Assembly: GCF_947495715.1 (NCBI RefSeq)
Contig: NZ_CANLZU010000020.1
Coordinates: 1-64,000 of the forward strand
Direction of reading: 5' to 3'
DNA from: an uncultured Oceanisphaera sp.
Lineage (GTDB): Bacteria; Pseudomonadota; Gammaproteobacteria; Enterobacterales; Aeromonadaceae
DNA: 64,000 nucleotides
The position numbers and the translations under genes are program-made. Positions 1 through 64,000 of this stretch are shown piece after piece. The notes below the pieces were generated by a model. The model saw only the letters and a list, made by a program, of their open reading frames with translations, was not told where the DNA came from and did not search any database. Positions within the stretch are counted from its first letter, which is position 1; the number at the start of each line of letters is the position of its first letter.

Positions 1-67
1 CTGCTGGACTCGAACCAGCGACATACGGATTAACAGTCCGGCGTTCTACCAACTGAACTAAGGGGGA
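1..67 (-). tRNA. tRNA-Asn(GTT), 3' end cut by window edge
   Basis: This is the same sequence as the complete tRNA-Asn at 96-171, shifted by 104 bases. The minus strand carries the 5' acceptor strand TCCCCCT, the D arm, an anticodon loop with GTT and the T arm GGTTCGAGTCC. The last nine bases (the 3' acceptor strand and CCA) lie outside the window. Confidence 0.93.
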
Positions 68-95
68 ACAACTTTTTAACGCTTTAACCTGAAAT

Positions 96-171
96 TGGCT
101 CCCCCTGCTGGACTCGAACCAGCGACATACGGATTAACAGTCCGGCGTTCTACCAACTGAACTAAGGGGGA
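96..171 (-). tRNA. tRNA-Asn(GTT)
   Basis: A 76-nt tRNA read on the minus strand. Acceptor strands TCCCCCT and AGGGGGA pair perfectly, the anticodon loop CTGTTAA gives GTT, the T loop is standard, and CCA is encoded at 96-98. It is in tandem with a second copy 28 bp away, so this is a tRNA-Asn cluster that continues left of the window. Confidence 0.97.
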
Positions 172-1157
172 AGAGGCATTGCTTGAATGCGAGGCGCATG
201 TTAAAGGCTGCTCTGGTAGCTGTCAACACTCAAAAACACTTTGCCAGTGAAATCAGTTTGTTTGCTGCAAGAGTGCGCAAAAATGGGCTAAATCTGCACC
301 GTTGAACGTATAAAAGGCGGTTTTTGCGTTATTTGGCGGCTAGCTGCCTTTATCGTCACCCTCGCGAAGGCGGAGGCCAGAGCCTTTGCAGGCGATCTGC
401 AGTCTGATGGTTCTGCGCCACACGTCATGGATTCCCGCCTTCGCGGGAATGACGAGAAAAGAGGTGCGGGAATGACGACAGAACCACACAAGTTATACGG
501 GGTTACTTAGCAGGTCATCAAGTTGCTGTGCAGATATGGTCGTGATGAGCCGGACGTTCCAAAGCACCACGCCGGGTTATCACAACAGAACGGTTTTCAC
601 GTCCGCGTCGGTTGCTAATGAAGAATGAGATTGATTGGCGAACCCAAGTCAATAATCTGCGTGGTCGAGTCGGCAAACAGATTTTGAGTAATTGCACTAT
701 TCTAATGTCAGGCAATGTTGCTGTTACAACACCAGCGATGGATACGTCTCAGACGGTGCAGGAAAGAGAAATATTTATTTTAGTTATCCGTGAAACAGTG
801 GCTCTCGCCATGTATATATCATGGTGATATAAAGGTATATACATACTAATGATGCAATTTGACGCCAAGTCTGAGTAGCTTTTTTGTCTTTCCTTTAGTT
901 CTTTGTGGTTTTTTATATCGGCTTTGCATCGACTTTCAGTATCTAAGTTTTTTTGACGATTCAATAAAAAATAGTATCAAGTTAATTTATTTGTCACAGA
1001 AACAGGCTTATAGTAGATGCGTGATTAAGGTGCAGACTTGACTATAAAGTCTATTTTTAGAGTGCATTTGTTCAATTAGAATGAACGCCGCGCCTTCGAT
1101 TTTTAAGTACCAGTATGATGCTGGTCTTTAATAGCAGAGAAACAAAGGAGTGCTTTG
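172..1157. other. Long intergenic region with REP-like repeats and an AT-rich stretch
   Basis: No convincing gene. The open frames here have no ribosome binding site and no recognisable family. At 346-375 and 431-450 there are palindromic, REP-like sequences. From about 720 to 1080 the sequence becomes clearly AT-rich, with an inverted repeat (TGTATATA at 811-818, TATATACA at 836-843). The right end presumably carries the pha promoter. Confidence 0.6.
346..450. repeat. REP-like interspersed repeat
   Basis: Positions 346-373 are the reverse complement of 40596-40623 (core CGCCTTCGCGAGGGTGACGA). The end of this stretch, 431-450, is a perfect palindrome, ATTCCCGC-CTTC-GCGGGAAT. Two related copies in 64 kb, both outside genes, fit a REP-type family. 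Confidence 0.65.
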
Positions 1158-1904
1158 ATGTCGGATAAGAAAATTGTACTGGTTACCGGCGCCGCTGGCG
1201 GAATTGGTACAGAAGTGTGTCGCCTGTTTTTGAATAATGGATTCAAAGTGGTGGCGACACACCGTCCGGGTAAAGAAGAGCAGGCCAATCAATGGCTGCA
1301 GGAAGAAAAGCTGAACGGTAACGATATTCAATTGCTGGCGCTCGATGTCAGCGACCACAAGGCAGTCAGCGAAGTGCTGGCCGAAACCCTCCGTGATCTG
1401 GGACGCCTGGATGTACTGGTTAATAACGCCGGTATTACCCGTGATTCCACCTTCAAGAAGATGTCATGGGATCAGTGGCAGCAGGTGATGGAAACCAACC
1501 TTAATAGCCTGTTCAGCGTAACACAGCCCATCTTTAATTTGATGTGCGAGCAGGGCAACGGTCGCATTATTAATATTTCTTCGGTCAACGGACTGAAAGG
1601 CCAGTATGGCCAGGTAAACTATTCTGCCGCCAAAGCGGGCATGATTGGTTTTACCAAGGCGCTGGCTGCAGAAGGTGCCCGTTTCGGCGTTTGCGTCAAT
1701 GCGGTCGCTCCCGGTTATACCGCCACGCCGATGGTTACGGCTATTCGTGAAGACGTACTGGACTCCATTAAAGCCACTATTCCCATGAAACGACTGGCAA
1801 CCACAGAAGAAGTGGCCGGTGCGGTATTGTATCTGGCCGGTGAACACGGTGGTTACGTAACGGGTGAAACGCTGTCGGTCAACGGCGGCCTTTACATGCA
1901 ATAA
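1158..1904 (+). CDS. phaB: Acetoacetyl-CoA reductase (PHB synthesis)
   Basis: A 248-residue short-chain dehydrogenase that reduces acetoacetyl-CoA to (R)-3-hydroxybutyryl-CoA with NADPH, the second step of polyhydroxybutyrate synthesis. The N-terminal Rossmann motif TGAAGGIG, the NNAG motif at 89-92, catalytic Ser141/142 and Tyr155-x3-Lys159 are all present. The ATG at 1158 is chosen over the TTG one codon earlier because AAGGAG lies 7 bases upstream at 1145-1150. It is first in a phaB-phaA-phaP-phaC cluster, the order known from Vibrio. Context makes PhaB much more likely than the fatty-acid FabG, which it resembles. Confidence 0.95.
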   Translation: MSDKKIVLVTGAAGGIGTEVCRLFLNNGFKVVATHRPGKEEQANQWLQEEKLNGNDIQLLALDVSDHKAVSEVLAETLRDLGRLDVLVNNAGITRDSTFKKMSWDQWQQVMETNLNSLFSVTQPIFNLMCEQGNGRIINISSVNGLKGQYGQVNYSAAKAGMIGFTKALAAEGARFGVCVNAVAPGYTATPMVTAIREDVLDSIKATIPMKRLATTEEVAGAVLYLAGEHGGYVTGETLSVNGGLYMQ

Positions 1905-1948
1905 CAGTAAGTCCCAACAATTTGTCATTTATAGTGAGAATTTAATTT

Positions 1949-3160
1949 ATGTCTGAATCTGTATACATTGTTGCGGCAAAACGCACACCTATTGGTAGTT
2001 TCTGTGGTGCACTGAAAACGATTCCTGCGGCCGAGCTGGCCGGTATTGCCATTAAAGGCGCGCTGGCCCAGGCCGGACTGGCGGCCGAGCATGTTAATGA
2101 AGTCATCGTCGGCAACGTGATCAGTGCCGGCCAAGGCATGGGAATTGGTCGCCAGGCCGCCCTTGCCGGCGGTATTCCGGTTGGTGTTCCTGCCTATAGC
2201 CTGAACATGGTGTGTGGCAGTGGCATGAAGACATTGATGGACGCCTGCGCCCATATCAAGGCGGGTGATGCCGAGGTAGTGGTGGCCGCCGGTTGTGAAA
2301 ACATGTCGCAAATTCCTTTCGTGGCGAAAGGCGATCTGCGCAATGGTCACAAAATGGGTGACATGGCCCTGAGTGATTTGCTGATTAACGACGGTCTCAC
2401 CGACGTATTCAATAAATACCACATGGGCGTCACCGCCGAAAATGTGGTTGCGCAGGAAAATATCAGCCGCGAAGAGCAGGATGCGCTGGCCGTTGCCAGC
2501 CAGGCGAAAGCGGTTGCTGCCATTGAAGCGGGTCACTTCAAGGCCGAAATCGTGCCGGTAGAAGTGAAAGGCCGCAAAGAAACCGTGACTGTCGATACCG
2601 ACGAGTATCCCAAGGCCGGTACCACCACCGAGACCCTGGCGCGTTTGCGGCCCGCGTTCAAGCGTGATGGTGGCTCCGTCACTGCCGGTAATGCTTCCGG
2701 TATCAACGATGGCGGCAGCGCCATTATTGTGGCCAGCAAGGCGGCGGTAGAGAAATATGGTCTGACGCCGTTGGCGGAAGTGGTCAGCTATGGTCAGGGT
2801 GGCGTTAACCCCGAAATCATGGGCCTGGGCCCGGTGCCGGCCATTGAGCAGGCACTGACGCGTGCCGGTCTTACCTTGGCACAAATGGAACGCCTGGAGC
2901 TGAACGAGGCTTTTGCCGGTCAGGCGCTGGGTGTGGTCAGACAACTGTCTGGCCAGCATGACGTGGCCGAGCAGGCGCTGCTGGAAAAAACCAACCCCAA
3001 TGGGGGAGCCATTGCCCTGGGTCATCCGCTGGGTGCCTCCGGAAACCGTATTCTGGTGACCTTGCTCTATGAACTGCAGCGCAGCAACAGCGAGCTTGGT
3101 CTGGCATCACTGTGTGTCGGTGGTGGTATGGGTACCGCCGTGGTGCTGAAGCGCGTCTAA
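1949..3160 (+). CDS. phaA: Acetyl-CoA acetyltransferase (beta-ketothiolase)
   Basis: A 403-residue thiolase that condenses two acetyl-CoA into acetoacetyl-CoA, the first step of PHB synthesis. Nucleophilic Cys89 sits in NMVCGSGMK. The NEAFA motif, the active-site His in GGAIALGHPLGASG and the C-terminal catalytic Cys in LCVGGGMG are all visible. Length is slightly above the usual 390-395. It lies 44 bp downstream of phaB and is followed by the phasin gene, so it is probably co-transcribed. The ribosome binding site (GTGAGAA) is weak. A role in fatty-acid or acetoacetate breakdown is possible but less likely here. Confidence 0.95.
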   Translation: MSESVYIVAAKRTPIGSFCGALKTIPAAELAGIAIKGALAQAGLAAEHVNEVIVGNVISAGQGMGIGRQAALAGGIPVGVPAYSLNMVCGSGMKTLMDACAHIKAGDAEVVVAAGCENMSQIPFVAKGDLRNGHKMGDMALSDLLINDGLTDVFNKYHMGVTAENVVAQENISREEQDALAVASQAKAVAAIEAGHFKAEIVPVEVKGRKETVTVDTDEYPKAGTTTETLARLRPAFKRDGGSVTAGNASGINDGGSAIIVASKAAVEKYGLTPLAEVVSYGQGGVNPEIMGLGPVPAIEQALTRAGLTLAQMERLELNEAFAGQALGVVRQLSGQHDVAEQALLEKTNPNGGAIALGHPLGASGNRILVTLLYELQRSNSELGLASLCVGGGMGTAVVLKRV

Positions 3161-3199
3161 CGGACGCCGTTACTGGCCTCTTTTATTAAGGAACACACT

Positions 3200-3535
3200 A
3201 TGTACACGAATATTTTCCAGAACTTGAACGAGCAGACCGAAAAGACCTTTGGCCCTGTGCTGAAATTCAATCAGCTGGTCGCCAATAACTTTACCGCCCT
3301 GACCAATTTGCAGCTTGACGCTGCACGTCAGTATGCCGATATTGGTCTGGCTCAGCTTCAGTCCGGTAGTCAGGTCAAAGATGTACAGACTCTGTTGAGC
3401 AGCGGCTCCAAGCAGCTGGAAACCATGACTCGCATCAGTCAGCAGATGATGGAAGACGGCAAAAAGCTGGCCGAGCTGACCCAGGAATTCAAATCGGGTC
3501 TGGAAGCACTGGCGGCAGACGCACAGAAAAAATAA
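3200..3535 (+). CDS. phaP: Phasin, PHB granule-associated protein
   Basis: A 111-residue, helix-rich, Gln- and Leu-rich protein without signal peptide or membrane segment. It begins MYTNIFQNLNEQTEKTFGP, typical of the Vibrio/Aeromonas phasin family, which coats PHB granules and controls their size and number. The start is supported by TAAGGAA just upstream. Its place between phaA and phaC matches the Vibrio cholerae phaBAPC arrangement. High expression relative to the enzymes would be expected, but nothing in the sequence tests this. Confidence 0.92.
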   Translation: MYTNIFQNLNEQTEKTFGPVLKFNQLVANNFTALTNLQLDAARQYADIGLAQLQSGSQVKDVQTLLSSGSKQLETMTRISQQMMEDGKKLAELTQEFKSGLEALAADAQKK

Positions 3536-3647
3536 TGTCTGTTAAGGGTTATCCCTTCAGCTGATACATATTGCAGGGAAGGGGCTTGACGGCTCCTTCC
3601 CGTTGTCGTTGCTGTTGGGTAGGTGCAATCTCTATCAGGGAAAGGCA

Positions 3648-5432
3648 ATGCAACAAAATACGTTTAGCGGTAATGATCCCATCGGTCAGTTTTTTAACTG
3701 GAATGAAACCATGTGGTCAGAAATGCAAAAAGCCAAACTGGGTGATAATCCGGTCAGTCAGGCATTATCCCAGGTCAATTCCGATGATTTACAGGTTTTT
3801 TACCAGGCGGTGTCAACCAATCCCATGCGGCTGCTCGATATGCAGATGCAATGGTGGCAAGGTCAGCTGGCTATCTGTCAAAACAGCATGATTAGAAGCA
3901 TGGATAACAGCACCGAAAGTCTGGTGGCCGATCCGCCCGGAGATCGACGCTTCAAGCATCAGTCCTGGAAAGATGATCCTCACTTCGATTTTATGCGCCA
4001 GTCCTACCTGCACTTTGCCAAGTCACTGACCGAGATGCTGGATGTGGTAGAAGGCGTGCCGGAGCCGGTTCGCCAGCGGCTGAGCTTTACCTTTCGTCAG
4101 ACCATCAATGCGCTTGCACCAACCAACTTCATCTGGAGTAATCCGGAGCTGTTACAGCGCACCCTGGAAGAAAAAGGCGCCAACCTGGTCAAGGGCATAG
4201 AGTTGTTTCAGGAAGACATGGCCGCCAGTGCCGATCTGCTGAAAATCCGCATGACTCGCCAGGGCGCCTTTACTCTGGGACAGGATCTGGCCACCACGCC
4301 AGGTGAGGTGGTATTCAGAAACGATATTTTCGAATTGATCCAGTACGGTGCCAGTACCGATACCGTGCATCAGACCCCTTTGCTAATTATCCCGCCGTTT
4401 ATCAACAAGTTTTATATTCTGGATCTGAAAGAACAGAATTCGCTGGTTGGCTGGCTACGTGATCAGGGACACACCGTCTTCATCATGTCCTGGCGCAACC
4501 CGGGCAAAGAACAGGCCAGCATCGGTTTTGCGGATCTGATCCATTCCGGCACCATGGAAGCGATTCGTGTCATCGAGCAAATCACCGCCGAGAAAGAAGT
4601 CAACGCCATTGGGTATTGTATCGGTGGTACCTTGCTGGCCTCTACCATGGCCCTGTATGCGGCCCGCCGCATGAAGCCACGCGTGAAGAGTGCCACTTTT
4701 CTGACCACCTTGCTGGACTTTACCCAGCCCGGTGAAGTCGGGGTCTTCATCAACGATCCGGTGATCAGCGCCATCGAACAGATGAGTGAGACCCAGGGCT
4801 TCTTCGATGGTCGGCAGATGGCGGTCACTTTCAGTCTGTTGCGGGAAAACAGCCTGTACTGGAACTACTACATCGATAATTATCTCAAGGGACAAGAACC
4901 TTCGGATTTCGATATCCTGTACTGGAACAGCGACAGCACCAACCTGAGCGCCGCCTGTGCCCGCTTTTTACTGCGCGAGCTGTATCTCAATAATCGTCTG
5001 AGCCAGCCGGGCGAGGTCAAGGTGGGTAACTTTGGTATCGATCTGGGCAAGGTCAAGACGCCGAGTTACTTCCTGTCGACCAAGGAAGATCATATCGCCC
5101 TGTGGGACTCGACCTTCAAGGGCTCAGGCTTGCTTGGCGGGGATACCACGCTGGTACTGGGAGAGTCCGGCCATGTGGCCGGGGTAGTCAATCCGCCGAG
5201 TAAAAACAAGTACGGCTATTGGCTGACGGATGCGCCGTTCGATACGCCGGAGCAGTGGCTGGCGTCGGCCAGGCGCGAGGCAGGCTCCTGGTGGACCCAC
5301 TGGCAACAATGGGTCACACCCCATCTGGGTGATTCGTCGGTGCCGGCTCGTGCGGTTGGCTCCGAGGAATGCCCGGGCCTGATGCCGGCCCCGGGCCGCT
5401 ATGTACAGCAGACGCTACCGGTTGAAGACTAA
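3648..5432 (+). CDS. phaC: Class I poly(3-hydroxyalkanoate) synthase
   Basis: A 594-residue polymerase that joins (R)-3-hydroxybutyryl-CoA units into PHB at the granule surface. The lipase-like box GYCIGG holds nucleophilic Cys324. The C-terminal GESGHVAGVVNPP motif carries the catalytic His, and the N-terminal PhaC_N domain precedes the alpha/beta hydrolase domain. The ATG at 3648 is preferred to an earlier in-frame start at 3603 because AGGGAAAGG lies directly upstream. Its size and single subunit mark class I. It ends the pha operon, followed by a strong terminator. Confidence 0.96.
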   Translation: MQQNTFSGNDPIGQFFNWNETMWSEMQKAKLGDNPVSQALSQVNSDDLQVFYQAVSTNPMRLLDMQMQWWQGQLAICQNSMIRSMDNSTESLVADPPGDRRFKHQSWKDDPHFDFMRQSYLHFAKSLTEMLDVVEGVPEPVRQRLSFTFRQTINALAPTNFIWSNPELLQRTLEEKGANLVKGIELFQEDMAASADLLKIRMTRQGAFTLGQDLATTPGEVVFRNDIFELIQYGASTDTVHQTPLLIIPPFINKFYILDLKEQNSLVGWLRDQGHTVFIMSWRNPGKEQASIGFADLIHSGTMEAIRVIEQITAEKEVNAIGYCIGGTLLASTMALYAARRMKPRVKSATFLTTLLDFTQPGEVGVFINDPVISAIEQMSETQGFFDGRQMAVTFSLLRENSLYWNYYIDNYLKGQEPSDFDILYWNSDSTNLSAACARFLLRELYLNNRLSQPGEVKVGNFGIDLGKVKTPSYFLSTKEDHIALWDSTFKGSGLLGGDTTLVLGESGHVAGVVNPPSKNKYGYWLTDAPFDTPEQWLASARREAGSWWTHWQQWVTPHLGDSSVPARAVGSEECPGLMPAPGRYVQQTLPVED

Positions 5433-5485
5433 GCGGATATCGCGCCTGTAGCGGTGTGATGAAACATTACTTCAATAATGCAGTG

Positions 5486-5514
5486 AAGGGATGGGCGCAA
5501 GCCCATCCCTTTTT
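5486..5514 (+). terminator. Rho-independent terminator of the pha operon
   Basis: An 11-bp stem, AAGGGATGGGC and GCCCATCCCTT, with a GCAA loop and a T run, 54 bp after the phaC stop codon. Confidence 0.9.
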
Positions 5515-5656
5515 ACATTCAACTGGCGGTCATTCCACCAGCATCCGGTTTTTTGGTTGGCAAAACCGGTTATTCCCGCTCTGGCTATTGAGCAGCGGGC
5601 GGAGATCATGGATCATGGACGTTTGATTATGTCATTCCCACGTTCGAGGTGCATGA

Positions 5657-7318
5657 ATGAGTCAGGCGGACCATCGTCCCAGCAATTTTATTCGTCAAAT
5701 CATTGATGAAGACTTAGCCAGCGGCAAACATCAGTCGGTGCAGACCCGCTTTCCACCCGAGCCGAATGGATATCTGCATATTGGCCATGCCAAATCCATC
5801 TGTCTGAATTTCGGTATCGCACAGGACTATCACGGCCAGTGTAATCTGCGCTTCGATGATACCAACCCGGAAAAAGAGAGTGTCGAATACGTCGAGTCGA
5901 TCCAGCGCGATGTACAGTGGTTAGGCTTTGACTGGAGTGGCGATATTCGTTATTCCTCCAACTATTTCGACCAGCTGTATGGCTATGCCGTCGAGTTGAT
6001 CGAGAAAGGGCTGGCCTATGTCGACGAGTTGACCCCCGAGCAGATTCGTGAGTATCGCGGTACCCTGACCTCACCGGGCCGCAGCAGCCCTTACCGGGAG
6101 CGGTCGGTTGAGGAAAACCTGAGCCTGTTTACCCGCATGCGCAACGGTGACTTTGCGGAAGGCACCGCCTGTCTGCGGGCTAAAATCGACATGGCATCGC
6201 CTTTTATGGTGCTGCGTGATCCCGTGTTGTACCGGGTGCGTTTTGCCCACCATCACCAGACCGGTGACAAGTGGTGCATCTACCCCATGTATGACTTTAC
6301 CCACTGTATTTCGGACGCCATCGAAGGCATCAGCCATTCGCTGTGTACTCTGGAGTTCCAGGATAACCGTCGCCTGTACGACTGGGTGCTGGACAACATC
6401 AGTATCGAGTGTCATCCGCGGCAGTACGAGTTCTCTCGACTCAACCTGGAATACACAGTGATGTCGAAGCGCAAGCTCAATCAGCTGGTGACCGACGGAC
6501 ATGTGGAAGGCTGGGATGATCCGCGTATGCCGACCATCTCCGGTTTGCGTCGCCGCGGTTATACCCCGGCGTCCATTCGCGAGTTTTGCCTGCGGATCGG
6601 TGTTACCAAGCAGGACAACACCGTAGAAATGGGCATGCTGGAAGCCTGTATTCGGGACGATCTGAACGAGAATGCACCACGGGCCATGGCGGTCTTGCGT
6701 CCGGTGCGGCTGGTGATCGAGAACCTGGCCGAGGAGCACGAAGAAACGCTGAATGCTCCCAATCACCCCAACAAGCCGGAAATGGGGCTGCGCGAGCTGC
6801 CTTTTACCCGCGACATCTTCATTGATGAAGCGGACTTCCGTGAAGAGGCCAACAAGAAATACAAGCGGCTGGTACTGGGCAAGGAAGTACGGTTGCGCAA
6901 CGCCTATGTGATCAAGGCCGAGCGGGTAGAAAAAGATGCCGATGGCAACATCACCACCATTTTCTGCAGCTACGATCCCGACACCCTGGGCAAGGACCCG
7001 GCCGATGGCCGCAAGGTCAAGGGCGTGATCCACTGGGTATCTGCCCGGCACGGGGTGCCGGCCGAGGTGCGTCTGTATGACCGGTTATTCAATGTGCCCA
7101 ACCCGGGTGCCGCCGAGTCGTTTGAAGCGGCGTTGAATCCGGGGTCGTTGCAGGTGCTGAGCGGCGCCGTGGTTGAGCCGTCATTGTGCAAGGCCGAGCC
7201 TGAACATGCGTTTCAGTTCGAGCGTGAAGGCTACTTCTGCCGGGACAGCAAGGCAGAAGGCATGGTGTTCAACCTGACGGTGGCACTGCGCGATTCATGG
7301 GGCAAGGAAGAGGGCTGA
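5657..7318 (+). CDS. glnS: Glutaminyl-tRNA synthetase
   Basis: A 553-residue class I aminoacyl-tRNA synthetase that charges tRNA-Gln. The HIGH signature appears as HIGHAKS and the KMSKS loop as VMSKRKL; length is within one residue of the E. coli enzyme. The C-terminal anticodon-binding beta-barrels are intact. The start ATG follows GAGGTGCATGA. A bidirectional terminator separates it from the convergent fur gene. Confidence 0.98.
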
Positions 7319-7337
7319 ATACCCTTATTCAAGCCAT

Positions 7338-7368
7338 AAAAAAAGCCGCAGTCGACTGCGGCTTTTTT
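7338..7368. terminator. Bidirectional terminator between glnS and fur
   Basis: GCCGCAGT and ACTGCGGC form the stem, flanked by seven A on the left and six T on the right, so it can end transcription from both convergent genes. Confidence 0.92.
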
Positions 7369-7386
7369 AATGCTGATGGTTGACGA

Positions 7387-7824
7387 TCAATGGTGTTCGT
7401 CATTATGGCTGCACTCATCGTTCAGGCAGTGCCCATACAGATACAGGCTATGATTGGTCAGCTTGATATTATATTGGGCGGCAATATCACGCTGGCGCTG
7501 CTCTATGGTTTCGTCGTGGAACTCGATGACCTTGCCACAGTCGAGGCATACCAGATGATCATGATGTTCCTGAGTGGCTAGTTCAAATACCGATTTTCCG
7601 CCTTCAAAATGGTGGCGAGCGACAATACCGGCGTCATCGAACTGATTTAGCACGCGATAAACCGTGGCCAGGCCAATCTCTTCACCCTGATCAATCAGTA
7701 GCTTGTAAAGATCCTCCGCACTAACGTGCTGGGTTTCGGGTTGCTGCAGCAACTCAAGAATCTTGACGCGGGGGAGCGTGACTTTGAGGCCTGCTTTCTT
7801 CAGCGCTTGATTGTTGTCAGCCAT
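7387..7824 (-). CDS. fur: Ferric uptake regulator
   Basis: A 145-residue iron-responsive repressor starting MADNNQALKKAGLK, nearly the same N-terminus as E. coli Fur. The winged helix (about 1-80) is followed by the metal-binding HHDHLVCLDCGK stretch and a C-terminal CLNDECSH motif with the second zinc Cys pair. An upstream ATG would add MRNIIL, but family alignment favours the start at 7824; neither has a strong ribosome binding site. In E. coli fur lies directly after fldA; here 2.1 kb (DUF4442, lpp, L,D-transpeptidase) separate them. Confidence 0.97.
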   Translation of the reverse strand: MADNNQALKKAGLKVTLPRVKILELLQQPETQHVSAEDLYKLLIDQGEEIGLATVYRVLNQFDDAGIVARHHFEGGKSVFELATQEHHDHLVCLDCGKVIEFHDETIEQRQRDIAAQYNIKLTNHSLYLYGHCLNDECSHNDEHH

Positions 7825-7997
7825 AAGAATAATGTTTCGCATTTCGTTTGGTTATTGCTTTCATTGTGCTTGTTCCCGACGCTAAAGGCAACCGCAATCT
7901 GGCTTTGTCACAGATCCACAAGCTCGGGCGAGAGGCCTGCCCATTGCTGCTTATCTTTGTTAATATCAGGTACAGTTACACTGGTCTGATGAGATAA

Positions 7998-8465
7998 ATG
8001 AAGCTGATATTTTCCCGCCCTCGGTTACTGAAGACACTCTTGAATTGCTGGCCGCCTTTTTGGGGAGCCGGTATCCGTATCGAACAGCTCAGTCATGATT
8101 ACAGCTACTGCCGGGTGGGGCTGGTACTGCGCTGGTGGAATAAAAATGCCAATGGTACCCAGTATGGTGGCAGCCTGTTTTCGATGACGGATCCGCTCTA
8201 CTCGATGTTGCTGATGGCGTTGTTGGGGCCGGATTATCTGGTGTGGGACCGGGCCGGCAGCGTGACGTTTCTCAAGCCGGGCAGGGGGCGAGTTTATGCG
8301 GATATTCATTTGAGTCGAGAGCGGCTGGATGAGATACTGCGGGCGACGGAGGGCGGAGAAAAATATTTTCCTCGTTTTCGCATCAACATCGTGGACGAGC
8401 AGGGAAATCTGGTCGCCGAAGTCGAGCGCACGCTCTACGTGCGCAAAAAACAAACAAATAAATGA
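7998..8465 (+). CDS. DUF4442 hotdog-fold protein
   Basis: A 155-residue protein resembling the DUF4442 family (thioesterase-like hotdog fold). Features seen are the NANGTQYGGSLFSMTDPLYSM segment, equivalent to the hotdog helix region, and the SVTFLKPGRG strand. No catalytic residues can be assigned with certainty, so any thioesterase role is inference. It is transcribed away from fur and precedes lpp with a 130-bp gap, so it is probably a separate unit. Confidence 0.8.
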   Translation: MKLIFSRPRLLKTLLNCWPPFWGAGIRIEQLSHDYSYCRVGLVLRWWNKNANGTQYGGSLFSMTDPLYSMLLMALLGPDYLVWDRAGSVTFLKPGRGRVYADIHLSRERLDEILRATEGGEKYFPRFRINIVDEQGNLVAEVERTLYVRKKQTNK

Positions 8466-8595
8466 TATATCAGGGTGTTAAGCAAAATTTCCTACTGTCA
8501 TGATTTATAAAATAATTTGCGATAAGCAGGGAACTTCGTCCATACTTAGCTTGCCTAAGTGGTCTTTTGACTCCCATACAAACAAGGAGCAAGTA

Positions 8596-8838
8596 ATGCG
8601 TAATAAAATGATGTTGGTTGGTGGTGTTGTAGGTACTCTGCTGCTGGCAGGTTGTAGCTCTACTGATGCTCTGGAAACCAAAATGGACAGCCTGGCCCAG
8701 GACGTACAAGCCGTTCAGCAAGGCCAGCAAATGAACTCTGCCAAGATCGATCGTCTGGCTGCCGACGTTGCCGAAGCCCGCGCTTCTGCCGACCGCGCCA
8801 ACTCTCGTCTGGATCAGATGGGCCGTTACACCAAGTAA
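8596..8838 (+). CDS. lpp: Major outer membrane (murein) lipoprotein, Braun type
   Basis: An 80-residue lipoprotein with a signal peptide ending in the lipobox LLAGC, then a heptad-repeat helix (METKMDSLAQDV-like repeats) and the C-terminus GRYTK. In the Lpp family the C-terminal Lys is linked to peptidoglycan by an L,D-transpeptidase, and such an enzyme is encoded convergently right next door. The ATG follows AAGGAGCAAGT. It probably anchors the outer membrane to the cell wall as a trimer. A strong terminator follows, as expected for a highly expressed gene. Confidence 0.93.
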   Translation: MRNKMMLVGGVVGTLLLAGCSSTDALETKMDSLAQDVQAVQQGQQMNSAKIDRLAADVAEARASADRANSRLDQMGRYTK

Positions 8839-8851
8839 TTTGGTACGACGG

Positions 8852-8881
8852 AAAAAAGCCTGGCTCATGCCAGGCTTTTTT
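8852..8881. terminator. Bidirectional terminator, lpp / L,D-transpeptidase
   Basis: GCCTGGC and GCCAGGC form the stem, with six A before and six T after. It sits between the convergent lpp and L,D-transpeptidase genes. Confidence 0.92.
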
Positions 8882-8904
8882 ATGTCTGCTATCCGGAGGT
8901 GGGC

Positions 8905-9810
8905 TTACGGTAATTGCCCCACCAGCTGCGGCATGCCTTGCTGGCTCTGGATGACCTGTTCAATCAGTTGACGGTCGGCGCCCTGCTCCAGCAGTGGCGC
9001 GAGCTGGGTCATATCCAGGGGGCGTTCATCTGCCAGGCCTTCGGGGGTCAGGGGCTCGTGGGCCTCAACAAAGGTCTGACCGTATTGATCGGTACTGACC
9101 TTGAGTGCCTGATTGACGATTTGCACCTGAGTACCGCTATCAACCTGGGCAAACAGCCATTCCACATGCTCGGGGTACATGCGAATACAGCCGGCGCTGG
9201 CACGCAGACCCACATCCAGCGGGTCATTGGTACCGTGGATCAGGTACTCGCCACGGCCATAAGCCAGACGCATGGCATATTCACCCAATGGATTATCGGG
9301 TCCGGCAGGAACCACGGCCGGCAATGGCAGGCCTTTTGCCTCATACTCGCGCCGGGTGGTGGCGGTGGGCGTCCAGGTCGGATTCTTGCGCATCTGGCTG
9401 ATACGGGTAATCATCTCGGGGGTGGCCCGACCGACCCGGCCGATACCGATGGGAAACACATAGACTTCACCACCCTGCTCCGGGTAATAGTACAGTCTCA
9501 GCTCGGCGAGATTGATGACGATACCTGTCGTTTCCGCCCGGGGTAGCAACAGTTGATTGGGAATCACCACCTGTTGCCCCGGTTTCAGCAAAAACAGGTC
9601 CTGATCCGGGTTGGCCGCCAGCATCAATATCGGGCTGACGCCGTAATAGCGTGCCAGGCTGGCCAGGGTGTCACCGTCCTGAGCGGTGTGCAGCAGTATC
9701 TGCCCCACCGGTTGGCCTCGATCCTCCGGCAGGGGGAGTGGGTTGATGTTGGCCCGGGCCAGTGCCGCGGGCAGCAAGAGTATCAACAGTAAAACACCTA
9801 ATCTTTTCAT
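8905..9810 (-). CDS. L,D-transpeptidase, YbiS/ErfK family, with LysM domain
   Basis: A 301-residue periplasmic enzyme with a signal peptide (MKRLGVLLLILLLPAALARA), a LysM peptidoglycan-binding domain at about 40-85 and a YkuD catalytic domain at about 95-235. The active site reads HGTND...SAGCIRM, so the catalytic Cys is present. Members of this family attach Braun lipoprotein to meso-diaminopimelate or make 3-3 crosslinks. The neighbouring lpp gene favours the first role here, which remains inference. Confidence 0.93.
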   Translation of the reverse strand: MKRLGVLLLILLLPAALARANINPLPLPEDRGQPVGQILLHTAQDGDTLASLARYYGVSPILMLAANPDQDLFLLKPGQQVVIPNQLLLPRAETTGIVINLAELRLYYYPEQGGEVYVFPIGIGRVGRATPEMITRISQMRKNPTWTPTATTRREYEAKGLPLPAVVPAGPDNPLGEYAMRLAYGRGEYLIHGTNDPLDVGLRASAGCIRMYPEHVEWLFAQVDSGTQVQIVNQALKVSTDQYGQTFVEAHEPLTPEGLADERPLDMTQLAPLLEQGADRQLIEQVIQSQQGMPQLVGQLP

Positions 9811-9866
9811 CTGTGTTCTCGTGGGAATGTTGGAGTGATTGAATGACCATCATCGTATCATGGGCA

Positions 9867-9896
9867 CAAAAAAGGGACGCGCCCATCGCGTCCCTT
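9867..9896 (-). terminator. Terminator after fldA
   Basis: AAGGGACGCG and CGCGTCCCTT form a 10-bp stem with a CCCAT loop. Read on the minus strand it is followed by seven T, directly after the fldA stop. Confidence 0.9.
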
Positions 9897-9916
9897 AGTA
9901 GACCTTAAAGCGCGGC

Positions 9917-10444
9917 TTACGCTTCCAGCTCTTTTAAGCACATTTCTTCATATACCTGTTTACACCAGTCTTTAACCCGGCTTTGCGTCAGCTCGGGTTG
10001 ACGATCCTCATCGATCCCCAGACCGATGAAATGAGCATCATCTACCAGGGCGCGTGAGGCTTCAAAGTCGTAGCCTTCGGTCGGCCAGTGACCCACAATA
10101 ATGGCACCCTTGGGTTCTATGATTTCACGCAGGGTGCCCATGGCATCGAGGAAGTATTCGGCGTAGTCTTCCTGATCGCCACAGCCGAACAGTGCGACCA
10201 GCTTGTCGTTGAAGTCGATGTTCTCCAGCTCGGGGAAAAAGTCGTCCCAGTCAGCCTGAGATTCGCCGTAGTACCAGGTAGGGATACCCAGTAGCAGCAA
10301 GTCGAAACCGGCGATGTCCTCTTTGGTGCTCTTGGCAATGTCATGCACCTCTATCAGATGCTTGCCCAGCTCTTTCTGGATCATCTTGGCCACGGCTTCG
10401 GTGTTGCCGGTGTCACTTCCAAAAAACAGACCTACACTTGCCAT
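9917..10444 (-). CDS. fldA: Flavodoxin I
   Basis: A 175-residue FMN-binding electron carrier. The phosphate-binding loop FGSDTGNTE lies at the N-terminus, and the length matches E. coli FldA (176). The start MASVGLFFG is chosen by family; an upstream in-frame start would add 23 unrelated residues. Flavodoxin donates electrons to radical-SAM and other reductive enzymes. It is downstream of ybfE in the same orientation, as in E. coli. Confidence 0.97.
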   Translation of the reverse strand: MASVGLFFGSDTGNTEAVAKMIQKELGKHLIEVHDIAKSTKEDIAGFDLLLLGIPTWYYGESQADWDDFFPELENIDFNDKLVALFGCGDQEDYAEYFLDAMGTLREIIEPKGAIIVGHWPTEGYDFEASRALVDDAHFIGLGIDEDRQPELTQSRVKDWCKQVYEEMCLKELEA

Positions 10445-10490
10445 AATAATGCTGTACCTGTCGAAAATGTGGGTGGTCAGGCCGCCCGGC

Positions 10491-10775
10491 CTAATTGCCA
10501 TCCTGCTGCTCAAGTTGTTGCAACAGCAAAGCCTGGATCAATTCGGCCCGGCTGAGCTGCTGCTCGGCGGCCAGTAAGTTCAATCTACTCAACAATTGTT
10601 CGTCTACTTTCAGCTCTATGCGACGAAGACCACGTTCGCGATCACGCTTGAGCTGATTGCGCTTGTTGAGTTTGAGTTGGGCTTCCCGGGGCAGGGGATT
10701 GGTCTTGGGCCTGCCGCGCCGGCGTTCGTCGGCGAACAAATCCAGCGTGGTTCTGTCAGTATCTTGCTTGGCCAT
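10491..10775 (-). CDS. ybfE: LexA-regulated protein family YbfE
   Basis: A 94-residue, strongly basic protein beginning MAKQDTDRTTLDLFADERRRGRPKTNPL, then a ribbon-helix-helix-like C-terminal half (RRIELKVDEQLLSRLNLLA). It matches the YbfE family, which lies between ybfF and fldA in E. coli. Its function is not established; DNA binding is a guess from charge and the ribbon-helix-helix look. No clear LexA box was identified upstream. Confidence 0.9.
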   Translation of the reverse strand: MAKQDTDRTTLDLFADERRRGRPKTNPLPREAQLKLNKRNQLKRDRERGLRRIELKVDEQLLSRLNLLAAEQQLSRAELIQALLLQQLEQQDGN

Positions 10776-10778
10776 GAA

Positions 10779-11000
10779 TTAACCGACACCGCCTCCTTCC
10801 CAGACGGCCTCGATAATGCCCTTGGCCACAAAGCCGGCACAGCCCAGAAACAGCACTGCCCAGACGATGTAACGGCCAAATTTGGGCACATTGCCTCGTT
10901 TGAGTACATCCTGAATAGCCAGTCCGATCAACAGAAATATCGCCACGAAAAACAGCTTGAGACCGAGGGTTTCCAGTAGCTCGATTTGTTCCAATGACAT
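10779..11000 (-). CDS. DUF2788 family small membrane protein
   Basis: A 73-residue protein with two predicted membrane helices (about 12-29 and 44-62) separated by a basic loop DVLKRGNVPKFGRY. This pattern is the DUF2788 family. The stop codon is 3 bp before the ybfE start, so the two are probably co-transcribed. Function unknown. Confidence 0.85.
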   Translation of the reverse strand: MSLEQIELLETLGLKLFFVAIFLLIGLAIQDVLKRGNVPKFGRYIVWAVLFLGCAGFVAKGIIEAVWEGGGVG

Positions 11001-11056
11001 CTTGTTGTCCGACCCTGTAAATTGAGCGCCACTATATCATAAAGGATTTGAGCCTG

Positions 11057-11824
11057 TTAACTGGCCTCGGCCAGGAAATCCAGCACCAGGCGATTGAACA
11101 GCTGGGGCTTTTCCGCATGCAGCCAGTGGCCGGCCCCCGGGATCACCTTGGCCCGGGCCCGGGGGAACTGCTGCACGACCTGTGACTGGTGTTCGGGTAG
11201 CAGATAGTCGGACTCGCTGCCCTTGATAAACAGCACCGGCCCCGAATAAGGCTGCTCGACCCCGGGCCAGTCCATGATATTGCGATAATGGCTGAACAAC
11301 ACCGGCACGTTGAAGCGCCAGGGGGCGGTGCTGTTCGGGACAAAGGATTTCAACAAAAACTGACGAACCCCGGCGATCTGCACATGCCGGCTCAACACCT
11401 CGTCGGCGGTTTTTCGGTCACGGCAACCGGCCTCGGTCACGGCCTGCAACCCCTTGAATACCTCGTCATGGCGGGCCTGGGTATAGGTCACCGGCGCCAT
11501 GTCGGCCACCACCAGTCCGCCAATGGTGTCCGGGGCCAGCCCGGCGGCCATCATGGCAATTTTGCCACCCATGGAATGCCCGACGAGAATGGGACGCTCG
11601 AGTTGCAGTTGCTCGCTCAGGTGCAGAATGTCTTCGGCCATGTCGCGATAATTCATGTGCTCGCTACGCGGTGACAAACCGTGATTGCGGACATCCACGG
11701 CGATCACGTCGAAATGCTCGGACAGTGACTTGCTGAGTCCGTTCAGGTTATCCAGGCTGCCGAACAGACCGTGGATGACGATCACCGGTCGACCTTGCCC
11801 CTGGCGGCGAAAATTCAGTTGCAT
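11057..11824 (-). CDS. ybfF: Alpha/beta hydrolase, esterase YbfF
   Basis: A 255-residue esterase with the oxyanion-hole segment HGLFGS, nucleophile elbow GHSMGG and a C-terminal catalytic His in GAGHWLHAE. The start MQLNFRRQGQG fits the family; a longer frame upstream is not supported. It is adjacent to and divergent from seqA, the same as in E. coli, which supports the name. The physiological substrate is unknown. Confidence 0.93.
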   Translation of the reverse strand: MQLNFRRQGQGRPVIVIHGLFGSLDNLNGLSKSLSEHFDVIAVDVRNHGLSPRSEHMNYRDMAEDILHLSEQLQLERPILVGHSMGGKIAMMAAGLAPDTIGGLVVADMAPVTYTQARHDEVFKGLQAVTEAGCRDRKTADEVLSRHVQIAGVRQFLLKSFVPNSTAPWRFNVPVLFSHYRNIMDWPGVEQPYSGPVLFIKGSESDYLLPEHQSQVVQQFPRARAKVIPGAGHWLHAEKPQLFNRLVLDFLAEAS

Positions 11825-11889
11825 GTGTATTTCCAGACGAGGAATCGAGGGCAATATTGTTGCCTGCCAATGCGGGCGGTGCAACCTGC

Positions 11890-11918
11890 TTGGGCCTGTG
11901 GTCCGCTCCATGTATAAT
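11890..11918 (+). promoter_or_regulatory. Predicted sigma-70 promoter of seqA-pgm
   Basis: TTGGGC at 11890-11895 and a perfect TATAAT at 11913-11918 are spaced 17 bp, ending 24 bp before the seqA start. Confidence 0.75.
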
Positions 11919-11942
11919 CAGGCTCCGTCATTGGGAGTGGAC

Positions 11943-12464
11943 ATGCCAGAAAACATGATGAAAACCATAGAGGTAGATGAAGATCTTTATCGTTATATTG
12001 CCAGCAACACCCGGCATATCGGTGAAAGTGCCTCGGATATTCTACGGCGCCTGCTGAAACTGGAACCGATAGCGGCGACCGATGAGCCGTTACCGGCTAC
12101 GCCGCCGACACCCGCAGCCCAGCCGGGGCGTGGGGTGGTACAGATGCTTGAGGGAGGCGAGCTGGCGGAACAGGAATCCGCTATCGATCGTTTCATGCAT
12201 ATTCTGTCGGTGCTGTACCGCGAAAATCCGTCGGCCTTCTCGCAGGCCAGCGACATCAAGGGCCGCAAGCGCATTTATTTTGCCGACGACGAAGCGGCGC
12301 TGCTTGCCTGCGGTAATACCACCAAGCCGAAAGCGATTGAAGGCAGCCCTTACTGGGTGATTACCAACACCAATACCGGTCGAAAGCGCAATATCGTGGC
12401 GCAGCTGATGGCGGCCATGGGCTATCCGCACGGGTTGATCGAACGGGTGTGTCAAAGCATCTGA
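11943..12464 (+). CDS. seqA: Replication initiation negative regulator SeqA
   Basis: A 173-residue protein that binds hemimethylated GATC sites and sequesters the origin. The N-terminal oligomerisation motif [18 protein letters not shown] and the C-terminal DNA-binding half ([20 protein letters not shown]) are typical. The ATG at 11943 is chosen because GGGAG lies 5 bases upstream, giving [11 protein letters not shown]; the E. coli-like start is the ATG at 11958. It sits directly before pgm, as in E. coli. Confidence 0.96.
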
Positions 12465-12486
12465 TAAATTATTAAGGACGTATTTG

Positions 12487-14130
12487 ATGAGTACAGACCC
12501 GAGAGCCGGAATGCCGGCCAATGCCGCCGATCTGGTGAATGTGCCGCGGCTGATGGCAGCGTATTACCAGCTACGGCCCGACGTGACCAAGGTTGGGCAA
12601 AAGGTGGCGTTCGGCACCTCCGGACATCGGGGCTGCGCCCTGGATATCGGCTTTAACGAGCGGCATATTCATGCCATCTGCCAGGCCATCGCCGAATATC
12701 GCCGGCAACAGGGACTGACCGGTCCACTGTTTCTGGGCATGGACACCCATGCGTTGTCGGAAGCGGCCTGGGGATCGGCACTTGAAGTACTGACGGCCAA
12801 TGGGATAGAGGTCAGAATTCAGCCGGAGCGAGGCTATACGCCGACGCCGGTAATATCTCATGCCATTCTTAATCACAACAAAGCCCATCCCGATACGCTG
12901 GCGGACGGCATCGTGATCACGCCTTCGCATAATCCTCCTCGCGATGGGGGCATCAAATACAATGGTGCCGACGGTGGGCCAGCGTCAAGCGAAGCCACCG
13001 GCTGGATTCAGGACAGAGCCAACGCGCTGATTGCCGCCGATGATAACGGTATTCTTACCCAGCCTCTGACAACGGCATTGACTCAGGCGGTGCCCTTCGA
13101 TTACATCAATCATTATGTTGCGGAGCTGGGCGAAGTTGTCAACATGGCCGCCATTCGTGACGCCGGCATTCGCATCGGTATCGATCCCCTGGGCGGGGCC
13201 GGCCTGGCCTATTGGGCTCCTATCGCCGAACGCTATGGTCTGGATATCACGGTAGTGAATCCCTGTCAGGAGCCGACCTTTTCCTTCATGACGCTGGATC
13301 ATGACGGCAAGATCCGCATGGACTGCTCCAGTCCTTACTCCATGGCCAACCTGCTGGCGATGAAGAATGACTTCGATATCGCCTGTGGCAATGATCCCGA
13401 TTACGATCGTCATGGCATCGTCGACGCCGACGGCCTGATGAACCCCAATCATTATCTGGCCGTGTGTATTCATTATTTGTTCACCCACAGAGCCGACTGG
13501 TCGGCAGACCTGGCGGTCGGCAAGACCCTGGTGTCCTCTTCCATGATCGATCGGGTGGCAGACAAATTGGGACGCCGCTTGATGGAGGTACCGGTCGGAT
13601 TCAAGTGGTACGTCAAGGAGCTGATGGACGGTCAACTGGGCTTTGTCGGGGAAGAAAGCGCCGGGGCGTCTTTTTTACGGATGAACGGCGAAGTATGGAG
13701 TACCGATAAAGACGGCTTTATTCCTTCTCTGCTGGCGGCGGAAATACTCGCCGTCACCGGGCTGACACCGCACCGGTATTATGCGCAGCTGACGGCCGAG
13801 CTGGGCCAGCCGGTGTATCGCCGTGTCGATGCGCCCGCCACCCCGGCCCAGAAACAGGTGCTGGCGCAACTGGATGCCGAGGCTATTGATGCCGATACCC
13901 TGGCCGGAGACCCCATTATCGCGCGCTTGACCCGGGCGCCGGGGAACGGGGCCGCGATTGGCGGACTCAAGGTGGTGACCGAGCAGGGCTGGTTTGCGGC
14001 GCGCCCCAGCGGCACCGAGCAGGTCTACAAGATTTATGCGGAAAGTTTTCGGGGTGATACCCACCTCGAGACGCTGATCCGGGAAGCACAACAGCTGGTT
14101 GGCGCCACCTTCGCCAAGGCCGGCGTTTAA
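12487..14130 (+). CDS. pgm: Phosphoglucomutase (alpha-D-glucose specific)
   Basis: A 547-residue enzyme converting glucose-1-phosphate and glucose-6-phosphate. The phosphoserine loop [11 protein letters not shown], the Mg2+-binding [10 protein letters not shown] and the phosphate-binding RPSGTE near the C-terminus are present. Start: ATG at 12487 with AAGGACG upstream; a TTG one codon earlier is ignored. It follows seqA by 22 bp and is likely co-transcribed. Confidence 0.97.
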
Positions 14131-14141
14131 CCGAAAGCAGG

Positions 14142-14162
14142 GGCAGCCATGCTGCCCCTTTG
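14142..14162 (+). terminator. Likely terminator after pgm
   Basis: GGGGCAG and CTGCCCC form a short hairpin followed by only three T, 12 bp after the pgm stop. The weak T tract lowers confidence. Confidence 0.55.
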
Positions 14163-14434
14163 ACTCACCTCGATGTTCTACTCCCCCGCTGTTTTCTTTA
14201 TTTATTTTTCAGATTCACCAGCATTCGTGCACGCTGCATAATCATACGGTCAGATGACTGATAACCGCATGAATTATCATGATTTATGCCAGTTAACTCA
14301 TCCGGAGCCGCTAACGGCCTCATTCGCTTCCACGTTGCTCGCATATAGACTGCGTCATCGCTAGACTTTAGTACTGCAATCGTGTCTTATCACCCTCGGA
14401 TATTTTGATTTTATCGGTATTATTGGAGGTAAAT
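14163..14434. promoter_or_regulatory. astE upstream region with an inverted repeat
   Basis: No gene seen. GCATAATCAT at 14235-14244 and ATGATTTATGC at 14279-14289 form an imperfect inverted repeat. These resemble half sites of ArgR boxes (TGNAT/ATNCA), which would suit an arginine-catabolism gene, but the match is partial. Confidence 0.35.
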
Positions 14435-15460
14435 GTGAACGGAAGCCGGCTCGATGATTTTTTAGCGCTCAGCAGGGCGCATCCCTGGGAGCTTGCTCCC
14501 TTCAGCGAGTCCTTGCCCGACGGTGGTCAGGTTCAGGTATGGGATACCGGGGTCTTGTGCATTGAGCCGGCCATGCCGGGCAATCGGGATCTGGTGCTGT
14601 CTTGCGGCATACACGGCAATGAAACCGCGCCTATCGAGCTGTGCGAACGGCTGCTGAATGCCATATTGAGTGGCCGTTTAACCTGTCGGCAACGACTGCT
14701 GTTTATTTTCGGTAACCCGGCGGCGATGAATCTGGGCGTGCGTGAAGTGGAAGAAAACCTCAATCGATTGTTTTCCGGCGCCCATGCCCGGGGCGAGCGA
14801 CGCAATCACGAGCGCACACGGGCGGCCCGGCTGGAGCAGTATGTTAGCCGTTTCTTTCGGGCCCGGGAGGGTGCCGAGCGACTGCATTACGATCTGCATA
14901 CCGCCATTCGGCCCTCGGCATACGAAAAGTTCGCCATCTATCCCTTCACGCACGGTGCACCCTATAGTCGCCGGCAGCTGGCTTTTTTGAGCAGCGCCGG
15001 GGTCGATACCATACTGCTGGCCCATGGCCCGACCACCACCTTCAGCTACTTCAGCGCCCATGGCTTCGGCGCCCATGCCTTTACCGTGGAGCTGGGCAAG
15101 GTGATGCCCTTTGGTCAGAACGACGCCCGCCGTTTTGCCGCCATGGAGCAAAATCTGGAACAACTGATAGGTGATCCCGACTGGCAGCCGCCTGCGTTTG
15201 ACCTTGACCAGATTCGTGTATTCAGGGTATGTCAGGAGATTATCAAGCAGAGTGAACAATTCTGTTTTCATTTTTCCGATGGGGTGGCCAACTTCAGCGC
15301 CTTTCCCGCCGGAACCCGGCTGGCCGAAGATGGCGAGCAACAGTGGTTTGCCCGCGAGCCGGAAGAGGCGGTGGTGTTTCCCAATGCCGGGGTCACCGAG
15401 GGGCAGCGCGCCGCGCTGATGGTGGCAGCGACCACGCTGACGGCCGACATGCTGGTATGA
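14435..15460 (+). CDS. astE: Succinylglutamate desuccinylase
   Basis: A 341-residue zinc hydrolase of the AstE/AspA family that splits N-succinylglutamate to succinate and glutamate, the last step of the AST arginine pathway. Zinc ligands are visible in GIHGNE and in HYDLHT. The GTG at 14435 is chosen because GGAGG lies 5 bases upstream; an in-frame TTG at 14405 has no such site. In enterics astE ends an astCADBE operon; here it stands alone, with astB 7 kb away. Confidence 0.93.
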   Translation: MNGSRLDDFLALSRAHPWELAPFSESLPDGGQVQVWDTGVLCIEPAMPGNRDLVLSCGIHGNETAPIELCERLLNAILSGRLTCRQRLLFIFGNPAAMNLGVREVEENLNRLFSGAHARGERRNHERTRAARLEQYVSRFFRAREGAERLHYDLHTAIRPSAYEKFAIYPFTHGAPYSRRQLAFLSSAGVDTILLAHGPTTTFSYFSAHGFGAHAFTVELGKVMPFGQNDARRFAAMEQNLEQLIGDPDWQPPAFDLDQIRVFRVCQEIIKQSEQFCFHFSDGVANFSAFPAGTRLAEDGEQQWFAREPEEAVVFPNAGVTEGQRAALMVAATTLTADMLV

Positions 15461-15660
15461 CCCCGAAAGCACTGTATACAATGAATTGGATCACAGTAGT
15501 ATGATTTTTTGTTTATTTTTGTGAACAAAATGTAGATTTACGGTGTCGGTCTGTGTAATTATTTTTGTGTCTAGAATAAAGCCGAATACATACCACTGAC
15601 GCCGTTTAAATGAATAAAAATCAGGACGTCATACTTCAAGAATGTGAGGGAATCACGAAT

Positions 15661-16524
15661 ATGAAGCAACTCAGCAAGCGCATCTTTACCGTCTCCGCCC
15701 TGGCTCTGGCCGTTTCTGCCGCTCCTCAGGTAAGCGCCGCCACCTGGTCCGACACCTACATCGGTTATCGTTATGGCTCTAACTTCACCGAACCAAGCAA
15801 TCCCAAGGATGTGGAAAAACACATTCTGCAGCTGACCCACGCCAGCGGTTATGCCTACGGCCAGAACTTCTTCAACCTGGATCTGCTGCAGTCTGACGAT
15901 ATGGATCCAGCCAATGGTAGTGCTCGTGGCGAAGGTGACGGCGCATTGGAAGCCTATCTGACCTACCGTCACCAGCTGCATCTGGGCAAGGTGCTGGACA
16001 AGGATCTGAGCTTCGGTCCGGTGAAGGAAGTGGCCCTGAGTGCCGGCTTCGATCTCAATACCAAGAACACCCAATTTGCACCGCGTAAGCAATTGCTGCT
16101 GGTGGGTCCGACTCTGAAGTTTGATTTGCCCAAAGGTTTTGCTGATCTGACAGCTTTTTACGCTTACGAGCGAAACCACTGCGGGGCTCCCTTCTGCCAA
16201 CAGAGCGATATCAGTTTTGATCCCTATTATGTGATTAACCTGGCCTGGGGTGTACCGTTTAACGCCGGTCCGGTACCGATGAAGTTCCAGGGCTTCGGTA
16301 ACTACAATGGCGCAAAGGGTGAGGATTACAACTTTAATGAAACCAAACCCGAAGTGCTGGTACGTACCTCGCTGATGGTGGATGTGGGTCAACTGGCGTT
16401 CGACAAGAGCAACACCCTGTGGGCCGGTGTCGGCTACGAATACTGGGATAACAAGTTTGGTAACCACGGCAAGGATGGTGTCGACACTCGTGCGCCGACT
16501 TTCCAGATGGAATGGCACTTCTAA
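15661..16524 (+). CDS. Tsx/OmpK-family outer membrane channel
   Basis: A 287-residue outer membrane beta-barrel of the nucleoside-specific channel (Tsx) family. The signal peptide is cleaved after APQVSAA. The mature part has alternating aromatic strands (TYIGYRYG, AGFDLNT, TAFYAYERN) and ends in Phe (MEWHF), the usual barrel-assembly signal. The Tsx/OmpK family forms nucleoside pores or phage receptors; the substrate here cannot be told. A lone Cys pair (HCGAPFCQ) could make an external disulfide. Confidence 0.88.
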   Translation: MKQLSKRIFTVSALALAVSAAPQVSAATWSDTYIGYRYGSNFTEPSNPKDVEKHILQLTHASGYAYGQNFFNLDLLQSDDMDPANGSARGEGDGALEAYLTYRHQLHLGKVLDKDLSFGPVKEVALSAGFDLNTKNTQFAPRKQLLLVGPTLKFDLPKGFADLTAFYAYERNHCGAPFCQQSDISFDPYYVINLAWGVPFNAGPVPMKFQGFGNYNGAKGEDYNFNETKPEVLVRTSLMVDVGQLAFDKSNTLWAGVGYEYWDNKFGNHGKDGVDTRAPTFQMEWHF

Positions 16525-16558
16525 GCCTGTTCCCAGCCTCTGTGTTATCTGTCCTTGT

Positions 16559-16589
16559 AAAAAAGAGCGCCTCGGCGCTCTTTTTTTTT
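16559..16589. terminator. Bidirectional terminator after the Tsx-like gene
   Basis: GAGCGC and GCGCTC with a CTCG loop, six A before and nine T after, between the convergent Tsx-like and HPP genes. Confidence 0.9.
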
Positions 16590-16609
16590 GCTGTGTTTTT
16601 ACCCTCGAG

Positions 16610-17164
16610 TCATGAGGACTCGTTAGCCCGATTTTCGGCGGTGGTCGGTGTCGATGGCGCGGCTGTCGCCGGCTCGGCGGCCTTGGGCACCTTGGGACCG
16701 AAGGGATAGCGGCGATGGGTAAAGATATAGTGATACAGGCTGGCGAAACCGACCATGAACAGGCTGCCGAGCAGGGTGGGCACCATAAAGTCCATCGGAG
16801 GCAGATGAGCGCCGGACAGATAAATAAGAATCGGGTTGGCGCCCGCCGGCGGGTGCAGGGTGTCGGTTAAGACCATCAGGGTAATGCCGAGACCAAAGCT
16901 GGTGGCCAGCCCCAGCATGGGGTCGGGTATCAGCGCCATGCCGAGCACGGCGATACCGCTGGTCAGCAGGTGGCCCAGAATGACGTTTTTGGGGCGAGAC
17001 AGCGGGGCGGAGGGTAGCAGCAGCAGCAGTACCAGGGTGGCACCCAGCGGGGCGCTCAGCACCATCAAATGGGCCCAGCTTTTGAGATAGCTCAGTAGAA
17101 TCACCGCGACAAAGGCCGCCAGGCCGGCGAGGGTGGCGTCGCGCAGTCGGTGTTTAAAGTGCAT
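16610..17164 (-). CDS. HPP family integral membrane protein
   Basis: A 184-residue protein with about four to five membrane helices. The signature LHPPAGANP lies near residue 105, placing it in the HPP family, some members of which carry nitrite in plants and cyanobacteria; the bacterial role is uncertain. The start at 17164 has GAGG 5 bases upstream; a longer frame would add 23 residues. The C-terminal 25 residues are Pro/Ala/Thr-rich and probably cytoplasmic. Confidence 0.85.
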   Translation of the reverse strand: MHFKHRLRDATLAGLAAFVAVILLSYLKSWAHLMVLSAPLGATLVLLLLLPSAPLSRPKNVILGHLLTSGIAVLGMALIPDPMLGLATSFGLGITLMVLTDTLHPPAGANPILIYLSGAHLPPMDFMVPTLLGSLFMVGFASLYHYIFTHRRYPFGPKVPKAAEPATAAPSTPTTAENRANESS

Positions 17165-17289
17165 AAAACCTCGATGAAAAAACGGGATAGCGTGCGAGAG
17201 TAGGTTAACGGATAAATTGTATTCAAAATGCATAAAAAATAAAAGGCACGGCTGCTACGCTAACGTTATAACTTAGTGCAGGAGGCGAT

Positions 17290-17499
17290 ATGAACGAGCA
17301 TGAGTCATTACGCAAGGCGCTGTCCTGGTTGATGGAGCAATCTCAACGGGATCAAGAGACGATTGCCGAGGCAAGCCGGCATTTCGACCTGTCTCCGGTT
17401 GACGAAGAATTTCTGCATCACTATTTTGCCGAGCAACAGCGACGGCAGGCCGATTTATCACCAAAAAACACGCAAAATGATGATTTAGACAGCAGTTGA
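17290..17499 (+). CDS. Small acidic hypothetical protein
   Basis: A 69-residue soluble protein with no recognised domain. The start is well supported by GGAGG 4 bases upstream. It is helical and Gln/Glu-rich, with a disordered C-terminal tail (SPKNTQNDDLDSS). It lies between the divergent HPP gene and tRNA-Ser. Function unknown. Confidence 0.7.
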   Translation: MNEHESLRKALSWLMEQSQRDQETIAEASRHFDLSPVDEEFLHHYFAEQQRRQADLSPKNTQNDDLDSS

Positions 17500-17550
17500 A
17501 TCGCAAGCTGTTTACAGCGGTAATCGGGTTCAGTATGATTCATCTCGTTC

Positions 17551-17641
17551 GGAGGGGTGGCAGAGTGGTTGAATGCACCGGTCTTGAAAACCGGCATGGG
17601 TTTATAGCCCATCCAGGGTTCAAATCCCTGCTCCTCCGCCA
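17551..17641 (+). tRNA. tRNA-Ser(TGA)
   Basis: A 91-nt tRNA with acceptor GGAGGGG, a long variable arm, anticodon TGA in CTTGAAA, T arm GGGTTCAAATCCC and encoded CCA. The long variable arm is typical of serine tRNAs. Confidence 0.97.
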
Positions 17642-17652
17642 TATAGCAAAAT

Positions 17653-17687
17653 AAAACGCCGCCTGGCTTATGCCAGGCGGCGTTTTT
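17653..17687. terminator. Terminator after tRNA-Ser
   Basis: CGCCGCCTGGC and GCCAGGCGGCG form an 11-bp stem with four A before and five T after. Confidence 0.92.
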
Positions 17688-17764
17688 CGTTGTGCAATCC
17701 TCGGAAGGGGTATAAGTGACGGTCAATATGTCGGACCGGCGTTACCGGCCCGACGAGAGAGTAC

Positions 17765-18901
17765 TCAGCGATTGTTGATGGCGGCAATCATGCGATGCAG
17801 GGCCTCGTCCAGCATGGCGCGGGAGCAACCGAAGTTGAGCCGGACAAAATCGCTGCCGCCGAACTGGCCGCCGGGTGACAGACCCACGCCGGCCTGTTCG
17901 AAAAAGCCGATGGCATCGTCCAGTTTCAGCGCACTGATATCAACCCAGGCCAGATAGGTGGCTTCCGGCGCCAGTACCTTGATGCCGGGCACCTGGTTCA
18001 GGCGTTCAACCAACAAGTCCCGGTTCTGGCGCAGATAGGTTATCTGGGCATCGAGCCAGTCGTCACCGTCCCGATAGGCGGCTTCGGCTGCCACAAAGCC
18101 GAGCAGGTTGACGTCGGCCATGATGCCACGAGCGGCGCGGGTAAAGCGGGTACGCAGCTCGGGGTTGGGCACGATGGCAAAAGAGCAGCACAGGCCGGCG
18201 ATGTTGAAGGTCTTGCTGGGTGCCATCAGGATCACACTGCGGCTGGCGGCATCGTCGTCCAGGGCGGCGTAGGGGATATGAGGCTTGCCTTCATCCAGCA
18301 GCAGGTCGCAGTGAATCTCGTCCGAGCAGACAATCAGGTTATGACGCTTGGCAATGTCGTTGATGGCCAGCAACTCTTCACGGGTGTAAATAGTGCCACC
18401 CGGATTGTGCGGATTGCAGAACAGCAGCAGTTCGCTTTCCTTGGCTTGCTCTTCCAACTGCTCCAGATCCAGCAGCCAGCGACCGTCTTTTTCGACCATC
18501 TCCACATAGGCGGCCTTGCGGCCATGAAAGCCCGGCGCATGCAGAAACGGGTAATAAATCGGTTTGGGGGTGAGCACGGCACTGCCGGGTTCGCTGAAAG
18601 TCTGGCAGGCCAGGTTAAGAGCAGGAACAACACCGGGCATATACACCAGCCAGTCGGCTTCGATTTGCCAGCCGTAACGGTCGGCCATGCGTTGTATGAT
18701 CAGTTCGGTCAGCTGCGGGCTGGGCCGACTGTAGCCGAAAATGCCGTGTTCCACTCGCTCACTCAATGCCTCGATCACGGCGGGCGGCGCCTTGAATTCG
18801 GTGTCCGCCACCCACATCGGCAAAATATCGGTGCCTTCGTATTTCAGCCACTTCAGGGCACGGGTAGGGCGGCGGTCTATCCACTGATCAAAATCAAACA
18901 T
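17765..18901 (-). CDS. PatB/MalY-type aminotransferase, cystathionine beta-lyase
   Basis: A 378-residue PLP enzyme of fold type I. N-terminal MFDFDQWIDRRPTRALKW, the CNPHNPGG motif and the PLP Lys in MAPSKTFNIAGL are hallmarks of the PatB/MalY family, which cleave cystathionine and other cysteine S-conjugates to pyruvate, ammonia and a thiol. The start has AAGGAA upstream. No methionine gene is adjacent, so its physiological role is open. It lies downstream of a LysR gene in the same orientation. Confidence 0.9.
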   Translation of the reverse strand: MFDFDQWIDRRPTRALKWLKYEGTDILPMWVADTEFKAPPAVIEALSERVEHGIFGYSRPSPQLTELIIQRMADRYGWQIEADWLVYMPGVVPALNLACQTFSEPGSAVLTPKPIYYPFLHAPGFHGRKAAYVEMVEKDGRWLLDLEQLEEQAKESELLLFCNPHNPGGTIYTREELLAINDIAKRHNLIVCSDEIHCDLLLDEGKPHIPYAALDDDAASRSVILMAPSKTFNIAGLCCSFAIVPNPELRTRFTRAARGIMADVNLLGFVAAEAAYRDGDDWLDAQITYLRQNRDLLVERLNQVPGIKVLAPEATYLAWVDISALKLDDAIGFFEQAGVGLSPGGQFGGSDFVRLNFGCSRAMLDEALHRMIAAINNR

Positions 18902-18961
18902 CGGGGTTCCTTGTCAAATGCGAGGCCATCAGCATAAGGAAGCCGCTTCGGCCTGGCAAGA

Positions 18962-19906
18962 TCAAGGTGCCGGTAGCGTTCCTTCACGATAGTTCGAGCT
19001 TGCCGTGTTTTCACCGATAGGGGTGGTTTCATGATCGCCGTAATGATGGCGGATCAGGCTCAGCAGCAGGCTGGCGGCCGGACCCGGTGGCATGGGGCGG
19101 GGCAGTATCAAATGGGTAAAACGCTTGCGCAGTGCCTGATTCGCCATGGGCAGGCGTTGCAGCAGACCGCTGTCGATCATCGGCGCCACCACTTCCAATG
19201 GCAACCAGGCAAAGCCGACCCCACGGCGCAGCAGCGACAGGGTGTCGTGCAGGTGGTTGATAATCCAGCGCTGTTCCGCCCGTTCCCAGCCTTCTTCCTG
19301 CTCGCTGCCATCGGCCAGAATCAGTTCCAGCTCGGAATCAAGCTCATGGGCGGTGACCTCATCGAATCGAGCCAGTGGATGTTCGGGGGCGCAGACCGGG
19401 ATGTAAACGGTGGTAGCCAAGGGCAGGCTGGTCACCCCACTAAAGGCGCGACAGGCAAACACCAGGTCGGCGGCCTGTTTGTTCACCACCGCCTGGCAGC
19501 CCGAAGGCTGGGCTTCGACCAGGTGAATACGGCAACCGCGCGAGCGAGGGGAAAAGTCTGCCAACGCCTGATACAAGGGCTGACGGGGGAGGGATGCTTC
19601 TACCACTACGCGCAGAATGGGCTCCCAGCCGCTGGCCAGTACCCCGGCGAGCAGCTCCAGTTCTTCTATGCCCTGAGTCAGTTTGCGTGAGCGGCGCAGG
19701 AACACCTCTCCTTCCGGCGTCAGATACGCCTTGCGGCCTCGAACTTCCAGCAGGGGGACACCCAGCCCCTGCTGCAGCTTGGCCACGGCGTGGTTGAGCG
19801 ACGACTGGCTTTTACAGAGCTGTTCCGCCGCCTGGGCATAGCCGCCGCAGTCGACGACCGCCTGAAAAATTCGCCATTGTTCTACCGTGCTCTTGGGACG
19901 ATACAT
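18962..19906 (-). CDS. LysR-family transcriptional regulator
   Basis: A 314-residue regulator with an N-terminal winged helix (AVVDCGGYAQAAEQLCKSQSS) and a LysR substrate-binding domain from about 95. The effector is unknown. It is 60 bp upstream of the PatB-like gene and on the same strand, so a shared transcript is possible. An inverted repeat GGGGTCA/TGACCCC at 19933-19954 lies just upstream and could be an operator. Confidence 0.9.
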   Translation of the reverse strand: MYRPKSTVEQWRIFQAVVDCGGYAQAAEQLCKSQSSLNHAVAKLQQGLGVPLLEVRGRKAYLTPEGEVFLRRSRKLTQGIEELELLAGVLASGWEPILRVVVEASLPRQPLYQALADFSPRSRGCRIHLVEAQPSGCQAVVNKQAADLVFACRAFSGVTSLPLATTVYIPVCAPEHPLARFDEVTAHELDSELELILADGSEQEEGWERAEQRWIINHLHDTLSLLRRGVGFAWLPLEVVAPMIDSGLLQRLPMANQALRKRFTHLILPRPMPPGPAASLLLSLIRHHYGDHETTPIGENTASSNYREGTLPAP

Positions 19907-20008
19907 GAGTGGTGCCTCATCCTTTTGGCAATGGGGTCAAGCTGTTATGACCCCGGAGTTAATAAACCCGTACGCTTAGTTTTAGACGAAGTCCGGCGGC
20001 CTGTCAGC

Positions 20009-20776
20009 TTATTGGTCGGCGCGGGGGCGGACTTTGTCGGCCTGGGCATCCAGTGACTGGCCGTTGACCTCCCGGCTGTCATTACCCATCAGATACAGGT
20101 ACAGCGGCATGAGATCCTTGGGCGTACGCAGGGTCGACGCGTCTTCGCCGGGGTAGGCCCGAGCCCGCATCTCGGTACGGGTGGCGCCCGGGTTGATGCA
20201 GTTGACGCGCACGCCGGTGTTGTCGAGCTCGTCCGCCAGTACTTCCATCATGCCTTCGGTGGCGAATTTGGATACCGCATAGCTGCCCCAGTAGGCCCGG
20301 CCCCGTTTACCCACGCCGGAGCTGGTATAAACGATGGCGGCGCCGGGGGTGGCCTTGAGTAGCGGCAACAGCGCCTGAGTCATCAGAAACTGGGACTTGA
20401 GGTTAACCTGCATCACGCTGTCCCACTCGTCTTCTCCGATCATCTCGAAGGGGCCAAGTGCGCCCAGTTGGCCGGCGTTGAACAGCACGCCGTCCAGGCG
20501 GCCGAATTGCTGTTTGATGGTTTCGGCCATGTCCAGGTAATGCTGTTTGGTCGCGCCCTGCAAATCCAGCGGAATAATCGCCGGCTCGGGGCTGCCCTGG
20601 GCCAGCAGTTCATCGTAGACCGCTTCCAGTTTTTTCACGGTTTTGCCCAGCAGAATGACGGTGGCACCATGAGCACCATAGCTCAGCGCCGCCTCGCGGC
20701 CAATGCCGCTGCCGGCACCGGTGACCAGAATCACCTTGTCGTTGAGTAAGTCGGGGGATGCATGATAATCGAGCAT
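20009..20776 (-). CDS. yciK: YciK-family SDR oxidoreductase
   Basis: A 255-residue short-chain dehydrogenase with cofactor motif TGAGSGIG, NAG motif and a YAVSK active site. MLDYHASPDLLNDKVILVTG matches the YciK family N-terminus; an earlier in-frame Met would add seven residues. In E. coli yciK lies near sohB and topA, as here. The substrate is not known. Confidence 0.92.
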   Translation of the reverse strand: MLDYHASPDLLNDKVILVTGAGSGIGREAALSYGAHGATVILLGKTVKKLEAVYDELLAQGSPEPAIIPLDLQGATKQHYLDMAETIKQQFGRLDGVLFNAGQLGALGPFEMIGEDEWDSVMQVNLKSQFLMTQALLPLLKATPGAAIVYTSSGVGKRGRAYWGSYAVSKFATEGMMEVLADELDNTGVRVNCINPGATRTEMRARAYPGEDASTLRTPKDLMPLYLYLMGNDSREVNGQSLDAQADKVRPRADQ

Positions 20777-20964
20777 GTGCCTGTGTTCTCTCAGCAAAAA
20801 TCAAAGTAGTCGGATCAAACCAGACTCTGGCCACGGATACCAGCCTCTGAGATCAAAAGTTGGCAGGAAAAGGGTAAATGAAAAGCACCGGCGGCAAAAA
20901 GCCCGTTGGTGTTCGCCGCGAGGGCTTTTACAATGGGGATCGATTTGGGTCTCAAGGAAATCTT

Positions 20965-21987
20965 ATGCTGGAATTTTTATACGAATATGGCCTGTTCATG
21001 GCCAAGAGTGTGACCTGGGTGCTGGCCATCGGCGCCGTGGTGGCCTTGGTCGCCGGGACCGCCATGCGCCAAAAGCGGGGAGAGGATCGGCTGGAGGTCG
21101 AGGATCTCGGCGCCGGGTTGCGTCGCCAGCAGCAACGGCTGCAACTGGCCTCGGCGGCCAACGACAACGAGCGCAAGGCGCTCAAGCAGCAATTCAAACA
21201 GCAGGCCAAAGACGAGAAAAAAGCCGAAGAGACGGGTAAACGACTCTATGTGCTCGACTTCAAGGGCAGCATGGATGCCCATGAAGTGAGCGGCCTCAGC
21301 CGGGAAATCACCGGTCTGCTGCAGTTGGCTCGCGAAGGGGACGAGGTGCTGCTGAACCTGGAGTCCGGCGGTGGCGTGGTGCATGGCTACGGCCTCGGGG
21401 CCGCCGAGCTGGCGCGACTCAAGGCCAAGGGACTGCATCTTACGGTGGCGGTCGACAAGGTAGCCGCCAGTGGCGGTTACATGATGGCCTGTGTGGCCGA
21501 GCGTATTATCGCCGCGCCCTTCGCCATCGTCGGCTCCATCGGGGTGGTGGCACAGTTGCCCAACTTCAATAAATTCCTCAAGAGCAAAGACATCGACGTC
21601 GAGCTGCATACCGCCGGCCAATACAAACGCACCCTGACCCTGTTTGGCGAGAACGACGACGAAGGTCGCGCCAAGTTCCGCGAAGAGCTGGAGGTGATTC
21701 ACCGTCGGTTCAAGGACTTTATCGCCGAGAATCGGCCGGCTTTGGCGCTGGACGAGGTGGCGACCGGTGAGCACTGGCTGGCGACCGATGCCCGGGAACT
21801 GGGGCTGGTGGACGAGCTGATGACCAGCAGCGATTACCTGTTGGCAGCGAGTGCCGACAAGCGGGTGATCCGGCTGCACTACCAACCGAAACAGACGATC
21901 AAGGATAAGCTGGGCAAGGCGGTGGAAGCGGGCGTCAGCCGGGGCTTGATGAAGCTCGTGGAAGCGGGACAACGCCCCTTCGGCTGA
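20965..21987 (+). CDS. sohB: SohB inner membrane protease of the SppA family
   Basis: A 340-residue membrane-anchored peptidase. One N-terminal membrane helix (VTWVLAIGAVVALVAGTAM) is followed by a charged coiled stretch and a ClpP-like serine protease domain. Ser of KVAASGGYM and Lys of AGQYKRTLT form the expected Ser-Lys dyad. AAGGAA lies upstream of the ATG at 20965. SohB is thought to degrade membrane or periplasmic peptides. Divergent from yciK. Confidence 0.95.
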   Translation: MLEFLYEYGLFMAKSVTWVLAIGAVVALVAGTAMRQKRGEDRLEVEDLGAGLRRQQQRLQLASAANDNERKALKQQFKQQAKDEKKAEETGKRLYVLDFKGSMDAHEVSGLSREITGLLQLAREGDEVLLNLESGGGVVHGYGLGAAELARLKAKGLHLTVAVDKVAASGGYMMACVAERIIAAPFAIVGSIGVVAQLPNFNKFLKSKDIDVELHTAGQYKRTLTLFGENDDEGRAKFREELEVIHRRFKDFIAENRPALALDEVATGEHWLATDARELGLVDELMTSSDYLLAASADKRVIRLHYQPKQTIKDKLGKAVEAGVSRGLMKLVEAGQRPFG

Positions 21988-21993
21988 TCAAGT

Positions 21994-22085
21994 TCGGGGA
22001 ATAGGGGATAGGGAATAGGGACTGGGGAATAGGGAATGGGGAGTTGGGATCAGGTTTGCCGGTCTTCCCCAATCCCCAATCCCTG
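21994..22085. repeat. G-rich low-complexity repeat between convergent genes
   Basis: Degenerate repeats of GGGGAATA/GGGATA run from 21994 to 22050. They are followed by their rough complement CCCCAATCCCCAATCCC at 22067-22083, so the stretch can fold back on itself. The runs of three to four G could also form a quadruplex. It lies between the sohB and astB stops. Confidence 0.7.
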
Positions 22086-22093
22086 GTTTTTAA

Positions 22094-23431
22094 CTACCGC
22101 TGGAAGGGGTAGACGGAGCCCAGCTGCAGTATCTGGGTCAGCTCGTCCAGGGCCGAACGAGACTCCAGCAACAGCGCCGGATCACGCAGATCGTTCAGGC
22201 TCAGGCTGTCGCGGTAATGGCGGTCTACCCATTGATTCAGTCGGCCGAACAGCGCCTCGTTCATCAGGCAGGCGGGGTTGGTGGCCGCATGCTCGGCGGC
22301 GGTCATCGCCACCCGCAGTCGCAGGCAGGCCGGACCACCGCCGTTACGCATGCTTTGCTTCACGTCCATGAAGTGGACTTCCCGAATGGGGGTGTTCAGG
22401 GTCAGCAGCTTGTCCAGATAGGCCTTGACGCTGGGGGTGTCGGCGCATTCCGACGGCGCGATAATCGCCATGTGGCCGGGGCGCAGCGTCACTATCTGGG
22501 TATTGAACAGGTAGCTTTTCACCGCGTCAAGTACCGGCACCTCGGCGGTGGGGACTTCGATGAAGTGCAGCTCGGTTTCGGGCAGCTTGCGGCGGATATC
22601 GTCCAGTGCGGCATGGGTGTCGAGAAAGGCCTGCTGATGGTAAAACAGCACATTCTGGTTGCCGACCGCAATCACGTCGTTATGGAATACGCCCTGATCG
22701 ATCACCTCCGGATTCTGGGCAATGAAAATGGCGGTGTCGTCATTCAGACCGTGCAGGCGGGCCACGGCACGAGAGGCTTCCAGGGTCTGGCGAGCCGGAT
22801 AGCGGCGCGGCGCCGGCCGGCTTTGATCGAAGGCGCTGCGGCCATACACGAACAGCTCGACGCCGGCCTGGCCGTAGTCGGCACACAGGCGGGTGTGGTT
22901 GGCGGCGCCCTCGTCACCGAAATACTCGTTGGCGGGCAGGGCGGCGTGGTGGCAAAAATAACGATCGTCGGCAAAAACCCGGCCCAGAATTCGGCCGGTC
23001 ACTTCGTGTTCGATGGAGCGATGAAACTTGTTGGTCAGGTTGGCCGGGGTAAAGTGAATACGGCCATCCAGCGTATCGGCGCCGGGTGAAACGGTGGCGG
23101 CGTTGGCAGTCCACATGCTGGACGCGGAACAACAGGCGGCCAGCAGCACCGGATCTTCGCGAAAGGCTTTTTCCAGCACCTGGGCGTCGCTGCCGGTAAA
23201 ACCCAGTCGGCGCAGGGTTTGAATATCGGGGCGCTCCTGGGGGGCCAGTACCCCCTGTACCAGACCCAGATCGCTTAGCGCTTTCATTTTCTGCAGGCCC
23301 TGCTTGGCGGCCTGTTTGGGACTGGAGGCATCCTGCGCATTGCTTTGAGAGGCTACATTGCCGTAAGAAAGGCCGGCGTAGTTATGGGTAGGGCCAACCA
23401 GACCGTCGAAGTTAGCTTCAAACTGTACCAT
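22094..23431 (-). CDS. astB: N-succinylarginine dihydrolase
   Basis: A 445-residue enzyme that hydrolyses N2-succinylarginine to succinylornithine, CO2 and two ammonia, step two of the AST pathway. It is full length and begins [20 protein letters not shown], a strong family signature; the catalytic Cys lies in [16 protein letters not shown] precedes the start. It is separated from astE and stands next to topA rather than other ast genes. astA, astC and astD are not in the window. Confidence 0.96.
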
Positions 23432-23767
23432 TATATTGTCCTTTTAAATGGTTAAAATAGCCGAGATAATTCTGAGTTGCGCCATTATATGTGGATTTTT
23501 CAAGGAGATGTAACCCGAATTTAACAACAGATTATGCTTTAATCATAACAATGCATAAAAAGCGGTCGAACAGGCAACTTAAGCAAAAAAGCGGTTGATT
23601 CCTGCAGGTATGAAGGTGTTAATAAGTAAATATAAATTCACTCAACTTTTTTTCGGCCCTGGCCTGGTAAGTTTGCTTTTTGCGGCTTTTTCACTTATAC
23701 AGCCGTCATTACCTTGCCGCCGTACCCCTGAGTTGGGGGCCAGACCTTAAGGACCTATACGCGCTTT
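23432..23767. promoter_or_regulatory. Divergent promoter region, astB / topA
   Basis: AT-rich, no gene. For topA, TTGCTT at 23673-23678 and TATACA at 23696-23701 are spaced 17 bp. Upstream, TTATGC (23528) and GCATAA (23552) flank an AT core and could be arginine-repressor half sites for astB; that part is weak. Confidence 0.55.
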
Positions 23768-26398
23768 ATGAGCAAATCCCTCGTTATCGTGGAATCGCCC
23801 GCCAAGGCAAAAACCATCAACAAATATCTGGGTAAAGACTTCATCGTCAAATCCAGTGTCGGTCATGTGCGGGATTTGCCCACCGCCGGCTCCTCTGCCG
23901 CCAAAAAAACCGGAGGTAAAAAAGCCGACACCAAGCAGCTCAGCCCCGAAGAAAAAGCCCGGCTCAAGCAGCAGAAAGAGCAAAAGGCGCTGATCGCCCG
24001 TATGGGCGTCGATCCCAATAACGGCTGGCAGGCGAATTATCAGGTACTGCCCGGTAAAGAGAAGGTGGTCACCGAATTGCAGGCGCTGGCCGAGAAAGCC
24101 GACACCATCTATCTCGCAACGGATTTGGACCGCGAAGGGGAGGCGATTGCCTGGCACCTTAAAGAGCTGATCGGCGGTGACGATGAGCGCTTCAAGCGGG
24201 TGGTCTTCAACGAAATCACCAAAACGGCCATTCAGGATGCGTTCAGCCGTCCGTCCGATCTTAACCAGAACCGGGTGAATGCCCAGCAGGCGCGCCGCTT
24301 TCTGGACCGGGTCGTGGGCTATATGGTCTCGCCCCTGTTGTGGAAAAAAGTGGCCCGCGGCCTGTCTGCCGGTCGAGTACAATCGGTGGCAGTACGTCTG
24401 CTGGTAGAAAAAGAACGTGAAATCAAGGCGTTCGTACCGGAAGAATACTGGGATATTCAGGCCGATCTGAGCAACAAGGAAAAGCTGGCGCTGTCGATGG
24501 CGGTGGCCAAGTATCAGGGCAAGGAATTCCGCCCGGTCAACGAAGCCCAGACCATGGCGGCGGTGGATGCGCTCAAGGCGAGTCGCTTCGAGGTGGTGTC
24601 GCGTGACGACAAGCCCACCCAGAGCAAGCCGCCGGCGCCCTTTATCACCTCAACCCTGCAGCAGGCGGCCAGTACCCGGCTGAGTTTTGGCGTAAAACGC
24701 ACCATGATGCTGGCCCAGCGTCTGTATGAAGCGGGTTACATCACCTATATGCGAACCGACTCCACCAACCTGAGTCAGGAAGCGGTGGCCGGTGTACGTG
24801 ACTATATTCAGGAGCAGTACGGCCCGGGTTATCTGCCTGAAAATCCCAATGTATACAGCGCCAAGGCCAATGCCCAGGAAGCGCACGAGGCGATTCGTCC
24901 CTCCGATGTAGCCCTGTCCGCCGACAAGCTCGATGGCATGGAAGCGGATGCCAAGCGATTGTACGATCTTATCTGGCGCCAGTTTGTGGCCTGTCAGATG
25001 GTGCCGGCGCTGTACGACAGCAGCACCATTACCGTGCGTGCCGGTGACTACGATCTCAAGGCCCGCGGTCGCATTCTGCGCTTTGCCGGCTGGACCAAGG
25101 TACAGGCCGCCGCTCAGGGCCGCAAAGGCGAAGACACTGTCTTGCCGGCGGTGCAGGCGGGCGAGGTACTGACCCTCGAACAGCTCGATCCCAAGCAGCA
25201 CTTTACCAAGCCACCGGCGCGTTTCACCGAAGCGGCGCTGGTGCGCGAACTGGAAAAACGCGGCATCGGCCGACCTTCCACCTATGCATCCATCATTTCC
25301 ACCATTCAGGATCGGGGTTACGTCAAGGTCGAAAGCCGACGCTTCTATGCGGAAAAAATGGGTGAGATCGTGGCCGATCGGTTGCAGGAAAGCTTTGCCG
25401 AGCTGATGAATTACGACTTTACCGCCCAGATGGAAAGCAAGCTGGATGAAATCGCCGGCGGCAGTCTAAACTGGACTCAGGTGCTGGACGCCTTTTACGC
25501 CGAATTCAGCGAAGATCTGGGCAAGGCGGAGCAGCCGGCGGAAGAGGGCGGTATGCGTGCCAATGAAATGGTGCTGACCGACATCGACTGCCCCACCTGT
25601 GGCCGCAAGATGGGCATTCGAACCGCCAGTACCGGGGTGTTTCTGGGCTGCTCCGGCTATGCCCTGCCGCCCAAGGAGCGTTGCAAGCAGACCATTAACC
25701 TGATTCCGGGTGACGAGTTTGTGCTGGCCAACGACGAAGAGGCGGAGACCGATGCCCTGCGTGCCAAACATCGTTGTGGCAAGTGCGGCACCGCCATGGA
25801 CGCCTATCTGATCGATGACAAGCGAAAACTGCACGTGTGCGGCCAGAACCCGGACTGTGACGGTTACGAACTGGAAGAAGGTCAGTTCAAGCTGAAGGGC
25901 TATGAAGGGCCGGTGATCGACTGTGATCGTTGCGGTGCCGAGATGCAGCTGAAAACCGGCCGCTTCGGCAAGTACATGGCCTGCACCAACGAGGAATGCA
26001 AGAACACCCGCAAGATCCTCAAGAATGGCGAGGTGGCGCCGCCCAAGGAAGATCCGGTGCACCTGCCCGAGTTGCCCTGTACCCAGTCCGACGCCTATTT
26101 CGTACTGCGAGACGGTGCGGCGGGCATCTTCATGGCGGCCAGTAACTTTCCCAAATCGCGGGAAACCCGGGCGCCACTGGTGGAAGAGCTGGTGCAGTTC
26201 AAGGACAGACTGCCCCCCAAGTTCCTGTATCTGGCCGAGGCGCCGACGCAGGATCCGGAAGGTAACAAGGCGGTGGTGCGCTTCAGCCGTAAAAACAAGG
26301 AACAATATGTGATGACCGAGGTCAATAAGAAAGCGACCGGTTGGACGGCACACTATGTTGACGGTAAATGGCAGCAGAGCCAGAAAGGCAAGAAATAA
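23768..26398 (+). CDS. topA: DNA topoisomerase I
   Basis: An 876-residue type IA topoisomerase that relaxes negative supercoils. The TOPRIM domain begins [14 protein letters not shown] and carries [16 protein letters not shown]. Catalytic Tyr327 is in YMRTDSTN. The C-terminal part has three zinc-ribbon Cys clusters ([24 protein letters not shown]) and further zinc-ribbon-like repeats. A predicted promoter lies 67 bp upstream. The gene is flanked by the astB and sohB block as in related genomes. Confidence 0.98.
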
Positions 26399-26542
26399 GC
26401 GTTAAGCCATCACCGCGAACCGGGCCGGCAGACAAGGGCGGCCCTGATGGGGGCGGATTATTACCCTATAACGACTGAGTGAACCGTGATGAAACAGGGA
26501 CGTTAAATTCAATGCAGGCATGCCTGCTAACGGAGACTGAAT

Positions 26543-26707
26543 ATGGATATTCATGACATCAGACCGGGAATGATCTGTCACACCTCGGACGGTTCCGGTT
26601 ATGTGCTGGAAGTCGACATCAACAATCAGCTGGTGCTGTTGCAGCGCGAAGACGAGACGATTCCCTTTCAGGTTCATGTCAGTGAGCTGCAGGAAGAAAG
26701 AAACTGA
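26543..26707 (+). CDS. Small hypothetical protein (54 aa)
   Basis: A short gene starting MDIHDIRPGMICHTSDGSG and ending SELQEERN. GGAGA lies 6 bases upstream of the ATG at 26543. The composition alternates beta-strand-like segments (GYVLEVDINNQLVLLQ), suggesting a small SH3-like barrel. It is on the same strand as topA, 145 bp after its stop. No family recognised; whether it is translated is inference from the ribosome binding site and codon use. Confidence 0.6.
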   Translation: MDIHDIRPGMICHTSDGSGYVLEVDINNQLVLLQREDETIPFQVHVSELQEERN

Positions 26708-26728
26708 GTTTATTTCAAGACCATTAAC

Positions 26729-27082
26729 TTACTGATCCATCAACATCAGAATAGCGGCCAGATCCGGCCGCCATCTGTATTGCGCCATCGACACCCTGTC
26801 CCCTTTCAGTAATATCCCCTCTGCCTGTAACCGTTGCCGTTGCTCATGCCAGCCATCACTGCCTTTGGGCAGACTGATGCGGCCGTTTGCGGCCAGCACC
26901 CGGTGCCAGGGCAGCATAGCGGTATCTTCGGTACGCAGAATACGCCCGACCAGCCGCGCTCTTCCCGGCAGGCCGGCCAGATCCGCCAGTTGCCCGTAAC
27001 TGACCACCTGCCCCGGGGGAACCAGGGCAAGCAGGGTCAGCACCTTGTGGCTGTGAGCGGGACGGTTACTACTGCGAGGCAC
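26729..27082 (-). CDS. Alkyltransferase-like (ATL) DNA-binding protein
   Basis: A 117-residue relative of O6-methylguanine methyltransferase. The active-site motif, normally PCHRV, reads PWHRV here, so the acceptor Cys is replaced by Trp. This is the hallmark of ATL proteins (Atl1, E. coli YbaZ), which bind alkylated bases, flip them out and recruit nucleotide excision repair. The helix-turn-helix GQVVSYGQLADLAG is intact. It starts 4 bp after the chemoreceptor gene and is probably translated from the same mRNA. Confidence 0.93.
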   Translation of the reverse strand: MPRSSNRPAHSHKVLTLLALVPPGQVVSYGQLADLAGLPGRARLVGRILRTEDTAMLPWHRVLAANGRISLPKGSDGWHEQRQRLQAEGILLKGDRVSMAQYRWRPDLAAILMLMDQ

Positions 27083-27086
27083 AGTC

Positions 27087-28640
27087 TCAGGAAAAAGTCC
27101 GGGTCAGATCGTTGAGTCCCTGAGAGCGGTCCAGCAGCTGTTTGCTGGCGTCTTCCACATGAGCGATTTTGTGCAAATTGGTCGAGGACGTTTCGGAAAT
27201 TTGATGGACATTGTGGCTGATCTCTTCTGCCACCAGCTGTTGTTGTTCGGCGGAGGTGGAAATTTGTATGGTAATGCCGACGATGTTGTCAATTTCGGTG
27301 ACGACTCGTGCCAGGCTGGCACTGCCGGTTGCGGCCGCATTCACGCATTCCTGACTGTGTTCCATGTTGGTGTCCATCATGGAGCGCCACCGGGCCAGGG
27401 TTTGCTGGATTTGATTGATGCTGGTCTGAATCTGTTCGGTCGCGCCGTGGGTACGGGTAGACAGGGCGCGTACTTCTTCTGCCACTACCGCAAAACCGCG
27501 ACCATGCTCGCCGGCGCGGGCGGCTTCGATAGCGGCATTCAGCGCCAGCAGGTTGGTCTGGTCGGCAATACCCTGAATTTCACTCATCAGGGTACCGATA
27601 CGCTCCGACTCCTGGGTCAGAGCAAAGGTCGCCTCGGCGGCTTGTTCCGCCTCCCGAGCCAGATCGATAATTTTCTGTTTGGTCTGCTCCAGTTGCCCCT
27701 GGGTCAGGTGGCACTGGTGCTGGGCTTCTTCTGCATTGGCGGCCGCCAGCTGGGTATTGCGGGTGATTTCATTGGCGGTGGCCGACATTTCATCGATGGC
27801 GGCGGCGATTTGATGGGTATCGCTGTCCTGCTGGCTCAGATCGGTGCGAGCGCCGGTCATGGCCTGCATCATGGAACTGGCCAGCCCTTTCAGCGAGTCG
27901 GTGGCGTCATCAACCCGCCCGAGTATGGTACGGGTACGGGCCTGCCACATTTTCAGATGGTAGTCGGCGATGGAGTGGGGCTCATCGCCGGAATAGACCA
28001 GTCGGGAAATACTGTCGTATTCGCGGCCCAGTCCCTGCAAGTAATGCTGGGTGCCAAACAGTGATTTGCGATAGCTTAGCGCAAGCCAGGCGACCGGCAG
28101 CAGGCTCCAGATCAGCTGGCTGCTACCGCCATAGGCAAAGGAGCCGGCCAGCAGTGCCGCCAGGCCGCCGGCCGGTAACCAGGGCGTGATCCGTTTCAGT
28201 GAGAGGCGAACGCCGCCGTTATTCTGTTCCTGCTTCAGTAATTGACGATAGGCCTGCGCGGCCCGGTCACGGGTGCGATCGTCGAGCTGGGTACGCACCG
28301 ACTGATAACCGATTATTTTTCCCTGCTGGTAGATAGGGGTGACATAGGCATCAACCCAGTAATAACGGCCGTCCTTACAACGGTTTTTTACCGCACCGCG
28401 CCAGGCCTGGCCAGCCTTGGCATGTTCCCACAAGTCCTGAAAGGCGGCCTTGGGCATGTCCGGGTGACGCACAATATTATGGTTTTTGCCAATAAGCTCT
28501 TCTGGCTGATAGCCGGCGACACGACAGAATACCTCGTTGGCATAGGTAATAACGCCGCGCAGATCCGTGGTAGAAACCAGTTGTTCCTGGCTGCTGTAGG
28601 TGACTTCCTCGTCAATAACGTGCTGGTTGCTTGTGTTCAT
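27087..28640 (-). CDS. Methyl-accepting chemotaxis protein with PAS domain (Aer type)
   Basis: A 517-residue receptor. An N-terminal PAS domain (about 15-120, [21 protein letters not shown]) resembles the FAD-binding redox sensor of Aer; it is followed by two close membrane helices (about 152-190) with almost no periplasmic loop, a HAMP-like linker and a signalling domain whose tip reads [18 protein letters not shown]. It therefore senses something inside the cell, most likely redox or energy state. No CheR-binding pentapeptide at the C-terminus. In tandem with the ATL gene. Confidence 0.92.
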
Positions 28641-28808
28641 CGGTATCCGGTTTTTGTTATCGGGTGGCGGTGACTCGTGCCGTGGCTATCGGCTTTCCGG
28701 GCTCAAACTTGAGCCGAGTCTGTCAGAACTGCCAATATACGAGGGTTCGCGATAAAATTCATGCGCTACCTCTCTATTATCCAAGGTCTTTTGGCGGTCT
28801 ACGGCATT

Positions 28809-30575
28809 TCAGTCCGCAGCCAGCGCCAGGCCTTCTCGCCGGGGGTCGGCAGCGGCACTGAGGTGATCTTTGTGCAACATGATGCCATGCAGGCCTGAAT
28901 TGAGCTCGGTCAGTCGGGTGTCAAAGCCCAGCTGGGCCATGGCCGCTTGTAGTGGCAGGTTTCGTCCCGCCGGCTCCATTTCCAATACGCCGCCACGATG
29001 CAGCACATGAGGTTGATGCACTGCTTCCTGCAGGGTCATGCCCCAGTCGAGCACATTGATCAGGCTGTGCAGCACATAACCGATGATACCGCTGCCACCG
29101 GGGGAGCCAATAACCAGCAGCGGCTGGTTCTGATGCAGTACTATGGTGGGCGCCATGGAGGAACGCGGGCGCTTGCCCGGCTGCAGTCGGTTGGCCACCG
29201 GTATGCCATTTCGGCTCGGACTGAAGGAAAAGTCGGTCAACTCGTTATTGAGTAAAAAACCCTGCACCATCAGGCGAGAGCCGAAGCCGTTTTCGATGGT
29301 GGAAGTCATCGACAGGGCATTACCCTTGGCATCGACAATGCTGATATGGGTGGTAGACGGGAACTCGGGAGAGCGGTCGGGCGCACGACGGCCGAGTGCG
29401 GGCACCGGAATGCCGGGGCTCACCTGCGGCAGGGCGACGGCGCCGCTGGTGACCAGTTTGGCCCGACCGGCCAGATAGTCAGGATCGAGCAGTTCGGCCA
29501 CCGGCACCGAGACAAAGTCGCTGTCGGCGGCATAAAGGTTACGATCGGCAAAGGCCAGGCGCGAGGCATCGGCAATCCACCGCCAGCTGACGGGGGCATT
29601 GGGGCCGGTGGTGGTCAGATCGACATGAGACAGGATGCCGAGAATCTGCCCCAGGGCCAGGGCGCCGGAGCTGGGCGGCCCCATACCGCAAATCCGGTAT
29701 TGACGATAAGGGGCACAGAGCGGTGCGCGCTCCTTGACCCGGTAATCGGCCAGATCGGTCAGGCTTAAATGGCCGGCGGGGCTGGCCTGACGTACCTTGT
29801 TGACCATGGCGGTGGCGAGCTGGCCCCGATAAAACGCCGAGGGACCTTCAATGCTGATCCGGCTTAGCGCTGCGGCCAGCAGAGAATTGGTTCTGGTGCT
29901 GCCGGCCTGTAGTGGCCGGCCCTTATCATCGAAGAAGTAATGACGACTTTCGGCGTCTCGCGACAGATATTCCTGATCCTGTGCTATCAGTCGCGCCAGG
30001 CGTGGTGATACGGTAAAGCCGTTTAATGCCAGCTCGATGGCGGGTTTGAACAGCTCGCGCCAGGTCAGGGTGCCAAAGCGTTGGTGTGCCTGCCACATCA
30101 GCATGACGGTGCCGGGAGTACCGACCGATTGCCCGCCGACCACGGCGTCGAAGAAGGCCTGCGGCTGGCCTTCGTCATCGAGAAACAGATCCTCCGGCGC
30201 TGTCATGGGGGCGGTTTCCCGCCCGTCCAGTGTGGTCAACCTGGCCTGTTGCTGTTGCCAGTACACCAGAAAGGCACCGCCGCCGATACCTGAAGACTGA
30301 GGCTCGACCAGCGTCAGTACTGCCTGGGCCGCGATCATGGCATCGACCGCACTGCCGCCTTGTTGCAACATCTGTTGTGCCGCCCGGCTGGCATAGGGGT
30401 TGGCCGTCACCACCATGGCTTTTTGGGCGGTGACCAGCGGCTTGTTGTGCCAGCCGGTAGCGGCTTCCGGCGCCGGCGTATCGACCGGTGTGGGCATGGG
30501 CATAGTGGTGACAGTGTCGGCCCAGGCATGGGAAAGGGGAGCCAGCAGAATAACCGATAGTAACAACAGACGCAT
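28809..30575 (-). CDS. ggt: Gamma-glutamyltransferase
   Basis: A 588-residue periplasmic N-terminal-nucleophile hydrolase that takes apart glutathione and moves gamma-glutamyl groups. It has a signal peptide (MRLLLLSVILLAPLSHAWA). The autocleavage and catalytic Thr is in PSTTHISIVD, and the GSPGGSGI substrate loop is present. The start at 30575 has GGAGT upstream; a longer frame would add 20 residues before the signal peptide. It should mature into a large and a small subunit. Confidence 0.95.
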   Translation of the reverse strand: MRLLLLSVILLAPLSHAWADTVTTMPMPTPVDTPAPEAATGWHNKPLVTAQKAMVVTANPYASRAAQQMLQQGGSAVDAMIAAQAVLTLVEPQSSGIGGGAFLVYWQQQQARLTTLDGRETAPMTAPEDLFLDDEGQPQAFFDAVVGGQSVGTPGTVMLMWQAHQRFGTLTWRELFKPAIELALNGFTVSPRLARLIAQDQEYLSRDAESRHYFFDDKGRPLQAGSTRTNSLLAAALSRISIEGPSAFYRGQLATAMVNKVRQASPAGHLSLTDLADYRVKERAPLCAPYRQYRICGMGPPSSGALALGQILGILSHVDLTTTGPNAPVSWRWIADASRLAFADRNLYAADSDFVSVPVAELLDPDYLAGRAKLVTSGAVALPQVSPGIPVPALGRRAPDRSPEFPSTTHISIVDAKGNALSMTSTIENGFGSRLMVQGFLLNNELTDFSFSPSRNGIPVANRLQPGKRPRSSMAPTIVLHQNQPLLVIGSPGGSGIIGYVLHSLINVLDWGMTLQEAVHQPHVLHRGGVLEMEPAGRNLPLQAAMAQLGFDTRLTELNSGLHGIMLHKDHLSAAADPRREGLALAAD

Positions 30576-30707
30576 GGAATAGACTCCGTACAACAGGGTG
30601 TCTGCAAGCTTAGCCAGTTCTGATGGCGTGGCCAAGGGAGCAGTTTGTTAAAAAACACACAAGGTGCTGAAAATTAAAGCTAATAAACCAAGGGGCATAA
30701 AAAAGTC

Positions 30708-30735
30708 TTGTATTGTTCAACCGCCTGCCTATAAT
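30708..30735 (+). promoter_or_regulatory. Predicted promoter of the tRNA-Gly/tRNA-Cys unit
   Basis: TTGTAT at 30708-30713 and a perfect TATAAT at 30730-30735 with 16-bp spacing, followed by a GCGC discriminator, typical of stable-RNA promoters under stringent control. Confidence 0.7.
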
Positions 30736-30794
30736 GCGCAGCCATCGGACGGCAGCAACTGCCACTCGATACATCAGTAATTAAAGAAGTTTAA

Positions 30795-30860
30795 GCGGGA
30801 ATAGCTCGGTTGGTAGAACACAACCTTGCTGAAGTTGAAAGAGGGTCGCTCGCGGCACCT
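30795..30860 (+). pseudogene. Decayed tRNA-Gly copy
   Basis: The first 40 or so bases (GCGGGAATAGCTCGGTTGGTAGA...) match the 5' half of the functional tRNA-Gly at 30922 with a few changes. The anticodon stem is disrupted (CCTTGCTGAAG instead of CCTTGCCAAGG), extra bases follow, and no T arm or 3' acceptor strand is seen. The preceding TTTAAGCGGGA is also shared with the intact copy, so this is a tandem duplicate that has lost function. Confidence 0.75.
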
Positions 30861-30921
30861 TGCACGGCTTCACAGGATTACCGCAGTAAAACCCAGTGTA
30901 ATTGCAAGTTAAGAAATTTAA

Positions 30922-30997
30922 GCGGGAATAGCTCAGCTGGTAGAGCACAACCTTGCCAAGGTTGGGGTCGCGAGTTCGAATCTCGTTTCCCGCTCCA
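30922..30997 (+). tRNA. tRNA-Gly(GCC)
   Basis: A 76-nt tRNA with acceptor GCGGGAA/TTCCCGC, anticodon loop TTGCCAA (GCC), T arm GAGTTCGAATCTC and encoded CCA. Confidence 0.97.
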
Positions 30998-31008
30998 AAT
31001 TCTGCAAA

Positions 31009-31082
31009 GGCGCGTTAGCAAAGCGGTTATGCAGCGGATTGCAAATCCGTTCAGTCCGGTTCGACTCCGGAACGCGCCTCCA
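31009..31082 (+). tRNA. tRNA-Cys(GCA)
   Basis: A 74-nt tRNA with acceptor GGCGCGT/ACGCGCC, anticodon loop TTGCAAA (GCA), T arm CCGGTTCGACTCCGG and encoded CCA. It is 11 bp after tRNA-Gly, so both probably share one precursor. Confidence 0.97.
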
Positions 31083-31090
31083 TCATCTTC

Positions 31091-31918
31091 CTATGTCTCG
31101 TTCTTCTCCTTCTTTTCTTTCTTCTCGTTAATCCATTCAGAATCTACCTTGATATACCAGTTTCCTTCTTTGTTCTGAAAATTCTGCCTTCTGTCCTGAT
31201 ATTCGCTGCGTCGTCCACCGGTCAGCCAGCCCAGTTTTTGCTGCGGCTCAAAAGATGCGTCCGGATATTCGACTCCCCACTGTCCTCGTTCGCCCTGATC
31301 GGACAAAAACTGCTGGCAGGAGGGCGGATAATAGAGTCGTCCCTTCATGATCATCCGGGTGCATTGTGGCATCAGCTGCTGCTGCTGCAGGCGTTCACGG
31401 ATCTGCGGATGTTGACTGAGTCTGAGCTGATGATTGAGCATGTACTCGACCTTGTGTCGTAACTTGTCGCGTGTATTTATGCCGCAGGCTTGCTCGTAGG
31501 CTTCATCTGGATTGCTTATCAGGTAGAATTTGACCGCCAGCTCCCAGTGTTCGATGCGCTGTGACTGTTGATCCCACACGATAAAATCGAAGGCGCCCAG
31601 GGTGGTGCCCTCGATCACCTGCTGCCAGTTGTGGGCCAGCAGTTGAAAGCGGGAATGGTCGAGCAGAAAAAAGTGCCAAAGTGCTTCGAAATACAGTCCC
31701 AGGCGGCGATGAGGGCGGCAATGGGCGTGCAGTACTCCCGGGGCGGCATCCAGTTCATACAGCCGCGGTTGGTACTCGGTGAGCAATTGTCGATACCAGC
31801 CATGATCGGGTGTCTGCGGCGAGCTTTGCAGCAGGTTGGGGCTGGCCAGGGCCCAGGCCAGATCCCGCACCACAGGATCGGACAGCCGCGTTAATAAAAG
31901 GCGCAGTGAATCGCTCAT
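31091..31918 (-). CDS. DUF1853 family protein
   Basis: A 275-residue soluble protein of the DUF1853 family. The central segment FDFIVWDQ...EHWELAVKFYL has the spacing and residues of a PD-(D/E)XK nuclease core, a fold often proposed for this family, though activity is not established. The C-terminus (KKEKKEKNET) is a Lys/Glu tail from low-complexity DNA. Its stop lies 8 bp from the convergent tRNA-Cys. Confidence 0.85.
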   Translation of the reverse strand: MSDSLRLLLTRLSDPVVRDLAWALASPNLLQSSPQTPDHGWYRQLLTEYQPRLYELDAAPGVLHAHCRPHRRLGLYFEALWHFFLLDHSRFQLLAHNWQQVIEGTTLGAFDFIVWDQQSQRIEHWELAVKFYLISNPDEAYEQACGINTRDKLRHKVEYMLNHQLRLSQHPQIRERLQQQQLMPQCTRMIMKGRLYYPPSCQQFLSDQGERGQWGVEYPDASFEPQQKLGWLTGGRRSEYQDRRQNFQNKEGNWYIKVDSEWINEKKEKKEKNET

Positions 31919-31982
31919 CTAAGGGAACCTTTTGTTTTGCTTTTTGTTTTACAATGGACCGAAATCACGCCATGGAGTCAGC

Positions 31983-32741
31983 ATGAACAATCTGGAACTC
32001 GAACGGCTGCTGAACAGGCAGCTCAATGTAGCAGCCATCAAGGATTATTGTCCGAATGGCCTGCAAGTGGAAGGCAAAACCGAGGTGAAGCAGCTGGTGA
32101 CCGGCGTTACCGCCAGTCAGGCGCTGATAGATCATGCCGTCGAGGTGGGCGCAGATGCCCTGCTGGTACATCATGGTTACTTCTGGAAAGGAGAAGATGA
32201 GCGGGTGCGGGGTATCAAGCGCAAGCGACTCAAGGCCCTGCTGAGTCATGACATCAATCTTTATGCTTATCACCTGCCGCTGGACATCGCCCCCGAGCTT
32301 GGCAATAACGCCCAATTGGCCGCCTTGCTGGGGATTGGCATCGACGGGCCACTGGAGCCGGACAATGCGCTGTCGGTATCGATGCGGGGGACGCTTGATA
32401 CCCCGCTCGGTGGCGCCGACTTGTGTGCTCGGCTGCAACAGCAACTGGGCCGGTCGGTGTTGCATGTTGGTGAGCAGGGACCGGCGCTTATTCGCCGGGT
32501 GGGCTGGTGTACCGGCGGCGGTCAGGGTTATATCGATCTGGCGGCCGACCAGGGCATGGATGCCTTCATCACGGGTGAAGTGTCGGAGCAAACCGTGCAT
32601 GTGGCGCGAGAGCGGGGTATACACTTTTTTGCGGCCGGGCATCATGCGACCGAACGCTATGGTATCAAGGCGCTGGGTGAATGGCTGGCACGCGAGCAGG
32701 GGCTAGAGGTCAGTTTCAAGGATCTCGACAATCCGGCTTAA
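31983..32741 (+). CDS. NIF3-family dinuclear metal protein (YbgI)
   Basis: A 252-residue NIF3/DUF34 protein. DYCPNGLQVEG, LLVHHGYFWKGE and the C-terminal FFAAGHHATERYG supply the His and Glu residues that bind two metal ions in this family. E. coli YbgI is its closest known relative. The annotation GTP cyclohydrolase I type 2, often attached to the family, is not well supported. ATGGAGTC precedes the start. Confidence 0.93.
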   Translation: MNNLELERLLNRQLNVAAIKDYCPNGLQVEGKTEVKQLVTGVTASQALIDHAVEVGADALLVHHGYFWKGEDERVRGIKRKRLKALLSHDINLYAYHLPLDIAPELGNNAQLAALLGIGIDGPLEPDNALSVSMRGTLDTPLGGADLCARLQQQLGRSVLHVGEQGPALIRRVGWCTGGGQGYIDLAADQGMDAFITGEVSEQTVHVARERGIHFFAAGHHATERYGIKALGEWLAREQGLEVSFKDLDNPA

Positions 32742-33104
32742 TACCAATCTAAGTAAAAATATGATCTATTTTAGAACTGGACACGAGAGGCAACAGAGTC
32801 ACCTCCCGCGACACGCCATAAACCCATCCATGGGGGCTCGGGAAATGCCATCCTTGGCATTTCACGGTCGCGGGAGCCGATCTCTGTTTCCTCTCCTTAA
32901 ACACCGGGTTGTCTGCAGGGCGCTCCCACAGGAGACGCCGCAGCAGAGGGGCGGATGAAGGGTTCTACTCCAGCGACCATCACATGACAGGACGTCATGT
33001 GCTGAGCGTCGCAGGGATGCGGTTCAGCGTGTCGGTGGAGTGACTCTTCGTTCGACCCTTACAGGGCATCTAAATAGACCAGTTAGTTTTCCAGATTGGT
33101 ATAA
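32739..33104. repeat. Modular palindromic element E1 (double hairpin, terminal inverted repeats)
   Basis: The element is bounded by ATACCAATCT (32741-32750) and AGATTGGTAT (33093-33102). Inside are two hairpins. Hairpin A (32786-32894) has arms AGAGGCAACAGAG and CTCTGTTTCCTCT around CTCCCGCGACACGCC...GGTCGCGGGAG. Hairpin B (32957-33060) has arms GAAGGGTT...CTCCAGCGAC and GTCGGTGGAG...CGACCCTT. A cassette with CATCACATGACAGG-type sequence fills hairpin B. No gene inside. Confidence 0.8.
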
Positions 33105-33137
33105 GTCCATTTTGCCGGAATTGTAAAAGCCAGGCAT

Positions 33138-33169
33138 AAAAAAAGACCAGGGTACATGAATACCCTGGT
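33138..33169 (-). terminator. Minus-strand terminator upstream of luxO
   Basis: A 9-bp stem, ACCAGGGTA and TACCCTGGT, with a CATGAA loop and a T run only on the minus-strand side. It marks the end of a minus-strand transcript. Confidence 0.85.
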
Positions 33170-33260
33170 TTCGCAGCAGCCACACAGGCTTAAAACGGTT
33201 GTCGTTACTAACGCTGGCAATGAGAAACAATGAAGTGGCAGTCAATACAATAGCCACGAA
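33139..33260 (-). ncRNA. Candidate small RNA divergent from luxO
   Basis: A clear rho-independent terminator reads on the minus strand (ACCAGGGTA...TACCCTGGT, then seven T, at 33138-33169), but no minus-strand protein gene lies upstream of it; the next feature is the divergent luxO. A possible sigma-70 promoter on the minus strand, TTGTAA-16-TGTATT (33243-33270), would give an RNA of roughly 100 nt. The position equals that of qrr1 in Vibrio, but the Qrr core sequence and a sigma-54 promoter were not found. Confidence 0.5.
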
Positions 33261-33405
33261 ATGAGTTACAAATGAGTCGCAAGCAGTGTTGATCTGATGT
33301 TAACATGAAGTTAATTCACTGCAAGTGTTTTTTTGTAGACAATATTTTCGTAGAAAATTTTTCGCAGAGAAGATGAACCAGACGGTTAAGGGTGAGAGAT
33401 AAAAG

Positions 33406-34779
33406 ATGGTAGATGAGAGACTGAGTGTCTTGTTGGTAGAGGATACGGCATCGCTGGCGGCGCTGTATCAGGCCTATTTGCAGGATGAGCCACTGTCGCT
33501 GACGGTGGTCAGCAATGGTCAGCAGGCGCTGGAACATATTCGGCGACAACCACCAGATATTCTGTTGCTTGACTTGATCTTGCCCGACATGCCCGGCATG
33601 GAGATCCTGAAGTGGCTACACCGGGAGCAGCCGAATGTGACCACCATAGTGATGACGGCCCATGGCTCGGTGGACGTGGCGGTGGATGCCATGCGCCTGG
33701 GAGCGCATGATTTCATCAATAAACCGGTGGAAGCCGAGCGCCTCAAGGTGACCCTGCATAACACCATGAAGTTCCGCCATCTCAACCAGTTGGTGGACCG
33801 CTATCGCCACGAAATCGAGCGAGAGCCCTTTCAGGGCTTTATCGGCGCCAGCCTGCCGATGCAGAAGGTGTTTCGCCTGATTGAGAATGCCGCGCCCAGT
33901 ACCGCCACGGTGTTTGTGACCGGTGAAAGTGGTACCGGTAAGGAAGTGTGCGCCGAAGCGCTGCATCAGCTCAGTGGCCGCCGCGAAGGGCCCTTTATCG
34001 CCCTGAACTGTGCCGCCATTCCCAAGGATTTGATGGAAAGCGAGTTGTTCGGCCATATCAAGGGCGCTTTTACCGGCGCCCTGCAGGATCGGGACGGCGC
34101 CGTGATCCGAGCCGATGGCGGTACCCTGTTCATGGATGAAATCTGTGAAATGGATCTGGAGCTGCAGAGCAAGCTGCTGCGCTTTTTGCAGACCGGTCAG
34201 ATACAACCGGTGGGCAGCTCCCAGCAGATAAAGGTTGATGTGCGCATCGTCTGCGCCACCAACCGGGATCCTCTGGTCGAGGTGGAGCAAGGGCGTTTTC
34301 GGGAAGATTTGTATTATCGCCTGCATGTGATCCCCATTCATCTGCCGCCGCTGCGGGAGCGGGGAGGTGATGTGATCAGCATCGCCAACGCCCTGGTGCG
34401 TCAGGCGTCGCGAGAAGAAAACAAGTCGTTCGTCGGCCTGTCCGAGGCCACCAAAGACCGACTGCAGGGCTACCACTGGCCGGGTAACGTGCGTCAACTG
34501 CAAAACGTGATTCGTAATGCGGTGGTGCTGCATCAGGGTGAGTGGATAGAGCAGGACATGCTGCCGGCGCCGCTGGATACCCCGCAGACGGCCAATTCAA
34601 CGGCACAGCCGGTGACCGATGCCATGCCTGCGCCCATAGTGCCTTTGTCGGTGATCGAGCGCCAGGCGATAGAAAGGGCCATCAGTCATTGCCAGGGCAA
34701 TGTTTCCCGGGCCGCGGCCATGCTGGAAGTCAGCCCTTCCACCATTTATCGTAAACTGCAGAGTTGGGATAATAACTGA
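33406..34779 (+). CDS. luxO: LuxO-type sigma-54-dependent response regulator
   Basis: A 457-residue regulator with a receiver domain (phosphoacceptor Asp56 in LLLDLILPD), an AAA+ domain with Walker A GESGTGKE and the sigma-54 contact loop GAFTGA, and a Fis-type helix-turn-helix (NVSRAAAMLEVSPSTIYRKLQSW). Sequence runs such as VLLVEDTAS, MTAHGS and CATNRDP match Vibrio LuxO closely. In Vibrio, phospho-LuxO with sigma-54 activates Qrr small RNAs that control quorum sensing. It overlaps the following HPt gene by one base. No LuxPQ/LuxN sensor is in the window. Confidence 0.92.
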   Translation: MVDERLSVLLVEDTASLAALYQAYLQDEPLSLTVVSNGQQALEHIRRQPPDILLLDLILPDMPGMEILKWLHREQPNVTTIVMTAHGSVDVAVDAMRLGAHDFINKPVEAERLKVTLHNTMKFRHLNQLVDRYRHEIEREPFQGFIGASLPMQKVFRLIENAAPSTATVFVTGESGTGKEVCAEALHQLSGRREGPFIALNCAAIPKDLMESELFGHIKGAFTGALQDRDGAVIRADGGTLFMDEICEMDLELQSKLLRFLQTGQIQPVGSSQQIKVDVRIVCATNRDPLVEVEQGRFREDLYYRLHVIPIHLPPLRERGGDVISIANALVRQASREENKSFVGLSEATKDRLQGYHWPGNVRQLQNVIRNAVVLHQGEWIEQDMLPAPLDTPQTANSTAQPVTDAMPAPIVPLSVIERQAIERAISHCQGNVSRAAAMLEVSPSTIYRKLQSWDNN

Positions 34780-35153
34780 TGGCTGACTGGCAACGTCTGC
34801 AGGCACGACTTCCCTTGCTTGATCAACATCAGTTGCAACGGATGGAACAAGAGCTGGGAGCCGAGGTGCTGACTCGGTTGCTGCGGCTCTTTGTCGAAGA
34901 TAGCAGACAGCAGGGGGAGGCCCTGCAAGGGGCCTTTGCCGAGCGGGATCATGCCTTGATGGCCCGCTGCTGCCATAGCCTGAAATCGGCCTGTGGCAGT
35001 TACGGCGCCCTGCGCTGTCAGTACCTGAGCGAAAAGCTGGAACAATCCTGTCATGAGCAGGATGAGGAACAGGTGGAAAGCCGGATGCGGGCATGGCAGC
35101 AAGCGCTGGCAGAAACCCTGCAGCAACTTGAAACCCGGCAGCACGCCGAATAA
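34779..35153 (+). CDS. luxU: LuxU-type histidine phosphotransfer protein
   Basis: A 124-residue HPt protein. Phospho-accepting His66 lies in CCHSLKSACGSYGA, the usual HxLKxxxxxxG pattern. Translationally coupled to luxO through TGATG. In Vibrio, LuxU carries phosphate from hybrid sensors to LuxO. The C-terminal half is a long helix rich in Gln and Glu. Assignment rests on the HPt motif plus its luxO neighbour; overall similarity to Vibrio LuxU seems modest. Confidence 0.85.
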   Translation: MADWQRLQARLPLLDQHQLQRMEQELGAEVLTRLLRLFVEDSRQQGEALQGAFAERDHALMARCCHSLKSACGSYGALRCQYLSEKLEQSCHEQDEEQVESRMRAWQQALAETLQQLETRQHAE

Positions 35154-35158
35154 CAGGC

Positions 35159-35188
35159 AAAAAAAATGGCCAACCCAAAGGGTTGGCC
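35159..35188 (-). terminator. Minus-strand terminator, convergent with luxU
   Basis: GGCCAACCC (35168-35176), AAA loop, GGGTTGGCC (35180-35188), then A followed by T8 on the minus strand. The plus-strand side has no T run. Confidence 0.9.
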
Positions 35189-35232
35189 GAACTTCAGCTA
35201 GAGCTGAAGAGAGCACGGGATAAAAACAACTG
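35159..35232 (-). ncRNA. Candidate sigma-54-dependent small RNA beside luxU
   Basis: On the minus strand, predicted RNA of about 74 nt: 5' leader rich in U, a hairpin CTTCAGCT/AGCTGAAG (35192-35209), then a terminator hairpin GGCCAACCC/GGGTTGGCC (35168-35188) and eight U. The T run exists only on this strand, and no minus-strand gene is upstream, so it is not the luxU terminator. A near-consensus sigma-54 promoter lies 20 bp before the start. This is the layout expected for a Qrr-like RNA driven by LuxO, but the Vibrio Qrr core is not recognisable. Confidence 0.6.
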
Positions 35233-35242
35233 CATACATATA

Positions 35243-35259
35243 TGAAATAATCGTGCCAA
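35243..35259 (-). promoter_or_regulatory. Predicted sigma-54 promoter
   Basis: Minus strand reads TTGGCACG-ATTA-TTTCA. Compared with the consensus TGGCACG-N4-TTGCW the -24 half is perfect and the -12 half has one mismatch (TTTC for TTGC). Expected start site is near 35232. Confidence 0.65.
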
Positions 35260-35370
35260 CTTTTCAAATGCAGTCATGACGGGGTTTTTCATCTTTTCGG
35301 TCAAAATATAAACTGGTCATATTGCAATAAATATTCTTTTTGCAATGGCAATATTCTCAATATGATAATC

Positions 35371-35437
35371 TCACGCCTCACGCCTCACGCCTCACGCCTC
35401 ACGCCTCACGCCTCACGCCTCACGCCTCACGCCTCAC
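35371..35437. repeat. Tandem heptamer repeat TCACGCC x9.5
   Basis: Nine perfect copies of TCACGCC (35371-35433) followed by TCAC. Intergenic, between the small RNA candidate and moaA. A sister array of TCACCCC units lies at 63917-63954. Confidence 0.95.
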
Positions 35438-35524
35438 ACTGAAGCTGTGAACTCATCCAGAGAATTGGGCACGCATCCATATTTTCCTTGATCTGAAGCT
35501 ATGCTTTTACCTAAGGTGGGAGTA

Positions 35525-35530
35525 TATAAT
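35525..35530 (+). promoter_or_regulatory. Likely -10 box of moaA
   Basis: A perfect TATAAT 16 bp before the predicted riboswitch; the -35 candidate TGCTTT (35502-35507, 17-bp spacer) is weak. Confidence 0.5.
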
Positions 35531-35545
35531 CGAAATATGTCAAAA

Positions 35546-35650
35546 ACTCCGAGTCGGGTACACCTACGTTGGCCAAGGTCAATAGGGTGGCCAGACCGTT
35601 CAGCCAATGGCTGTCAGGGTTGGGAGAGAAATGTCCCTGCCTCCCGTATT
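35546..35650 (+). promoter_or_regulatory. Moco (molybdenum cofactor) riboswitch
   Basis: The leader of moaA contains ACTCCGAGTCGGGTACACCTACGTTGGCC-type sequence near its start, GGTCAATAGGGTGGCCAGACC in the middle and the paired TTGGGAGAG/CTGCCTCCCG at its end. Structure and position correspond to the MOCO_RNA motif known before moaA in many gammaproteobacteria, where it represses Moco synthesis when the cofactor is plentiful. Identified by memory of the motif, not by a covariance search. Confidence 0.72.
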
Positions 35651-35664
35651 TGGAAAGGTGTTTT

Positions 35665-36645
35665 ATGTTTGAACTACAGGATGCGTTTGCGCGCAAGTTC
35701 CAGTATCTGCGGCTGTCGGTGACCGACGTCTGCAACTTCAAGTGCAATTACTGTCTGCCGGACGGCTATCGCCCCGATGGTCGCAAGACATTCCTCACCC
35801 TGGATGAAATCCGTCGTCTGACCCGGGCTTTCGCCGCCATGGGCACCAGCAAGGTGCGCATTACCGGCGGAGAGCCCTCGCTGCGCAAGGATTTTACCGA
35901 CATCATCGAAACCGTGGCGGCAACGCCCGGCATTCAAAAGGTGGCCATGACCACCAATGGCTATCGCATGGCCAAGCACGCCGCTGACTGGCGTCGTGCC
36001 GGCCTGACGGCCATCAACGTCAGCGTCGACAGCCTGGACCCGCGCATGTTTCACCAGATCACCGGCCAGAATCGCTTTCATGAAGTGATGGCAGGCATCG
36101 ATGCCGCCTTTGACGCCGGTTTCGAGCAAATCAAGGTCAATGCGGTGCTGATGCGGGGTCTCAACGACGGTGATCTCGACCGCTTTCTGGCCTGGATCAA
36201 GCACAACCCCATTCAGCTGCGCTTTATCGAGCTGATGCAGACCGGCGAAATGGACGAGCTGTTCAACCGGCACCATGTGCGTGGTCAGCTTATCAAGCAA
36301 CAGTTGCTGCAGCAGGGCTGGCAGCAGAAGCTGCGCGCCCATAACGACGGCCCGGCCGAGGTCTTCTGGCATCCGGATTATATGGGTGAAATCGGCCTGA
36401 TCATGCCCTATGCCAAGGACTTCTGTGCCAGTTGCAACCGGCTACGGGTGTCGTCGCTGGGCAAACTGCACCTGTGCCTGTTTGGTGACTATGGTGTGGA
36501 CTTGCGCGATCTGCTGGCCGAGGATAATCAGCATGCCGCCCTGCAGCGGCGACTGCGCGATGCCCTGGCCGATAAAAAAGCCACCCACTTTCTGCACGAA
36601 GGCCATACCGGCATGACGCCCAACCTCGCCTCCATCGGCGGCTAA
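35665..36645 (+). CDS. moaA: GTP 3',8-cyclase MoaA
   Basis: A 326-residue radical-SAM enzyme that starts molybdopterin synthesis by converting GTP to 3',8-cyclo-GTP. The SAM cluster Cys are C23, C27 and C30 (CNFKCNYC), and a second C-terminal cluster is seen in FCASCNRLR. The C-terminal double Gly, needed for catalysis, is present (ASIGG). The ATG at 35665 is preceded by GGAAAGG. First gene of the moaABCDE operon. Confidence 0.97.
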
Positions 36646-36774
36646 ACCAGAACAGGGCCCCAAAAAAGGGTCCCTGCCGGTTTGGTTTTTGAGAGGGCGT
36701 TCGTTGATCCCATGTATCCCTGTGCGAAAATATTGTTATCTACACGCTTTGCATCAACATCCCGAGAGGATTCT

Positions 36775-37290
36775 ATGAGCCATGCCAATACTGCCTTTGT
36801 GCCGCTGAACATAGCGGTACTGACTGTTTCCGATACCCGTAACGAAGACACCGACAGCTCGGGCCGTTATCTGGTCGAGGCGCTGACCGGGGCCGGCCAC
36901 CGGCTGGCAGAAAAAGTCATTCTCAAGGACGATAAATACGATATTCGCGCCCTGGTTGCCCGCTGGATCGCCGGCACCGAGGTGCAGGTAGTGATCATTA
37001 CCGGCGGCACCGGCTTTACCGGCCGCGATACCACCCCCGAGGCGGTCATGCCACTGCTCGACACCCAGATTGACGGCTTCGGCGAGCTGTTCCGCCACAT
37101 TACCTATCAGGAACTGGGTACCTCTACGGTACAGAGCCGTGCCCTCGGTGGCCTGGCCAATCGCACCGCCGTGTTCTGCCTGCCGGGCTCTACCGGTGCC
37201 TGCCGTACCGGCTGGAGCGGCATTCTGGCCGAGCAGCTCGATGCCAGTCACAAGCCTTGCAACTTCGTGCAGCATCTGGTGAGCGCATGA
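36775..37290 (+). CDS. moaB: Molybdenum cofactor biosynthesis protein MoaB
   Basis: A 171-residue MogA/MoaB-family protein. The [15 protein letters not shown] loop binds molybdopterin and is conserved; [11 protein letters not shown] near the C-terminus is typical. It probably adenylylates molybdopterin or is a near-redundant partner of MogA. GAGAGGA lies before the start. Its last codons overlap moaC by four bases. Confidence 0.96.
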
Positions 37291-37760
37291 GCGAGCTGAC
37301 CCACATCAATGCCTCGGGCGAGGCCAACATGGTCGATGTCAGCGACAAGGCGGTGACGGTACGCGAAGCCCGGGCCGAGGCCTGGGTGCTGATGGCCGAC
37401 GAGACCCTGCAACTGATCCTGAGTGGCCGGCACCACAAAGGGGATGTGTTCGCCACCGCCCGCATCGCCGGCATCATGGCCGCCAAGAAAACCGCCGATC
37501 TGATCCCGCTGTGCCATCCGCTGGCGCTGTCGAAGGTGGAAGTGCAACTGACCGCCGACGCCGAGCGGGGCGGGGTGCAGATCAGCAGTTACTGCAAATT
37601 ATCCGGCCAGACCGGGGTGGAAATGGAAGCGCTCACCGCCGCCTCGGTGGCGGCGCTGACCATCTATGATATGTGCAAGGCGGTGCAGAAAGACATGCGC
37701 ATCGAAGGCGTTCGCCTGCTGGAAAAACGCGGCGGCAAATCGGGGGATTTCACGGCATGA
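37287..37760 (+). CDS. moaC: Cyclic pyranopterin monophosphate synthase
   Basis: A 157-residue enzyme that turns 3',8-cyclo-GTP into cyclic pyranopterin monophosphate. [14 protein letters not shown], the active-site LIPLCHPL and the Lys of KKRGGKSGD-type C-terminus are present. Translationally coupled to moaB by ATGA and to moaD in the same way. Confidence 0.97.
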
Positions 37761-38005
37761 CCATCAAGGTGGTATTTTTCGCTCAGGTACGCGAACTGGT
37801 CGGGCAGGATGAACTGAACCTGACGGAGGACTACGCCAACGTGGAGTCGCTGCGCCAGGCATTGGTGACCCGGGGCGACAAGTGGGCGCTGGCGCTGGCC
37901 AACGACAAGTTGCTGGCGGCGGTCAATCACACCATAGTGCCGCTCGACACCCCGGTGAAGTCGGGGGATGAAGTGGCCTTCTTCCCACCGGTTACCGGAG
38001 GTTGA
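37757..38005 (+). CDS. moaD: Molybdopterin synthase sulfur carrier subunit
   Basis: An 82-residue ubiquitin-like protein ending in the essential Gly-Gly (PPVTGG), which carries the thiocarboxylate used to make the dithiolene. ATGA overlap with moaC. Confidence 0.97.
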
Positions 38006-38006
38006 G

Positions 38007-38453
38007 ATGATTCGGGTACAAACTGCCGACTTCAGCCTGGGCGACGAATACGCCGCGCTCAGCCAGTCACATCAGACCGGTGCCGTGGTCACCTTTATCG
38101 GCAAGGTGCGGGAGATGAACCAGGGCGCGGCGGTCAGCGGCATGACTCTGGAACACTATCCGGGTATGACCGAGCACGCGCTGCAACAGATAGTGGATCA
38201 GGCCCACATCCGCTGGCCGTTGCTGGAATGCCGGGTGATCCACAGAGTCGGGCCGCTGGCGCTGGGCGATCAAATCGTGTTTGTCGGGGTGGCCAGCCAG
38301 CACAGAGAGGCGGCATTCGAGGCCTGTCATTTCATCATGGACTACCTCAAGACCCGGGCGCCGTTCTGGAAGAAAGAACAAACCGACGATGGCGAACGCT
38401 GGGTTGAAGCGAAAGACAGCGACACCCAGGCGGCGGAAAAATGGCACGAGTGA
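38007..38453 (+). CDS. moaE: Molybdopterin synthase catalytic subunit
   Basis: A 148-residue large subunit that transfers sulfur from MoaD to cyclic pyranopterin monophosphate. FIGKVREMNQG, LEHYPGMTE and the active-site KTRAPFWKKE are typical. It begins one base after the moaD stop with GGAGG upstream. Last gene of the operon; element E2 follows. Confidence 0.97.
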   Translation: MIRVQTADFSLGDEYAALSQSHQTGAVVTFIGKVREMNQGAAVSGMTLEHYPGMTEHALQQIVDQAHIRWPLLECRVIHRVGPLALGDQIVFVGVASQHREAAFEACHFIMDYLKTRAPFWKKEQTDDGERWVEAKDSDTQAAEKWHE

Positions 38454-38482
38454 TCTGACGTATATTCGTTCCATCCGCTGTC

Positions 38483-38718
38483 GGACAAAGGGCCCGCTCT
38501 GCCGACACGCTACGGGGAATGACACTCATTGTTTCAGCCTGCTGCGAACATTCACTGGATGTTCGGTCAGTCAGAAACGATTCGTCCCGGCGAGACAAGC
38601 TCGCCCCATGTAAGCTCGGAAATGCCATCTGACCGCCAGGGATGGCGGGAATGCCGAAACGGCAGGAGCATTTTTCGGCCGTGGCATCTGATGGTCGGTG
38701 GAGCAGATCCCTTTGTCC
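38483..38718. repeat. Modular palindromic element E2
   Basis: Outer arms GGACAAAGGGCCCGCTCTGC and GGTGGAGCAGATCCCTTTGTCC pair with each other through 20-odd bases, with CGACACGC just inside. The interior carries smaller hairpins (CATTCACTGGATGTTCG and GCCATCTGACCGCCAGGGATGGC). A 41460-type copy shares long interior stretches, e.g. CTGCGAACATTCACT and CGGCAGGAGCATTTT. No gene inside 38454-38860. Confidence 0.8.
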
Positions 38719-38860
38719 TCCAGATGCAGCAGAGCCGCCTGTTGGCACTGACCTTTCCTTTTCTTCTTGGCGTCAAACGGCCTCCTTGCTAGTATAGCCA
38801 TCTAAATGTCCAAACGTTCAAAAGCCTGTTGGCTGTTGCTGCCGTTCTCAAGGAGTTGTC

Positions 38861-39667
38861 ATGCGTCGTACCCTGCTCAAGTTGCCCCTGCTGGCCCTGG
38901 CCTTCGGTACTTTTCCGGTACTGGCCGTCGATGCGGATAAAAAAGAAATCGTCATCGGCACCACGGTGGGCGACTTCGCCAACATGGTCACCGAGTCGAT
39001 CAAACCCCAGCTGGAAGCCCAGGGTTACCGGGTCAAGTTGGTCGAGTTTACCGATTACGTGATGCCCAACCTGGCGCTGGCGGAAGGGGCGCTGGACGTC
39101 AACTGCTTTCAGCACCAGCCCTATCTCGAGACCTTCAGTAAAGACCGGGGTCTGGAGCTGAGTCCGGTGACCCAGGTACCTACGGGTCCCATGGGGCTGT
39201 ATTCCGGCAAGCAGGGTGCGCTTGACGAGGTGAAAAAGGGCAGTACCGTTGCCATTCCCAACGATCCCACCAATCAGGCCCGGGCCCTGCTGATGCTGGC
39301 GGATCTTGGCTGGATCACCCTGCGCGACGATATCGATCCGTTGCGGGCCAGCGAATTCGATGTGGCCGACAATCCCAAGGGTATCAAGCTGATCCCGCTG
39401 GAAGCGGCGCAACTGCCGCGTTCCCGGCAGGACGTGGACTTCGCGGTGATCAACGGTAACTACGCCGCTTCCAGCGGCATCGCCTTCGGCGAAGGCCTGT
39501 TCCTCGAGCGCAGCTACGACTTCATCAACTGGGTGGTGGTGCGCAGCGAAGACAAGGACAAGGACTTCGTACAGGATGTGGTCGACGCCTACAACGCCGA
39601 GGCCTTCAAGGACTATGCGGTGAAGCGTTTCGAGGGTTACAAATACCCCGAGAGCTGGGGCCGCTAA
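38861..39667 (+). CDS. NlpA/MetQ-family substrate-binding protein
   Basis: A 268-residue periplasmic binding protein like MetQ, which carries methionine to the MetNI ABC importer. Features: signal peptide (LLKLPLLALAFGTFPVLAV), IVIGTTVGDF, VEFTDYVMPNLALAEGALDVNCFQH and VAIPNDPTNQARAL. Unlike most MetQ proteins it has no lipobox Cys, so it should be soluble in the periplasm. No metN or metI is next to it. AAGGAG precedes the start. Confidence 0.9.
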   Translation: MRRTLLKLPLLALAFGTFPVLAVDADKKEIVIGTTVGDFANMVTESIKPQLEAQGYRVKLVEFTDYVMPNLALAEGALDVNCFQHQPYLETFSKDRGLELSPVTQVPTGPMGLYSGKQGALDEVKKGSTVAIPNDPTNQARALLMLADLGWITLRDDIDPLRASEFDVADNPKGIKLIPLEAAQLPRSRQDVDFAVINGNYAASSGIAFGEGLFLERSYDFINWVVVRSEDKDKDFVQDVVDAYNAEAFKDYAVKRFEGYKYPESWGR

Positions 39668-39682
39668 GCCTTGAAAAACCAG

Positions 39683-40525
39683 ATGCATCGTTCATGGCAG
39701 TTTGAGGTTCAGGGTCGTCGGCTGGCGGTAATGGAGTGGGGCGACCCGCAAGGGGTGCCGGTGGTGGCGTTGCACGGCTGGCTCGACAATGCCGCCAGCT
39801 TTATCCTGCTGGCTCGATATTTACCACAGCTACGGCTGATTGCCCTCGATCTGGCCGGGCACGGCCTGTCCGATCACCGCGCCGCTGGCCAGCCCTATTA
39901 CATCTGGGACAACGTGGCCGATGTGCTGGCCTTGCTCGATGAACTGAAATTGAAACGGGTGGCGCTGCTGGGACATTCGATGGGGGCAAGCATTGCGACG
40001 CTGCTGGCGGGCAGTTTTCCCGAGCGGGTCAGCCGCTTGTTTCTGCTCGATGGCCTGGCCCCGCGCCATTACCGTGCTGACAGTCTGCCCGAGCAAATGG
40101 CGGCAGCCCTGCGAAAAGGCAACCGCATACGCCGCCGGGGTTGGCGCCCTTATGAACAATTTGAACAGGCGGTACAGGCCCGCATGGGCGGCCGCTACCC
40201 GGTCAGCCGCGAGGCTGCAACCTGGCTGCTGGAGCGGAGCCTGGAGCAAAGATCCGATGGCTGGTACTGGCGCCACGATATTGCCCTGTCGCAGCCTTCG
40301 GTCGTGCGTCTGTGCGAGCAGCAAATCGCCGCCTTTCTCACGCGTCTGACCATGCCGGTGCTGCTGATGATGGCGGAGCGGGGCGACGAGCTGGACGGCG
40401 TTGAGCCATTGACTGAACTCGTACGGGATCTTGAGCTGAAAGTACTCGACGGCGGCCACCATATGCATCTGGAAGCAAAAGCGGCGGCACAGATTGCCGA
40501 TTGGATCGGTGAGCGACTGACCTAA
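39683..40525 (+). CDS. Alpha/beta hydrolase
   Basis: A 280-residue hydrolase with LHGWLDNAASF (oxyanion region), nucleophile elbow GHSMGAS and a C-terminal His in GGHHMHLE. Substrate unknown. The start is uncertain: a TTG at 39671 and an ATG at 39683 are in frame and neither has a ribosome binding site; translation may be coupled to the upstream binding protein, whose stop is 4 to 16 bp away. Its last 25 codons are echoed by a remnant at 41048-41137. Confidence 0.88.
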   Translation: MHRSWQFEVQGRRLAVMEWGDPQGVPVVALHGWLDNAASFILLARYLPQLRLIALDLAGHGLSDHRAAGQPYYIWDNVADVLALLDELKLKRVALLGHSMGASIATLLAGSFPERVSRLFLLDGLAPRHYRADSLPEQMAAALRKGNRIRRRGWRPYEQFEQAVQARMGGRYPVSREAATWLLERSLEQRSDGWYWRHDIALSQPSVVRLCEQQIAAFLTRLTMPVLLMMAERGDELDGVEPLTELVRDLELKVLDGGHHMHLEAKAAAQIADWIGERLT

Positions 40526-40595
40526 AGCAGCGAGTTAGCGGCATCGCCCCGATCCTAAGCAGAGCTGCATCACAGGTGTGGTTCTGCCGACATTT

Positions 40596-40623
40596 CCGCC
40601 TTCGCGAGGGTGACGATAAAGGC
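40596..40623. repeat. REP-like repeat, second copy
   Basis: CCGCCTTCGCGAGGGTGACG and the next bases to 40623 are the reverse complement of 346-373. It sits between the hydrolase and PilZ genes. Confidence 0.65.
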
Positions 40624-40662
40624 AAACCAGCCCCAGAATCCACATCAGTTACGCGGCATTAC

Positions 40663-40929
40663 CTAGACGATAAACTCCAGGGCAATGCCATCTCTCTCTA
40701 CCCGTACCACTTTCATCATGAGTGGTGGCAGGGTCTGATCCCAGTCCGGGTCCAGGACTTTAGCTTCAAACAACATGCCGGGTGAAAAATCCGAAGAAGT
40801 GGCGACTTCTACCAGGACACCGCTTTCGGACATGTTTCTGATATTACCTTTGATGGGCCCAAAGTGTTCGTTACTCAGGCATATACTGCAGTTCGTTTTA
40901 CGGCGCGGGTGATAGCGGCGGTCTTCCAT
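40663..40929 (-). CDS. PilZ-domain protein
   Basis: An 88-residue, single-domain PilZ protein. RRYHPRRKTNC and the later NMSESGVLVEV correspond to the RxxxR and (D/N)xSxxG c-di-GMP-binding motifs, so it probably binds cyclic di-GMP. The ATG at 40929 has GGGGGA upstream. The target process is unknown. It sits in a segment flanked by repeated copies of a hydrolase gene end. Confidence 0.88.
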   Translation of the reverse strand: MEDRRYHPRRKTNCSICLSNEHFGPIKGNIRNMSESGVLVEVATSSDFSPGMLFEAKVLDPDWDQTLPPLMMKVVRVERDGIALEFIV

Positions 40930-41047
40930 TGCCTGTTCCCCCAATGTCTGTGTTTAATGCGGTTCCATCGGCATGAAAAGAGCCTGACGGGTCCTTCAGG
41001 TCTCAAGTATAGGCAGGTCTTGAAGCATCGAGGGCAATATCTGTAAA

Positions 41048-41137
41048 GACACAGATATTCATGCTGTGGAAAAAGGCAGTCATCATCTGTGTCTGGAGGA
41101 AGAGGCTGCCGTGTGGATCGGCGAACGGCTGGCTTAA
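41048..41137 (+). pseudogene. Remnant: C-terminal end of a second alpha/beta hydrolase gene
   Basis: Reading in frame gives AVEKGSHHLCLEEEAAVWIG followed by ERLA and a stop. The intact hydrolase at 39683-40525 ends with GGHHMHLEAKAAAQIADWIG followed by ERLT and a stop. The following bases AAAGCAGCGA are also the same. No upstream hydrolase sequence remains. Its stop codon overlaps the end of DUF1289. It is a diverged, not recent, copy. Confidence 0.75.
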
Positions 41138-41391
41138 AGCAGCGAATCCTGAGGCGGAGTGTCTTGCTGGACCAGTTCCAGTTCCAGCTGTTTCTTGCGG
41201 GCGGCGGCCAGCACCCGGCGCTTGCGATCCTGGCACAGGCGAATAACCTCGCGCTTTTGTCCCGAGCTGAACTGCAGCCAGTTGAAGCGTTCGTCCCGGC
41301 TACGAAAGCAGCCCTTGCAGTAGCCTCTGTTATTGACCTGACAGACGCCGATACAGGGACTGGGTACCTCGAAAAACTCCAGTTGCTCCAT
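41134..41391 (-). CDS. DUF1289 family protein (Fe-S-like Cys cluster)
   Basis: An 85-residue protein starting MEQLEFFEVPSPCIGVCQ. Four Cys in CIGVCQVNNRGYCKGC form the DUF1289 signature, which probably binds a metal or iron-sulfur cluster. The start has GGAGG upstream; an earlier frame would add 11 residues. C-terminal part is a basic helix. Function unknown. Confidence 0.9.
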   Translation of the reverse strand: MEQLEFFEVPSPCIGVCQVNNRGYCKGCFRSRDERFNWLQFSSGQKREVIRLCQDRKRRVLAAARKKQLELELVQQDTPPQDSLL

Positions 41392-41459
41392 TTGTTTCCT
41401 CCCCATGCTCCCTAAATGGAGCATATTTCACCGCCTTCGGCAAGCGGCTCTTCGCATAA

Positions 41460-41873
41460 AGAGGCAACAGAGCCGGCTCCCTCGACACGCCACTGATAAA
41501 TGACACTCACCGTTGCAGCCTACTGCGAACATTCACTGAATGTTCGGTCAGGCTGCAACCGTTCGTCACGGCGAGGCAAGCTCGCCCCCTGAGGGCTCGG
41601 AAATGCCATCTGACCGCCATGGAGGGCGGGAATGCCGGAACGGCAGGAGCATTTTCCGGCCTTGGCATTTCACGGTCGTGGGAGTCGTTCTCTGTTGCCT
41701 CTTCTGGACTCCGAGTCACCTGTAGACGGCGCCAACAGGCCACGCCGAAACATCAAGGAGGACAAAGGGATCTGCTCCGGCGACCGTCACATGACAGGGA
41801 TGTCATGTGCTGAGCGTCACAGGGATGTGCCTGAAGCGAGTCGGTGGAGCGGGCCCTTTGTTCGACGTTTGTA
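41460..41873. repeat. Modular palindromic element E3 (double hairpin)
   Basis: Hairpin A (41460-41702) has outer arms AGAGGCAACAGAG and CTCTGTTGCCTCT and then GCTCCCTCGAC/GTCGTGGGAG. Hairpin B (41761-41873) has arms GACAAAGGGATCTGCTCC and GGAGCGGGCCCTTTGTTC. Arm A matches element E1 and arm B matches the arms of E2, so E3 joins both types. Interior cassettes are shared with E1 and E2. Confidence 0.8.
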
Positions 41874-41886
41874 CAGAAATGCAAGC

Positions 41887-43161
41887 CTACAGCCAGTCCC
41901 TCATCCGGTACCAGGCCATGGCCAGCACCAGCGCCGGTGTGCGTAATAAGCGGCCACCGGGAAACTCGTGGTGCGGAATCTTGCCGAACAGGTCGAAGCG
42001 CTCGGTCGAGCCTGCGATAGCATCGGCCATCAGGCTGCCGGCCATGCCGGTGAGGGCGATGCCGTGGCCGGAAAAACCCTGGGCAAAATAGACGTTGCCG
42101 TTCAGGCGGCCGAAGTGCGGTGCCCGGTTCATGGTGATGCCCACATAGCCGCCCCAGGTGTATTGCTGTTTCACGTCCTTGAGCTGGGGGAACACCTGGC
42201 GCAGTCGCTGGCCCATGGCGCCGGCCAGATTCAGCGGATCCAGCCGCGAATAGCTGACCCGGCCGCCGAACAGCAGCCGGGTGTCGGCACTCAGGCGAAA
42301 GTAGTCGAGCACGAAGTTGATGTCCGCCACCGCCATGTTGTTTTTGATAAGCGCTTTAGCTCGCTCGGCACCGAGTGGTTCGGTGGCGGTGATATAGGTA
42401 CCCACCGGCATGATCTTGCGCTCTATGTCCGGGGCTATGCCTTCCAGATAGGCGTTGCCGCACAGCAACAGATGACGACAGCGCACCCGGCCCCGGGCGG
42501 TGTGGGCCACGGGCGTGGCGCCTTGTTCGATGCGGGTGACGGCCGTCTGCTCGTAAAACTGTGCGCCGGCCTTCTGGGCCGCCTGCACCAGCCCCAGGGT
42601 GTAGTTGAGCGGATGTACATGGCCGCTGTCGGGATCATAGAGACCGCCGAGATAAGACTCGGTGGCCAGCTCTGCCTGTACCTGATCCTTGCTCCACAGT
42701 TGCAGGCTGTCGTAGCCGAAGTGACGACGCAGATCATCGGCCCAGCCTTCCAGCTCGGTCATGTGGCGGGGTTTGACCGCCGCATGCAGGTGGCCGTCGG
42801 CCAGAGCGCAGTCGATGCCATGAGTCCTGATGCGCTGGCGCATCTGGGTCATGGCTTCCAGCGAGATGTTCCACAGGGCCCGGCTGGCGTCCTGGCCGAC
42901 CATGCTGGTGAGTCTGGACTGATCGCAGGCGTAGCCGAAAATCATCTGGCCACCGCTGCGCCCGGAGGCGCCCCAGCCGACCTTATGGGCTTCCAGCACC
43001 GCCACCTTGTAGCCCTTTTCTGCCAGCGACAGCGCCGCCGAGGCGCCGGTGATGCCTGCACCGACGATGCACACGTCCACATCCAGGTCTTGCTCCAGGG
43101 GCGGGTAACTCAGGGGCAGATTGAGGGAGGCGGCATAGTAGGAATCGGCGTGCGACTGCAT
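41887..43161 (-). CDS. puuB: Gamma-glutamylputrescine oxidoreductase
   Basis: A 424-residue flavoprotein of the DAO family. The FAD motif VCIVGAGITGASAAL is at the N-terminus, and SGRSGGQ and QGFSGHGI match PuuB. It oxidises gamma-glutamylputrescine to the aldehyde with release of ammonia and H2O2. Length agrees with E. coli PuuB (426). The ATG at 43161 is chosen for its upstream GGAG. It is in the same direction as the puuA-like gene, separated by element E4. Confidence 0.93.
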   Translation of the reverse strand: MQSHADSYYAASLNLPLSYPPLEQDLDVDVCIVGAGITGASAALSLAEKGYKVAVLEAHKVGWGASGRSGGQMIFGYACDQSRLTSMVGQDASRALWNISLEAMTQMRQRIRTHGIDCALADGHLHAAVKPRHMTELEGWADDLRRHFGYDSLQLWSKDQVQAELATESYLGGLYDPDSGHVHPLNYTLGLVQAAQKAGAQFYEQTAVTRIEQGATPVAHTARGRVRCRHLLLCGNAYLEGIAPDIERKIMPVGTYITATEPLGAERAKALIKNNMAVADINFVLDYFRLSADTRLLFGGRVSYSRLDPLNLAGAMGQRLRQVFPQLKDVKQQYTWGGYVGITMNRAPHFGRLNGNVYFAQGFSGHGIALTGMAGSLMADAIAGSTERFDLFGKIPHHEFPGGRLLRTPALVLAMAWYRMRDWL

Positions 43162-43212
43162 AGGAGCTCCATTAGTCATTCTGTTGTTTTGCTTTAATAT
43201 TCTGGGTCTGCC

Positions 43213-43363
43213 CACCAAAGGGGCCACTCCGCCGACACGCTGTGAATACCTCCATGTACGCTCTCCGTTTCATCTGACCACCATGGATGGTGGGAATGCC
43301 GGAACGGCAGGAGCACTTTTCGGCCCTGAAACGGAAGGTCGGCGGAGCAGACCCCTTTGGTCG
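43213..43363. repeat. Modular palindromic element E4
   Basis: ACCAAAGGGG (43214-43223) and CCCCTTTGGT (43352-43361) are perfect complements and continue as CACTCCGCCGAC/GTCGGCGGAGCAG. Inner CGGAACGGCAGGAGCA-like segment is shared with E2 and E3. It lies between puuB and puuA. Confidence 0.8.
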
Positions 43364-43388
43364 TCTGTCTGATGTGGACGCTATCTTG

Positions 43389-44747
43389 TTACACCAAGTG
43401 TTGATACCACTGGTATTCCAGCGGGGTCACGTGCTGGTCGAATTCGGCCAGCTCGAAGCGCTTGTTGATAAGGTAGGCGCGATGAAACTCCTTGCCCAGG
43501 TACTGGGACAGCCGGTGCGACTGGGCGAAGCGGTCCAGCGCATCCTGCCAGCGATAGGGTAATAGTGGCAAGTCCAGCTTGTTGGCATCGCCCTGAATGG
43601 GGGCGGGGGCCTGCAGTTGCTCGCTGATGCCGTGATCCACCGCCGCCAGAATGGCCGCCACCACCAGATAGGGGTTGGCATCGGCCCCGGCCACCCGGTG
43701 CTCCAGCCGGGTATTGGCCTTGTCGCCCGACGGCACGCGCAGTGCCACGGTGCGGTTGTCGAAGCCCCAGCTGGCGTGCAGCGGCACAAACATATGCGGT
43801 TGCAGCCGGCGGTAGGAGTTGGCGTTGGGGGCAAACAGCGCCATGCATTCGGGCAGCATGCTGCAGTTGCCGGCAATGGCCTGGCGCAACAGCTCGTGAT
43901 CCTCGGCGAACACGTTGTTGCCTGCTTCGTCGAGCAGACTGACGTGAATATGCATGCCGGAGCCGGCCTGGCCATTATAGGGTTTGGCCATGAAGGTGGC
44001 GTACATGCCTTCCTTGTTGGCCACCGCCTTGATGGCGCGCTTGAGCAGCACCGCCTGATCGCAGGCGTCCACCGCGTTGTTCTGGTGGGTCAGGTTTATT
44101 TCGAACTGGCCCGGGGCATATTCGGCCACGGCGTTGTCGGCGGGAATTTGCTGCAGTTTGCACACTTCCGACACCCGCACCAGAAAGTCTTCCCAACTGT
44201 CGAGATCGTCGAGCGAATAGACCTGGGTGTCGTGCATGCGTTCATCGGTGCCCGGCAGAATCGGCGGCTGGGGCAGGCCATCGACACCTTCTTTCTGATC
44301 CACCAGATAGAACTCCAGCTCCACCGCCACACAGGGGCGCAGGCCCTTGTCCAGCAGCCGTTGTATCACCTTCTGCAAGACATGGCGCGGATCGGCGAAA
44401 AAGGGGCTGCCGTCTGTATCTTCCATGGTCATCAGGATCTGGGCGGACGGGGTCTTGTGCCAGGGCACCGGCACCAGGGTATGGGGCAGCAGCCGGCACA
44501 GGCGGTCGCTGTCACCCTGAGCCAGCCCCAGACCGGTTTCTTCCACCGTCTGGCCGGTGATGTCGAGGGCAAACACAGACGCGGGCAGGCAGATGCCATC
44601 GCGCAGGGCTGTTTCCATGGCGCTGCTTTGAATGCGCTTGCCTCTGAGTACCCCGTTGAGATCGCACAGCATCAGATCGATGGACTGATAATCGGCCCAG
44701 GGGCTGTCGGGCGCCGAGTGATGGTGTTTGCGAGGGTCCTTGATCAT
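43389..44747 (-). CDS. puuA: Glutamine synthetase-like gamma-glutamylpolyamine ligase (PuuA)
   Basis: A 452-residue glutamine-synthetase-fold enzyme. VAVELEFYL, the ATP-binding KPYNGQAGSGMHIH and the conserved RVPSGDKANTRLEHR are seen. It lies in the puu cluster and probably joins glutamate to putrescine or another polyamine. AAGGATGA lies before the start. Divergent from a paralogue at 44960. True nitrogen-assimilating GlnA has no place here. Confidence 0.9.
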   Translation of the reverse strand: MIKDPRKHHHSAPDSPWADYQSIDLMLCDLNGVLRGKRIQSSAMETALRDGICLPASVFALDITGQTVEETGLGLAQGDSDRLCRLLPHTLVPVPWHKTPSAQILMTMEDTDGSPFFADPRHVLQKVIQRLLDKGLRPCVAVELEFYLVDQKEGVDGLPQPPILPGTDERMHDTQVYSLDDLDSWEDFLVRVSEVCKLQQIPADNAVAEYAPGQFEINLTHQNNAVDACDQAVLLKRAIKAVANKEGMYATFMAKPYNGQAGSGMHIHVSLLDEAGNNVFAEDHELLRQAIAGNCSMLPECMALFAPNANSYRRLQPHMFVPLHASWGFDNRTVALRVPSGDKANTRLEHRVAGADANPYLVVAAILAAVDHGISEQLQAPAPIQGDANKLDLPLLPYRWQDALDRFAQSHRLSQYLGKEFHRAYLINKRFELAEFDQHVTPLEYQWYQHLV

Positions 44748-44959
44748 GTCGTCATCCTTAACGTGCGCTTGCCATCTGGTCAGTTAATCATGCAAGCAGG
44801 TGTTTAATATATGGGTATTTTGGTGAATCTTGATTTCGGTCCCGTTCCGGCTCATTGTGATAATGAATCATTTGTCTGGTCATAATTTCTATGTATAGCA
44901 TGAGCTTAGCCAAAGATAGTCTATGCTTTCCCTTATTTCCCACACCACGGGTATGAATA
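44748..44959. promoter_or_regulatory. Divergent control region between the two ligase genes
   Basis: No gene. The octamer TCTGGTCA occurs twice, at 44774-44781 and 44874-44881, in the same direction and 100 bp apart, each followed by an AT-rich stretch. These could be sites for the PuuR-type regulator encoded at 47866, but no consensus was available to test that. Confidence 0.4.
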
Positions 44960-46318
44960 ATGAGTGTTCAAGATCCTGAAAAGCGCGACATGGAATGGTT
45001 ACGGCTGTGGATGCAGCAGCACGCCATTACCGAGGTGGAGTGCCTGTTGCCGGACTTTACCGGCAACGCCCGGGGCAAGATACTGCCCGCCAGCAAATTC
45101 CTCAAGGAAGGGGGCATGCGGCTGCCGGAGAATATCTTTCTGCAGACCGTCAATGGCGACTGGCCGGACGATGACAATATCGACTGGACCGAACGCGACA
45201 TGGAACTGCACGCCGACATCAATACCCCCCGGCTGGTGCCCTGGGCCAGCGAGCCGACGGCCCAGGTGATTCACGACTGCTTCGACGCCGACGGCAATCC
45301 GGTCGATATGGCGCCGCGTAGCGTGTTGCGCCGGGTGCTCAACCTCTATGAGGCCCGGGGCTGGCGCCCGGTGGTGGCGCCGGAGCTGGAGTTCTTTCTG
45401 GTCAAGAAAAACGAGGACTGGGACTATCCGCTGGAGCCGCCCATTGGTCGTAACGGCCGGCCCGAGACGGCCCGCCAGTCGTTCAGCATCGATGCGGTCA
45501 ACGAATTCGATCCCATCTTCGAGGACATGTACGACTTCTGCGAAGCCCAGGGGCTGGAAGTGGACACCCTGATCCACGAGTCGGGCGCGGCACAGATGGA
45601 GGTCAACTTCATTCACGGCGATGCGCTGGATCTGGCGGATCAGGTGTTTCTGTTCAAGCGCACCATGCGCGAAGCGGCCATGCGCCATGACGTCTACGCC
45701 ACCTTCATGGCCAAGCCGATGAAGAACGAGCCGGGCAGCGCCATGCATATCCATCAGAGCCTGATCGATGCGAACGGCAACAATCTGTTTGCCAATGCCG
45801 ACGGCAGCCACAGCGAGCTGTTTCTGCACTTTATCGGCGGCATGCAGCACTACATTCCCAGCGCGGTGGCGCTGTTTGCGCCCAACGTCAACTCCTACCG
45901 GCGCTTGGCGTTTGGCGACTCGGCGCCGCGTAACATGGCCTGGGGCGAAGATAACCGCACCGTGGGCCTGCGGGTGCCGCGTTCGGTGCCGGCCGATCGG
46001 CGGATTGAAAACCGCTTCGCCGGAGCCGATGCGAACCCCTACCTGGCGCTGGCCGCCAGTCTGGCCTGTGGTTATCTGGGCATGATGAACAAGATAGCAC
46101 CCACAGAGCAGATACAGGGCAGCGCCTATAACATGCCCTTCGGCGTGGCCCGCAGTCTGGAAGAAGCGCTGCTGGAACTGGAGCAATGCGATGAATTGTG
46201 TCAACTGCTGGGGCCCCGCTTCGTCAACGCCTTTATTTCGGTCAAGCGCAAGGAATACGAGGCCTTCTTCACCGTGATCAGCGCCTGGGAACGGGAGTTT
46301 CTGTTGCTGAACGTGTGA
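44960..46318 (+). CDS. Glutamine synthetase-like gamma-glutamylpolyamine ligase, second copy
   Basis: A 452-residue protein of the same family but only distantly similar to its divergent neighbour. VVAPELEFFL, KPMKNEPGSAMHIHQS and LRVPRSVPADRRIENR are the corresponding motifs. Having several such ligases is known from Pseudomonas (PauA paralogues), where each prefers different polyamines; the split of substrates here is unknown. Upstream of spuC and likely co-transcribed with it. Confidence 0.9.
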   Translation: MSVQDPEKRDMEWLRLWMQQHAITEVECLLPDFTGNARGKILPASKFLKEGGMRLPENIFLQTVNGDWPDDDNIDWTERDMELHADINTPRLVPWASEPTAQVIHDCFDADGNPVDMAPRSVLRRVLNLYEARGWRPVVAPELEFFLVKKNEDWDYPLEPPIGRNGRPETARQSFSIDAVNEFDPIFEDMYDFCEAQGLEVDTLIHESGAAQMEVNFIHGDALDLADQVFLFKRTMREAAMRHDVYATFMAKPMKNEPGSAMHIHQSLIDANGNNLFANADGSHSELFLHFIGGMQHYIPSAVALFAPNVNSYRRLAFGDSAPRNMAWGEDNRTVGLRVPRSVPADRRIENRFAGADANPYLALAASLACGYLGMMNKIAPTEQIQGSAYNMPFGVARSLEEALLELEQCDELCQLLGPRFVNAFISVKRKEYEAFFTVISAWEREFLLLNV

Positions 46319-46386
46319 CAGACACCGGCGTGAAACCATCGGCAACCAGCCGGGCAGGCCGAAGCCGTCCCTGAAACTGGCCGTAG

Positions 46387-46404
46387 GGTCGAATTTATTC
46401 GACC
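46387..46404. promoter_or_regulatory. 18-bp palindrome before spuC
   Basis: GGTCGAAT-TT-ATTCGACC is an almost perfect palindrome 44 bp before the spuC start. It could be an operator or a small REP-type repeat; one copy is not enough to decide. Confidence 0.4.
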
Positions 46405-46447
46405 GATAAATCTCAATGGAATGGGTATAACGCACAGGGAGTCAAGC

Positions 46448-47809
46448 ATGGCAAAGCTACCGAAGAGTCCGTTGCAACAGCTGGATGCGGCCCATCATCT
46501 GCATCCCTTTACCGACAGTCAGGCGCTGCATCACAAAGGCGCCCGGGTGATTGAGCGGGGCGAGGGCGTGTATCTGTGGGATGCCGACGGTAACCGTATT
46601 CTCGACGCCATGGCCGGACTCTGGTGCGTCAACCTGGGCTATGGCCGGGAAGAGCTGGTGCAGGCCGCCGAGCAGCAGCTGCGCCGACTGCCTTATTACA
46701 ACCTGTTCTTTCAGACCACCCACCCCAGGGCCACCGAGCTGGCGGCTACCCTCGCCACCCTGTTACCCGGCGACATGGAGCATGTCTTTTTTACCGGCTC
46801 CGGCTCCGAGTGCAACGATACCGTGGTGCGCATGGTGCGTCACTACTGGGCCGAACAGGGGAGGCCCGAGCGCAACACCATCATCAGCCGCCATAACGCC
46901 TATCACGGCTCCACCCTGGCCGGCGCCTCGCTCGGCGGCATGAAGCCCATGCATGCTCAGGGCGGCTTGCCGCTACCGGGCATAGTGCATATCGACCAGC
47001 CTTATTATTTCGGCGAAGGCGGGGGCCAGAGCCCACACCAGTTTGGTCTGCAGCGGGCCCGTCAGCTCGAGCAGAAAATTCTGGAGTTGGGGCCGGACAA
47101 GGTGGCGGCCTTTATCGGCGAGCCCATTCAGGGTGCCGGTGGCGTTATTATTCCGCCCGACTCTTACTGGCCGGAAATTCAACGCATCTGCCGGCAGTAC
47201 GACATTTTGCTGGTGATGGACGAGGTGATCTGCGGCTTTGGCCGCACCGGTCACTGGTTTGCCAGCGAACACTACGGCCTGCAGCCGGATCTGCTGTGCA
47301 TGGCCAAGGGCATCACCTCCGGTTATATCCCGCTGGGGGCGGTGGCGGTGGGATCTCGGGTGGCCGCCGGACTGATAAAAGGCGGCGAGTTCTTTCACGG
47401 CTTCACCTATTCCGGCCATCCGGTGGCCTGTGCGGTGGCGCTGGCCAATATCGCGGTGATGCAACAAGAACGGCTGGTGGCGCGGGTGCACGACGACATA
47501 GGCCCCTATCTGCAACGGGAGTGGGCCAGCCTTAGTAGTCACCCGTTGGTGGGCGAAACCCGTGGGCTGGGGCTGTTGGCGGCGCTGGAACTGGTGGCCG
47601 ACAAAAGCGACAACCGGCGCTTTGACGAGGATGTCGGGGCCGGAGTCATCTGCCGCGAACACTGTTTCGAGCTTGGCCTGGTGATGCGGGCGGTGGGCGA
47701 CACCATGATTATTTCGCCGCCGCTGGTGATCGGCAGGGCTGAAGTCGACGAGTTGATAACCAGGGCGCGTCAGGCGCTGGATCTGACTTACCAAACACTG
47801 ATGAACTGA
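46448..47809 (+). CDS. spuC: Putrescine (polyamine)-pyruvate aminotransferase
   Basis: A 453-residue class III aminotransferase. FTGSGSECND, the MDEVICGFGRTG motif, and PLP Lys in MAKGITSGYIPLGA are present. It resembles Pseudomonas SpuC, which moves the amino group of putrescine to pyruvate, giving 4-aminobutyraldehyde and alanine. AGGGAG lies 5 bases before the ATG at 46448. Position between the ligase and a PuuR-type regulator supports a polyamine role. Confidence 0.9.
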   Translation: MAKLPKSPLQQLDAAHHLHPFTDSQALHHKGARVIERGEGVYLWDADGNRILDAMAGLWCVNLGYGREELVQAAEQQLRRLPYYNLFFQTTHPRATELAATLATLLPGDMEHVFFTGSGSECNDTVVRMVRHYWAEQGRPERNTIISRHNAYHGSTLAGASLGGMKPMHAQGGLPLPGIVHIDQPYYFGEGGGQSPHQFGLQRARQLEQKILELGPDKVAAFIGEPIQGAGGVIIPPDSYWPEIQRICRQYDILLVMDEVICGFGRTGHWFASEHYGLQPDLLCMAKGITSGYIPLGAVAVGSRVAAGLIKGGEFFHGFTYSGHPVACAVALANIAVMQQERLVARVHDDIGPYLQREWASLSSHPLVGETRGLGLLAALELVADKSDNRRFDEDVGAGVICREHCFELGLVMRAVGDTMIISPPLVIGRAEVDELITRARQALDLTYQTLMN

Positions 47810-47865
47810 CAAGGATGGAGAGACGCAGCTGGTCCGCAGCGCTGGCATCCGAAGGAGAAGACATC

Positions 47866-48408
47866 ATGGAGCTTGCCGAACGACTGAAATGGCTGCGGGG
47901 CCGTCATGGCCTGACCCAGCGTGAGCTGGCCCGTCGGGCCGGGGTGAACAACAGCCTGATCTCGCAAATCGAGCAGGCGGCGGTCAACCCCTCGGTGGCC
48001 ACGCTCAAGCGCATACTGGACGGCTTTCCCATCACCATGGGCGCCTTTTTCAGCCTGGAACAGGAACCGGTTCGACAGTGCTTTTTTCGCCAGCAAGACC
48101 TGTTGCCCATGCAGAGCGGTGAGGTGCAGATGTGGCTGCTGGGCCCGCTGCACCGGGGCCACAAACTGGCGCTGCAACGGGAGCGGTATCCGCCGGGGGC
48201 CGACACCGGTCCCGACATGCTGAGTAACGAGGCGGAGGAAGCCGGTCTGGTTCTGAGTGGCGAAATCGAGGTCACGGTGGGGGAGCAGTGCTGCGTATTG
48301 CAGGCCGGTGACGGTTATTATTTCGACACCCGCCAGCCCCATCGATTTCGCAATATCGGCAAGGAACCGTGCGAGCTCGTCTCGGCGGCGACCCCACCTA
48401 CTTTCTAG
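47866..48408 (+). CDS. puuR: PuuR-type HTH-cupin regulator
   Basis: A 180-residue regulator with an N-terminal XRE helix-turn-helix (LRGRHGLTQRELARRAGVNNSLIS) and a C-terminal cupin domain (about 100-180). E. coli PuuR represses the puu genes until putrescine binds. AAGGAG lies before the start. The location inside a polyamine-degradation cluster supports this name. Confidence 0.9.
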   Translation: MELAERLKWLRGRHGLTQRELARRAGVNNSLISQIEQAAVNPSVATLKRILDGFPITMGAFFSLEQEPVRQCFFRQQDLLPMQSGEVQMWLLGPLHRGHKLALQRERYPPGADTGPDMLSNEAEEAGLVLSGEIEVTVGEQCCVLQAGDGYYFDTRQPHRFRNIGKEPCELVSAATPPTF

Positions 48409-48554
48409 CGGTATCGGTACCGTCCTGTAGCTTGCAAATAATTGAATGTGAAAACGCAAACGCGCAAGATGAAGGTAACCAACGATTTATTGACGCCGTC
48501 TCGCCACCTGGCGCCGGGATGGCATCATCGACAACATTGAGTACAGAGGTGGAT

Positions 48555-49676
48555 ATGGATATCGGGGTACCACGGGAAATCAAGAATAACGAATATCGGG
48601 TCGGCATGACCCCCGGCGGGGTCAAGGAGCTGGTGCGAGATGGCCATAGCGTGCTGGTGCAGTGTGGGGCCGGCAGCGCCATCGGCCTGTGCGATGAAGA
48701 TTATGCCGCCGCCGGCGCCGAGCTGGTGTCGGAGGCGAGCGAGGTGTTTGCGCGGGCGGAGATGGTGGTCAAGGTCAAGGAGCCTCAGCCTGAGGAATAC
48801 CAACAGCTGAGACCCGGGCAGTTGCTGTTTACCTACCTGCATCTGGCGCCGGATCTGGCCCAGACACAGGGGTTGCTGAAGTCCGGTTGTACCGCCATCG
48901 CCTACGAGACCGTCACCGATGCCCGGGGCGGCCTGCCGTTGCTGGCGCCGATGAGTGAGGTGGCCGGCCGCATGGCGATACAGGCCGGTGCCCACTGTCT
49001 GGAAAAAGCCCAGGGCGGGCGAGGCGTGCTGCTGGGTGGCGTGCCGGGCGTGGCCCCGGGCCGGGTACTGGTGCTGGGCGGCGGTGTAGTGGGCATCAAC
49101 GCCGCCCGCATGGCGCTCGGGCTGGGCGCCGATGTAACCATACTCGACAAGTCACTGGCGCGCTTGAAAGAGCTGGACGGCCTTTACGGCCCCGGGCTGA
49201 AAACCCTGTATTCCACCGCCGATAACATCGAGTTTGAATTGTCTCGCAGCGATCTGGTGATCGGCGCCGTGCTGATCCCGGGGGCGGCGGCGCCACGGTT
49301 GGTAACCCGCGACATGCTCAAGCTGTTGCCTCAGGGCGCCGTGCTGGTGGATGTGGCCATCGATCAGGGCGGCTGTTTCGAAACCAGCCGTGCCACCACC
49401 CATCAGCAGCCGACCTTCGAGGTAGATGGCATCGTCCATTATTGTGTGGCCAACATGCCGGGCGCGGTAGCGCGTACCTCGACTTTTGCCCTGACCAACG
49501 CCACCTTGCCCTTTATTCAGGCGCTGGCCAACCAGGGCTGGCGGCAGGCGCTGCAGCAGGACGAGCATCTGGCTCGTGGCCTCAACGTGCACCAGAATCA
49601 GGTGGTCTGCCAGGCGGTGGCCGAGGCTCATGGCCTGAGTCATACCCCGCTTGATCAGGTGTTGACCACCAACTGA
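48555..49676 (+). CDS. ald: Alanine dehydrogenase
   Basis: A 373-residue enzyme that reversibly deaminates L-alanine to pyruvate with NAD+. [20 protein letters not shown] is the diagnostic N-terminus, and the Rossmann motif [15 protein letters not shown] lies near 172. It may recycle the alanine made by SpuC, which would return pyruvate as the amino acceptor; this is inference from position. 146 bp separate it from puuR. Confidence 0.96.
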
Positions 49677-49709
49677 GCAGGCGGCCTGCCCACGTAAGGA
49701 GAGTTGACG

Positions 49710-50120
49710 ATGGCGTTGAGTAGAGAGCAGGAAGCGCGCGCCCGGGCGCGATTTACCGATGATATGGACGAGGTCGGCGATGCCGAGCTGCATCAGGCGG
49801 CCCGTGAGGGCGAACGCAAGCTGGACCGGCTCGCCGAAACACCGCCGGCCGCGCTGCTTGACTGGTGGCAAGAGCTGAAACTGATGGTGAGTCTGCTCAA
49901 CGACTACCGCAAGGGTGACTACCGGGCCGTGCCCTGGAAGGTGATGGCCGCCTTGACCGGGGCCGTCATCTATTTTGTGTCACCGCTGGATGTGGTGCCG
50001 GACTTTCTGCCGCTGGCCGGTTATCTGGATGATGCGCTGGTGATCAAGCTGGCACTGGATCTGGCTCGCGCCGATCTGGCCCGATACGCTGCTTGGAAAG
50101 CGCAACAGCCTGGTGAATGA
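49710..50120 (+). CDS. DUF1232 (YkvA) family protein
   Basis: A 136-residue protein with the DUF1232 signature VIYFVSPLDVVPDFLPLAGYLDDA forming a short membrane-associated hairpin. Function unknown. AAGGAGAG lies before the ATG at 49710. Its end overlaps the start of the next gene by 8 bases, so the two are coupled. Confidence 0.9.
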   Translation: MALSREQEARARARFTDDMDEVGDAELHQAAREGERKLDRLAETPPAALLDWWQELKLMVSLLNDYRKGDYRAVPWKVMAALTGAVIYFVSPLDVVPDFLPLAGYLDDALVIKLALDLARADLARYAAWKAQQPGE

Positions 50121-51396
50121 ACTGAACACCGAATTTCTGTCTGGCCACGCCACCTTGATTCGGCTGGGCCTGGCCTTGTTGCTGGGCACCCTTATCGGCA
50201 TTCAGCGCGGCTGGCAAAGCCGGGACAGTCAGACCGGGCAACGGGTGGCGGGCATACGCACCCACGCGCTGGTCGGTCTGTTTGGCGGCCTGGTGGCCTT
50301 GCTCGGTACTCATGTTGGTCAGTGGTTGATTGGCGTCGGCCTGCTGGGAATGATGGCATTGACGCTGGTGGCCTACCGGGCGCGCAGCCGGGATCTGGCC
50401 GACTACAGCATCACCGGCAGCATGGGGCTGGTGCTCACCTTCTGCTTCGGGGCCCTGGCGCTGCTCGATGACCCGGCCATTGCCGCTACCGCGGCGGTGA
50501 TCACCGCCTTTATTCTGGACAACAAGCGCGAAATTCACGGTCTGCTGCAAAAACTGCAAGAGCATGAACTGGATGCGGGACTCAAGCTGTTGCTGATTTC
50601 GGTGGTGATGCTGCCCTTGTTGCCCAACCGGGCCATGGGGCCGGGCGGCGCTATCAACCCTTTTGAAATCTGGTGGATGGTGGTGCTGATCGCCTCCATT
50701 TCTTTTCTCGGCTATTTTGCCATCCGGCTGGGAGGCACCGAAAGGGGTATCTTCTTTACCAGCCTGTTTGCCGGCCTCACTTCCTCCACGGCGCTGACCC
50801 TGCATTATGCCCGGCTGTCGCGCACCTCGCCGGTGCTGGCCCCGCTGCTGGCCGCCGGTATTCTGCTGGCCTGCGGCACCATGTTTCCCCGTATTCTGGT
50901 GTATTGCGCGCTGATCAACCCGGCGTTGCTGGCCACGCTGTGGCTGCCGGTGCTGGTGATGACCCTGTTGCTGTATGGTCCGGCGGCGATGATCTGGTAT
51001 CGGCACCGGGGCAGTAAGCTGGTGGATCAGCCCAGCCTCGACATGAATCCACTCGATCTCAAGGCGGCGTTTTTCTTCGGGGGGCTGATTCTGGTGATCA
51101 TGCTGCTCGGCGAATGGTTGAAAGCGCTGCTGGGGAACGCCGGTATCCTGTTGCTGGCGCTGGCCTCTGGGGTGACCGATGTGGATGCCATTACCCTGTC
51201 GCTGAGCCGAATGTCACTCACGGGTATCGATCATGGCACCGCGGTACTCGGCATCGTGCTGGCGGCCTCGGTTAACAACCTGGTGAAAACGGCGATGGCG
51301 CTGACCCTGGGCGACCGCGCCCTGGGGCGACGGGTTGCGCTGGCCATGGCGGCGTCGTTGCTGGGCGGTTTGCTGGTGGCCTGGGGAGTGAATTGA
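50113..51396 (+). CDS. MgtC/SapB-DUF4010 family membrane protein
   Basis: A 427-residue protein with about 12 membrane helices. The N-terminal third has the MgtC/SapB motif (LLLGTLIGIQRGWQSR), and the rest is DUF4010. Function of the fused form is not known; MgtC itself acts in Mg2+ stress and ATP synthase control. It starts with GTG at 50113 and overlaps the DUF1232 gene. A hairpin (51398-51419) follows the stop. Confidence 0.87.
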   Translation: MNELNTEFLSGHATLIRLGLALLLGTLIGIQRGWQSRDSQTGQRVAGIRTHALVGLFGGLVALLGTHVGQWLIGVGLLGMMALTLVAYRARSRDLADYSITGSMGLVLTFCFGALALLDDPAIAATAAVITAFILDNKREIHGLLQKLQEHELDAGLKLLLISVVMLPLLPNRAMGPGGAINPFEIWWMVVLIASISFLGYFAIRLGGTERGIFFTSLFAGLTSSTALTLHYARLSRTSPVLAPLLAAGILLACGTMFPRILVYCALINPALLATLWLPVLVMTLLLYGPAAMIWYRHRGSKLVDQPSLDMNPLDLKAAFFFGGLILVIMLLGEWLKALLGNAGILLLALASGVTDVDAITLSLSRMSLTGIDHGTAVLGIVLAASVNNLVKTAMALTLGDRALGRRVALAMAASLLGGLLVAWGVN

Positions 51397-51397
51397 A

Positions 51398-51419
51398 AAG
51401 GCCCGGAAAACCGGGCCTT
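51398..51419 (+). terminator. Hairpin after the DUF4010 gene
   Basis: AAGGCCCGG-AAAA-CCGGGCCTT, a strong 9-bp stem, but with a very short T tract. It overlaps the end of the gene by no bases. Confidence 0.6.
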
Positions 51420-51423
51420 AGGG

Positions 51424-51570
51424 CTAACACCAGTCAGTTAAGCGTAAAACGGAATCAATTGACTTCCCACCGACACGCCGTAAACCCATCCCTGGGGGCT
51501 CTGCTACGCCATCCCTGGCGCAGAAGGTCGGTTTGAAAGCCAATCGATCCCGTTAACTGAACGGTGTTAG
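51424..51570. repeat. Modular palindromic element E5
   Basis: Outer arms CTAACACC...CAGTTAA and TTAACTG...GGTGTTAG, then ATTG.../...CAAT and CCACCGAC/GTCGG. The interior is GCCATCCCTGGC plus CCCATCCCTGGGGGCTC. Both arm sequences differ from E1 to E4 but stay complementary to each other. Between DUF4010 and lysC. Confidence 0.8.
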
Positions 51571-51599
51571 GCCTTAGGGTAGAGTGAAGCGAACGGCGG

Positions 51600-52937
51600 T
51601 TATGCCGGCAGCAGTTCCCGGTGCAGGTCGATAATCACCTGATCGGCGCTGTCTTCCTGTACCAGGAAGCACAGGTTGTGCGGGCTGGCACCATAGCAGA
51701 TCATGCGAATGTTGACGTTTTCCAGCGCCTGAAACACGCGCGTGCCGGTGCCGTTGACTTCGCTCATGCGGTTGCCGATCAGCGCCACCAATGCCAGGCC
51801 CTGTTCGACCTTGAGGTGACAATGCTTGCCGAGTTCGGCCTGCACTTCCTCGGTCAGCAGCTCGGCGCCGGCGTCCAGGGTCAGTGACACGCTGATCTCG
51901 GAGGTGGTGATCAGGTCGACCGAAATCTTGTGCTTGGCCAGAATGCCGAACACCTCGGCCAGAAATCCGTGCACCTGAAACATGCTCTGGTTGGTCAGGG
52001 TCAGCAACACCTGATTGCGACGCAGGGCCAGGGCGCGGAACAGCGGCTGGCTGGGGGTGCTGTTGCGAATCCAGGTGCCACCCGCTTCCGGCGCCTTGCT
52101 GGAGCCGACAAACACCGGAATCTGCTTGCGTACCGCCGGTTGCAGGGTAGCCGGGTGCAGGACCTTGGCACCGAAGGTCGCCATTTCGGAGGCTTCGCTG
52201 AAGCTGATTTCGGGAATGGCGCGGGCGTCACTCACCAGGCGCGGATCCGTGGTGTAGATACCGGGCACATCGGTCCAGATTTGCACGGCGATGGCGTCCA
52301 GCGCCTCGGCCAGCAGGGCGGCGGAAAAATCGCTGCCGCCCCGACCCAGGGTGGTGGTGCGACCGTCCTGAGCGGCGCCGATAAAGCCCTGGGTCACCAC
52401 CAGCTGGTTGTCGCACAGCGGTGTGAGTTCCTTTTCCACTTCGGCACGCAGGGTGGCCAGATCCGGGGCGGCCCGGCTGAAACGATCGTCGGTACGCATC
52501 ACTTTGCGTACATCAAACCATACCGCCGGAGTGCCGCGGTGGCGCAACAGCTCGACAAACAGCTTAGTAGACATCAGCTCGCCCTGGGCCACGATTTCAT
52601 CGTGCAGTGCCTTGGTCGGGCTGATGGCGGCGCTGTCGGCCAGCTCCTTGATATGAACCAGAATATCCTCGATATGGCGGGTCAGCATGTCGGGCTTGTC
52701 CAGGCTGTCGAGAATGCCTTGCTGAATATCGGTCAACTGTTGCAGCAGGGTGGCGCGAACCTCGGGCTGTTGTTCGCCCGAGGCCAGGGCCACCAGCAGG
52801 TTGGTGACGCCGGAACTGGCGCTCAGTACCGCCAGGCGGGTATCGGGATTCTGTTCAAGAATGGCGGCGCAACGGCTCATGGCCTCGGCATCGGCGACGC
52901 TGGTTCCACCAAATTTGGCAACGGTTAACTGACTCAA
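51600..52937 (-). CDS. lysC: Lysine-sensitive aspartokinase III
   Basis: A 445-residue kinase phosphorylating aspartate, the first step to lysine, threonine and methionine. The N-terminal kinase motif VAKFGGTSV and the two C-terminal ACT domains (ISVDLITTSEISVS) are present. The start is TTG, supported by AAGGAG 6 bases upstream. Expression is controlled by the lysine riboswitch just before it. Confidence 0.97.
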   Translation of the reverse strand: MSQLTVAKFGGTSVADAEAMSRCAAILEQNPDTRLAVLSASSGVTNLLVALASGEQQPEVRATLLQQLTDIQQGILDSLDKPDMLTRHIEDILVHIKELADSAAISPTKALHDEIVAQGELMSTKLFVELLRHRGTPAVWFDVRKVMRTDDRFSRAAPDLATLRAEVEKELTPLCDNQLVVTQGFIGAAQDGRTTTLGRGGSDFSAALLAEALDAIAVQIWTDVPGIYTTDPRLVSDARAIPEISFSEASEMATFGAKVLHPATLQPAVRKQIPVFVGSSKAPEAGGTWIRNSTPSQPLFRALALRRNQVLLTLTNQSMFQVHGFLAEVFGILAKHKISVDLITTSEISVSLTLDAGAELLTEEVQAELGKHCHLKVEQGLALVALIGNRMSEVNGTGTRVFQALENVNIRMICYGASPHNLCFLVQEDSADQVIIDLHRELLPA

Positions 52938-52994
52938 GTGCAGCTCCTTGATATATGTATATGATAAGTAACGGGGAAACGGCTGCAGAGACGG

Positions 52995-53165
52995 GAAAGG
53001 TCACTTAGAAGCACGCCACCCACAGGTGACAACCCGAAGGATTCAGCCTTCGTAGCCGAGGATGATACGCTGCCCCGCATCATCCTCTCGGCGTTATCTC
53101 CCCTGACCGGCGATCTGGGGAGTGGGAGCTCCTCCTGCCGGCTGCCTGAATAACGCGCCTCTTCT
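52995..53165 (-). promoter_or_regulatory. Lysine riboswitch (L-box)
   Basis: Minus strand has AGAGGCGCGTT, GGAGGAGC, a stem around GCCGAGAGGATGATG/CATCATCCTCGGC, then GGCTGAATCC and GGGTTGTCACC, the same order and near-identical to the E. coli lysC leader. It should fold with lysine and shut down lysC. The 3' end is about 60 bases before the TTG start. Confidence 0.92.
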
Positions 53166-53188
53166 TGCCCGACATGCGGGCTGCCATA

Positions 53189-53217
53189 TAAGTACTGACT
53201 CTGTCTGTCGCTGTCAA
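53189..53217 (-). promoter_or_regulatory. Predicted lysC promoter
   Basis: Minus strand carries a perfect TTGACA (53212-53217) and TACTTA (53189-53194) spaced 17 bp, right before the lysine riboswitch. Confidence 0.7.
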
Positions 53218-53250
53218 TAATTAAGTGGCCAAAACCGGGCTATATCGATG

Positions 53251-54579
53251 TTATAGCAGATCTTTCATCATGATCTTGGAACGCCGCTGGAAGTTGTAGA
53301 GTGCCTGCTTGCCCATCGGCAGGGCGCTGACATCCACCGGCTCGAAGCCGCGCTCCCGAAACCAGTGAATGGAACGGGTGGTCAGAATAAACAGCCGGCT
53401 CATGCCGCGCTTCTTGGCCTGCTCTTCCACCTTCTGCAACAGCATATCGCCCCGGCTGCCCCGGCGATAATCGGGATGAATGGCGACACAGGCCATCTCG
53501 GCCATCGCCTCCTCCGGAAAAGGATAGAGGGCGGCACAGCCGATGATGGCACCGTCTTTCTCGATGATGGTGAACTGATCGACTTCCATTTCCAGTTGCT
53601 CCCGGGAGCGACGCACCAGAATACCTTCTTCTTCCAGCGGGCGGATCAAATCCAGGATACCGCCGATATCGTCGATACGGGCCTGGCGTGCCTGCTCGGC
53701 ACTCAGACTGACCAGTTGGGTACCCAGACCGTCACGGGTGAACAGTTCCTGAATCAGGGCCCCGTCTTCCTTGTAGCTCACCAGGTGGCTGCGGGGCACC
53801 CCGGCGCGACAGCTGGAAATGGCGGCCCGCAGATAACGGGCGGTGCCGGACAGGGTGTCGCCATCGGACATAAGGCGCTGCAGATGCTCTTCGGCCTGTT
53901 CGGGAAACAGCTCCGGAATAGCCACACCTTCGTCGTCGAGCACGCCGCGCTGTGAGCAGAACCCGATCAGCTTGGTGGCCTTCAGTTCGATGGCCAGCCG
54001 TCGGGCCAGCTCTTCGGACGACAGATTGAAGCTTTCACCGGTCACCGAAAAGCCGATGGGAGAGATCAATACGGTGGCGCCGTTGGACAGCTGGTGATGA
54101 ATGGTGTCGGTATGAATGCGGCGTACCCGGCCGGAATGCTGATAGTCCACGCCGTCATCGACCCCCAGCGGCTGGGCGGTCACAAAGTTGCCGGTCACCA
54201 CATTGATGCGGGCATTCTGCATGGGCGTATTGATCAGCCCCATCGACAGTCGGGCCATGATGTCCATCTGCAAGCCGCCACAGACATTTTTGATGATGCG
54301 AAAACTGTGCTCGTCGGTCACCCGGGTGTGCTTGTGAAAAACATTTTCCAGACCGGCTTCTTCCAGCCCCTGATCGATTTGCGGCCGGGCACCAAAGACG
54401 ATAACCAGCCGAATGCCGAGGCTGGTCAGCAGCGCGATATCGGTAATGATATTGGGGAAATTATCCTGATCGATGGCTTCGCCACCGAGCATGACCACGA
54501 AGGTGGAGCCCCGGTGCAGATTGACATAGGGGCTTGATTGACGAAATGCCTTGACCAGGGCGGCATCGGTATCGCGCAC
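53251..54579 (-). CDS. argA: N-acetylglutamate synthase
   Basis: A 442-residue enzyme that starts arginine synthesis by acetylating glutamate. The N-terminal amino-acid-kinase domain ([21 protein letters not shown]) binds arginine for feedback inhibition. The C-terminal GNAT domain carries [10 protein letters not shown] for acetyl-CoA. The start is GTG with AAGGAC upstream. Length matches E. coli ArgA (443). Repression by ArgR is likely but only one imperfect box is seen. Confidence 0.96.
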
Positions 54580-54922
54580 GGATTGTCCTTTGATGACGGA
54601 AGATAATATAAGTCCATGATCGTGAAAATTAATGCAAAAAACAAGATTAAATATTTACTTTTTGGCTGTCTATAGCGCATCGGCATGCGACGGGGAAGGG
54701 CCTTTTCGGGTCTGATTCGACACCCCCTTGTTGTGGCGGAGGCCAGGTTTCGCTGTGTTAATCCTGACGCATTTTGATATGAAAAATGCGAGCGAGCGCC
54801 AATAAAGCGGCCTGCCTTGCCGGGGGCTTTATGTTAACCTTTTTAGGGTTTTACCCGTTCGCGCGGGGAAAATCGGTAACTATAGCCACAATAAAGCTAA
54901 AACAACAAAAGCGAGAACAACA
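54580..54922. promoter_or_regulatory. Divergent argA / nhaD region
   Basis: No gene. TGAAAATTAATGCA at 54623-54636 (reverse strand TGCAT-TAAT-TTTCA) is one to two bases off an ArgR box. Before nhaD, ATAAAGC (54802-54808) and GCTTTAT (54826-54832) can pair and could be a leader structure; this part is speculative. Confidence 0.45.
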
Positions 54923-56368
54923 ATGCAAAGGAAACTGTGCTTACTCACTCTGGGGGGGCTGGCAGCGCTGTTCAGTACCTCTGTGTTTGCGGCCGGAGGC
55001 CAGCTGGACTTAACCGGTACGTCTGTCGGCATCTTCGCCGTGGTTATCTTCGTGATTGCCTATCTGCTGGTGATGGGCGAAGAATATCTGCATCTGCGCA
55101 AGTCCAAGCCGGTGCTGATTGCCGCCGGTATCATCTGGGTTAGTATTGGCTGGACCTACATGGTCAACGGTATTCCCGGCGTCACCGAAGCCTCGTTTCG
55201 GCATAACCTGCTGGAGTATTCCGAACTGCTGTTATTCCTGCTGGTGGCGATGACCTACATCAATGCCATGGAAGAGCGCCGACTGTTTGATGCCCTGCGG
55301 GCCTGGATGATACGCAAGGGTTTCAGCTACAAGTCGCTGTTCTGGCTGACCGGCTTGCTGGCCTTCTTTATCTCTCCTATTGCCGATAACCTGACCACGG
55401 CGCTGCTGATGTGTGCCGTGGTGGTCAAGGTGGCGGAAGGGGACAAGCGTTTCATCAACCTGTGCTGTATCAATATCGTGATTGCCGCCAACGCCGGCGG
55501 TGCCTTCAGTCCCTTTGGCGATATCACCACCCTGATGGTGTGGCAGGCCGGTATCGTCAAGTTCAACGAATTCTTCATTCTGTTCATTCCCGCCCTGCTC
55601 AACTATCTGGTGCCGGCAGCGGTGATGCATTTCTTTATCGAGAACCGCAAACCCGCCGCCCTCTATGAAGAGGTGGAGGTGAAACGCGGTGCCATTCGTA
55701 TCGTACTGTTGTTCCTGCTGACCATCGCCACCGCCGTGACCTGCCACAGCCTGCTGCACCTGCCGCCGGTACTGGGCATGATGACCGGCCTGGGTTACCT
55801 GCAGTTTTTCGGTTACTACCTGCGCCGCACCCTGCCGGGATCGCTGGCGCGCAAGCGGGTCATGGCCGAGAAGCGGGGCGATGAAGAAGCGCTCAAGCGG
55901 CTGGGTAGCGTGGTGCCTTTCGACGTTTTCAACCGGGTGGCGCGGGCCGAGTGGGACACGCTGCTGTTTTTCTACGGCGTGGTAATGTGTGTCGGCGGTC
56001 TGGGCTACATGGGCTATCTGGCGCTGGTGTCGGAGCTGCTCTATACCGGCTGGGATGCTGTGTATGCCAACGTCGCCCTCGGTGTGATTTCGGCGGTGGT
56101 GGATAACATTCCGGTGATGTTTGCGGTGTTGACCATGGAGCCTGAAATGTCGCACGGCAACTGGTTGTTGATCACCCTGACCGCCGGTGTGGGCGGCAGC
56201 CTGCTGTCTATCGGCTCGGCCGCCGGGGTGGCGCTGATGGGCCAGGCCCGCGGCATGTATACCTTTTTCGGTCACCTCAAGTGGGCACCGGTGATCTTCC
56301 TCGGTTACGTGGCGAGCATACTGGCGCACCTGTGGCTGAACGCCGACAGCTTCAACGTATTTGGCTGA
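54923..56368 (+). CDS. nhaD: Na+/H+ antiporter NhaD
   Basis: A 481-residue membrane protein of the NhaD family with 12 or so helices after a signal-like N-terminus. SPIADNLTTALLMCAVVVK and NAGGAFSPFGDITTLM match the ion-binding regions of NhaD, which exports Na+ (and Li+) at alkaline pH in halophiles and Vibrio. This fits a marine or brackish habitat. Confidence 0.92.
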   Translation: MQRKLCLLTLGGLAALFSTSVFAAGGQLDLTGTSVGIFAVVIFVIAYLLVMGEEYLHLRKSKPVLIAAGIIWVSIGWTYMVNGIPGVTEASFRHNLLEYSELLLFLLVAMTYINAMEERRLFDALRAWMIRKGFSYKSLFWLTGLLAFFISPIADNLTTALLMCAVVVKVAEGDKRFINLCCINIVIAANAGGAFSPFGDITTLMVWQAGIVKFNEFFILFIPALLNYLVPAAVMHFFIENRKPAALYEEVEVKRGAIRIVLLFLLTIATAVTCHSLLHLPPVLGMMTGLGYLQFFGYYLRRTLPGSLARKRVMAEKRGDEEALKRLGSVVPFDVFNRVARAEWDTLLFFYGVVMCVGGLGYMGYLALVSELLYTGWDAVYANVALGVISAVVDNIPVMFAVLTMEPEMSHGNWLLITLTAGVGGSLLSIGSAAGVALMGQARGMYTFFGHLKWAPVIFLGYVASILAHLWLNADSFNVFG

Positions 56369-56398
56369 GGAACAGCCGCCAGCGTCAAGCCATAAATT

Positions 56399-56632
56399 TA
56401 AAACCAATCGAATTTAAACAATCGATTGGTTTTATTGCTCTGTACGATCGGACAAAGGGCCCGCTTCGCCGACTCGCCTGCTGGCACCGTCTGCAGGCAA
56501 CTCGGAAGAGAAGGAGGAGGTGGCAGGGATTGCCTCAGCCGACCTTCCGCTTCAGGGATGAAGCGGTAGAGCGTCACATGGATGTGCTTGAAGCGTGTCG
56601 GGAGAGGCAACCCTGTTGCCTCTTTGCGCACT
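56399..56632. repeat. Modular palindromic element E6 (mosaic)
   Basis: Starts with an inverted pair AAAACCAATCG/CGATTGGTTTT. Then GGACAAAGGGCCCGCTTCGC (from 56450) is the same arm as in E2 but the matching right arm is missing; instead the right part ends in GGCAACCCTGTTGCC. A GTCACATGGATGTG segment is shared with E1 and E3. It looks like a recombined or partly decayed copy. Confidence 0.7.
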
Positions 56633-56697
56633 CATTAATAACCAATCAACCAAGCGGTTGGTTTGCTCCCCAGTCGGCCATTTTTGTTTCTGCTCAT

Positions 56698-56727
56698 AAA
56701 AAAGCCCCGGCATGGCTGCCGGGGCTT
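56698..56727 (-). terminator. Terminator of the TAXI-TRAP operon
   Basis: AAGCCCCGGCA and TGCCGGGGCTT stem (via CTGCC), with a run of T on the minus-strand side, 24 bp after the permease stop. Confidence 0.9.
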
Positions 56728-56750
56728 GATGGTTTTATGGGGTGGCTACT

Positions 56751-59318
56751 TCAGCTGGCCGTGGCAGGTAAACGCTCACGACGGCGGCGTTGCAGCCAGG
56801 CCACCAGGCCGAGCAACAGGAAGCCGGGAATCCACATCAGCTCCTTGAGCCAGCGTTCGGTCGGTGCACGCACCACCAGAATTTGCTGGTCGAAGTCCAG
56901 ACCGGCATCGGCGGCGGGGCTGGCGAAGGCCACGCTGTCGACCAGTACCTTGCCGTCATCTTCATACAGCATCAGCCCGAGTTTCTGCATTCGCTCTTCA
57001 CCGCTGTCGCCTGCCGGTACCGGCAGTAACAGGCTGAATTCCTGCGGGTCGCCGACCGCATCTACCCCGAGTATGCGCAGACGCAGCTTGCTCTCGGCAT
57101 CAACCTGACCGATTACCTGCTCAAATTGCGCCGGCGACACCTCGCGATAGGGGTCGTGCAGCATGTCCATCCAGAAACCCGGACGGAACAGGGTAAAGGC
57201 CACCAGCAGCAGCAGAATTCCTTCGTACCAGCGGCTGCGCACCAGGAAAAAGCCCTGGGTACCGGCGGCGAAGATCAGCATGGCGGCGGTCGAGATCACG
57301 AAGATAACCACCCCGTGCCAGAAACTCACATCAATCAGCAGCAGATCCGTGTTGAAGATGAACAGGAAGGGCAGGGCGGCGGTACGCAGACTGTAATAGA
57401 AAGCGGTGACACCGGTCTTGATGGGATCGCCCTTGGACACGGCCGCCGCGGCAAACGAGGCCAGCCCCACCGGGGGAGTGACGTCGGCCATGATGCCGAA
57501 GTAGAACACGAACAGATGTACCGCAATCAGCGGCACTATCAGGCCGTTTTGCTGACCCAGGGTCACCACCACCGGTGCCAGCAGGCTCGACACCACTATG
57601 TAGTTGGCGGTGGTCGGCAGGCCCATGCCGAGTATCAGGCTGAATACCGCGATGAACATCAGCATCAACAGCAGATTGCCCATCGACAGCAGCTCGACCA
57701 GATCGGCCAGTACCAGTCCGACCCCGGTTTGCGACACAGCACCGACGATAAGCCCGGCGGCGGCGGTGGCGATACCGATGCCGATCATGTTGCGCGCACC
57801 GGCCAGCAGGCCTTCACGCAGATCGATAACGCCGTCCATAAAGGTACCGTGCTCGTGCAGACCGTCGGTGCGCATCCAGCTCAGCAGCGGACGCTGAGTC
57901 AGCAGTATCACCACCAGCATCATGCTGCCCCAGAAGGCGGACAACCCGGGCGACAGACGCTCGACCATCAAACACCAGACCAGCACCACCACCGGCAGCA
58001 GAAAATGCAGGCCGGACAACAGCACGGCGCGGGTTTGCGGCAGGGCGTCTAGCGGCGCATTTGGATCTTCCGGCTCCAGCGGCGCAACGCTGGCGGCAAT
58101 TTTCAGCAGGCCCAGATAGGCCAGTGCCAGCAACACGCCCACGCCTTCCAGCACATAATCACCCAGCACCGGCTTGAGCCAGCCAAGACCATAGTAGACG
58201 GCCAGTGACAGGCCGCTGATCAGAGTGGCGCCAAAGGCAAAGCCGGTCAGGCGGCGCAGCCAGGACTTGGGCTGGTGGCCACCGATGGGCTGCAGGCCGA
58301 GCTTGAGCGACTCGAGATGAACGATGTACAGCAGTGCGATATAGGAGATGGCCGCCGGCAGAAAGGCGTGCTTGATGATTTCTACATAGGGCATGCCGAT
58401 GTATTCGACCATCAAAAAGGCCGCCGCGCCCATCACGGGCGGCATGATCTGGCCGTTGACCGAAGAGGCCACTTCGACCGCGCCGGCCTTTTCGGCCGAG
58501 AAGCCGGTGCGCTTCATCATGGGAATGGTAAAGGTGCCGGTGGTGACCACGTTGGCGATGGAAGAGCCGGAGATCATCCCGGTCAGCCCGGAGGCGACCA
58601 CCGCCGCCTTGGCCGGGCCGCCGCGCAGGTGGCCGAGCAGGCTGAAGGCCAGCTGAATGAAGTAATGGCCGGCACCGGCCCGCTCGAGCAGGGCACCGAA
58701 CAGCACGAACAGAAACACGAAGCTGGTGGACACACCGAGGGCGATGCCGAACACCCCTTCGGTGGTAATCCACTGGTGGTTGGCCAGGGCGCTGAAGCTG
58801 ACCCCGCGGTGGGCCAGCAGGCTCGGCATGTAAGGACCGGCCAGGCTGTAGGCCAGAAAAACCAGGGCGATGATCGCCAGCGGCGGCCCCAGCGCCCGGC
58901 GAGTGGCCTCCAGCAGCAGCGTCATGCCGACACAGGCGGTGACCAGATCGGCGGTGGTGAGACTGCCCGGACGCTGGGACAAATCCTGATAAAACACAAA
59001 CAGGTAGGCGGCGGCGGCGGCGGCAACCAGGCCGAGCACGATATCGAGCAGCGGCACCCGGTTGCGCGGCGATTTATTGAAGGCGGGAAACACCAGAAAC
59101 GCCAGCAGCAGGGCGAAGGCGAGGTGAATGGAGCGGGTTTCGGTGTTGTTGAGTACGCCAAAGCCGAAAATGAAAGGCAAGGGGGACGCGATCCAGAGCT
59201 GAAACAGTGACCAGCACAGGGCCAGCCCGGCAATCACCCTGGCCATGATGCCATCGGGCGTGCGCGCACCGACATCCTGGGCGATCAGCTCCTCTGCGGA
59301 CAAGTGTTTTTCTGACAT
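56751..59318 (-). CDS. TRAP transporter fused permease (DctQ-DctM), TAXI type
   Basis: An 855-residue membrane protein that fuses the small (about 1-180) and large (about 190-690) TRAP permease subunits; the large part shows GMGLPTTANYIVVS and the motif SGLTGMISGSSIANVVTTG. The last 150 residues form a soluble, PDZ-like C-terminal domain (DUF3394). It works with the TAXI binding protein encoded upstream to import an organic anion, probably a dicarboxylate or glutamate-like compound, driven by Na+ or H+. Solute not determinable. Confidence 0.93.
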   Translation of the reverse strand: MSEKHLSAEELIAQDVGARTPDGIMARVIAGLALCWSLFQLWIASPLPFIFGFGVLNNTETRSIHLAFALLLAFLVFPAFNKSPRNRVPLLDIVLGLVAAAAAAYLFVFYQDLSQRPGSLTTADLVTACVGMTLLLEATRRALGPPLAIIALVFLAYSLAGPYMPSLLAHRGVSFSALANHQWITTEGVFGIALGVSTSFVFLFVLFGALLERAGAGHYFIQLAFSLLGHLRGGPAKAAVVASGLTGMISGSSIANVVTTGTFTIPMMKRTGFSAEKAGAVEVASSVNGQIMPPVMGAAAFLMVEYIGMPYVEIIKHAFLPAAISYIALLYIVHLESLKLGLQPIGGHQPKSWLRRLTGFAFGATLISGLSLAVYYGLGWLKPVLGDYVLEGVGVLLALAYLGLLKIAASVAPLEPEDPNAPLDALPQTRAVLLSGLHFLLPVVVLVWCLMVERLSPGLSAFWGSMMLVVILLTQRPLLSWMRTDGLHEHGTFMDGVIDLREGLLAGARNMIGIGIATAAAGLIVGAVSQTGVGLVLADLVELLSMGNLLLMLMFIAVFSLILGMGLPTTANYIVVSSLLAPVVVTLGQQNGLIVPLIAVHLFVFYFGIMADVTPPVGLASFAAAAVSKGDPIKTGVTAFYYSLRTAALPFLFIFNTDLLLIDVSFWHGVVIFVISTAAMLIFAAGTQGFFLVRSRWYEGILLLLVAFTLFRPGFWMDMLHDPYREVSPAQFEQVIGQVDAESKLRLRILGVDAVGDPQEFSLLLPVPAGDSGEERMQKLGLMLYEDDGKVLVDSVAFASPAADAGLDFDQQILVVRAPTERWLKELMWIPGFLLLGLVAWLQRRRRERLPATAS

Positions 59319-59355
59319 AGGGGATACCTATTTTGATGGTGCAACAGAAAGGAGA

Positions 59356-59385
59356 AAACCTCTCCCGTGATGACGGGAGAGGTTT
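59356..59385. promoter_or_regulatory. Hairpin between TAXI binding protein and permease genes
   Basis: AAACCTCTCCCGT and ACGGGAGAGGTTT form a perfect 13-bp stem with a GATG loop. It lies in the 145-bp gap within the operon with only a short T stretch after it, so it may partly terminate or protect the binding-protein mRNA and raise its level over the permease. Confidence 0.6.
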
Positions 59386-59463
59386 GGTTGCCAGCAAATA
59401 CCGATGTCAGACAGTGAGTCCGGTGACGGATATCTCACGGCTTACCGCATTGCCGGCAGACGG

Positions 59464-60438
59464 TTACAGCCAGCCTTTTTCCTTGTAGAAACGCGCGGCG
59501 CCTTCATGCAGCGGCGCGGTAATGCCGGCACTGATCATGTCTTCGGCCTTCAGATCGGCAAAGGCGGGGTGCAGACGCTTGAAACGCTCCAGGTTGTCGA
59601 ACACGGACTTGACCAGCTGATAGACCACGTCTGCATCGGTTTCTGCCGTAGTGGCCAGCACCGCCTTGCCGCCGATGGAAGGAATCGGCTGATCAACCCC
59701 CGGATAGAGGCCGGCGGGAATGTTGGCGCGGGTGAAGTAGCTGGCCTTCTCCAGCAGGGTGTCGACACCGGCTCCTTCTACCGGGATCAGCTTGGCATCG
59801 GCGGTGGTCAGCGCTTCCTGAATGGCGCCACTGGGGTGACCCACTACATAGGTGATGGCATCCAGGTTGTTGTCGCCCAAGGCGGCGGCCATTTCAGCCG
59901 GCTTCAGCTCGGCGGCGAGAGAAAAGCTGTCTTTGGTCCAGCCGCTGGCCTGCATCAGTTCATCGAAGGTATCGCGGCTGCCGGAGCCGGGAACACCGAT
60001 GTTGACGCGCTTGCCATTAAGATCCCCGATGCTGTCGATGTCACTGTCGTTGCGCACCACCACGGTGAGAATTTCACTTTGCAGCGATAAAACGGCGCGT
60101 AGATTGGCAACCGGTTTCTTGTCGAAGGGAGCCTGACCTTCCAGTGCCTTGAATTGGTGATCGGACTGAATAAAGCCGAAGTCGTAGTCACCGTTTTGCA
60201 GCGAGACGATATTGCCGACACTGCCTGCCGATGAGGGGGCATTACATTTTATGTCATGCTCTTCGGCACCGCGGTTGAGAAAACGACACACCGACTGGCC
60301 GGCGGTATAATATACCCCGGTCTGACCGCCGGTACCTATGGTCACGTAGCGCGTGTCGGCGCTGACCTGGCTGCTGAACAGCAGGGCGGTTACTGCGCCG
60401 GCAAACAGCTTGGAGACGTTACGATTTTGCATATCCAT
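59464..60438 (-). CDS. TAXI family TRAP transporter solute-binding protein
   Basis: A 324-residue periplasmic binding protein: signal peptide (VTALLFSSQVSA), then YVTIGTGGQTGVYYTAG and LNGKRVNIGVPGSGSRDTFDE, both TAXI signatures. GAGG precedes the start. It delivers the solute to the fused permease in the next gene. Confidence 0.93.
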   Translation of the reverse strand: MDMQNRNVSKLFAGAVTALLFSSQVSADTRYVTIGTGGQTGVYYTAGQSVCRFLNRGAEEHDIKCNAPSSAGSVGNIVSLQNGDYDFGFIQSDHQFKALEGQAPFDKKPVANLRAVLSLQSEILTVVVRNDSDIDSIGDLNGKRVNIGVPGSGSRDTFDELMQASGWTKDSFSLAAELKPAEMAAALGDNNLDAITYVVGHPSGAIQEALTTADAKLIPVEGAGVDTLLEKASYFTRANIPAGLYPGVDQPIPSIGGKAVLATTAETDADVVYQLVKSVFDNLERFKRLHPAFADLKAEDMISAGITAPLHEGAARFYKEKGWL

Positions 60439-60575
60439 ATTGATTTTCCTCAGGCTATTATTCCAAATAACATCTTCATTTTCTTATGATTAACACATTT
60501 TTCCATGTGTATCCATATGAGGCATTCACGGTAATGTAATACGCCGTTAAATGCTAATAAAAGCAGGCGAATACA

Positions 60576-61817
60576 TCAGGACACCCGTTGCAAACCCGCC
60601 AGAGAAATAGCGGCAGGCTCATTATCGATTAGATTAGCCAGTGTAGCAGCGCTGCCGCAGGCCAGCGTAAAGCCCAGGCTGCCATGGCCAACATTCAGCC
60701 ACAGATTGTTGATGCCGCTGCGTCCTATGAGTGGTGTGCCCTCGGGGGTGGCGGGGCGCAATCCGGCCCAGGCGGTGGCCGTTTGATAGTCGCCGGCGTG
60801 CGGAAAGCAGGCCTGAGCCTGCCGGCGCAACGAGGCAATGCGGCGGGCATCGAGTTCGGTGTTCCAGTCGCCAATATCCACCATGGCGGCGACGCGCAGC
60901 TGATCCTCCAGGCGGGCATAGACGATTTTGCGATCGTAGTCGGTGACATTGGTCTGCGGCACTGTGGCGTAGTCGGTCACGGGCAGGGTCAGGCTGTAGC
61001 CCTTCAGGGGGTAAAGCGGCAGCTTCAGCCCCAACGGCCGCAGCAGGGCGGCGCTGCCAATGCCGGCGGCCACCACCAGATGGTCGACTGTCACCTCGCC
61101 CTGGGTCAGCGACAAGGCTCTGACCTGCCCGCGTTCGAGCCGCAGCTTGTTCACGGTTTGTCCGGTATGCAGGGTGAAGTTGGCATGCCCGCGCAGGCGC
61201 CGCAACAGCTGTTGGCAGAAGCGGTGGCAATCACCCACTTCGTCGCCGGGCGAAAAAATACCACCCCGTAACTGAGCGGCCAGGCTGGCCAGTGCCGGCT
61301 CGGCCTCGATGCATTGTGCGGCATTCAGCACCCGTTGCGGTGAGCCGGCATCGACGCCAGCGGCGGCTTTCTTGAAGCTGGCGCCATCGCGATAAATGAC
61401 CAGCTTGCCATTGGCACGCCAGGCGAAGTCGTTCAGACCGTCCTGCTCGCGCCAGTCAGTCAATATCTGCTGGCTATGCAGTGCCAGTCGCAGCAGGTGG
61501 GCGCCATTGGACCGATTGACGCTGCGGCGACAGGCCAGCAAAAAGCGCAGGCACCAGCGCCATTGATCGGGGTTCATGCGTGGCTGAAAACGCAGCGGAG
61601 CGTCTTTTTTCAGCATCCAGCCCAGTGCCTGCAGCGGCACGCCGGCATCGGCCAAGGGTGCCACGTAGCGATAGCTCAGCTGACCGCCATTGGCAAAACT
61701 GGTTTCCATGGCAACCGTATCTCGTTGCTCGAACAGCTCGACCTGAACCCCTTTTTTGACCAGGGCATAGGCGGTGGTCAACCCAATCACCCCACCACCG
61801 ATAATCGCGACTCGCAT
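60576..61817 (-). CDS. dadA: D-amino acid dehydrogenase
   Basis: A 413-residue flavoprotein of the DadA family. FAD motif VAIIGGGVIGLTTAYAL at the N-terminus, then SFANGGQLSYRY typical of DadA. It oxidises D-alanine and other D-amino acids to keto acids and ammonia at the inner membrane. No dadX racemase is nearby; the divergent LysR gene is probably its regulator. Confidence 0.92.
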   Translation of the reverse strand: MRVAIIGGGVIGLTTAYALVKKGVQVELFEQRDTVAMETSFANGGQLSYRYVAPLADAGVPLQALGWMLKKDAPLRFQPRMNPDQWRWCLRFLLACRRSVNRSNGAHLLRLALHSQQILTDWREQDGLNDFAWRANGKLVIYRDGASFKKAAAGVDAGSPQRVLNAAQCIEAEPALASLAAQLRGGIFSPGDEVGDCHRFCQQLLRRLRGHANFTLHTGQTVNKLRLERGQVRALSLTQGEVTVDHLVVAAGIGSAALLRPLGLKLPLYPLKGYSLTLPVTDYATVPQTNVTDYDRKIVYARLEDQLRVAAMVDIGDWNTELDARRIASLRRQAQACFPHAGDYQTATAWAGLRPATPEGTPLIGRSGINNLWLNVGHGSLGFTLACGSAATLANLIDNEPAAISLAGLQRVS

Positions 61818-61894
61818 GACTGATTCCCTTTAAACTCAATCGCTTCAGCATAGGCATTGCCGCCTCGGCCGAACAATGAAAAGATAAGGGCAGG

Positions 61895-61913
61895 TCATAA
61901 CCTTTGGTTATGA
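61895..61913. promoter_or_regulatory. Likely LysR operator between dadA and its divergent regulator
   Basis: TCATAACC-TTT-GGTTATGA, a perfect 8-bp inverted repeat with a 3-bp spacer in the middle of the divergent gap. It contains the T-N11-A pattern of LysR operators. Confidence 0.6.
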
Positions 61914-61937
61914 TGTGTATCCAAAAGAGTCTATATT

Positions 61938-62840
61938 ATGCGTCTACGCCATATCGAGTTGTTTCAGGCCGTGCTGCAAACCGGCAGCCTGACGGCGGCA
62001 GCCGAGTTGCTGCATATTTCCCAACCCGCCGCCAGCAAGCGCCTGCAGCAGGCCGAGCAACAACTGGGGTTTGCCTTGTTTCGCCGGGTGCGTGGCAAGT
62101 TGCTGCCCACCACAGAGGCGTTGATCCTGCAACAGCCCGCCGAGCAATTGTCGTCCGATCTGCAGAACCTTCGCCGGCTGGCGGGTAATCTGCGCCGCGG
62201 CAATGCCTGCGCACTGCGGCTGATGTGTACGCCGACGCTGGCGCAGAGTTTGCTGCCTCAAGCGCTGGGGCGCTGGCGTGAAGGTTATCCCGATACCGAA
62301 TGTGAACTGGCCACCCAGCACACCAAAGAAATGACTCAGGCGCTGTTGCTGCGCGAAGCGGATCTGGGGTTGACGCTGCAGCGGGTGAAGCACCCCGGTT
62401 TGCAGGTGGAGATGCTGGCGCAGGGACGGATGATGGTGATTGCCCCTGCCGGTAGCTGGACCGAGGCGCAATGTCGTGAACCCATTCGGCTGCAACGTCT
62501 GGCGGGGGTCAGGCTGATTGGTCTCGATAGCCGGGACGGCCTGGGTGGCTTGCTGCACAGCCATACTCAGGAGCTGGATCCGCCGGTGCGGATTCACACT
62601 CGAGTACAAACCTATCAGCTGGCGCGCCAGATGGTGGCGGCCGGTCAGGGAGTGGCGCTGGTCGACCCCTTTACCGCGCTGATGGCGGCAAGCGGGGAGG
62701 TGCAGGCCCGGCCACTGGAGCCAAACCTGACCGTATCACTCTATGTGCTGCATCGGGCCGGCGAAACGCCAATACCGGCCCGGCAGGCGTTATTGAAACA
62801 GCTGCAGGCCGTGGCCACCAGCCTGTTAAAGGCGCAATGA
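61938..62840 (+). CDS. LysR-family regulator, probably of dadA
   Basis: A 300-residue LysR protein with N-terminal helix-turn-helix (LTAAAELLHISQPAASKRLQQ) and a substrate-binding domain. It is divergent from dadA with a palindromic site between, the common LysR arrangement. Family members acting on amino-acid genes look similar; the effector is unknown. Confidence 0.9.
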   Translation: MRLRHIELFQAVLQTGSLTAAAELLHISQPAASKRLQQAEQQLGFALFRRVRGKLLPTTEALILQQPAEQLSSDLQNLRRLAGNLRRGNACALRLMCTPTLAQSLLPQALGRWREGYPDTECELATQHTKEMTQALLLREADLGLTLQRVKHPGLQVEMLAQGRMMVIAPAGSWTEAQCREPIRLQRLAGVRLIGLDSRDGLGGLLHSHTQELDPPVRIHTRVQTYQLARQMVAAGQGVALVDPFTALMAASGEVQARPLEPNLTVSLYVLHRAGETPIPARQALLKQLQAVATSLLKAQ

Positions 62841-62848
62841 GCGATTTA

Positions 62849-63081
62849 TACCAAGCAGATTAAATCACTGATCTATTTGGTTGCTCTGCAAAGGCAAGAC
62901 AAACGGTCCGCTCCGCCGACTCGCCGTAAACCCATCCTTGGGGGCTCAGCCGCACCATCCGTGGTGCGGATGGTCGGCGGAGCAGATCCCTTTGTCCTCC
63001 TTTATGGCGTGTCGAGGGAGGCGGCTGTGTTGTCTCTGAGTTCGAGTTTGAAAAAGATCAGACCTTTATGCAGGTTGGTAT
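62849..63081. repeat. Modular palindromic element E7 with terminal inverted repeats
   Basis: ATACCAA (62849-62855) and TTGGTAT (63075-63081) bound the element, as in E1. Inside, GACAAACGGTCCGCTCCGCC and GGCGGAGCAGATCCCTTTGTC (62898-62996) are paired arms around GCACCATCCGTGGTGC and CCCATCCTTGGGGGCTC. Fills the gap between the LysR and GDT1 genes; its right edge touches the gene end. Confidence 0.8.
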
Positions 63082-63638
63082 TACCACCACAGGGTGGTGA
63101 TGCCCAGTATCAGAAAGAGCAGGGCGCTGACGCCGTGAATCCACTTCATCGGAATACGCTCGGCGCCTTTCTTGCCAATCAGTACCACGGGTACGTTGGC
63201 GGCCATCATGCCGAGGGTAGTACCAGCCACCACCAGCCAATAGTCTTCCACGAAACGGGCGGCCAGCAGCACGGTGGCAAGTTGGGTCTTGTCGCCCATT
63301 TCCGCCAGAAAAAACAGCACAAAGGTGGTGATAAAGGGCCCGTAGCGGCGCAGCGTGCCGTCTTCATCGTCCAGCTTGTCGGGGATCAGCATCCAGCACG
63401 CCATGATGAAGAAAGAGCCGGCCAGCAGATAGCGTAGCCAGTCTGGACTCAGCCATTGCTGCACCCATACACCCACCCAGCCGGCCAGGCCGTGGTTGAG
63501 CAGAGTCGCGGCGAGAATACCGACAATAATGGGCAGGGGCTTTCTGAAACGACAGCTCAGCACCAGGGCGAGCAGTTGGGTTTTGTCACCGATTTCGGCG
63601 ATGGCGACCGCGAAGGTCGAAGTGGTCAGTGCTTCCAA
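63081..63638 (-). CDS. GDT1/UPF0016 family Mn2+ exporter
   Basis: A 185-residue membrane protein with six helices and two copies of the E-x-G-D-K-T motif (AEIGDKTQ, AEMGDKTQ), the signature of GDT1/TMEM165 cation exchangers. Behind a yybP-ykoY riboswitch it should export Mn2+ when manganese is high. The start is a TTG at 63638, which gives the family-typical MEALTTSTFAVAIAEIGD; a TTG at 63668 is in frame but inside the riboswitch. Neither has a ribosome binding site. Confidence 0.9.
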   Translation of the reverse strand: MEALTTSTFAVAIAEIGDKTQLLALVLSCRFRKPLPIIVGILAATLLNHGLAGWVGVWVQQWLSPDWLRYLLAGSFFIMACWMLIPDKLDDEDGTLRRYGPFITTFVLFFLAEMGDKTQLATVLLAARFVEDYWLVVAGTTLGMMAANVPVVLIGKKGAERIPMKWIHGVSALLFLILGITTLWW

Positions 63639-63644
63639 GGTAGT

Positions 63645-63855
63645 TACCGGGGGACGAGTGATGATCAACCAATGAGCAGGCCATGCCGCCCGTCCCCGGT
63701 ATCGGCATCAGCCTGTCAAAGGTCTCGTCAAACCACGGATGTCTTGTTAACAACTTATCAACAAGATAGTCGGGTCACGGCCACCATGGTGATTCGCACC
63801 AATTATGTTGACGACCGTCTCGACACTCACTGTCGAGAGACTACTCCCCCTTGTG
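63645..63855 (-). promoter_or_regulatory. yybP-ykoY manganese riboswitch
   Basis: Minus strand shows the 5' GGGGGAGTAG (63841-63850), a long variable stem, then GGCTGATGCCGATACC (63699-63714) and CGGCATGGCCTGCTCATTGG, the consensus of the family. CGTCCCC near the gene (63650-63656) can pair with GGGGACG of the aptamer (63691-63697), a plausible switch. It sits right before a GDT1 Mn exporter. Confidence 0.85.
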
Positions 63856-63916
63856 CAGGAGCCGCGTATTGTAGTGATTTGAACGGCAAGTTCAAGGCTG
63901 ATCGCTAACCTGTTTC

Positions 63917-63954
63917 TCACACCTCACCCCTCACCCCTCACCCCTCACCCTCAC
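63917..63954. repeat. Tandem heptamer repeat (TCACCCC)
   Basis: About five units of TCACCCC/TCACACC. Same pattern as the TCACGCC array at 35371-35437, with one base changed. Confidence 0.85.
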
Positions 63955-63963
63955 AACGAAGCC

Positions 63964-64000
63964 TTAGCCACCGACTTTTTTCACCGGCAAACCGGCCTTG
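63964..64000 (-). CDS. 3' end of a gene running off the window
   Basis: Minus strand reads KAGLPVKKVGG and a TAA stop at 63964-63966. Only 12 codons are inside the window, so the product cannot be named and the call rests on reading frame alone. Confidence 0.35.
   Translation of the reverse strand, partial: KAGLPVKKVGG

Follow-up and report, generated by a model that had tools for sequence, protein, structure and literature searches.

Is a small RNA made from the strand opposite luxO and luxU and, if so, what switches it on and which messages would it act upon? The window, the whole 64,000-nucleotide stretch of Oceanisphaera DNA analyzed here, was described in a first-pass annotation as carrying a minus-strand sigma-54 element, a hairpin and a run of eight T residues beside these two genes, and all three lie exactly where they had been placed (Table 1). 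No minus-strand gene had been seen ahead of the terminator; the minus-strand open frames at the locus run antisense through luxU, and none is recognized as a gene.

A predicted RNA gene beside luxO and luxU

The protein encoded by luxO has features expected of LuxO: the receiver aspartate, the AAA+ domain, the Fis-type helix-turn-helix and the GAFTGA loop, which the first-pass annotation had rightly called intact. NF041946 fits it best of 117 families, with 665 bits (under the cut-off of 800) against 409 for the next, and the LuxU protein matches NF041948 with 42.7 bits, under the cut-off of 140. Transcription of the RNA would probably start at 35232, some 12 nt past the −12 element, and the transcript is predicted to comprise, from 5′ to 3′, a U-rich stretch, the core, hairpin 1, a 9-pair hairpin and the T8 tract. 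The 5′ hairpin foreseen earlier is retained in this two-hairpin fold, and the length is corrected from about 74 nt to about 73 nt. The 73-nt RNA folds with −27.0 kcal/mol, compared with −13.4 ± 2.3 for 200 shuffled sequences (z −5.9), none of which folds as well. The luxU stop codon and the T tract are five bases apart. Since a T tract follows the stem on the minus strand only, the stem is unlike a terminator of luxO-luxU.

Table 1. Positions in the window of luxO, luxU and the elements of the predicted RNA gene
Feature	Position	Strand	Basis or remark
luxO, sigma-54 activator	33406..34779	+	Receiver D56, GAFTGA at 220, AAA+, Fis-type HTH
luxU, Hpt phosphotransfer protein	34779..35153	+	His 66
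Predicted small RNA gene region	35260-35159	−	Sigma-54 element, RNA with two hairpins, terminator
Predicted small RNA, about 73 nt	35160..35232	−	Estimated start and end (in U tract)
Sigma-54 −24 element TTGGCACG	35259-35252	−	Sequence match
Sigma-54 −12 element TTTCA	35247-35243	−	One mismatch to TTGCW; N4 after TTGGCACG
Near-invariant core UUUAUCCCGUGCUCUCUUCAG	35204..35224	−	Alignments of homologues
Hairpin 1, CUUCAGC/GCUGAAG	35192..35209	−	Folding and pair counts
Intrinsic terminator stem GGCCAACCC/GGGUUGGCC, 9-pair hairpin	35168..35188	−	Sequence; pair counts
Terminator T8 tract	35159..35166	−	One A between stem and T8
LuxO-site position −69, TTGCAATATGACC	35315..35327	−	One good half-site, 3 mismatches
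LuxO-site position −87, TTGCAAAAAGAAT	35333..35345	−	One good half-site, 3 mismatches
LuxO-site position −109/−110, degenerate	35355..35367	−	4 mismatches

Scans for the promoter and the terminator stay at chance level, and a single sequence is therefore insufficient as proof: one-mismatch sigma-54 matches number two in the 64 kb window versus 3.7 expected, and terminator-like sites between 34000 and 37500 number two versus 2.6, while a sigma-54 pattern loosened to fit this very site matches once versus 0.18 expected. It is conservation that settles the reality of the gene. BLAST with 141 bp found a homologue in 34 of 61 genomes, every one in the window's family, and a covariance model found the RNA in 70 of 75 family genomes, with one strong copy apiece (G018 has a second match, of 28 bits). 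Elsewhere in the window, the minus strand carries a lysine riboswitch (53001-53171) and a manganese (yybP-ykoY) riboswitch (63701-63861).

Conservation, structure and host range

In the alignment of 34 homologues, GTTGGCA is invariant, as is TTTCAT but for one T that is nearly so; the core and both hairpins vary little or not at all, the flanks vary, and the single-stranded 5′ part is better conserved than the hairpins. Together with the position beside luxU in all loci of the window's genus that carry the RNA (22/22), this bears out the expectation that promoter, hairpins and location would be conserved in related genomes. The five family genomes in which the RNA is absent are G023, G012 and the fragmented or incomplete G035, G087 and G097; the small genome of G012 keeps luxO-luxU and moaA and, as judged by eye, lacks the RNA between them (L160, about 2215-2150).

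A pattern search for the core returned 92 loci, 56 with a −24 element (50 of the 80 among those listed) and 36 with none. The latter were dropped; 33 of these 36 lie inside open frames of at least 150 codons, those of the five Rheinheimera and Alishewanella loci being 391-393 codons long. Across the 69 distinct loci that we compared, which were chosen for TGGCA(C/T) so that the invariance of GTTGGCA rests on the 34 unselected homologues, the −12 element reads TTTCA in 64, TTCCA in three, and ATTCA and TTTCT in one each; at two Succinivibrionaceae loci it is TTGCT/TTGCA.

Each of the 40 distinct RNA sequences folds as two hairpins with the 5′ part unpaired. Hairpin 1 is paired in 98.2% of cells, four of its seven pairs never varying, and the terminator stem in 91.6%, with four of eight counted pairs changed on both sides. 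Standard pairs fill 94.7% of cells overall versus 91.8% in shuffles, and changes on both sides of a pair affect 5 of 15 pairs in 21 cells versus 7.0; further pair types (11) are no more numerous than in shuffles (11.4). Structures slid out of register reach at most 47% standard pairs. Succinivibrionaceae copies differ entirely in terminator sequence and keep UUUAUCCCGUG, and in more distant members (L229-L231) hairpin 1 is changed or replaced as well. What outlasts these changes is the U-rich stretch and AUCCCGUG, which pinpoints the presumed pairing region; we presume that the single-stranded 5′ two thirds of the core pairs with targets.

Could the locus be a mere minus-strand terminator or a decayed remnant, devoid of functional RNA? 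The chance-level scans would agree with this idea, but the 21-nt core has been held nearly invariant in two families while the terminator changed completely, and the stems carry compensatory changes, making it highly improbable. Translation of a small protein from the GTG in CCCGUGCUC, the frame being open in the window, has hardly any probability, as loops differ in length from species to species by numbers that are not multiples of three, which shifts the frame, and no Shine-Dalgarno-like stretch directly precedes the GTG. Comparison of genomes shows the gene with its promoter, structure and conservation; that it is transcribed we infer.

The order was searched with an RNA-only model of given structure (R2), which replaced a model (R1) whose promoter-RNA helix cannot form in the transcript. 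R2 matches the window at 35160-35227 with 90.5 bits, and it matched 46 of 394 genomes, 34 in the window's family, six in Succinivibrionaceae and six weakly elsewhere. The weak matches (G057, G230, G257, G321, G374 and G379; E 0.001-0.009) are taken as chance, as they have no similar promoter, no LuxO motif and no intact core. Hosts listed in the core-pattern search are Oceanisphaera, Oceanimonas, Zobellella, Aeromonas and Tolumonas, along with assemblies named Succinivibrionaceae, Aeromonadaceae and Aeromonadales and two named just proteobacteria. In our counts, the window's genus (g1) is taken as Oceanisphaera, Oceanimonas and Zobellella; groups g3, g4 and f3 are taken as Tolumonas, Aeromonas and Succinivibrionaceae, and f22 is equated with Vibrionaceae because Vibrio-type Qrr occurs there. 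The first-pass annotation had proposed the LuxO target of a single genus; in all members of that genus that carry it the RNA is beside luxU, but the RNA marks much of the order Aeromonadales.

LuxO sites, LuxO co-occurrence and possible signal input

Two papers give the LuxO enhancer motif as TTGCA-N3-TGCAA (PMC10162802, PMC11443567). Upstream of the promoter, exact copies occur in 27 of the 69 loci versus 0.2 in shuffles, copies within one mismatch in 55 versus 3.0, and copies within two mismatches in 63 versus 18.9, counts that treat related species as separate, the species not being independent, and that include two loci with shorter upstream stretches (L047, 18 bases; L089, 132). At one Succinivibrionaceae locus (L042) the motif occurs four times without a mismatch, at a spacing of 21 bp. 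In the window strain and its closest kin the best sites carry 3 mismatches; the half-sites of the window fall where sister species have better sites, and several sister species have one-mismatch sites at −69 and at −109/−110. Just upstream of the enhancer region, the 7-bp unit CTCACGC is repeated perfectly 9.7 times in the window (35370-35437), and two sister species (L003, L004) have similar GGCGTGA repeats in the corresponding position.

The RNA accompanies LuxO even where the two are unlinked, as they are in the genomes tested from Tolumonas, Aeromonas (luxO elsewhere in 5/5) and Succinivibrionaceae. Of 18 family genomes tested, 17 have a LuxO orthologue, with 57-100% identity (one a partial match); the sole genome without it, G023, is one of those that lack the RNA. 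Among 56 Succinivibrionaceae genomes, 15 have LuxO, and all six that bear the RNA are among these 15; five of the 56 apparently recur in another search and are counted once. In the ten that were certainly searched, the RNA is present in three of four with LuxO and in none of six without. No RNA match came from G405, which has LuxO. LuxO is also present in G141, G158 and G325; these three do not appear in the list of RNA matches, and possibly lie outside the searched sample.

One alternative is that sigma-54 acts here with an activator other than LuxO, such as a SypG-like or NtrC-type protein. SypG also activates V. fischeri qrr1 from overlapping sites (PMC10162802); the LuxO sites of the window are weak, and in Aeromonas rivuli a LuxO-like activator (38% identity) is encoded close to the RNA. 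However, the upstream motif matches the one published for LuxO, the RNA of Succinivibrionaceae is found only with LuxO, and G023 lacks both, and we regard another activator as unlikely. The proposal that LuxO and sigma-54 drive the RNA thus fared well with respect to motifs, co-occurrence and location, and genome comparison shows the enhancer motifs and the LuxO association; dependence on LuxO in this particular strain we infer.

Gene order offers hints about the signal. In the window's genus, luxO and luxU are followed by the RNA on the opposite strand, and the distance from the core to moaA is at most about 520 bp in 18/22 loci and about 1.1 kb in the other four, where a receiver-like frame intervenes. 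On that side of the RNA gene, a molybdenum cofactor riboswitch precedes moaA in the window (35535-35676, 86.6 bits). At the A. salmonicida locus (L074), the RNA points toward the end of a series of genes: a luxU-like Hpt gene, an opposite-strand gene, a FIST protein gene and a hybrid kinase gene. Group g5 has luxO, luxU, a CofD-type gene, FIST, kinase and RNA all together (L070). After luxO in Tolumonas (L159) come FIST and a hybrid kinase that itself carries an Hpt domain. The RNA lies apart from them, at locus L098, next to a gene that resembles exonuclease I.

Genes for a FIST (NosP-like) protein and a hybrid histidine kinase are thus clustered with luxO or luxU in Tolumonas (L159:5923-10474), Aeromonas (L157:6910-10065) and g5 (L070), an arrangement that suggests nitric-oxide input into the LuxO pathway. 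NosP is a FIST-type nitric oxide sensor that inhibits VpsS, a kinase of the V. cholerae quorum-sensing pathway (PMC8738867), and by analogy either nitric oxide or cell density is a plausible input here.

The reading that we consider very probable is a LuxO- and sigma-54-dependent, base-pairing small RNA that is a functional counterpart of Qrr with a new core. Each genome would encode a single regulatory RNA of about 73 nt, whose transcription by sigma-54 RNA polymerase would be triggered by phosphorylated LuxO at enhancer sites some 60-200 bp upstream. LuxU, or an Hpt protein resembling it, would hand the phosphate on to LuxO; in Aeromonas and its sister genus, the phosphate probably comes from the hybrid kinase whose gene lies next to those of the RNA and the FIST sensor. 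In its 5′ part the RNA would leave UUUAUCCCGUG(CUCU) single-stranded, ahead of the small hairpin and the terminator with its U tract, and it would base-pair to mRNAs, probably with the assistance of Hfq. It would act as Qrr does, through a different pairing core; in Tolumonas and the window's genus it would do so in the absence of LuxR/HapR.

Targets and the relation to Qrr

LuxR/HapR is the usual target of Qrr, and a leader of this type had been suggested for a target search, a suggestion that found no support. LuxR/HapR-type regulators (NF040929, E 1e-25, all below its cut-off) were found in 37/37 Aeromonas and 2/3 g5 genomes; at the same threshold they were found in none of 23 genomes of the window's genus, though luxO and luxU are kept, in none of 11 Tolumonas genomes and not in G023. 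None of seven TetR proteins found in the window's genome matches NF040929 at E 1e-8. The canonical Qrr target can therefore hardly be the main one in the window's genus. In Aeromonas, luxO, luxU and litR are all present; there the litR leaders of the eight tested (of 39 genomes with a match) gave no significant pairing (p 0.06-0.98). Sixteen luxO leaders likewise gave none (p 0.105-0.78).

Sites complementary to the core modestly exceed control. With GAGAGCACGGGA and up to one mismatch, eight genomes gave 68 matches, eight of them the RNA genes themselves, leaving 60 versus 49 for the reversed pattern; no recurring gene start was seen among the 22 of these 60 sites examined. Exact CACGGGATAA gave 89 matches in 18 genomes, including 18 RNA genes, leaving 71 versus 48 in the control, and at none of these 71 sites, all examined, does a gene recur across genera at its start. 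The sole recurrence, an exact 10-nt core complement, lies at the end of a recF-like frame, ~72 nt before gyrB, in 5/6 genomes of the genus (L247, L261, L275, L277 and L280); as a target it was rejected, since codon conservation is a sufficient explanation. Single genomes have an exact 10- or 12-nt complement at or near a ribosome-binding site (L260, Aeromonas; L301, Tolumonas; L195, G026), that of G026, seen in this genome only, at the start of a 356-codon frame. The starts that we take to be galE-like (L260), tssK-like (L301) and, at a further single-genome site, argP-like are not evidence of targeting. The near-invariant seed offers a starting point for target finding.

How, then, is the RNA related to Qrr? 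In the window region there is no covariance-model match to Qrr (RF00378), even at E 10. RF00378 was found in 19 of 295 genomes of the order, 18 over the cut-off and all of these Vibrionaceae, and in none of the window's family. No Rfam 15 family matches the RNA in the window or six related loci; the best sub-threshold match, to suhB/mmgR (RF00519), which also has two hairpins with a U tract, was rejected as an identity because its score (17.8 bits versus a gathering threshold of 41, E 0.19) is at chance level. When six loci were compared with three Vibrio-type qrr loci, the promoters aligned above shuffles in 17/18 comparisons (p 0.014 or less), whereas the RNA bodies gave p > 0.05 in 17/18 and 0.028 in the remaining one. 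The conserved Qrr core, present as GACGTTGTTAGTGAA in the three Vibrio-type loci (L178-L180), is absent from the RNA. As judged by these alignments, the switch is common to the RNA and Qrr, and the body is not recognizably so.

A true orthologue of Vibrio Qrr by descent, in which promoter and terminator were retained and the pairing core replaced, is conceivable but doubtful. The promoter alignments, the identical enhancer motif, a CCAAYC/GGTTGGC-like stem shared by both terminators and the fact that either RNA can lie near luxO would all fit such descent. However, the promoter likeness is partly the sigma-54 consensus itself, the terminator likeness is gone in Succinivibrionaceae, the bodies do not align, and the window's family has no RF00378 match. 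Moreover, Vibrionaceae qrr lies opposite luxO (PMC10162802), and the RNA described here lies beyond luxU or the kinase, at the other end. Of the earlier claim of a Qrr counterpart as LuxO target, control by LuxO is thus supported, with descent from Qrr the less certain part. Most likely, this is a genuine Aeromonadales RNA family that has no Rfam name, is driven by LuxO and sigma-54, and base-pairs with targets other than those of Qrr.

For Aeromonas, the A. salmonicida genome paper points to the small RNAs of Vibrio and adds that genes not yet identified may play a part (PMC2556355). A review of Aeromonas quorum sensing describes proof for the LuxO pathway as so far only genetic and contains no occurrence of Qrr or sRNA (PMC5247445). 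The accessible PMC literature yielded no account of this RNA, nor of one resembling Qrr in Aeromonas; subscription journals lie mostly outside it, and novelty is not proven. The RNA is a concrete, testable candidate for the missing link from LuxO to output in Aeromonas and its relatives, and its distribution suggests that a LuxO circuit can run without HapR and without Qrr. We lean toward the broader proposal that Aeromonadales LuxO circuits swapped their RNA output and kept the enhancer-sigma-54 switch, with an unrelated RNA, built around the 11-nt heart UUUAUCCCGUG in two families, serving a pathway that possibly senses nitric oxide as well as cell density and that in several genera has no LuxR/HapR.

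Among known systems, GlmY/GlmZ and CrcZ are likewise sigma-54-promoted small RNAs, with different activators, sequences and partners. Like the Qrr RNAs of Vibrionaceae, the RNA has a sigma-54 promoter with a AAAAGTTGGCAC block and an upstream LuxO motif (at family level), and is a small RNA with a conserved core and an intrinsic terminator ending in a U tract, its gene near luxO. Unlike Qrr, which has 108 positions in the RF00378 model, it is about 73 nt long, present in one copy, located on the other side of luxO-luxU, and found where LuxR/HapR is not. With respect to input, the V. cholerae LuxO-LuxU phosphorelay, fed by NosP and VpsS, likewise pairs a FIST protein with a hybrid kinase, here encoded near Hpt and/or LuxO genes. 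A difference is that at the loci examined in Tolumonas, Aeromonas and g5 these genes, of putative function, cluster with luxU and/or luxO and, in the latter two, also with the RNA.
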